Notes under the pieces: model-generated
Database searches by the model: none
The model's input: the letters and a program-made list of their open reading frames with translations, nothing else
What the model was told of the DNA's origin: nothing
Made by a program: the position numbers and the translations under genes
Assembly: GCA_024220525.1 (NCBI GenBank)
Contig: JAMYWO010000370.1
Location: 1 to 34,757, forward strand
Direction: 5' to 3'
Length of the DNA: 34,757 nt
From: Cochliopodium minus
Lineage: Eukaryota; Discosea; Himatismenida; Cochliopodiidae
Shown: one piece after another, positions 1 through 34,757 of the stretch
Layout: each line of letters begins with the position of its first letter
How positions within the stretch are numbered: position 1 is the first letter of the stretch

Positions 1-2277
1 TTTTTTTTTACCGAACAAAACTTTCAATAATCTCAAAAAAATAAGTTTAATATTTTGAATGTCAATCTCCCCATTGTTTTCATTGACTTTATCAACAACA
101 TTGTTTATTTCTCCGATGTATCCAGAAAGGGGAATGTTCTGGTTTTGGTCCTCGGGGATGGTTCCCCTTAGGTAAGAGTATTGGTCAAAGAAGTGTTGGA
201 GCCATTCTTTGAACTTGGCCTTACCCTTCTCTTGGAAATTCTTTCTCCAAAAGTTTTGGCCCTCCTTGTCAACAGGAATGGCAGCTTCGACTCTAATTTT
301 ATTGATTTCTTTGGAAGAAAAATTTTAAAAAATTTGGAAAAAAAGTAAGATTATTAAAAAGTATCAAAAAAACATTTATTTTCCAAATTTTTTGGTTTTA
401 TAATATTTTAGATGTACAAAATATGACAAAAGTTCAAAAATTGTTAGTTAAAAATTCATATCTGCTAACAAAATTGTAAATTTTGGACAAGTCTAATAAT
501 TTCTTTATTATAAGTTTGGACTTACCGCTGATAATTTGTTCGAATGATGGTCTGTTTTGAGCATCAGAGTTCCAGCATATGCCGATTAAATTTTTGAGGC
601 TGAGTGGACAGTTTTGAGGAATTTGAGGTCTTTTATGTTTGACACAAACAGCATCGATCAAATCTAAAATTTGGGATGATCAAGAAAAGATTTAATTTTA
701 AAATTTGATTTCAAGATTTAATATCGGAATCATATTGATACTGAAAATTTCTTAGTAAAAATGATTGATAAAGGATCAATATTATCAACGTATACAAATG
801 ATAATATGATAATTTAAATCAATTAGATAGTATCTTAAGTTGAATATAGAAATTGATCCAAATTAGATGGTGAAGATTAAATTCTCACAAAAAAATTGTC
901 ATTATCTTTGATTATTATATTTAAATCGGGAATTGATATACCTTCTATTTTTTCGATATCCTTCCATGGATCTTCTTCCGCCAAAATCTGCCATAAAGAT
1001 ACTCCAAAACTATATACATCTGCCTTTTCATTAAATCTTTTCGTCATCAATACCTCAGGAGCCATATAAAGAGGCTAATTGAATAAGATAGGCAATTAAT
1101 CTTTAATAATACGATTTTATGTTCATAAAAAAAGAATTTACTGTTCCTTTTGGACTATGCTCTTTTATACCCTTACTAGGTACCAAATCTGATAGACCAA
1201 AATCTAATATTTTTTATGATATGAATGTTAATTTGATGATAATGTAAATGTGATTGGAATTATTATTATATATAATCAATGAAAAGGGTTATAGTGTATT
1301 TACCACAAACTCGTATCCTATATGATTCATTCACTTTAACATACAAAAAATTAGATGGCTGGATTGTTTTTTTTTTTGTGCAAGAGAAAAAGATTAAAAA
1401 GTTAAGATTTATTATTAAGGACTAAAATGAAAGAATATTGTTTCATTTAGGAAATAAAAACTATATTTACTTTGATATCTCTATGCAATACTTTTGGATT
1501 TTGTGCATGAAGCCAAGCAATTCTTTAAATTTGAAGTTACTCGTTAAATTCGTTGAAATATAACAAAAAATATTTTATTTTTTTCTTATTACCCTCTTGC
1601 AGCATCTCTGCACATATTCAATTTCTGATATAAAGATAAGCCATTTTGTTTATTTTTCAATAATTCATCTACATTCCCCTCCATCAATTCAGATACAATT
1701 ATAACTTCATCTTTGCCTATATGTGCACCCATGAATAAACATATAGATGGATTATACAATCGACTAAGGAAAAAAGAAAAATTAAATAGAAAAATTTTTT
1801 CAGTAATTTAAAATTCACCTCAATATGCTGATTTCTTTACGAAAATCTGTCAATTGCTTATTTGTAAATGGACCTCTAGGTACTTTTATTGCTACAGGAG
1901 TTCCTCTGCAAGTTCCTCTATTGTGAATGATTGGAAAAAAGTTAATTTTAAAAAGAATTATGGTTTGAATACATTGAATTATCAATTATAATTTGATAGC
2001 AATGCTTTAATTTTTCAAAATAATTTTCTTTTCTTTATTTTACCTCCATACAACCCCAAATCCTCCCTCTTCTGAGATTATATTTTCGAATTTAATTTCA
2101 TTTTTGGGTATATCTGCTGGTCCAGATATCCAATTAGTTCTTGATTCAAAATTATTGTCTTCTATTTCGCTCTCATTTTCATCGCTCTTTTTAAAAAATA
2201 AATAAATATTTTAAATGTGGAGTACATTAAGGTCAATTATTTACCATCCTTCTTTTCTTCTTTTTATCTTGATCCAT
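1..2277 (-). CDS. SHK-like TKL protein kinase, 3' part outside window
   Basis: Ten exons (minus): 2277-2245, 2186-2044, 1917-1819, 1763-1593, 1522-1471, 1358-1304, 1203-1142, 1074-942, 663-526 and 308-12. They join in phase to 394 residues, and a further donor lies at position 11. The start is the ATG at 2277, followed by a basic stretch and an acidic linker. All kinase motifs are present: glycine loop EEGGFGVV (about 50-57), VAIK with K70, HRDIKPSN with D164, DFG at 185-187, and MAPE. The C-lobe ends with the TKL-type CWN...RPSF motif. After the kinase comes a segment with FWRKNF and a helical linker, which in Dictyostelium SHK proteins separates kinase and SH2 domains, so an SH2 exon is expected just left of the window. 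Predicted dual-specificity Ser/Thr/Tyr kinase, catalytically competent by sequence. The SHK assignment is inference from the linker; the kinase call itself is firm. Confidence 0.88.
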
Positions 2278-2698
2278 AATTACTTTGAATTGTGTTATTT
2301 TTTATACACAAAAATGAATTTTCTTTTTTTTTTAATTTTGTTATTGGTTGAATGAAAACTTATACTCAAAGATATGTTCAATAATAAGATCAAAATATCT
2401 GTTCAGTTATGATTAAATACATTCATTCAAAAATAAATTTATTATCTTTGTTTCTTGTGTTATGAATTAAGAAAGAAACAACAATAAAGGAAATTATAAA
2501 ATTGAATGTATGTATTGAGGGGAAAGGATATTTTTCCTCTTTATCAAACGTTTATCATTTTTTTTTTTTTAATTCTTATTTTGCGCCAAAACAATATACA
2601 AAAAAAAAAAAAATCCAAGCTAAAAAAACAAACTCATCATTCCCATTTCTTTCTTATTTTCGTGATTTAAACCCATTTTATAAAAACAACAAATAAAA
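2278..2698. promoter_or_regulatory. Divergent intergenic region
   Basis: This stretch separates the 5' end of the minus-strand kinase from the start of the plus-strand ubiquitin-like gene, so it must hold both promoters. It is AT-rich with homopolymer A and T runs (for example 2551-2570 and 2600-2614). No specific promoter element can be named. Confidence 0.4.
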
Positions 2699-3086
2699 AT
2701 GTCCAAAATAACATTAACATTGATCGAATTAGAACTCAAGAGAGTAAAATGGGAATGGACATGCAATGAAACAGATCAAATAAACACCATCTTCCAAGAA
2801 ATCGCAAATAAAATGTTTTATGCACCTCATCAAATCATCTTGTATAATAGAAATATCTTGAAGAATGAGGATAAAGAAAAAACATTGGAAGAATTGGATT
2901 TCAATGATGGACAAACTGTTTACTTTTTTGAAGAAGGTAAATAATAAATTAATCCTTTTATCATATCTGAATCAATTGAACTTTAAATTTTTCTTTTTCA
3001 TCCTTCCTTTAGCATGTGTTCAAAAATTCATATTGACTAATTATCAAAGATTGTCAGAATGGATAGAGAATAAGATTCATGATTGA
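2699..3086 (+). CDS. Small ubiquitin/SUMO-like domain protein
   Basis: Two exons, 2699-2936 and 3013-3086, encode 103 residues. The first 80 residues follow the beta-grasp pattern: an N-terminal strand (ITLTLIELEL), a central helix (IFQEIANKM), a strand QIILYNRNIL, then EKTLEELDFNDGQTVYF. The last piece matches the 'L...D..DG..V..' ending seen in ubiquitin and SUMO-like folds. The second exon adds a short helical tail of about 24 residues with no di-glycine end, so it is unlikely to be a conjugated modifier and more likely a stand-alone or adaptor Ubl. The start ATG directly follows an A-rich leader. The fold assignment is by pattern only; the exact family is not recognised. Confidence 0.6.
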
Positions 3087-3274
3087 AAGAGATAAATTAA
3101 AAAATATTTCCTTCATTTTGGATCCATTTTTCAATTTCAGTTTAAATATTTCCATATCAACAATTTAGATTTATATCGAAATGTGGACATGATACATTAA
3201 AGATGAGTCATTTATCTCAATATAAAAGCATTTCAAATCTATATTACTGTGAAAATTAAAAAAAATAAAAAAAA

Positions 3275-6200
3275 ATGAAAGGATCAACACTATTAATCAT
3301 TCTATCTTTCATATTTATTGTCAAATGTTCTTTGAATTTGAATGAAGGTAATTTATTGAAGAATCCAACATATTCATTACTATGTATTTACCCTTTGTGA
3401 CTCTATCTCCTTTTAGAATATGACAATAATATGTATTGGGGTCCTTGGAGACCAAATGTATATTGTGGAATGAAAACAAGATCAACCAATCCAGTCTTTT
3501 TTGGATTGGGATGGTCAAATTGTTTTGATATCAACAAAAATGGGCATAAATGTGAACAAACAGAAGATCCATACGTAATATAAATGAAAGAATATAGATA
3601 AAAGTTTAATATAATCAAATAATAGGGATGGATAGAAAATGATGGTTCAAATTATGGGTAAGTTTTTTTATTTTCAAATCAAAAATATTCAAATATAGTT
3701 CTTAGTATAATTACATTTAGAAATGATCTTAATATCTATTACTAAGATCTACATACCAATCAATATTACACAAATAAAGATATATCGTTGAACATAATTT
3801 TTCTCTTTATTAATTTAAAATAGAAAGCATGTGAGAATTGATAAGAAATTGAATGTAAAGATATACCACAAATTAGTCAAGAAAGATCTTGATTGGGTAA
3901 TGGAAGTACAAGCAGTTCCATTCAACAAGGGAAAAGTCACCAACTTGGCGTTGACCTATTATATTGGAGTGGAAGATCCCGAAGCTTCTCTAAAAATGGA
4001 TATAGAAACCTTGAACGAAACAACAAACGTTGAGCAAATAAAGTAAAAAATAAATAATTCAATTTTATTTTGCATAAATCAAATTATTAAATAAAAATGT
4101 AAACTTTAATATTTTCTTAAATAATATTAATTTTTTATATTATTTATAGGGTGGAGGGATCTTATACTAAAAATGAAAAAGACAAAATTGGATCTGGCAA
4201 GGAATTCATTTTCACTGTAAAAGAAGATGAAAACAACAAACATTCCGTGTATGCGAGACAATTAGAAATTGATTTCCCAGACAAAAACGATTTGTCCAAA
4301 ACACAATACTTAGGACAATCTATTCATAGTGATCAATGGAAAATTTTTGACATTGCAAATGAAGAGCTCATGAATGATTTGAGAGGTAGGATCATCCCAA
4401 GGTTCATGGAGTACATGGGGAAGAAGCCTGTAACATCAGAACCTTTTCTCCCGCCTACCTTGCCCAACTTTGAAAGGGACAGTGTCAATAACGTGTTCAT
4501 CTTTAGAAAGAACTATCAATTACCTGTCAAACTCGAGATTTCTTTGCACACCTCTTCTGGTTCATTGAACAAGATCAAGAAGAGAATCAACTACAAAAAT
4601 TTCATCAACAATTTTGTTTCGGAAGCACCTGCCTTGTTTTCCAACTACAGCAAATTGTACAACGAAAATTTCAACAACATCTACCAGTTTTCTGAAGCGC
4701 TTAAACAACCTCAGTTCGCCAAGTTTGCAAAGTCTGCTCACTCCAATTTGTTGGGAGGTTTGGGCTACTATTCGGGTACCTGGAGGAAAAAGGTCTTGAA
4801 GATCGATGGTACAACCAAGGTCGTAGAAAGAGGACCCAACGTGTTGTTCAGTGCAAGTCCTTCAAGATCATTCTTTCCAAGAGGGTATGTTTTTTTAAAT
4901 TTTTTAATTTATTCTTTTATTTTTTTTATTTTTATTTCATTTTATCATAATTTTCAATTAATTTTTTTCAAAAAAAAGATTTCTTTGGGACGAAGGATTT
5001 CATCAAATGGGAGTTTTAGACTGGAACGAAAAAATAACATACGACGTTTTGACCCATTGGTTCGACCTCATAGATCCAAGCGGTTGGATTCCCCGTGAAC
5101 AAATTCTCGGCAGCGAAGCACGTAGCAGAGTTCCTGAGGAGTTTGTGGCCCAAATTCCCACCAATGCCAACCCTCCTACCTTTTTCTTAGTTTTCGAGAA
5201 GCTTCTGGACAAGTTCTTTCCTGTCAATGCTACTGGAATTGAAAATGATAACGAAGAAAAAAATATTAAACAACAAGGTATTTTTTTTTTTTAATAATCT
5301 TCATAAATTTAATTATTTCTTTACAAATCATTGTTTTGAATATTTTTTTTTGAAATTTTTTTTTTTAAATAAAAGTCATCTTTAAAGTTTTTGTGATTTT
5401 TAATTTTTTCTTTGAACTTTTTTTTGAATATTTCTCTTTTTTCTCAATATTTCTTTTTTTAGAACTTTTGGAATTTTTCAGACATAATATCCCCAAAATC
5501 AAAAAGTGGTACGAATGGTTCATCGAATCCCAAAGTGGCCTCAAAAAATACTCCTACTACTGGCACGGAAGAACAGTGAACCATACCTTGTCATCAGGGC
5601 TCGATGACTACCCAAGATCTCCTATCGTCTCAGATCAAGAGATGCACGTTGATCTCTTTTGTTGGGTTGCAATCTCTACTAGAGTTCTTAGCAAAGTTCA
5701 CGCTTTGTTGGAGCCTCATGTAGAAAATCCTTATGCTAAAGACTATGTCAATTTTGAAAGTGATATTGAACGTAACACTTTTTTTTTTAACATTAATTTC
5801 ACTATTTCTTTTTTATTATGTTTTACTCTTTTTTTTTTGTGTGTTTTTCTGTTTTATTTATTTTTTGTTTTTCAATTTTTTATGGTTTTGAAAGATTTTC
5901 ATTGTTTTTGTTCATTTCTTTTAAGATTGATTTTCTTCAATTATTTGATATTTAAATTTTTTTGGATTTGTTAATTTTAAATTGTTTAAAAATTTTTTTT
6001 TAATTTTTTTTTTCCTATCATTTTTCGTTGCGAAATTTTCAATAATAATTTTTTTCCATTTTAGTTTATTGGAATAACAAACTAAAACTTTACTCCGACA
6101 TAAGTTTTTGGAACAATGGAAAACCTAACTACACAGAAACAGTTGGTTACATCAACTTGTTCCCTCTCATCGCCAAACTCATCCCTTCCGACTCCGCCCA

Positions 6201-6783
6201 CTTGAAGAACGTATACGACGCTATTTTGGACGAGAAGGGCATGTGGTCGAAGTTTGGTTTGAGATCTCTTTCTAAATCTGATCCTCATTTCTCAACTGGC
6301 GAAAATTATTGGAGAGGTTAAAAATTGTTTTATTTTTTTGTTAATTCATTATTTTATTTTTTTAATCATTGTCATTTTATTATTTTATTTTTTTTATTTT
6401 ATTTTTTATTTTTTATTTTTTATTTTAATAATTAATTTTTATTTTTATTTTTTATTTTTATTTTATTTTTATTTTATTTTTATTTTGATTTTTATTTTTA
6501 TTCATTTTCTTCTCTTCCTTTAGGTAAAATTTGGATCAATATAAACTATCTCGTCTTAAGCGCTCTCCACACCAAGTACATTCACGAAGGAGAACACAAA
6601 CAACAGGCCAAACAAATTTATGAGGGGCTTAGAAAGAACCTCATCGACAATATGCATCTTGTGTACAGCAAAACCGAGTTTTTCTTTGAGAATTATGACC
6701 CCATAAATGGTCAGGGTGTAGGTGCTCGTCCTTTTAATGGATGGAGTTCTTTGATTTTTCTCATAATGGCCGAGAAATTTTAG
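3275..6783 (+). CDS. mogs: Mannosyl-oligosaccharide glucosidase (glucosidase I, GH63)
   Basis: Nine exons: 3275-3347, 3417-3574, 3626-3657, 3824-4042, 4150-4884, 4979-5277, 5463-5771, 6065-6316 and 6524-6783. All phases agree, giving 778 residues, normal for the family. The enzyme removes the outermost glucose from the N-glycan precursor in the ER. The N-terminus is a signal peptide or short anchor (LLIILSFIFIVKCS), followed by the family opening YWGPWRPNVYCGMKTR. The (alpha/alpha)6 catalytic domain shows SFFPRG-FLWDEGFHQ (split by an intron), IPREQILGSEARSRVPEEF, NYWRGKIWIN and a final ENYDP...GQGVGARPFNGWSSL. Those blocks carry the acidic residues used for catalysis in GH63. There is no KDEL-type tail. 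It ends only 44 bp before the next gene. The introns of 121-293 nt are strongly T-rich on the coding strand. Confidence 0.93.
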
Positions 6784-6827
6784 AATTTAAATTATTTATA
6801 AAAATAAAAAATTAAAAAATTAAAAAA

Positions 6828-9800
6828 ATGGATAATCTTATTAGTCAATCTAATATTAATATCTATGTTGTCATTGATAGGTTAATCTTACCTTTATCAT
6901 TCTATAATTTTTTTAATTTTATCATATTTTGTTATATAAACTCATATTGACATCAGATTGAAGAAAAATTATGATCCAGATATTGAAAACAGGCTTTTGA
7001 ATGTCTATCAATTGTAAATATATTGATCCACACCAATATTTTTAGTGTGTAAATTTTTTTTGATTTTATAAATTTTTAATTGGAAAGAGGATCGAGAGTA
7101 TATGGAACTATCAAACCATCATCAGATTGGGTATAAAAGATATATCAATATTTAGAACTTGATAATTTAATCTCCTCAAAAGGATTTCTTCTGTGTGGTA
7201 TCTCACAACAAATTTTTAGGAGAAAAGCATTTTTTATGGGAATGTTACGATGATGGAGAAGTATAACAAAAGTTAAATTTCACTCAAGAAAAAAAGAACT
7301 TTTTTTTTTAAAAAAAACATTCTTAGGTTAATTGTGGTAATCAAAATAAATTTTTTTTTTCTTAATTTAGTAAAAAAAATTCAAATATTTATTTAAAAAA
7401 ATTCATTTAGCATTGTACGCAATAGATTATTTCAAGTAAAAAAAAAATTGTAGTTCAAAAAACTCTTTTAAAAAGAAAATAATTATTTTTCGACTAACAA
7501 AACTTTTAAAATTTTTCTTTCAATATATTTTATTTTTTAACATTTTAAAGAATAATGGCAATGAGGTAAAAAAAATTAAAAAACGAAATATTGTTGGAAA
7601 AATTATAATTTTGATTCCTGATAAAGTTTTAGAATGGAAACACTTGAATGTTTATTTCTAAAAAAAGAGCACATTTGGCTAGAGAAAGAAAAAGTAGAGC
7701 CTCCCAAATTGGACAAAGACGTATTAAGAAAAATGGTAAGTTGGATTTCCAACTTAAGGTAAATTTGTTATGAATATAATTTTTAATAAATTTTTTTTTT
7801 TTAATAAAAAATATTCATTTTTTTAAAATTTTTTTTTTTAATTAAAATAATTTTTAAATTTTTTTAATAGATTGGCAATGGCCAAAAAAAGGATGAAAGA
7901 GGAAACATACAAAGCAAAGAAATGTATTTTTCATGGATTAAGGTAGATTAAAAAGAAAATAAATATAAATTCAACAATTTTTTTTTTTTTTTTGAAAAAA
8001 AAATTAGATACATAATATTTGGGTAAATAATTTTTAACATTAAATGAAAAATTTATTGATAAAACCATTTTCAAAGAATACAAATTTTGATGCATGGAAA
8101 AATAATTGATTATTCAGAAGCGAACCCTTGGTTGGACAAAATTGTAAATACAGAAGGAAATGAATACTCCAAAATATATTCCCTCTTCGATAAGACTTTT
8201 CAGGAGTACAGAAACCAAATGAATACAATCTCCAATCCTAACGATTTTTACCTCAAAAGTGAGTCGTTTGCACATCATTACTCCAAACTCTTTTCAAACT
8301 CTAAAACTCTCATTCTCACGAACCAGAACTTTATGCCTCAAGTAATAAGCAAAAAGTGGGAATCTCCTTTAAAAATTAAAAACGGAGATTTAAATATTCC
8401 TAAATGTAAGTATTTTATTAATAAAAACTTTTTTAATTTCCTTTTTTAATTTTCTTTTAAAATTTTTTTCAACTTTTTTAGAATTTATATTATTTTTACA
8501 CTTTTTTTAATTTTTTAGTGTTGGATTATTTGTCAAAAAATAGCACAGTAAAACTTTTGAAGGAATTTTCAGTGACGTGTTGTTTTGACGAGAAAGACCC
8601 CAATTTGATCCACCTATCTCCAACCCTCATCTCCAAAAATTCCGACAACGAAATCATCAAAGAAATTTACAACGGTGTCGTATTAAATGTTGATGAAGAA
8701 CTTAATGTGAGTGTTTTGTGTTCTTCTGTTCCTAAGCCCGTCTCTTTTTATGCAGACGTGGAAGAAGAGTTTTATGACGATAAGTTGGAACAAGTTTGGA
8801 GTGAAAGATTTGAAGAAACTCAAGTTTGGGAGTTGGTTGATGGAGACCTTGTTCATTTGTACTTAAGCAATGGGAATTGGTGGTAAAAAAGAGATTATGT
8901 TTAAAGTTTTTTTAGTTAATTTAAATTCAAATTATTTCTTCAATAATTTCTTCTAATTTAATTCTTTAATTCTTTAATTATTTTTCAAAAATAGTGTTTC
9001 TTCTAAATTCAGCCCTTCTGGAACTTCTCCTTTTCTATGTCGAGATTACATGCAAGATAAAAAAATCAAAAACAAAAGCATCAGCTTGTTCTTCTGGAAT
9101 ATTTGGAAGCGAAAAGAGTTCAGACTTCCCGATGCAAACACATTTGGAAAAGACACCTGCTTCTCTTTCATCCTCTCTTCCAAATACAACAGATACGTTG
9201 TAAATTTTGACGAAGATTCTTTACATTTGATTGCTGCAAAAATTAATGGAAAATCACTTTGGGATCTCAAAGAAATTTCGCAGAAATACAACTGGATCAC
9301 TCCTAATCTTTTCAATTTTAAAAATTTTAATGATTCTGTTTCTTTTGTGCGTGAAATCAACCCTTTTCAACACAAGGGTTTGTTTTTTGTTAGGAAGAGT
9401 GGCGACAATTTAGAAAGGTTGGAAATGAAGAGTTCCAAAAACGTTGCTGTACAAGCCACTATTAACTTTAGAAACGATGGGTTTGGACCTTTTAATCTAA
9501 GAGCAAGTAAAGATTTTTTTTTTATTATTTATTTATTTGTTTTTGAATTTATTTTTTTAAAATTTATTTTTAATCTTTTGTTTTTATTTATTGTTTTTCT
9601 TTTTATTTTTTTATTTAAATTTTTTTTTTAATCTTTTTTTATTATTTTTTAATCTTCATTAATAAAGATCATCTTCAAGAAAGAGATATGTTGGAATTGA
9701 TTAGATTACAACGTTCTGAAGAATTTTTAAATCACTTCCCAAAGTACAAAGAACTTCACCAAAAAGTTATGGTGGCTTATAAATCTTATTGCGACCAAAT

Positions 9801-10005
9801 ACAAAAGATCCATGACAACATACCTCCCCAACTAAACAAACTGGATATTTTAAAGTATTTGGATGATTATCCTCAACATAAAGCTTCCATTTTGTTCATT
9901 TTGAGCGGGAAAAACAAGAACATTGAGGATTCTTTTGCTCATCTCAAAAATTTCCATGAGTTGGCTGTTTTTGAACAGAATGTCTTGAAGATCATCAATT
10001 TGTAA
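6828..10005 (+). CDS. RlaP-type nucleotidyltransferase fused to a T4 RNA ligase 1-like domain
   Basis: Fourteen exons: 6828-6880, 6957-7013, 7088-7130, 7183-7260, 7327-7336, 7411-7435, 7551-7565, 7633-7758, 7871-7942, 8008-8022, 8077-8405, 8519-8882, 8995-9506 and 9668-10005. Phases agree throughout, giving 678 residues. Residues 1 to about 270 look like the RlaP family of DNA-polymerase-beta nucleotidyltransferases: GSRVYGTIKPSSDWD (G38, S39, D50, D52), then VNCALYAIDYF, METLECLF, KKCIFHGLRYIIFGIQI and HGKIIDYS. Residues about 275-678 resemble T4 Rnl1-type ligases: a YNGVVLN block, WELVDGDLVHLY at motif I, YNRYVV at motif III, KGLFFVRK at motif IV, and a C-terminal helical region with HFPKYKEL and ILFILSGK. 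The expected catalytic lysine position is L380. RlaP and RNA ligases are known partners in RNA-repair systems, so a role in RNA repair or RNA end modification is inferred. The exon chain is secure by phase; the ligase assignment is by eye. Confidence 0.75.
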
Positions 10006-10239
10006 AATTAAATCTCTTCCTTGTCATATTGAGTTTTTCAAACATTTCTTTGTTAAAAAAAAAATTTGTTTTAGGAAGTAAGAAATAAGTTTCTTTGAAA
10101 TGATTTAAAGTTGATTCTTTTTGAAAACCATTTAATTTAATATAATTTTATTTTTTTTTTTATTTTTAATAATAAAAAATTTGTCTTTGAAATTTTAATC
10201 CATCAAATTTAATCCTTTTAATCGATCAATCAGTTATAT

Positions 10240-13200
10240 ATGGAAGGTATTTTCTATCCAAAATTCAATCCCTTTATATAAATTTATTTGCAACTTCAGG
10301 ATACACTGATATAGGGGATATAATGGATTCTTTGGAGAATAATGAAGAAGTTGAAAGGGAGCAAGATAAATCAGGTTACAGTCTTTACATTGATACTAAC
10401 AATGAAGAGAAGGAAGATTCTTATGAAAGTGAATTTGATACTAATACATCTGATAATCTGATTGTAGGAAGTGGGAATACATTATCCATCGATGAATATA
10501 ATATGAATTTGATGTTGCAAGGTAAAAAATATAAAATATGGTTTTAATATATCCAATATATCTGATTCATCAATAATACCGAGAAACAATATCGAATGGA
10601 TATGTTGAAACAACTATTTATATCATTATCATCTCATATTAAAGATATCACTTGATCATATAGTTTAAATAGTCCAAAAATATAATTATTTCTTCTAGTA
10701 TTTGTTCAAATATTTTTAATTTTGAAATTTGGTAATAAATCTTTTATAACGAGAAATAATATGAAATGGATACGTAGTAATATCCAATGATAACTAAATC
10801 ATCTATCCATTCCATCATTTGATCAGTACATTGAGCTCAATGAAGGATTTTGAGTTCATAAAAAAAATAAAAATAATTTTTTCTCACAAAAAAAAAGATA
10901 CTTGGATCAAACAAATCACTGAAATCACCAACAATAGCAATATGGATCCAGAATCCAAGATATTCAAATTGTTGACGATGAAGGGCGAGAATCAAGATCA
11001 GAAGCTAAGGAAATATTCCTTCATACTGGACATTGTCAATGAGAAATTATCTGAATTGGAGAAACATAATCGATTGGATAGAGTATAACAAAAAAAATTT
11101 TTATTTAATATTATTTAATATAAAAAAAAAAAAATCAAAAAAATAAAAAATTCTTCACTCAAAAAATTTTTAAATCTTTTATTTTTAAAACTTCGAAAGA
11201 AAAGACAGAGCACCTATTTGATACAAACGAATACCGATCCTTTCATCAAGTTCTCCAACATAATTTCCTTCTGCAAATTTTTCTTGAAGACCAATATCAA
11301 CCAAAGCATCCAAACCAAAGATTGGGATGAAATGTGTCTGTAAAAAATAAACATTATGTTTTAATATTTCTATTTTTTATTTTTTATTTGTTTATTTCAT
11401 TTTTTTTACTTGTTTATTTTGATTTCATTTTTTTTTAAAAAATATTTGTTTTATTTGTTTGTTTTCTTGATTTTATATTTATTATTTTTAGTAAAGTTTC
11501 ACCTCATAATAACGAAATGATTATAGCAGATAAATATGTGACTCTTAAACAAATGTTGAAGGGATACATCTCACATTTGAAGAACCAGAGGCTAGATTGG
11601 AACGAAAGGTTTCAATCTACCCTCGATCTTCCTGAAGAAAATGAGGAGCAAAGAATCAACAAATATCAAGCTTTAAGTGAAATTTCAAACGATTTTGAGT
11701 ATGCTGCAACAACCTGTAAAATAAAATTTATAATTTAAAAAAAAAAAATATTCAATGGAAAAAAAAAAAATAATTTAAAAAAATTAAACTTATAATAAGT
11801 AATAAATTTTAAATTAAAATTTGAAATAAATTAAAAATTTTGAATAAATAATTATTTGATTTTGTATTAAAAATATTAAAAGATGGAAAGATAATCATCA
11901 ATGAATTACATCTTCCTGAAAGTATGAAAACTGTAAAACTCTTTTTTTTATTTTTTATTTTTTTTTTGGTTTTATTTTTTAAATAAAGATAAAACCTGCA
12001 AGGTTAGGAGGGAGAGCGTAAAAAAAAAATTTTTTTTCATTATTTTTAACATAAAAAATTAAAATTTTTGTTAAAATAGGGGAGGTTACAAGTTCATCAC
12101 GCAAGGAATCATATTTAAACTATCCATTGACAAATATAAACTTTATGGTGGAGGTAAAATAAATTTTTTATTTTATTTTTTTATTTTATTTCATTTTTTG
12201 TTTCCATTTATTTTTTATTAAATATTTTTATTTTTGTATTTATTATTTATTTGTTTTTAAAAATAAATTTTTTTTTATTTCTTTCTTAGATGACAAAGCG
12301 ATGAAAGCAGCAGGACACGATTTAAAATCACTGATGGCATTTTTCGATTGTAGAATACCTGGTTTACATTTCCCTCTTTCTTGTATTATAGATTTCAAAG
12401 GGCATAGATTGTTGGCTATGTCCATTGTTCCGTTAGACAAAACCTCAATTTGTTATGGATCAAGGTAAAATATTAAATAATAATAAAAAAAAAATTTTGA
12501 AAAAACTTTTAAAAATAAAATTAAAATTTAATTCAAAAAAAAATTTAAATTAAAAAAATTTAATTTATTTTTTTACAGTGATGGAGGTATCACCATTCAT
12601 AACGAAAATAAAAAATTTTATGAGATGATGGAAGTCGCTGCCAAAAAATTGGGGTTGGCAGGTCATTGGACTGGCATAGGAAGTCATAAGTTCATTTACG
12701 GGCCATGTGACATTGGTTAAAATAAAATAGAAAATATGAATATAAAAAAATAAAAAAATATAAAAATATAAAAAAATTTGAAAGAAAAAAAGTAAAAATA
12801 AAAAAATTTTGTTTTTTTTAGAGGGACATTTGGGGAAAGATGATAGGTTTTAAAAAATTTACAAAAATTTTTTTTTTTTTTTAAAATTTTTATAAAAAAA
12901 AAAAGATTTTATTTATTAGATTTTGCAAGATTATTTCCATGTAAAAATTTTTTATTTGTTAACTCTAAAAAAAATAATATTTTATTATGAAAATCATTCA
13001 TTTGTATTTTTAGGTTGTACTCCCAAAAAATCTTGGCCTAAAGGAGCACATTTGTATAGACTATTAAGACCAGAATTAGTAAAATTTCTAAAATTTAAAA
13101 TTTAAAAATTAAATTAAATTAATTGAATTTATAAAGGTTATTAGAGCACCTTCTCGTCCATTATCAAGTGATGCTTACTCTGCTTTTGAGAAACCAGGAA

Positions 13201-16200
13201 CAGGTACATCCACTGCTGTTTCCGAGGCTACAAAATATTTGTTGGGAGAGGTAATTAATAACTTTGCTTCTCTGAACCAGTCTCATTTCAACAGAACTGA
13301 TCTGCAAGATTCTCTTACAAATTTGGGTAAAAATAACTTTTGTTAAAAAAAAATTTAAATAAAAATAAACAATTTTTAAAACAATTTTTAAAACTTTGTG
13401 ATACTAAAATTTTATTAATTTTTATTTAAATCTTTTTTTTGATTTTAAATTTTAAATTTTTAATTTTCGAATTTATTTAAAATTGTAATTTTTGAAAAAA
13501 AAATTCACAGCACACAAACATGGGTAAAAAGATTTTTTTTTTTACATTTAAATTTCAAAAAAAATAATTTTAATTTTTTAAAAAATTGATAATTGAAAAG
13601 AATAAACGTGAGATATTTGGGGATAGTAAGATCAAAAACACACAACAACGACCTAAAACAAGCCATTCTCATCGAAATGGTGTCTCGTGTCATCAAATTT
13701 GAATTGAGAGAAATATTCAGAGACACCATGAACTTAACAGGTCTTCCTACTCAAGAACCTTTTGTGAAGGCCGTCATAAACCATCTCAACTTGGTTCTGG
13801 GAAAGAAAGACAGAGAAAGTTTTTTTTATTGGAATTCTATGAAGTTGAAGATATGCAACAAGTTTCCAAAGGGACTTGAAAAATACGAAATGGCCGAAAA
13901 TTTTAGAATAGAACAGCTAATTGTAAAAAAAAAAATTATTTTATTTTAATTTTAATCATTTCATTTTAATCATTTCATTTTAGTATATTTTTTATAATTA
14001 ATCATGACATTAATTTTTTTAACAAGATTTCTATCATATTTTTTAAATATTAAATTTTTTTTATTAATAACATTTTATTTTTACTTTTTATTTTTGAAAG
14101 AAATATTTTATATTATTTTTAAAATTTAATTTTTTTAATATTTTTTTTCTTTTTATTTTTTTTCTTTTGATTTTTTTTCTTTTTATTTTTTATTTTTAAA
14201 GCCTATTGTTGAAATTATCACAAGAGTCCAAAAGTTGATGGCCATAGAAATATCTCCTAGTGCACTTGAAGCATTGAAAAAGGATCCAAACAATTTCATT
14301 TTAGTCGAATCTGATGTAAAAATAAATAAATTTAAATTAATAAATAATGAATAAAAAATAAATAAAATTTAAATTAATAATGAATAAAAAATAAAAAATA
14401 AAAATAAATAAACATTAAACAAAAAATAAATAAATAAAAATATAAAAAATAAAAAATAAATTAACATTAAACAAAAAATAAATAAGTAAAAATAAAAAAT
14501 AAAAAGTTAAATAAAAATAAAATAATTGAATAAAAAAGGTACTAGGTATTGGATGTAGAATCAAAAAAATGAACATTTCTTTGTTGAGTAGGGCAATCGT
14601 TCTGTCATCAAGAGCCAACAATATGAGCGGAAGAGAATCAGAAAGACTGTTCAACCTGGCAATCGAGAACTTCAACCAAGCCGTATGCGCCTCGCCCAGC
14701 AACCTCACCACCTTCAAGTATTGGGCCGACGCCTTATACAAGTACGCCATGAAGCCACGGAGCGACACAAGAGAAACAATAAAGCATTTGATCAATTCCA
14801 TTGAAAGATATGAGGATGCTTTTCAAGAAGATGATCTTGATACTGTCGGGAGACATTTGCTGGCTATTGAGCAGCTTTTGTCTCTTTGCGATTACCGCAC
14901 TTTCATCGAGAAGTTGAGGCGTGGTTTGGAGTTGATCTTTTTGGTTGGCAATGTGTCCAGGATCCTCTCTTTCACCAACTTGGTCGTCAGTTTTCTTAAT
15001 AGCAAAACTAGGCCTCAATCTTTGGAAATATTGGTTAGTCTCAAACAAGAAATTGGTATTATTTTTCCTTTTTTCTTTTTTCTTTTTTCTTTTTTATTTT
15101 TTATTTTTTATTTTTTTTTGTTTATTTTTTATTTTTTATTTTTTCTTTTTTCTTTTTTATTTTTTATTTTTTTGTCATTTTATTTATTTATTTTTTTTAT
15201 TTTTTTCAATTTTTTCTTTTTTTTATTTTATTTTATTTTTTTCAATTTCATAAAAAATTATTGTTGTTAATTGTTGTTGTCATATTTATTTTCATTTAAA
15301 ATTTATTTTTGTTTTTTAAAAAATAAACTTATTTCTTTTATAATAAATTTCTATAGGAAAGTTCAGAATGATTTTTAACAACAACAACGAATTAGAATCA
15401 CTCTACAACTCCGTTCTGGTGCTTCTCTTCGAAAACAACGACGAGCTAGACTTCAACATAGTGAAAGAGCTCTCAAGAAAATGCGAGGTAGACAAAGACT
15501 CCAAATCCCTCCTGAACCTAGTGACCATCTGCAGAGCCAAAATAACAAACGGAGAGAATTTCTGCAAATCGATTTCTTTTGTGATTACATTGTTGGATAT
15601 CATCATCGATATCGAAGAGAAATTCAATTTGAGTTACACCCAGATCATGTCGCAAAGCAAATGTACTGCCATCTCCTCGGTTGCTCATTACTTGTGGTCC
15701 AAGTATTGTGCGGAGATGGTGATTGACCAGATCGCCAACTTTTCTTCGGAGAAATCTTACGAGAACTTGACGGGGATGACGAGCCACATTTGCAAGCATT
15801 TGTATAACATCAACTTCTCCTTTGAAACCGAAAAAAAGTTTGTAAAGGAGGAGATCAACTTGGAAAGTTGTCTTTCCATCCTTTTTTCACTCACCGACAT
15901 GCTCTTCAATCAGATTTTGTTCACGCAGATCCACTTGCAAAACGATTCCGGCTTGCAAAAGTTTGCTTACTGCTTTTTGCCTCAGAACCTCGAAGGATCT
16001 CGATTGTGGTACCAGGGTTCCCAGAAATGGAACGACATTTACCTCGTCTCCTCTTTTTTCGAGAAGTTGAGGAAAATACTGGGTCTTTCCATTTGTCAGA
16101 TGTTGTTGGGAGCTTCTAGGCTTTCTGTTGAAGACAAATCTCACTTAGAAAAGTATTATCAAAAGCTAAAATACCCGCAAATAATAACCATCCTGCTTTC

Positions 16201-16897
16201 CAACATGGAAAATGACGGGAAATACAAAGTGTTGCTAGATCACATCAAAAACAACACAAACGAACTGAAAATAGACTACATGAAGTTTGTAGATCTTACC
16301 GACCAAAAAACTTGCGAAAACCTTTTCTTCATCTGCGAAAATGTGGAACATCTCACCATCAGCGATGTCCCCGTCGGAGATTTTTTCCTCCGAAACCTCC
16401 GTTCATACCTCCCCAAAGCAACGAGGTTGGATTTCTCCAAATTCAACTTGGAAATCGACAAAAGAAACGAATTCCTCAAAGAAATCTTCTCCGAAACCAG
16501 CCAGCAGCTCATATTCCTCTCCCTCCCTCCCGCCCAAAAGCCCATCTCCTTCTGCCTGTTCGAAAAAGAACTTCCTCTCTTAGAAACCCTCGTAGTCAAC
16601 ATCGACATTCATTCCAAGGAATTGTCTCATTACCTCGATAAATCTCCCAAACTTAACATCCTTTTGTTTTCCAACTTGAAAGAAAAAATCAGTTTTAAAA
16701 AAGACAAGTTGAAGCAGTGGTGGGAGGAAACTTTCCTCTTCAACGCCTCTCGCAGTGACTTTCACAAGAAAATCGCCCTCAAATTCTTTAAGGACAACAT
16801 CAAGGAGGAGAATAGACTTTTATTGTCGTTGTGCAGGTATTTGTATGAAAGTGGGAGCACCATAAACAAAAGTGTTTTATCAATTTTGCAAAAACTT
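10240..16897 (+). CDS. CLU-domain protein with TPR-like and leucine-rich C-terminal parts, 3' end lost at a gap
   Basis: Exons: 10240-10246, 10300-10521, about 10827-11082, 11200-11339, 11492-11715, 11883-11932, 11989-12017, 12080-12153, 12290-12464, 12579-12715, 12822-12846, 12906-12940, 13014-13078, 13137-13326, 13511-13523, 13601-13922, 14202-14315, 14539-15055 and 15357-16897. All junctions agree in phase except that between exons 2 and 3, which needs a further exon (10673-10697 would fit). The protein is at least about 1380 residues. After an acidic N-terminus comes a CLU (clustered-mitochondria/TIF31) domain: DWNERFQSTLDLPEE, SCIIDFKGHRLLAMSIVP, GKDDRFYLLDFARLFP, HLYRLLRPEL and HGINVRYLGIVR. 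A TPR-like helical block (LFNLAIENFNQAV) and then about 500 residues with leucine-rich spacing (VEHLTISDV, ATRLDFSKFNL) follow. CLU proteins bind RNA or mitochondria-related targets; the role of this divergent copy is unknown. The last visible donor (16898) opens an intron that reaches the N. Confidence 0.8.
14316..14538. repeat. A-rich intron made of two imperfect tandem duplications
   Basis: This intron of the CLU-domain gene is built almost only from A and T. One block of about 34 nt containing 'aatgaataaaaaataaa' occurs twice (about 14330-14400). A second block of about 50 nt containing 'cattaaacaaaaaataaata' also occurs twice (about 14400-14510). Unlike the T-rich introns on either side, it is A-rich on the coding strand. 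Confidence 0.7.
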
Positions 16898-16916
16898 GTA
16901 AAATTAATTTTTATTT

Positions 16917-16980
16917 TATATTTTTTATTTTTTATTTTTTATTTTTTATTTTTTATTTTTTATTTTTTATTTTTTATTTT
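16917..16980. repeat. (TTTTTTA)n tandem repeat next to the assembly gap
   Basis: About nine copies of a 7-nt unit (six T and one A) fill the intron after the last visible exon of the CLU-domain gene and run directly into the N at 16981. Similar but less regular T-rich arrays fill introns at 6340-6520 and 15060-15240. The repeat very likely caused the break in the assembly. Confidence 0.9.
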
Positions 16981-16981
16981 N
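16981..16981. other. Assembly gap (single N)
   Basis: The only ambiguous base in the window. It sits at the junction between the 7-nt tandem repeat and non-repetitive sequence. Sequence after it shows no exon that continues the CLU-domain gene, so the two sides may not be truly adjacent. Confidence 0.95.
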
Positions 16982-16999
16982 TACAACTACAATCCCCCC

Positions 17000-17026
17000 A
17001 AATTTTGATTTCCCAAATCAAAATTT
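17000..17026. repeat. Perfect 12-bp inverted repeat, 3-nt loop
   Basis: The arms 'aaattttgattt' (17000-17011) and 'aaatcaaaattt' (17015-17026) are exact reverse complements around 'ccc'. It lies 18 bp after the assembly gap and would form a strong hairpin in either strand. Confidence 0.9.
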
Positions 17027-17076
17027 CCAGTTTCTTTATATTCTTGAAGTTTCTTCTTGTTGTAAATATTCTCCTC

Positions 17077-17218
17077 TTTCAACCAAATTTCTTCAAGTTT
17101 TTTGTTCACAGATACAACACATAAAAACAAAAAACATCATTCTCTTTTTTATGTTCAATGATTTTGATAACTCTTTCAATGAAACTTAGATAGGAAGAAA
17201 AGGTTGATTTTGTGATTG
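17077..17218. repeat. Dispersed non-coding repeat, copy 1
   Basis: This stretch shares two anchors with 29643-29777 in the same order and nearly the same spacing. A 27-mer (17077-17103, starting tttcaaccaaatttct) has one mismatch, and a 12-mer 'attttgtgattg' (17207-17218) is exact. The spacing between anchor starts is 130 nt here and 123 nt in the other copy. The sequence between them is diverged. It may be an old mobile-element remnant. Confidence 0.45.
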
Positions 17219-17851
17219 CAATGACGCACAACTTTAAATATTATTTTAAATTTTTTTTTTTTTTTTGATTGTAAATGTCAAGATTAGAATTAAGTATTTT
17301 GTCAATGAGTTTCATTAGCCTCAAATTTTTAATTTCCTCTTTATATTCTTTACATATACTCCTGTATGTCTTGTACATTTCCCTTTTGTGGTTCCCCATA
17401 AAATTTTTTGGAACAATATTCGCAATTCACTTCTTCATTTTTTTTTTTTTTTTTTTAGCAAATTCGATAGAGTTTCACCGCTTTATATGAGGAATGTGAT
17501 CAATTACAACAAATGTTTGATTGAAATAAAAATTGTCTAGTATCGAAATTTCACAAGAATTTTTCTTCTAATATAGATTGCTGGCATGCAGTTGATATTT
17601 CTTGAGGATCGTTTTGGATTTATCCCAAAAACTTTTTTAATTTGAAGTTCTAGCCCAAATCTAGGATAAAAAATTCCTATCATAAATTAAGTTTTATCTT
17701 TTTATGATTTAATAGATGATTTTACTTTATATAAATGCCATCAGAAGTCGATTTATGTGGACTTTGAATATTTGAAAGGATTAATATTTTTAAATTTCAT
17801 AAATAAAAAAAAATTTCGTTCCAATTCAAAACCTCAATAAATACAAATTCT

Positions 17852-19686
17852 ATGAATCCACTTGATGAGATATTAGATAATCAGATATTTTCTTCTCAAT
17901 TATTGGACGAGATATTCAATCAATTAAAAAAAGGGGAAACCATCGATAAAGAGACTGCATTAGAATTGGCAAACAATTTGGTGCAATATTACAAGCTTTA
18001 TATACCAACATATAAAATATATGAAAAATTTAATGCAGACAAATTTAATAAATTTGAATTTATTGAAAATATATCCTCAATTATAACATTGGATAAAGAT
18101 TATGATATAAAAATCAAATTATCAGAACAAATGTCATTTCATCTTATGACATTGCATGAAGATGAATTTTATAAAAAGGAGATAATAAATTTGAAGAAAA
18201 ACAACATGAACAATCTAAATTTCTTAGCGCAAAGCTCCTTGGATTACTACCGTTTTTTAAAGAGAACACAGTCAATGCTCAAAACAGAAGAAGAAGTGAA
18301 AAAGGAAGTACAGAGATACCTCAGCTCCCTAAGTAACAAGATGAGCAGAAATCTTTTCGACGAAAAATTGGAAATAGTGTTGATGAGTCACATTTTGAGA
18401 CCTGTTGAGTTTGAAGAAGATCTACTTTTGCTTGGATACACTCAGATGGACACTGAAAGTTTGAATGAACACTTAGGAATGAAAAAAATGTTCTCAAATC
18501 AAATCAGAATTAGTAAACCAAGCATTAAAAATGTTACCATACCTTTTAATGGACCTCCTAGCAGTGTTACTAAAGATGTCGATCCTTCCTCTATCTCCTT
18601 TAAAACAGTGAATCTCCCTCAAACAGAAAACAAAATAGTGGAGTATGTAATGAAGGATAAACAGTGGATTTTGGACTTTGATAAATTCCTTGATGACAAC
18701 AAGATCAACATCACATCTATTGATGTGAGAAAATCTTTTTTAAATGATTACATCAACTTCTTGAATCTTTTTAGAAATGACATCAGCGACTCTCTTTTTT
18801 TATCTCCTCCCATTTCAATAGATCTCATTTGGCATACTCATATGACTTTCGACAAAAACTACAAAACTTACTGCAAACAACAAATCAAAAGGTAAATATT
18901 ATCATTAAATTTTAGTTATGACTTTCATATTTTTTAAGAATTATCAATCATGAAGCTTGGCCCAATTCTCATATTGACAAGAACGTTCAAAAGAAAGATT
19001 TTGAACAAACCAATGACCTATTTTTTAAATCCTACGGATACAAAATGAACCAAATCTTGTTCTCTGATGAGAGCTTCCACTTACCAGAACAAAAGGGACT
19101 TAAAGTTTCAATTTTCAAAGAAATATTTAAGTTTCTTAGCAAATCAGATACCCTCAATGTATCTCTTGTATCAAAGGAATGGCTTTCGATAAGTAGAAGT
19201 AAAGAGGTATGGGCAAGCCATTTTAAAAGGGATTTTGTGAGTAATGTCAAAAAAGAACCATCTTTATCTTTGTTTTCTATTAAAGATGAATACTTAAAGA
19301 GTTACATCTTCAAAGGTGACCATCCATTTAAGGAATATTTTTCAGTTTGTGATCATCTGTTACAACTGCAATCTGATGAGAAGAAACAGAACATGCGCCA
19401 CTTGATGATTGAATGTGGTGTCCCTGTTGAAAAGAAGATACAAAGAGACGAGATGGGATGTTGTCATGGAGCGGTTTCAAAAATTTGTGATGAGATCTTT
19501 GAGAAAGACACTTTCCAAAGCATGATAAAGGGATTGAAGATGAGCCAATCTCAAATTGAGGAATGGAAGAAGTATTTGAGTAACAAGATCTCTTTGGATT
19601 GCATGGACAATAAGATGAATCACATTGAAATCAGATTGGAATTGTGCAGATCTATCTCTGATAAAATATTTGGGTTTCTTGATTAA
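17852..19686 (+). CDS. DUF1399/GRDP-like domain fused to an F-box
   Basis: Two exons, 17852-18891 and 18939-19686, encode 595 residues. The first about 350 residues are helical and end with PPISIDLIWHTHMTFDKNY, the hallmark of the DUF1399 (glycine-rich-domain-containing, GRDP-type) repeat, with W327, H328 and H330. The second exon continues that domain (IINHEAW) and then carries an F-box at about 401-445: VSIFKEIFKFLSKSDTLNVS followed by LVSKEWLSISRSKEVW. F-box proteins recruit substrates to SCF ubiquitin ligases through Skp1. The last 150 residues are helical, contain a CC pair (GCCHGAV) and match nothing I recognise. The start is the first ATG after an AT-rich leader. It is convergent with the stress-protein gene, 265 bp apart. 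Confidence 0.82.
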
Positions 19687-19951
19687 AATTAATTTTAAAA
19701 AGTAAAATTCATTCCCAATAAATTTGCAATTTCTTTTTTATAAAAAACTTGAATCAAACCGAGAATATTTCAAATTCCACTAACCATATATCTTTTGAAA
19801 AAAATGATAAATATCCTCGAGAATAAAAAGGAAAAAGTGTTGTGTCTTGAATCCAAAAAGTAAATGATGAAGCAAAGAGATTTATTAAATATTTTATTTA
19901 AACAAGTTTGGAGTTGTGTATATAAAGACAAGTTTTTTTTCCAAAAAATAA

Positions 19952-20846
19952 TCAATCATCCAATTCATCCTTCTCAGGATTCTCATTATTAGGTCTAACA
20001 ACAATAACACTAGCCTTTGCCTTTTGTGTTATATACTGAGCAACAGAACCGAGCTCGAGATCTTCAAGATCACCTTGACCCCTAGCACCCATGACAATGT
20101 AAGTGGGGTCCCAATCTTTGGCTTTCTCCAAGATGATCTTTCTTGGATCTCCTGTGATGATTTGTTTGTGAGAAATATTGAGCTTTTTCCCTGTTTTCCT
20201 TTCAAAGTATTGGATGATCAGTTCCTCGCTTTCACCTTTAATTTTTTTTTAAAAAAAAGTTGTGAAATTTAAATCAATAATTGACTAATAGGTTGATGAT
20301 AAAGCTTATTAAAGAATAAAGAAAGGATAATATAAAATTTAATTTCAAATTGAAAATTAATGTTGTGAAGGATTGTAAATTTATAAGTAATATATTGAAT
20401 ATGGCAATATAATATAATGATATGAAAAATTAATTTACCTAATGGAACAATCATCTTATTACGATCAGAATCTTTTTCTACAACGTGCAATAATGACTAA
20501 ATAAAATTTAAATAAAGCTGAAATAAAAAAGATTAATTAATGGTTTACCAATTCATCTCTTTTGTTTCCATCCATCATGTTGAGGGCATGTAATAAAGCC
20601 AATTTCTGGATAATGTAATAAAATAAAAACAATTCAGCTAAATAAAACAAAAAAAATATATAAATGTTTTCTTACCGACCAATTAGATTCATCTATGCAA
20701 ACAAGCCATTTCCTTGAAGAGTGGTAAGTGTGAGACCATCTATCGATTGAATGTTCATCAAAGAAAACATTTCCCTCATTGTCTGCAACAAAGTTAGATA
20801 ATATATCTCCATTTAATTTTTGCTTTTTGTTATTCTCAGATTCCAT
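19952..20846 (-). CDS. Universal stress protein (UspA-like)
   Basis: Four exons (minus): 20846-20676, 20605-20549, 20496-20439 and 20235-19952, giving 189 residues. After an N-terminal extension of about 45 residues the Usp fold starts (RKWLVCIDESNWS), followed by LALLHALNMM and LLHVVEKDS. The ATP-binding signature G-x2-G-x9-G-S is complete at G145, G148, G158 and S159 (MGARGQG...LGSVAQYI), and the domain ends with the strand ASVIVVRP and an acidic tail. Usp proteins bind ATP or AMP and act in stress responses. The ATG at 20846 is the usual start, but an open, phase-compatible exon lies upstream (21092-21011), so the N-terminus may be longer. The signature is intact, so nucleotide binding is likely. 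Confidence 0.9.
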
Positions 20847-22058
20847 TTCTTATTTGAAATTTGAAGTGATTCTTTTTTTTTTTTTTATTTTCTTTTTGAG
20901 ATTTTGTTTAATTTTTTATTTTTTCAAAGCTAAATATATTCAAAATTCAGTTAAATTTATATTATAAATTTCAAAAAGATTTAAAATATTTCAAATAAGA
21001 GAATTTATACCTCTAGATTTCGAATCAAATTTCTCATGATGTGATCCTTTTCCAAGTTGTGATCTTGTTAATTTAAGAAGATATGAATAAACCTTTGATT
21101 TACCAAAAATAAAGCTTTTATTTCAAAATGTAAACCTTGTCGATAAATTAATTGATTTGATTCTTTGCAAATCATCTATAATTTCTATATTATTTTGGAA
21201 AATGATGTCTTTATTATTCCTTCATAATCACGTTTTTGAAAATCTCCATAATAGTTAAATAATTCATCTTGTGGCTATAATGTTGAATTTATCTTTTTGG
21301 TGTATTTATAGAAACAAATATAAAGAGTATTCAATTTTTTTCTTTTGTAATATTGTGTTTATATAATTTATTATTCTATTGAATGTTGATGGTTATATTT
21401 TCTTTGATATGAATTTTATTTAACTATGTGTATTTTTCTTGTGTGTAGTTTATTGGTGATAATTGTTCAAATATAAAGTCATATTATAAGCCTATATATA
21501 TTATTGCATATTTATGTTTGGAGAGATTTTTTATTGTATGTGTTGTAAATTTTTACGCTGCAGTTTATTGAAGAAATATATATATTTTACTGTATGAAAA
21601 AAATTTACAAAAAAAGTTTTTACCATGCGTAATATATGACGATATAATAAATGAATAAAAAGATTGATAGCTTGTATTTTGGAGAAATATATGGGTATAG
21701 TATAAATGAAAAATTAATGAGTTGCATCCTTTATATTTATATTCGAATTAAAATAAATAAAAAAAAAAAAAAAAAATTGTTAATTTCATTTCAAAAGAGA
21801 ATATGCCGCTATATTGGATCTCAATATAAGGTAAAAATATTCCCTTCTTATAACCAACAATTCTCAACATTATATAATAATATTTTTGCGCAAATTAAAT
21901 ATTTTTTCTCTGTATAAATGCTATGTGTTTAATTATACCATAGGCTAACAAATTTATAAAAATAAAATAATTTTTTCTCAACAAATTAATAAATTTCTTC
22001 AAATAATAAATTATAAAAAAAAAACTCAAAATCCTTTGAAAGAAATCTAAATACCAAA
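20847..22058. other. Intergenic region between the stress-protein gene and the first HMG gene
   Basis: This is 1.2 kb of AT-rich DNA with divergent genes on both sides, so both promoters lie here. The minus strand at 21011-21092 is an open frame with a GTATAA donor and a phase that fits the acceptor just before the stress-protein ATG. Further minus-strand open pieces occur at about 21200-21275. On the plus strand an 88-codon frame (21651-21917) has poly-lysine from an A run and no family signature. No gene is called. Confidence 0.5.
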
Positions 22059-22418
22059 ATGCCAAGAAAAAAAAAAGAAGAAGATTCCTCCGAAGAAACC
22101 ACCAAGAAGAAAACCACCAAGAAAAAAACCACCAAGAAGAAAAAAGATCCAAATGCACCAAAAAGAGCTTTGAGCGCATACATGTATTTTTCAATGGAAA
22201 CAAGACCAAAAGTAAAGGAAGAGGATCCATCTCTCAAGTTTGGAGATATTGCAAAGAAAATCAGTGCATTGTGGAAAGAAATTGATGAGGAAGAAAAGGC
22301 ACCATACCAAGAAAAGGCAAACGAAGATAAGGAAAGATATAAAAGAGAAAAAGAAGAATATGATAACAAGAAGGAAGAAGCTGGAGATGATGAAGAAAAT
22401 GAGGAAGATGATGATTAA
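22059..22418 (+). CDS. HMG-box chromatin protein, copy 1
   Basis: A single-exon gene of 119 residues. The N-terminus is a basic repeat of KKKTT units, followed by one HMG box: [20 protein letters not shown] at 30-49, then [22 protein letters not shown] and [13 protein letters not shown]. It ends with an acidic tail ([11 protein letters not shown]). This is the layout of small HMGB/NHP6-type proteins, which bend DNA without strong sequence preference in the nucleus and help nucleosome remodelling. It lacks introns, unlike most genes nearby. The second copy starts 881 bp downstream on the same strand with eight amino-acid differences. Confidence 0.93.
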
Positions 22419-22939
22419 AAACACGTTTTTTGTTATTAATGAAACATAAATAAAAAAAAAAAAATTTAAAAAATAATTTATATTTCCTTCTTTTTCTTGA
22501 GTTTGTTTTAATCTTTAAATTTTAATATAGAGGTTATTCTCAACTAATTCCATTTCCACCAATTTACAATAAATTAGTCAATCTTTTCTTTTACCTTCTT
22601 CAATTTATAGTATAACTGAATAATAATTTTATTTTTCTTTGCATGGAAACCAATAAATATTAAATAATTTTTTTAACACAACGGAATAATATTTTTTTAT
22701 TGTAAATAATTTTAATTTCTTCAAATCTCAAAAGGAAGTAAGATTATTTTCTTGAAAATATCTCTCCTATATTCCTAATTTCTCATTTTTCAATTATTTA
22801 TAAGGCAACTGACCAAATTATTTAGCGCATTTTGAAAATAATTCAGTTATACTATAAATTTCTCACAAAAAAAAAAATAAATAATATAAAAATAAAAAAA
22901 AAAAACTAAAAACCTTTAAAAGAAATTTAATTTCTAAAA
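22419..22939. other. Spacer between the two HMG genes
   Basis: 521 bp of AT-rich, non-coding sequence. The last roughly 40 bp before each HMG start codon are recognisably alike (the 'cctttgaaagaaat' and 'cctttaaaagaaat' region), so the duplicated unit includes the leader. The 3' flanks differ directly after the stop codon. No other feature is visible. Confidence 0.6.
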
Positions 22940-23299
22940 ATGCCAAGAAAAAAAAAAGAAGAAGATTCCTCCGAAGAAACCACTAAGAAGAAAACCACCA
23001 AGAGAAAAACAACCAAGAAGAAAAAAGATCCAAATGCACCAAAAAGAGCTTTGAGCGGATACATGTATTTCTCCATCGAAACAAGACCAAAAATAAAGGA
23101 AGAGGATCCATCTCTCAAGTTTGGAGATATTGCAAAGAAAATTAGTGAAAAATGGAAAGCTCTAGATGAGGAAGAAAAGGCACCATACCAAGAAAAGGCA
23201 AACGAAGATAAGGAAAGATATAAAAGAGAAAAAGAAGAATATGATAACAAGAAGGAAGAAGCTGGAGATGATGAAGAAAATGAGGAAGATGATGATTAA
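22940..23299 (+). CDS. HMG-box chromatin protein, copy 2
   Basis: A single-exon, 119-residue paralogue of the gene at 22059 with the same layout: basic KKKTT repeat, one HMG box, acidic tail. The substitutions relative to copy 1 are K22R, A40G, M46I, V52I, A70E, L71K, E74A and I75L. They lie in the N-terminal and middle part of the protein. From codon 76 to the stop codon the two genes are identical at the nucleotide level as far as I can read. Both copies keep all residues expected for DNA binding and look functional. Confidence 0.93.
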
Positions 23300-23406
23300 A
23301 TTGAAATATAATTGTTTATTAAAAAATTTTTTTCTTTAATTTCTGATTCTCTTTTGTTGTGTTGTTTCCCAAACTGAACTTTCATTTTGATAAAAAAAAA
23401 AAAAAA

Positions 23407-25110
23407 ATGGAGAATAAGATCCTTCTTGGAAAGAAATATTATGAGAGTGATCTAATCACTCCTTCATTCATTGTTTCTCTACCCAAATTAACTAAAAATT
23501 GTAAAAAGGTGAGAATCAATTCTTTTAATCAATAATTTCTTTCATTCATAAGCCTCTATCAATTTATATCATTTTATCAAAATATTCAATCAACTATTAT
23601 TTAAAAACAAAGATTATAAATACATGTGATGAATTGGATATTTCATTGAGACCTCATGTGAAAACACATAAAACAATAAAAGGTGATTTTATTGATCAAA
23701 TTAGTATATAAAATCTTTATATCAATATATATATTGCTTATTAAGGAGCATTGTATCAATTGTATGGAGATGAAAAGGGAGATAGAGAAAAAAAGATTAC
23801 AGTATCAACGTTAAACGAAGCATGCTTCTATTCAGAGAATGGATTTGAAGATATACTGTATGCAGTACCATTATCACCGAACAAATTCAACAAGGCAAAT
23901 GAAATCAATAATAAGATCTCCAAATTCTCCATAGTGGTAGATTCAATCGATACAATCGAACTCCTATTGAAGTTTTGTCAAATGAACAACACCTCATTCA
24001 GCGTATTTGTTGTAGTGGATAGCGGATATCATAGAGATGGGATAGATGTGAGAAATGCAAAGGAACTCATCCTCAAAATTGTAAATCACAAGGAATTCAA
24101 GTTTAAAGGATTGTGAGATTCAAAATATATATATTTTTTTCACTGAATTAATAATTATTTTGTCCAAATTATTCTTATAGATATACTCATGCAGGACACA
24201 GTTATGGATCAAACGATATCAAAGGTGTTTCAAAGCAAGAGATTGAAGAACTTTTAAAGTAAATCTGAAATTCCACTTTTTTTTTTTTAAAATCATATTA
24301 ACAAACAAATATTCATATTAACAAACATTTTTTTTTCAGAGTTGTTGAGAATCAAAAAGAATTTGAATGTCCAATTGTTGCTTTTGGAAGGTAAAAAAAC
24401 AAAGTAAATAAAAGAAAAGATTCTTTTAAAGTGGTTTTTCATTAAAAGTACACCAACAGTATCTAATTTAAGCCAGGACAAGGAGTAAAAAAAAAAATTG
24501 ATTTAGTTTATTTAAATAATTAAATCCTTTCCATTTTTTTTTTTTTTTGGAAAGTATTTACAAGAAATACAAACTGGAGATGCATCCTGGAAACTACATC
24601 TTTTACGATATTTCTCAACAAAATATGGGTTCTTGCAAGAGAGATGATATAGCTGCTTTCGTTCTTACTTCAGTGATCGGAATCTACAAAGAGAGAAATA
24701 GAATCTTGATAGATTCTGGTAAGACAATAATCATTCTTTAATATTATTTTTTTATTTAATTGTAATTTAATTTTAATTTTTTTTCATTTTATTTTCATTT
24801 TCATTTCATTATTTTAGGTGCTTTGGCTTTGTCCAAGGACACTGGTATCCACTATTCAGAAAATCACTCTACTTATGGAGTCATAGAAGGATACGAAAAC
24901 CTCCAAATCGTGTCGATCTCACAAGAAGTGGGGATAATCGAGGCCTCACAAGGAAACCAAATCAACTTTCAAGATTTTTTCATTGGAAAACTCTTGAAAG
25001 TTTATCCTAACCATAGTTGTTTGACTGCTGCTCATTATGATCGTTTCGTTATCATTGATGATAATGATGTCATCATTGACTTTTGGAAAACATGTACGAG
25101 GGATTGGTAG
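23407..25110 (+). CDS. D-serine dehydratase-like PLP enzyme (DSD1 family)
   Basis: Eight exons: 23407-23508, 23613-23682, 23746-24112, 24181-24258, 24340-24390, 24449-24484, 24555-24718 and 24818-25110, giving 386 residues, normal for the family. It has the fold-type III (alanine-racemase-like) N-terminal barrel: TPSFIVSLPKL, then the PLP-lysine motif RPHVKTHK (K51), FEDILYAVPL, VVDSGYHRDGID and THAGHSYG. The motif GSTPTVS and then MHPGNYIFYD follow. The C-terminal beta domain ends with PNHSC (H355, C357), the zinc ligands of eukaryotic D-serine dehydratases. The reaction would be D-serine to pyruvate and ammonia, probably in the cytosol; D-threonine aldolase activity is the main alternative. 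The start ATG follows a poly-A run. All key residues are present. Confidence 0.9.
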
Positions 25111-25415
25111 GTCAAGATAATTTTTGTAACAATTTAGAAATAGTTTCAGTATTTTGTGATTCACTTTTTCAAAAAAAAAAAGATTTTTTATTGAAATTTC
25201 TTTCATAATAAATCAATTTTTGACAAAAATATTATTTATACATTCTCGATCTCAAAGAATAAATGGGAAATTTCTATTGATCCAAATTTTCTTTCCCTTT
25301 CATCGCACCTATAACCACCATAACAACTTTGAAATAATTCATCAAAACAAAAAAGAAAAAATAATAAAAAAAATTATCTGCTTTTGATATTTTTTTAATA
25401 TCCTTTCAAACTCAA
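25111..25415. other. Intergenic region before the RhoGEF gene
   Basis: 305 bp between the end of the D-serine dehydratase-like gene and the RhoGEF start. It is AT-rich with short A and T runs and AATAAA-like strings near its left side that could serve the upstream gene's 3' end. Nothing else is visible. Confidence 0.5.
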
Positions 25416-28400
25416 ATGGATAATGGAATCAAGAAAAAAGGTATTCATATATCACCTTTGATGGATATTTTATAAATTTGAGGATTTGGTCTAATATTCC
25501 TTTTATGAATAAATTAATATAGAGAAGAAAAAGGCGATAGCTAATGAATTGTTTGAAACAGAGAAGAAATATCTGGAAGATTTGAATACATTGAGTGAGG
25601 TTTGAAAAATATTTAAAATAAATTGGAAATAGGAGAAAATTCTATAATGAATATCAACTTTGACCATATCAAGATAAATAGATAGGAAGATAAAATTATT
25701 ATAAAAGGATCAATAAATAGAATATTCTCATTTATATTACAATAAAAAAGATAAAATCGAATTGTTCTCAAAATTTATATAATTGACAAGCATATATTAA
25801 TTAGATACGAACATATTAGCACGAATTGAACAATTATCGATTAATATAATCAAAAATAAAGCAAAAAAAAAATAATTCAATCTTCTTTCCAACATAATTC
25901 CATCAAATAAAGGTTTATATCAAAGCATTATCTGATCATCCAAAAACAGGGACTTGGGGTTTGGAAACACTGTTGAGAGATATGAACATATCATTGCAGA
26001 TGATCATAGAAACGAATACAAAGCTACTCGAAAGACTAAAACAAGAGTACGAGAACGAAATACCAAAGATAGGCAAAGTGTTTCTCGATTTCAAAGAGGA
26101 TTTGAAGTGTTATGTGAAATACTGTTCTAATCAAGAGTTTTATAGACTTGCGATAGGTGAGGCAAAGAATAAGAATAAAACGTGTATGGAGCTATTGAAT
26201 GTGATCAGGATGAATGATAACAGGGTTAAACTTAATGACATGGAGGGGTTTTTAATTAAACCCATCCAGAGAATTTGCAAGTATCCCTTATTCTTCGAGG
26301 TAACAAATCGAATTATAAGCAGATCTTTTTTTTTTTTACAAAATATAAATTTATTAAAGATTTCATTTCAACATTTTAAAAAAAATTATTACTAATAAAA
26401 TCTACAATTATTCAAAATAATAAACAAAAAATTAAAAAAAGTTTCATTATACAAAATTTTAAAGCAACTCGAAAAATGTATGGACGAGGAAGATGAAGAC
26501 ATGGTTGATGTACAATCAGGCTTGTACAATCTCCAAAAAATAACAGAAATGATCAACGAAGGAACGAAAATGTTACAAACTCAAGAAAAAATAAAAGAAT
26601 TAAATCCAGAAATGAAAAGGGCTTTGGGAGTAAAATTTTGTTTATATTTTATTTTTAATTTTTAAATTTTTAAATTTGTTTTTTGAAATTTTTTTTTTTT
26701 TCTCGCAGAAAGATTTTGAGTTATTTCAAGAGGACAGATATTTCATGAGAGAAGCAGTCATCCCCAAAGCAATCATCTCCAGACCCAACACATCAATCAA
26801 AAAAGTACTCAACGTTCATCTTGTTCTCTTCTCAGACCTCCTCTTGGTCGGAACCAGTTCGACAAAGAGCAATATGCCCAGCATAGGAAAATTCAAATAT
26901 AAAACTCATTTTATGTTGGGTTTCATCAAAATAATCGAAGAAAGGAACATCACCGATCCTAATTTCATTTTGGAGGAGACCCTTCAGGATAAGACTCGTT
27001 CCATGACTATTTTTTTCGGAAATCATAGTACTAGGTTGTTGTGGTTCAGGGAGATATCCGAGTTGAGCTCTAGGCTTATTTCAAAAACTTTCAAAATTTC
27101 AAAAAAAGTAAAAAGATTTTATTTCATTCAAATTTATAATAATTGAAAAAATTTAAATTAAATAAATAAAAATAAAAATAACTTTTTTTTTTTTTGAAAT
27201 AGGTTATCATTGAAGACCTGAGAGAAGAGTTGGAGAAGAAAAAACTTTTGTTGGATGATTTGACTTTGATGGAAGAGAAAAGCAGGAAAAATAGTGAGAA
27301 CCTCCAAAGCTCCCTCGAAATCTCCAAAAATGAGTTACTCCAGTGCACATCCGAACTAGAAAAGACAAAAGATATTTTATGTAAAATTTTTATTTTTATT
27401 TTAATATTAATATTTTTTATTTAATTATTTTTTTTAATTTTATTTTTTTTTTTCAAAAAAATTTTTAGTACAAACACAAACACTCTCAAACCAACTTAAT
27501 GAACAACACAAACAAGCACAGTTGCATTCACAAAAACAAGAAAAGGAAATAGTGGAGATGAAGGACAAACATAAGCTCTTGCAGCAGCAGACCTCTTCTA
27601 ATTTATTGTTGATAAAAACTCTCAAATTACAAATTATAAGTCTAGAATCCCAAATTGAAGAAGAGAGCTTGCAAAACTCCCAAACCAAAAAAAATTTAGA
27701 AAATAACATTGGTAACCATATTTGTTTTTATTTTATTATTTTTCTTTGTTTTATTTTTACAATTCAAAATCATCTCAATTTCATGAATTAATCTTTTGAT
27801 TATTATTTCTTTTAAATCTTCTGCTTTTTTTTAAAATTACTTTAATATTTTGTTTTTTATTATTTTTGTTATTTTTTTTTTTAAAAAGAAAACTTGGAAA
27901 AAAAGCTTCAAACAGAAAAGCAGAACATGTCAAAAATGGCGGAGCAAAGAGACAACTTTAAAGAAAGCCTGCAAAATGTAAATAAGGAGTACAATCAAGT
28001 GAAGATGGAAATTGAGATGATTAAAAAGAACAACATCAATACCAAAGAGATGTTTGGAAAGGAGACACAGTTCCTGATGGAGCAGGTGCAGACGGAGCAA
28101 AGAAAGTACTTGGACATCTCTAGATCTTTGCAGGAAGAAATCGATAGCAAGAAACACGTCGAGAATTTGTTAGAAGAACAGAAGAATCTTAACATTTCTT
28201 TGAATGAAAACATTTCAGTTCTTAAAAGAGATTTTTCTACTCTTGACAACTCTTTTCAGCTAGAAATCAAAAAGTCCAAAGAGCTCAATACCAAGATTTC
28301 TCAGTCTTTTGAGACGATAGAATCATTAGAATCGAAAATCTCAGATTTGGAGTTTGCTAAGGAATCTTTGTCGAAAAACTTGGCAGATGTCAATGATACT

Positions 28401-29027
28401 TTAGACAAATCTCAAATCGAAATCACTTCTTTGAATCAAAAGATCCTCATTTCTGAAAAGACTATCGTCATGTTGGAAGAGGAGAAGAGTTTCCTTGAAA
28501 TTTCTTGCCAGAATTTGAAGCATCAGATCGAAAAGCTTAATGAGACAAACTCTGATCTCAACAATAAAATCGATTCTTTGAACCAGACCATCCATTCTGA
28601 CAAACAAAAATTCAATTCCAAGTTGAAATCTCTTCAAAATGAAATCAATGATCTCAACAACAACCTCAAAACCTCTAACAATCTTCTCCACAACGAGAAA
28701 TCTAGATCATCTTACCTTGAAAATCAGATCCAAGAGAAGAATCTCATCATTATCAACGAATCTAATAGGATCAATTCTTTGAATACTCAGATCGATTTGA
28801 ATCAGAACAAGATCCAATCCCTTTCAAACAAAATCCAAGATCTGGAAGGAAACTTTGAGAAAAAACTTTCCGATAACGAATCTTTGTTGAAAGTGATTGA
28901 TGATCTCAAGAAACAATCCTACATTCTTAGGAAGAACAATTTCGTGCTTTCAAAGAGTAAAGCCATATTCTTCTCAGTTTTCTCCTTCTTTATTTTATTT
29001 GTATTCATTTTATTAAAATTATTTTAA
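25416..29027 (+). CDS. RhoGEF (DH-PH) with long coiled coil and C-terminal membrane anchor
   Basis: Eight exons: 25416-25440, 25523-25599, 25913-26299, 26465-26629, 26709-27107, 27203-27380, 27469-27711 and 27889-29027. Phases agree; 870 residues. The DH domain (about 10-218) opens with NELFETEKKYLEDL and carries the conserved block EGFLIKPIQRICKYPLFF. A PH domain follows (about 219-350: VHLVLFSDLLLVG ... RLLWFREI). Residues 352 to about 840 are heptad-rich coiled coil, with many K/E/Q/N and leucines. The last about 20 residues are hydrophobic (FFSVFSFFILFVFILLKLF) and end at the stop, the pattern of a tail anchor. DH-PH proteins load GTP onto Rho-family GTPases; this one would act on a membrane with the coiled coil extending into the cytosol. 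The first exon is only 25 nt. Confidence 0.88.
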
Positions 29028-29298
29028 GAAAAAAAAAGAAATTATTTTGATTTTTTAAATATCCTCTTTTTGATTTTGAAAGAAAGGATCAATAAATAAA
29101 TGATAAAATAAATTTGGAAAAAAAAACAAAACAAATTATTGAAAAATATTTCGTGTGAGAAAAAGCTTTAATTCAAAATTTATTCCAAATATTTCCCTTT
29201 AATTATTTTTAAAAAAAGTCTTTTTTTGTGTGTGTTATTTCACAAGATGTTTTTGTTTGTGTTGTTTCACTTATTTATGTTTAAAAATAAATCTTCCT

Positions 29299-29526
29299 TT
29301 AAAGTTCTCTTCTCAAATCTAATACTTTTTTGAATAATCTGATTCTGTGTCCTATCAATTGAACACCAATGTTTTTTATTTCAGGCAAGCCCAAAGTGAG
29401 GAAAGATCTCCCATTGATGTGATTAGCTCTCATTGTATTACAATAGACCTCCCCAAAATCAAAGATGGTTAATAACCAGTTGCACAATTCTTCAGTATTA
29501 AATTCTATGTCAAATTTGTGATTCAT
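29299..29526 (-). CDS. SAM-domain-only small protein
   Basis: A single-exon gene of 75 residues made almost wholly of one sterile alpha motif: ELCNWLLTIFDFGEVYCNTM, NHINGRSFLTLGLPEIKNIG and VQLIGHRIRLFKKVLDLR match the five-helix SAM pattern, including the typical GHR near the last helix. SAM domains bind other SAM domains, and some bind RNA. A stand-alone SAM protein can cap or regulate polymers of partner SAM proteins. It lies tail-to-tail with the RhoGEF gene (271 bp apart). The start is the ATG at 29526; no upstream exon is evident. Confidence 0.75.
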   Translation of the reverse strand: MNHKFDIEFNTEELCNWLLTIFDFGEVYCNTMRANHINGRSFLTLGLPEIKNIGVQLIGHRIRLFKKVLDLRREL

Positions 29527-30377
29527 TTTATGTGTTTTTGTGTGATTTGTGTGTTATTTATTTATGTGTATTTTTTTTTTATTTTTTTTATTTATTCATA
29601 TTTATTGATTTAAATTAAATATAATTAGTGAGGGAAAAATATTTTCAACCAAATTTCTCCAAGTTTTTTCTTTTATATTTTACCTTTTTTTTTTTGAAAG
29701 TGGAAACTTTTCACTTAAAAATTAAGAAGGGAAGAATGATTTTACAAATTTTTAAAAAAGATCAAATTTTGTGATTGGAGATGATTTTTGAGATGAAAAA
29801 AAGATATATTTCCTGTTGGCAAATGAATTTAAAAATCACTTGTATAATAAAAATTAAAAAAAAAATATAAAGTAAATTTCTAAAAAAAAAATCCACCACA
29901 TTATAAATTAAATTAAGAACCTATTCATTCTCTGGTCAAGTTATCTAAATTTGTTTACTTTTGAACTAAAAATTTTTCATAATTATATTTTTACACTTCT
30001 CAAAATGTAAAAGTTCTTAAGAAAAAGGGATTATTTCGATAATTTATAAATTTCTTAGCTTTAATTCTTCTTAATTAAGTTATCACAACGCATTATTATT
30101 TTTTTTAATTTTTTTTTTTTCTATTTATTTATTTATTTTATATTAAATCATTTCCACCTATTAAATTGAAATCCACTTCAAAGTTTTTTAAAAGAAAAAG
30201 ATGAATAAAGAATAAATTTCATAATATACATTTTAATTAATCAACAATCCATTCAATATCTTCTTTCTTTTTTATGGGCGATGATTTTTTACATAATTTT
30301 TTTTTTATTTCAAAAGGAATAAAGTAAAAAAAAATTATGAAAAAAAAAAGAAAAAAATAAAGAATTGATAGCAAATA
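29527..30377. other. Intergenic region with dispersed repeat copy 2
   Basis: 851 bp between the SAM gene (its 5' side) and the 3' end of the pseudokinase gene. It is AT-rich with several homopolymer runs. It contains the second copy of the dispersed repeat (29643-29777). No gene is visible on either strand. Confidence 0.55.
29643..29777. repeat. Dispersed non-coding repeat, copy 2
   Basis: This is the partner of 17077-17218. The 27-mer at 29643-29669 has one mismatch to copy 1, and the 12-mer 'attttgtgattg' at 29766-29777 is exact. Both anchors are in the same order and orientation with similar spacing. Confidence 0.45.
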
Positions 30378-33365
30378 TCATTTGAGAAAAGGATGTTCCA
30401 ACAACTGGTCAACATCATGTCTGTTTCTAGGGTTAGGATTTAAAGTAACAGAAAGGAAATGCTTCAAATTCTGGGAACAATGCTCGGGGTAAGTTAACTC
30501 CATTTTGCTCAAAGTGTAAAACAACTCACACTTTTCCAACTCGGCAAGGGGTGTGGCGCCTAAATTTAATTAAAAAAAAAAATTAAAAAAAAAAAATTAA
30601 AGAGTTTTAAAAAATATGATGTGAAGGAAAATTCTTTTTAAAATATTATATTTAAATATTTTATTTTACCTTCAAAAAGTTCGAGAACCAGAATTCCCAC
30701 ACTGAAAACATCTACTTTGGGAGTATATACACATTTGTATTTGAGGAGTTCGGGTGCTATGTAAGCAGGCAAAGGATGCTGGGACAAAATGAGTTTTCTG
30801 TCATACTATAATGGAAAAAGATATTTTAAAATCAAATTTTTTTTAAAAAAATTCTTTGAAAAATTTTAAATTCTGGTTCTACCTCGTCAATTTCGTCGGT
30901 GGGATGAAAAAATCTATCGATTTTGACAATATTTTGTTTGTTTATGTAGACAGACTTTGAGTGGAGGTTGCGGTGAACTTTCTTGTTGTGGTGCAACACT
31001 TGGAGCGCCAGGAGAACTTGCTTGATGATCTTCGAGATGGATTTTTCGTTGAAGCGAGCTCCCAAAGAAGATCCGTTATCTTTCAAAAAAGAAAAATTTT
31101 AGATAAAAAATGATTATTAAAAATTTAATTTATTTTTTATTTTAAAGAATAAAAATGTTGGTTAAATTTCGTTTTAAAAAATAATTTAAGCTCGAATTTT
31201 TTTATACCTTCAATGGAATCTAAATCTTCTAACTCCTCTAATTGTAGCTCCACAAGACAGTCTGAACAACGGTGGCCACCCCATTGATGCAAGGACCTAG
31301 GACAAATTCCCCTGATGGTGTCGAAAAAAGAGTGTCCAAAGTCTTCCTCCACTATCCACAATTGTCCGTATGTTTCTCTGTGAAAAATGCTGTTCAGCAG
31401 TATGATGTTATCGTGCTTTATGAATTTCTTTTTTTTAAAAATGTTTTATGAGTTAAAATTAAGACAAATCTTAAAATCATATCCCAATTTTTGGAGGATT
31501 ATTGATTTTGAGAACATAATTTTTAAATATAAGCTTGATAAAAACCTTTAAGTTCTAGAATTTGAATTGATAGGTTTATCAAAGAAAATAAATATGTTAA
31601 GTATTTAATAAATATCTTCGGATAATCTATCCAACCAATTTTCCGGTAATAACCGGAAACACGATGATATCAAATTTATATTGTTGATATTATATTGTTC
31701 AGAAGTAAAAATATTTATATTATAAAATTTTATATTTTTTTAAATTCCTCCAAGATATACAAACAAAAGATTAATTTTTTTTTTTATACCTGTGTGATAA
31801 CATCTTGAAGCAAAAAATCAAGCTTCTCTTGTTTTAAAGATATCTTTCGGATCCTGACCTTTGTATTATCCAAAAGATTGGTGGCATGATACATGTTGAC
31901 AGAAATTCTACTGTTGGTGAGGTTCATCAACTTTGATGATCCGCGTTCCATAGGCCTAAATTGGAAGATCTTGACGGGATCTTCCGAAGATAATATTGAT
32001 TTTGAATTAAGCTCGGTGTCCATGTTGTTGTTTTTGTTGGGGAACAGATTGTGATGTTGAGAATTGATCTTGAAGAATCCTGAACGAGGTAAAATTTCGA
32101 GATGTTTCTTTGTAAAAGGAAGAGAAATGAATAAAGCAAAAAAATAATAAAAGCAAAAAAAAAAATATACTTTTAAATTAAAATTAAAATGATTATCAAA
32201 ATATTAGAATGGTGGTTAAAATTTATCTTTATAAAATTCTCATTAAATTATCAATTAATTTGAATATTATATTTTAATATTATTCTTTTGAAAAAGATAA
32301 AATTATTTATATGCGGAGGAATTAAATATAAATTACCGCTTGCAAAATGATATGCTTCATAGAAGCGAATGTCTTCTCAGGTGGGAGAAAATAAGATGAA
32401 CTAGCTCTAAGAAATTTAAAAGTCTCTTCTTCATTTGCATCACGGAAGACATAATTCTTATTATTTGGCAAACAAAGCGTCAACTTTCCTCCAATATGAT
32501 CGATGAACTGATTAAGACGAGGAATATAATGCAATATCTGTTTGAGAAAGCATTTGACGGTGATATTAGGAGAGACTTTGAAATGTTTGCGAAATCCCCC
32601 GCTTCTCACCTGTATGATCAATTTGCTTTCTCCTTTATATTTTTGATGTTGATCACTCTTGGGTGGAAGTTTTGGAGGTTTTCGTGGTTTGGGAGGCAAG
32701 GGTGGCCTTGAGAAATAATTGGTATCCAAGAAATTGATCTCATCCTTGTTTCCAAATGTCTTTGCTTTTTTCAATTTGTTTGTTCTACGTTTATTATTGA
32801 TTATATTATCTTTATTTACATTAACATTATTATTTATGTTGCTATTGATGGTATTATTCTTTTGTATTTGATTATTATGGTGATTATTAAGTTGAATATT
32901 AAGATTATTTTGATCTTTTTTGGATCTGATATCGCCAACACCATCTTTATTATTTTTATTATTCCCTTTCTCATCTTTAGGATAGGGAAGTGTAAATGAT
33001 TGGCCCATTATATTATAATTCTGCCTATCATCAGTCTTAGAATATATGATGGAAGTGATCATTCCACGTGATATAATCATCGTGCGTGATTTCATTTTCT
33101 TCTTTGACGAAAATGCCTCCACTTTATCATATTTGAATAGTTTATTCGCCTCCTCGGCCAATTCATTGCTCAATATATAACAATTATTCATGTTCTTCTT
33201 TTCATTGGACAAAGATTCGATCGAATTGGAAGTCGACGTCATCGTTTCTAACGAGGATACTTCTTCGCTTGATGTCTCCTTTTTCGGCTTTCTTTCCAAG
33301 AAGCCCACTTTCCTTCGATTTGTCAATTTATTGATCATCTCTGGTCCATTCTGTATCTCCTCCAT
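30378..33365 (-). CDS. PAK/Ste20-like protein, probable pseudokinase
   Basis: Six exons (minus): 33365-32337, 32107-31790, 31427-31208, 31079-30883, 30805-30670 and 30559-30378. Phases agree; 693 residues. The N-terminal 240 residues are low-complexity, with an asparagine-rich tract and a proline-rich stretch (RPPLPPKPRKPPKLPPK) that could bind SH3 domains. A folded segment of about 100 residues (LIIQVRSGGFRKHFKV...) of unknown family, perhaps ubiquitin/RA-like, follows. The kinase region (about 400-693) is Ste20/PAK-like in spacing but degenerate: no glycine loop, VRIR (R430) for VAIK, HRNLHSKS (N560) for HRDxKxxN, and DRF (577-579) for DFG. YIAPELL, DVFSVGILVLELFEG and NPRNRHDVDQLLEHPFLK are intact, so the fold is kept while catalysis is unlikely. 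An insert of about 36 residues after the hinge carries a Cys/His cluster. Role inferred: scaffold or allosteric partner in Rho/PAK signalling. Confidence 0.85.
31534..31660. repeat. Inverted repeats inside a long pseudokinase intron
   Basis: The second intron of the pseudokinase gene (31428-31789, 362 nt) is longer and less monotonous than its neighbours. It holds an imperfect pair 'ttgataaaaacc' / 'ggtttatcaa' (about 31534-31583) with 'ttctagaa' near its centre, a 'ggata'/'tatcc' stem (31619-31631) and a perfect 7-bp stem 'ttccggt'/'accggaa' with loop 'aata' (31641-31658). Confidence 0.6.
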
Positions 33366-34019
33366 TTTTATCCTTCAAATAAATTATAAATATAAATATA
33401 TTTATATTTTTTTTCTGTTGGAGATATATTCTTTTGATTTTAAAATCTTATGTTGCGAATTCGTATATTATATAAATCTAAAATTACTTGAGAGATATTT
33501 TCAGAATTGGATCTTAATTTTATTTATTTATATTTTATTCATCAAAGATACTGGCAAATTTCATTTTTAAAGAATTTATGAACTGAACGGATTGAGTAAA
33601 TGGCTCAAATGATTAATTTAATTTGATTATAGACTCCTATAAATTGATATATTAAGAAAAAAATATTATTATATTTTTGTATCTTCAAGATTATTTTAAT
33701 TTCTTTATAAATTTAATATGGATTCCGAAAAATATATCAGCTTTATCTTAACTATAAATTGTCGATCAGTATGGATGATCCATTTTGAAGCAAAATGGTG
33801 AAATTCCGGTTGAGTAAACGTTCAAAATATCAAATTCGAATCTTTTCGAGAAAAAATAAATAATTAATAAATGAAAGAAAATCTTTTTTAATCTGAGATA
33901 CTCTTTTGTTTTAAGGAATGAAATGGTATAAATAAGAAAAAATATACATAATTGATAAATGAAAAAAAAGAAAAAAAGAAATAGAGCAAAAAGGGCAAAG
34001 GGTGATGAAACGAAAAAGA
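33366..34019. promoter_or_regulatory. Intergenic region upstream of the pseudokinase gene
   Basis: 654 bp between the 5' end of the pseudokinase gene and the 3' end of the next minus-strand gene. It is AT-rich and non-coding on inspection. It must contain the pseudokinase promoter, but no specific element can be named. Confidence 0.4.
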
Positions 34020-34704
34020 TTAGTTGTCTTCAGAAATGTTCATTTCTTGTGAAATGTGGATGTTTTGAGACAAATAGTTTTGGAGGGGTTGAAGCTCCTT
34101 AGTAATAGTCTCAAAATAAGTCAACTGATATTTTCTGCCCAAACAAGCCTTCTTAAGTCTCATTTTCTTGACACAATCTTCGATTAAAAGGTCCAAGTTG
34201 GGGTACTCGGGACCAGGTATCTTTTCAAGTGAGAATGTCCCACCAGGAGAATGTTTGATACGAATGTGTGCAACCACTTTCTTGTCTTGGTTGTTGGTAG
34301 TGACTACAGAAAGTACATAGAATCCAGGAAGATTTGGTGTATTACAGAATCTAACTAAATAAGTACCAGTGTCACTAGGGAGAAGCAAACTAAGAAAAAA
34401 AAAAATAAAATAAAAAAGCAAATTAAATTTCAAATTAACTCATTAATATTTCAAATTTTTTTTTTTTTTTTTACCTTGTTGCTTCAGGTGTAGGTAACAT
34501 TCCAAAAAACCAAGGTTGTGCATAAAGTTTTTGTAACTTTCAAAGTTTTATTTTTTAAACAATTAAAATAGGGGGAAAAAAAAATTTTTACCCTTAACAA
34601 AAATTGAAATGGATTCTCTTCGGTTGGCCCAACCCAACCAAGACATCTCCCATAATGTTCAATATCAATAGTGTCTTCCTCTTCTTTATTCTTAGTTTCT
34701 GTCA
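34020..34704 (-). CDS. SH2-domain 3' end of a second SHK-like kinase, 5' part outside window
   Basis: Three exons (minus): 34704-34592, 34536-34475 and 34389-34020. Phases agree; the first exon starts in phase 1 after an AG acceptor at 34705-34706, so more exons lie to the right. About 181 residues are visible. An acidic linker with HYGRCLGWVGP and FQFLLRLQKLY leads into an SH2 domain: QPWFFGMLPTPEATS, GTYLVRFCNTP with the phosphotyrosine-binding arginine, FYVLSVV and VVAHIRIKHSPGGTFSL. A tail of about 60 residues follows. The linker-SH2 order matches the C-terminal half of Dictyostelium SHK proteins, which carry a TKL kinase domain in front. The kinase part is inferred, not seen. Confidence 0.85.
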
Positions 34705-34708
34705 CTAA

Positions 34709-34757
34709 AAAATAAATGAAATAAATGAAATAAATGAAATAAATGAAATAAATGAAA
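34709..34757. repeat. 9-nt tandem repeat in an intron, cut by the window end
   Basis: The unit 'aaataaatg' repeats without change about five times up to the last base. It lies in the intron just before the first visible exon of the SH2 gene, and the true length of the array is unknown. Confidence 0.85.

Follow-up and report, generated by a model that had tools for sequence, protein, structure and literature searches.

A spliced gene of Cochliopodium minus joins a phage-type nucleotidyltransferase to an RNA ligase 1-like domain with damaged catalytic motifs

The window analyzed here, a 34,757-nucleotide stretch of Cochliopodium minus DNA, carries at positions 6828-10005 of the plus strand a single intact gene of 14 exons and 13 introns that encodes a protein of 678 amino acids. 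Its N-terminal half is a nucleotidyltransferase (NTase) domain and its C-terminal half is related to T4 RNA ligase 1 (Rnl1). The features discussed below are the following.

4121..6783, plus strand: exons of the upstream neighbor, a GH63 glucosidase gene, not part of the system (eukaryotic context)
6828-6880, 6957-7013, 7088-7130, 7183-7260, 7327-7336, 7411-7435, 7551-7565, plus strand: whole gene, exons 1 to 7 (splice reconstruction)
7633-7758, 7871-7942, 8008-8022, 8077-8405, 8519-8882, 8995-9506, 9668-10005, plus strand: whole gene, exons 8 to 14 (splice reconstruction)
6957..8235, plus strand: NTase domain, about residues 20-217 (tblastn to phage NTases, phrog_388 match, conserved columns)
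7327..7336, plus strand: exon 5, a 10-nt microexon encoding the third metal site (recovered by an independent profile)
7551..7565, plus strand: exon 7, 15 nt, uncertain (alternative: exon 8 from 7627)
8008..8022, plus strand: exon 10, a 15-nt microexon, part of the HGLRYIIFGIQIL block (recovered by an independent profile)
8382..10002, plus strand: Rnl1-like pseudo-ligase region, end of exon 11 to exon 14, about residues 270-678 (hhalign, tblastn)
8519..8882, plus strand: exon 12, ligase motif I position reading ELVDG, with Leu380 replacing the adenylated Lys (motif alignment)
8995..9506, plus strand: exon 13, Ile455 for the motif III Glu, Lys523 for the motif IV Glu, and EMK for KxK in motif V (motif alignment)

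The fused two-domain gene is confirmed. All 13 introns run GT..AG and measure 52 to 161 nt, the spliced frame contains one stop, which is terminal, whereas the other two frames contain 42 and 52, and the G+C content is 33.3% in exons versus 12.7% in introns. The splicing was checked over positions 6601-8500 with our own splice aligner and a 24-row NTase profile built without the window sequence. This profile reproduced the internal exon boundaries between positions 7013 and 8077, with the exception of exon 7 and the start of exon 8, and scored 331.7 at the gene region, compared to 62.1 for the best of 37 controls (36 tiles over most of the remaining window, on both strands, plus the reverse strand of the region itself). 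Exon 7 is uncertain because the profile passed over it and opened exon 8 at 7627 rather than 7633; the alternative model without it gives 675 amino acids in a frame that is also open. Exon 1 is placed by splice signals and the ATG only. In three paralogues of the same genome (L037, 524 amino acids; L034, 518; L031, 321), the end of the NTase and the ligase sequence lie in one uninterrupted frame, and both halves therefore belong to one gene. The initial annotation had proposed such a gene, an RNA-repair-kind NTase spliced to an Rnl1-like region, and both the profile splicing and the paralogue frames agree with it; its start at 6828, stop at 10005, 13 junctions, and 678 residues were all reproduced. 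Its remark that the tiny exons hide the gene from open reading frame scans also holds; the 10-nt exon and one of the two 15-nt exons were recovered by profile.

That a decaying gene was read through hand-picked introns, or that exons were joined by chance, is scarcely credible. GT and AG pairs are abundant in such AT-rich DNA, one microexon is ambiguous, and the ligase motifs are poorly conserved, but the model requires no frameshift, and we rejected this reading on the open frame, the complete set of splice signals, the exon-intron contrast in G+C, and the recovery of the gene by an independent profile far above its controls. The neighbors of the gene (GH63 glucosidase, F-box, and RhoGEF) indicate a eukaryotic nuclear setting, and on these neighbors and the introns we rejected bacterial or phage contamination. 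Scans of the window for tRNAs and Rfam families gave no match.

The NTase half carries the G-S motif (G38-S39) and DxD (D50-x-D52) of the pol-beta superfamily, as well as K153/H157/R160, D176, and N181, while the third acidic residue of the superfamily is absent from this copy, with Asn79 in its place. A tblastn search with this half matched 32 phage records, duplicate records counted, at a best E value of 2e-15. PHROG scans, run on four proteins (those of phages PJN02 and G, L037, and the window protein), matched residues 27-110 of the window protein to phrog_388 at E=7.8e-8. The best PDB profile matches were aminoglycoside adenylyltransferase and MNT antitoxins, and also uridylyltransferases; NCBIfam gave a weak resemblance to MntA (for two phage-type relatives) and to ANT(9), and PADLOC and NCBIfam returned weak superfamily matches only.

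The domain had been taken for an RlaP-type NTase, a view that stands at the level of profile homology and falls at the level of the Pfam family. With hhalign, a profile made from six fused copies and six phage sequences aligned to two RlaP sequences at 96.2% (E=2.4e-9, 135 columns), and one of these two matches PF10127 (RlaP) at 2.5e-27. In direct Pfam scans, the window protein had no PF10127 match at E<=1, full length or in pieces, and paralogue L037, at 13.8 bits, stayed below the cut-off of 23 bits; 17 of 40 relatives matched at E<=0.01. By these comparisons, the NTase is related to RlaP but is not RlaP by Pfam, and its close relatives are the phrog_388-type phage NTases. PMC7824862 links RlaP NTases with RNA ligases through their common distribution and the association of their genes, and puts forward as a prediction a role in restoring lost nucleotides ahead of sealing; that paper and PMC6514570 give the background on RNA damage and repair systems. 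The RNA-repair link that had been drawn for RlaP is consistent with that account, and an RlaP-like association with RNA ligase takes the form here of a fusion to a ligase-derived domain.

Homology of the C-terminal half to Rnl1 is clear. A profile of six fused ligase halves aligned by hhalign to four canonical ligases (three from protists and one from a phage, a set that itself matches T4 Rnl1 structures at E=2.3e-18) at 99.9% (E=7.7e-31, 284 columns), and tblastn matched a ligase-like region of Pseudoalteromonas phage J2-1 at E=1e-6. In direct Pfam scans, the window protein had no match to PF09511 at E<=1, while the stand-alone ligase L036 of the same genome reached 71.2 bits; a PDB search with the fused ligase profile found nothing relevant. 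Thus neither half gives a significant match in direct Pfam scans, a negative that on its face speaks against the domain assignments but is overruled by the phage tblastn matches and the paralogue profiles.

Activity is another matter. Beyond the substitutions in motifs I, III, and IV, the first Lys of KxK in motif V is replaced in the window protein, and we rejected this copy as an active ligase on the damage to these four motifs. An intact KxDG was found in 0/9 fused copies, compared to 9/9 aligned stand-alone ligases and 2/2 phage ligases. The motif I lysine is still present in two of the fused paralogues: L137, which reads KVNG and has kept the EG and KIK motifs but lost the motif III Glu, and L034, which reads KLGG (L034, L046, and L048 fall short of motif IV in this alignment, and L037 is ambiguous at motif III). 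The initial annotation was thus right about the ancestry of this half, but the catalytic lysine and both glutamates are gone, so sealing by the window polypeptide is unlikely. Judging by the 284-column alignment and the intact frame, the ligase-like domain appears to be maintained.

The genome holds at least nine fused paralogues, the window gene among them. The family is strongly diverged, with mean pairwise identities among eight fused copies of 27.3% in the NTase half and 20.7% in the ligase half, and the paralogue models, which come from our own splice aligner, have rough ends. Fused loci scored 236.7 to 545.3 with an NTase profile that included six of the eight loci; with its own row removed, each of these six still scored between 197.2 and 352.4 (opposite strand, at most 56.2), and the loci outside the profile, L136, L137, and L140, gave 236.7, 338.4, and 244.1. 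At least one further phage-type NTase gene, L138, is ligase free; L139 also shows no ligase match, but its contig ends soon after. Stand-alone Rnl1-type ligases occur at ten loci, one of which, L042, fell below the inclusion score for the ligase alignment, its KLDG being seen separately. An overlooked NTase beside these ligases was sought and rejected, 0/10 loci scoring above 75.0 with the NTase profile. The ligase-domain tree, also built without L046, has long branches and little resolution: two changes are needed on it for the fused group, which forms one side of a branch in 9% of bootstrap trees. A single origin of the fused group is compatible with such a tree.

The NTase core is conserved. 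The DxD, Lys131, Arg138, and Asn159 (PJN02 numbering) are each present in 9/9 fused copies and the GS motif in 8/8 readable ones. The third metal position is occupied by Asn in five of the nine, Asp in two (L137 and L140), Glu in one, and Gln in one, with Asp also in L138 and L139. In textbook pol-beta enzymes, Asn at this position is expected to abolish catalysis. We dropped the idea that it reflects decay in the protist, since Asn is common among the viral or bacterial phage-type relatives (41/77; 46 of 91 rows in an earlier, wider survey that included six fused copies and from which three short pieces, the RlaP-type L057 and L058, and L110, L111, and L086 were later removed). The fused copies no longer carry the SNSxVKxKKK stretch found in the phage enzymes (Ser113 and Val115, each 0/9), and Glu81, present in 74/75 viral rows, is missing from 4/9. 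These losses suggest that the substrate or reaction of the fused copies may differ from that of the phage enzymes.

In Bacillus phages PJN02 and FADO, the NTase relative lies in a cluster in the order NTase, protease, RNA ligase, endonuclease, and in PJN02 an annotated polynucleotide kinase comes next. Of 85 phage, viral, and bacterial stretches, two of which are the RlaP-type L057 and L058, 15 gave a ligase-profile match, several of these being near-copies, and the other 70 gave none (frames of at least 90 amino acids, E<=1e-3). RNA ligase is absent from the annotation of seven other phage stretches (G, RAS14, LC76P1, Vibrio 2.275.O, XacN1, Bacillus CM1, and BM15). Among 78 viral or bacterial NTase frames, of which five are short pieces and some viral rows near-copies, the maximum length is 291 amino acids, so none of them can hold both domains.

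Our favored explanation, to which we give about even chances, is that a phage-type RNA-repair NTase extends or marks RNA 3' ends while the dead Rnl1-type ligase holds the substrate. It builds on what can be read from the sequences, namely the gene structure, the domain homology, the at least nine fused paralogues, the loss of ligase motifs, and the conservation of the NTase core. The NTase would transfer a nucleotide through its retained metal and nucleotide site (GS, DxD, and K/H/R), most likely onto a cleaved RNA, for instance half a tRNA, at its 3' end. The inactive ligase domain would have been retained to grip that RNA end as a platform, presumably by binding RNA, and sealing, if any, could be performed in trans by a stand-alone Rnl1-type ligase of the same genome.

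A serious though unlikely competitor is that neither half is catalytic and the protein serves as a sensor or scaffold for RNA ends, which binds nucleotide or RNA without chemistry. The damaged ligase motifs and the lost SNSxVKxKKK stretch fit such a protein, as do the marked divergence of both halves and the Asn at the third metal position of the window copy and four others, with Gln in one more. However, Asn is the commonest state there among the viral relatives, which are unlikely all to be dead, Asp is found in two fused and two ligase-free genes, and the constancy of DxD and GS would be unexpected were metal binding irrelevant. Rather improbable is the bolder possibility that a eukaryotic lineage captured a phage-type RNA-repair NTase, fused it once to Rnl1, killed the ligase, and multiplied the pair to form a large, fast-evolving family, the ligase fold serving as an RNA-end sensor that controls the NTase.

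We consider it improbable that the NTase acts elsewhere, in protein AMPylation, small-molecule transfer, or the making of a signaling nucleotide, with the ligase domain as the sensor of an immune-like system. The PDB matches to aminoglycoside adenylyltransferase and MNT antitoxins, the faint MntA and ANT(9) resemblance, and the multicopy, divergent family could be accommodated by such a role, but the PDB and NCBIfam matches span just the short common NTase core, and the two annotated phage neighborhoods with a ligase point to RNA repair. The two-step repair enzyme of the initial annotation, with nucleotide addition and sealing in one chain, is very hard to sustain. Both halves are clearly homologous to the required enzymes and the motif I lysine survives in L034 and L137, the latter also with EG and KIK, but the lysine and the two glutamates are missing from the window protein, no fused copy has an intact KxDG, and even L137 and L034 are altered in that motif.

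A natural fusion is stronger evidence than gene association that NTase and ligase share one substrate, and a fusion that conserves the NTase core alone indicates which activity is needed there. The genome also shows that a set of phage-like repair proteins has multiplied in a eukaryotic nucleus, with fused genes numbering nine or more, at least one ligase-free NTase, and ten loci of stand-alone ligases. If the capture-and-sensor possibility were true, this would be a eukaryotic RNA-damage sensing system made of phage repair parts. Searches of open-licence PMC papers turned up no title or abstract opening that describes a fusion of this kind.

Among known systems, RlaP (PF10127) shares with the window protein the pol-beta core and the helical block after it, which align, and the association with RNA ligase; the window protein differs in lacking a PF10127 match and in a C-terminal block unlike that of the two RlaPs compared. 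Members of the T4 RNA ligase 1 family (PF09511) are homologous to its C-terminal half along the aligned 284 columns, but the window protein lacks the nucleotidyl lysine and the motif III and IV Glu, is fused to an NTase, and leaves PF09511 unmatched. The stand-alone Rnl1-type ligases L032, L036, L047, and L048 fall on the same side of the tree as 7/8 fused ligase halves, with weak support, but differ in having an intact KxDG and no NTase found in the surrounding stretch. A close likeness is to the phrog_388-type phage NTases (PJN02, FADO, G gp109, Stenotrophomonas phage RAS14, and the Lak phages), which the domain matches along most of its length and with which it shares the GS..DxD core, the K..H..R residues, the GKI.D...N block, the third-position Asn of many, and the RNA-ligase neighbors of some. 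These phage enzymes are stand-alone proteins of about 200 to 290 amino acids, and the SNSxVKxKKK stretch missing from the fused copies is retained in most of them.

The spliced gene that the initial annotation had spotted at 6828-10005 on the forward strand is real. Rebuilt, it has 14 exons and 13 introns and encodes 678 aa, the introns being all GT..AG and 52-161 nt long, with a G+C content of 12.7% in introns and 33.3% in exons and a single, terminal stop in the spliced frame (the other two frames contain 42 and 52). We also spliced 6601-8500 with our own splice-aware aligner and a 24-row profile of the nucleotidyltransferase (NTase), leaving the window protein out of the profile to avoid circularity. 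The internal exon boundaries were reproduced with a score of 331.7, compared to a maximum of 62.1 for 37 controls (36 tiles on both strands of most of the remaining window, plus the reverse strand of the region). The sole mismatch was exon 7 (7551-7565), in place of which the profile makes exon 8 longer by 6 nt, with the frame open either way. Two microexons were recovered by this profile:

7327-7336, forward strand: microexon of 10 nt
8008-8022, forward strand: microexon of 15 nt

The gene is preceded by a GH63 glucosidase gene and followed by F-box and RhoGEF genes, and with eukaryotic genes on both sides it therefore lies in nuclear DNA of the eukaryote.

Including the window copy, at least nine fused NTase-ligase genes were found in the assembly (598 contigs, 44.65 Mb), the other eight sharing the same architecture:

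L031, contig C45
L033, contig C26
L034, contig C321
L035, contig C346
L037, contig C33
L136, contig C159
L137, contig C50
L140, contig C549

Three paralogues carry the NTase-ligase boundary within a single open frame, so the fusion is evident without any assumption about splicing. NTase profile scores were 197.2-352.4 for six fused loci, own row excluded, and 236.7, 338.4 and 244.1 for L136, L137 and L140, with a maximum of 56.2 in opposite-strand controls. The profile scored no higher than 75.0 at any of the ten loci of stand-alone Rnl1-type RNA ligases that this one eukaryotic genome also holds (L032, L036, L042-L049). Mean pairwise identity among eight fused copies is 27.3% in the NTase half and 20.7% in the ligase half, and 41.1% among four stand-alone sister ligases. 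In L033, an extra NTase-like stretch (KLDINVTRSN) lies at 2683-2808 between the DxD exon and the next modelled exon, and its N-terminal gene model may be wrong.

Further NTase-like matches lie on C251, C426, C2 (527-528 kb), C169, C5 and C37. Additional RlaP-type NTase genes were seen at L041 (C314), L040 (C414), L038 (C4) and L039 (C253), one of which matches PF10127 strongly (8.1e-30); by eye, the open frames on C414 and C4 seem to hold two tandem NTase-like units.

The description of the protein as an RlaP-type NTase joined to an Rnl1-like ligase was right in outline, the NTase being better described as a phage-type relative of RlaP. A Pfam scan of the full protein returned only NTP_transf_2 and Polbeta, both sub-threshold, and two weak unrelated matches. 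The NTase domain directly matches 32 phage records (duplicates included), led by that of an uncultured 634,780-base phage (E=2e-15, 32.8% identity) and Bacillus phage FADO (7e-15), and it matches phrog_388 ('nucleotidyltransferase') at 7.8e-8. Profile comparisons show a real kinship to RlaP, though not a close one: of 40 phage-type NTase relatives, 17 hit PF10127 at E<=0.01 (the best at 1.9e-14), and a mixed protist-phage NTase profile aligned at 96.2% with two RlaP sequences, one of them hitting PF10127 at 2.5e-27. In a PDB search, HalB chains aligned with positions 17-160 of NTase alignment A1 at chance level (E=0.47-0.49), spanning most of the domain, while stronger matches span the core only.

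The only direct matches of the ligase half are to the ligase-like region of Pseudoalteromonas phages (three records from two phages, best E=1e-6). When six fused paralogues are combined in a profile, its alignment to a set of four canonical ligases extends over 284 columns (99.9%, E=7.7e-31), and the canonical set in turn hits T4 Rnl1 structures at 2.3e-18. In nucleotidyltransferase-type ligases the motif lysine, glutamates and KxK are catalytic. In the window protein motif I reads ELVDG, its adenylated lysine being replaced by Leu380; Ile455 occupies the glutamate position of motif III and Lys523 that of motif IV, and KxK has become EMK. The RNA-repair function first proposed thus needs correction, as the ligase half, by its residues, appears dead. 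Intact KxDG occurs in 0/9 fused versus 9/9 aligned stand-alone copies, the motif III glutamate in 1/9 versus 9/9, and the motif IV glutamate in 1/8 versus 7/7 of those reached; ligases with intact motifs are encoded elsewhere in the same genome. L137 keeps Lys, EG and KIK but reads KVNG at motif I and lacks the motif III glutamate; L136 retains the motif III glutamate and L034 the lysine. Because the lesions differ between copies, loss was repeated or progressive rather than one shared mutation.

The NTase core is retained. Among columns at least 88% identical in 77 viral or bacterial rows, all nine fused copies keep DxD, Asn159 and, within the K..H..R block, both K and R, while GS is present in all eight readable ones. 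The SNSxVKxKKK stretch is lost (Ser113 and Val115 each 0/9), as is Glu81 in four of nine, and a Tyr follows the conserved Arg (LRY) in seven of eight copies, at a site that is mostly Ile in viral rows. At the third metal position five copies, including the window copy, carry Asn; L137 and L140 carry Asp there, L034 Glu and L136 Gln. We rejected decay as the explanation for Asn, since it is usual in the family (Asn 41, Asp 23, Ser 11 and Gln 2 in the 77 viral rows); in phage NTases it often stands in an N-I-H context. Another NTase gene, L138 (G000:C3:97000-100100, minus strand), has Asp there and keeps most of the phage signature (GNSWVKCNKK), with no ligase beside it in the 3.1-kb stretch; a long frame on the opposite strand looks ankyrin-like by eye.

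We give roughly even chances to the combined reading in which the NTase half would be active on RNA 3' ends, the ligase remnant would bind RNA and sealing would be done in trans. Its strongest rival, which we hold to be less likely, is that both halves are pseudoenzymes and the protein serves as a sensor or scaffold; what speaks for this is the Asn, together with the loss of SNSxVKxKKK.

In a weakly supported ligase tree of eight fused copies (L140 left out), seven fall on one side with the clade of stand-alone ligases L032/L036/L047/L048, and L034 lies elsewhere on a long branch; this would be compatible with a single origin of the fused ligase halves. No fusion was found in the viral and bacterial set, where the longest of 78 NTase frames (291 aa) is too short for both domains, and it is therefore likely that the eukaryote captured the gene from phage or bacteria and that the fusion followed there.

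RNA ligase is absent from the annotation of seven further phage stretches inspected, and the ligase profile matches 15 of 85 phage, viral and bacterial stretches (a raw count, some being near-copies). Two Bacillus phages, PJN02 and FADO, have protease, T4-type RNA ligase and endonuclease genes after the NTase gene, and the PJN02 cluster continues with an annotated polynucleotide kinase. Among jumbo phages, RlaP is distributed in parallel with RNA ligases, and a role for RlaP before ligation, restoring lost nucleotides, is a prediction rather than an assay result (PMC7824862).
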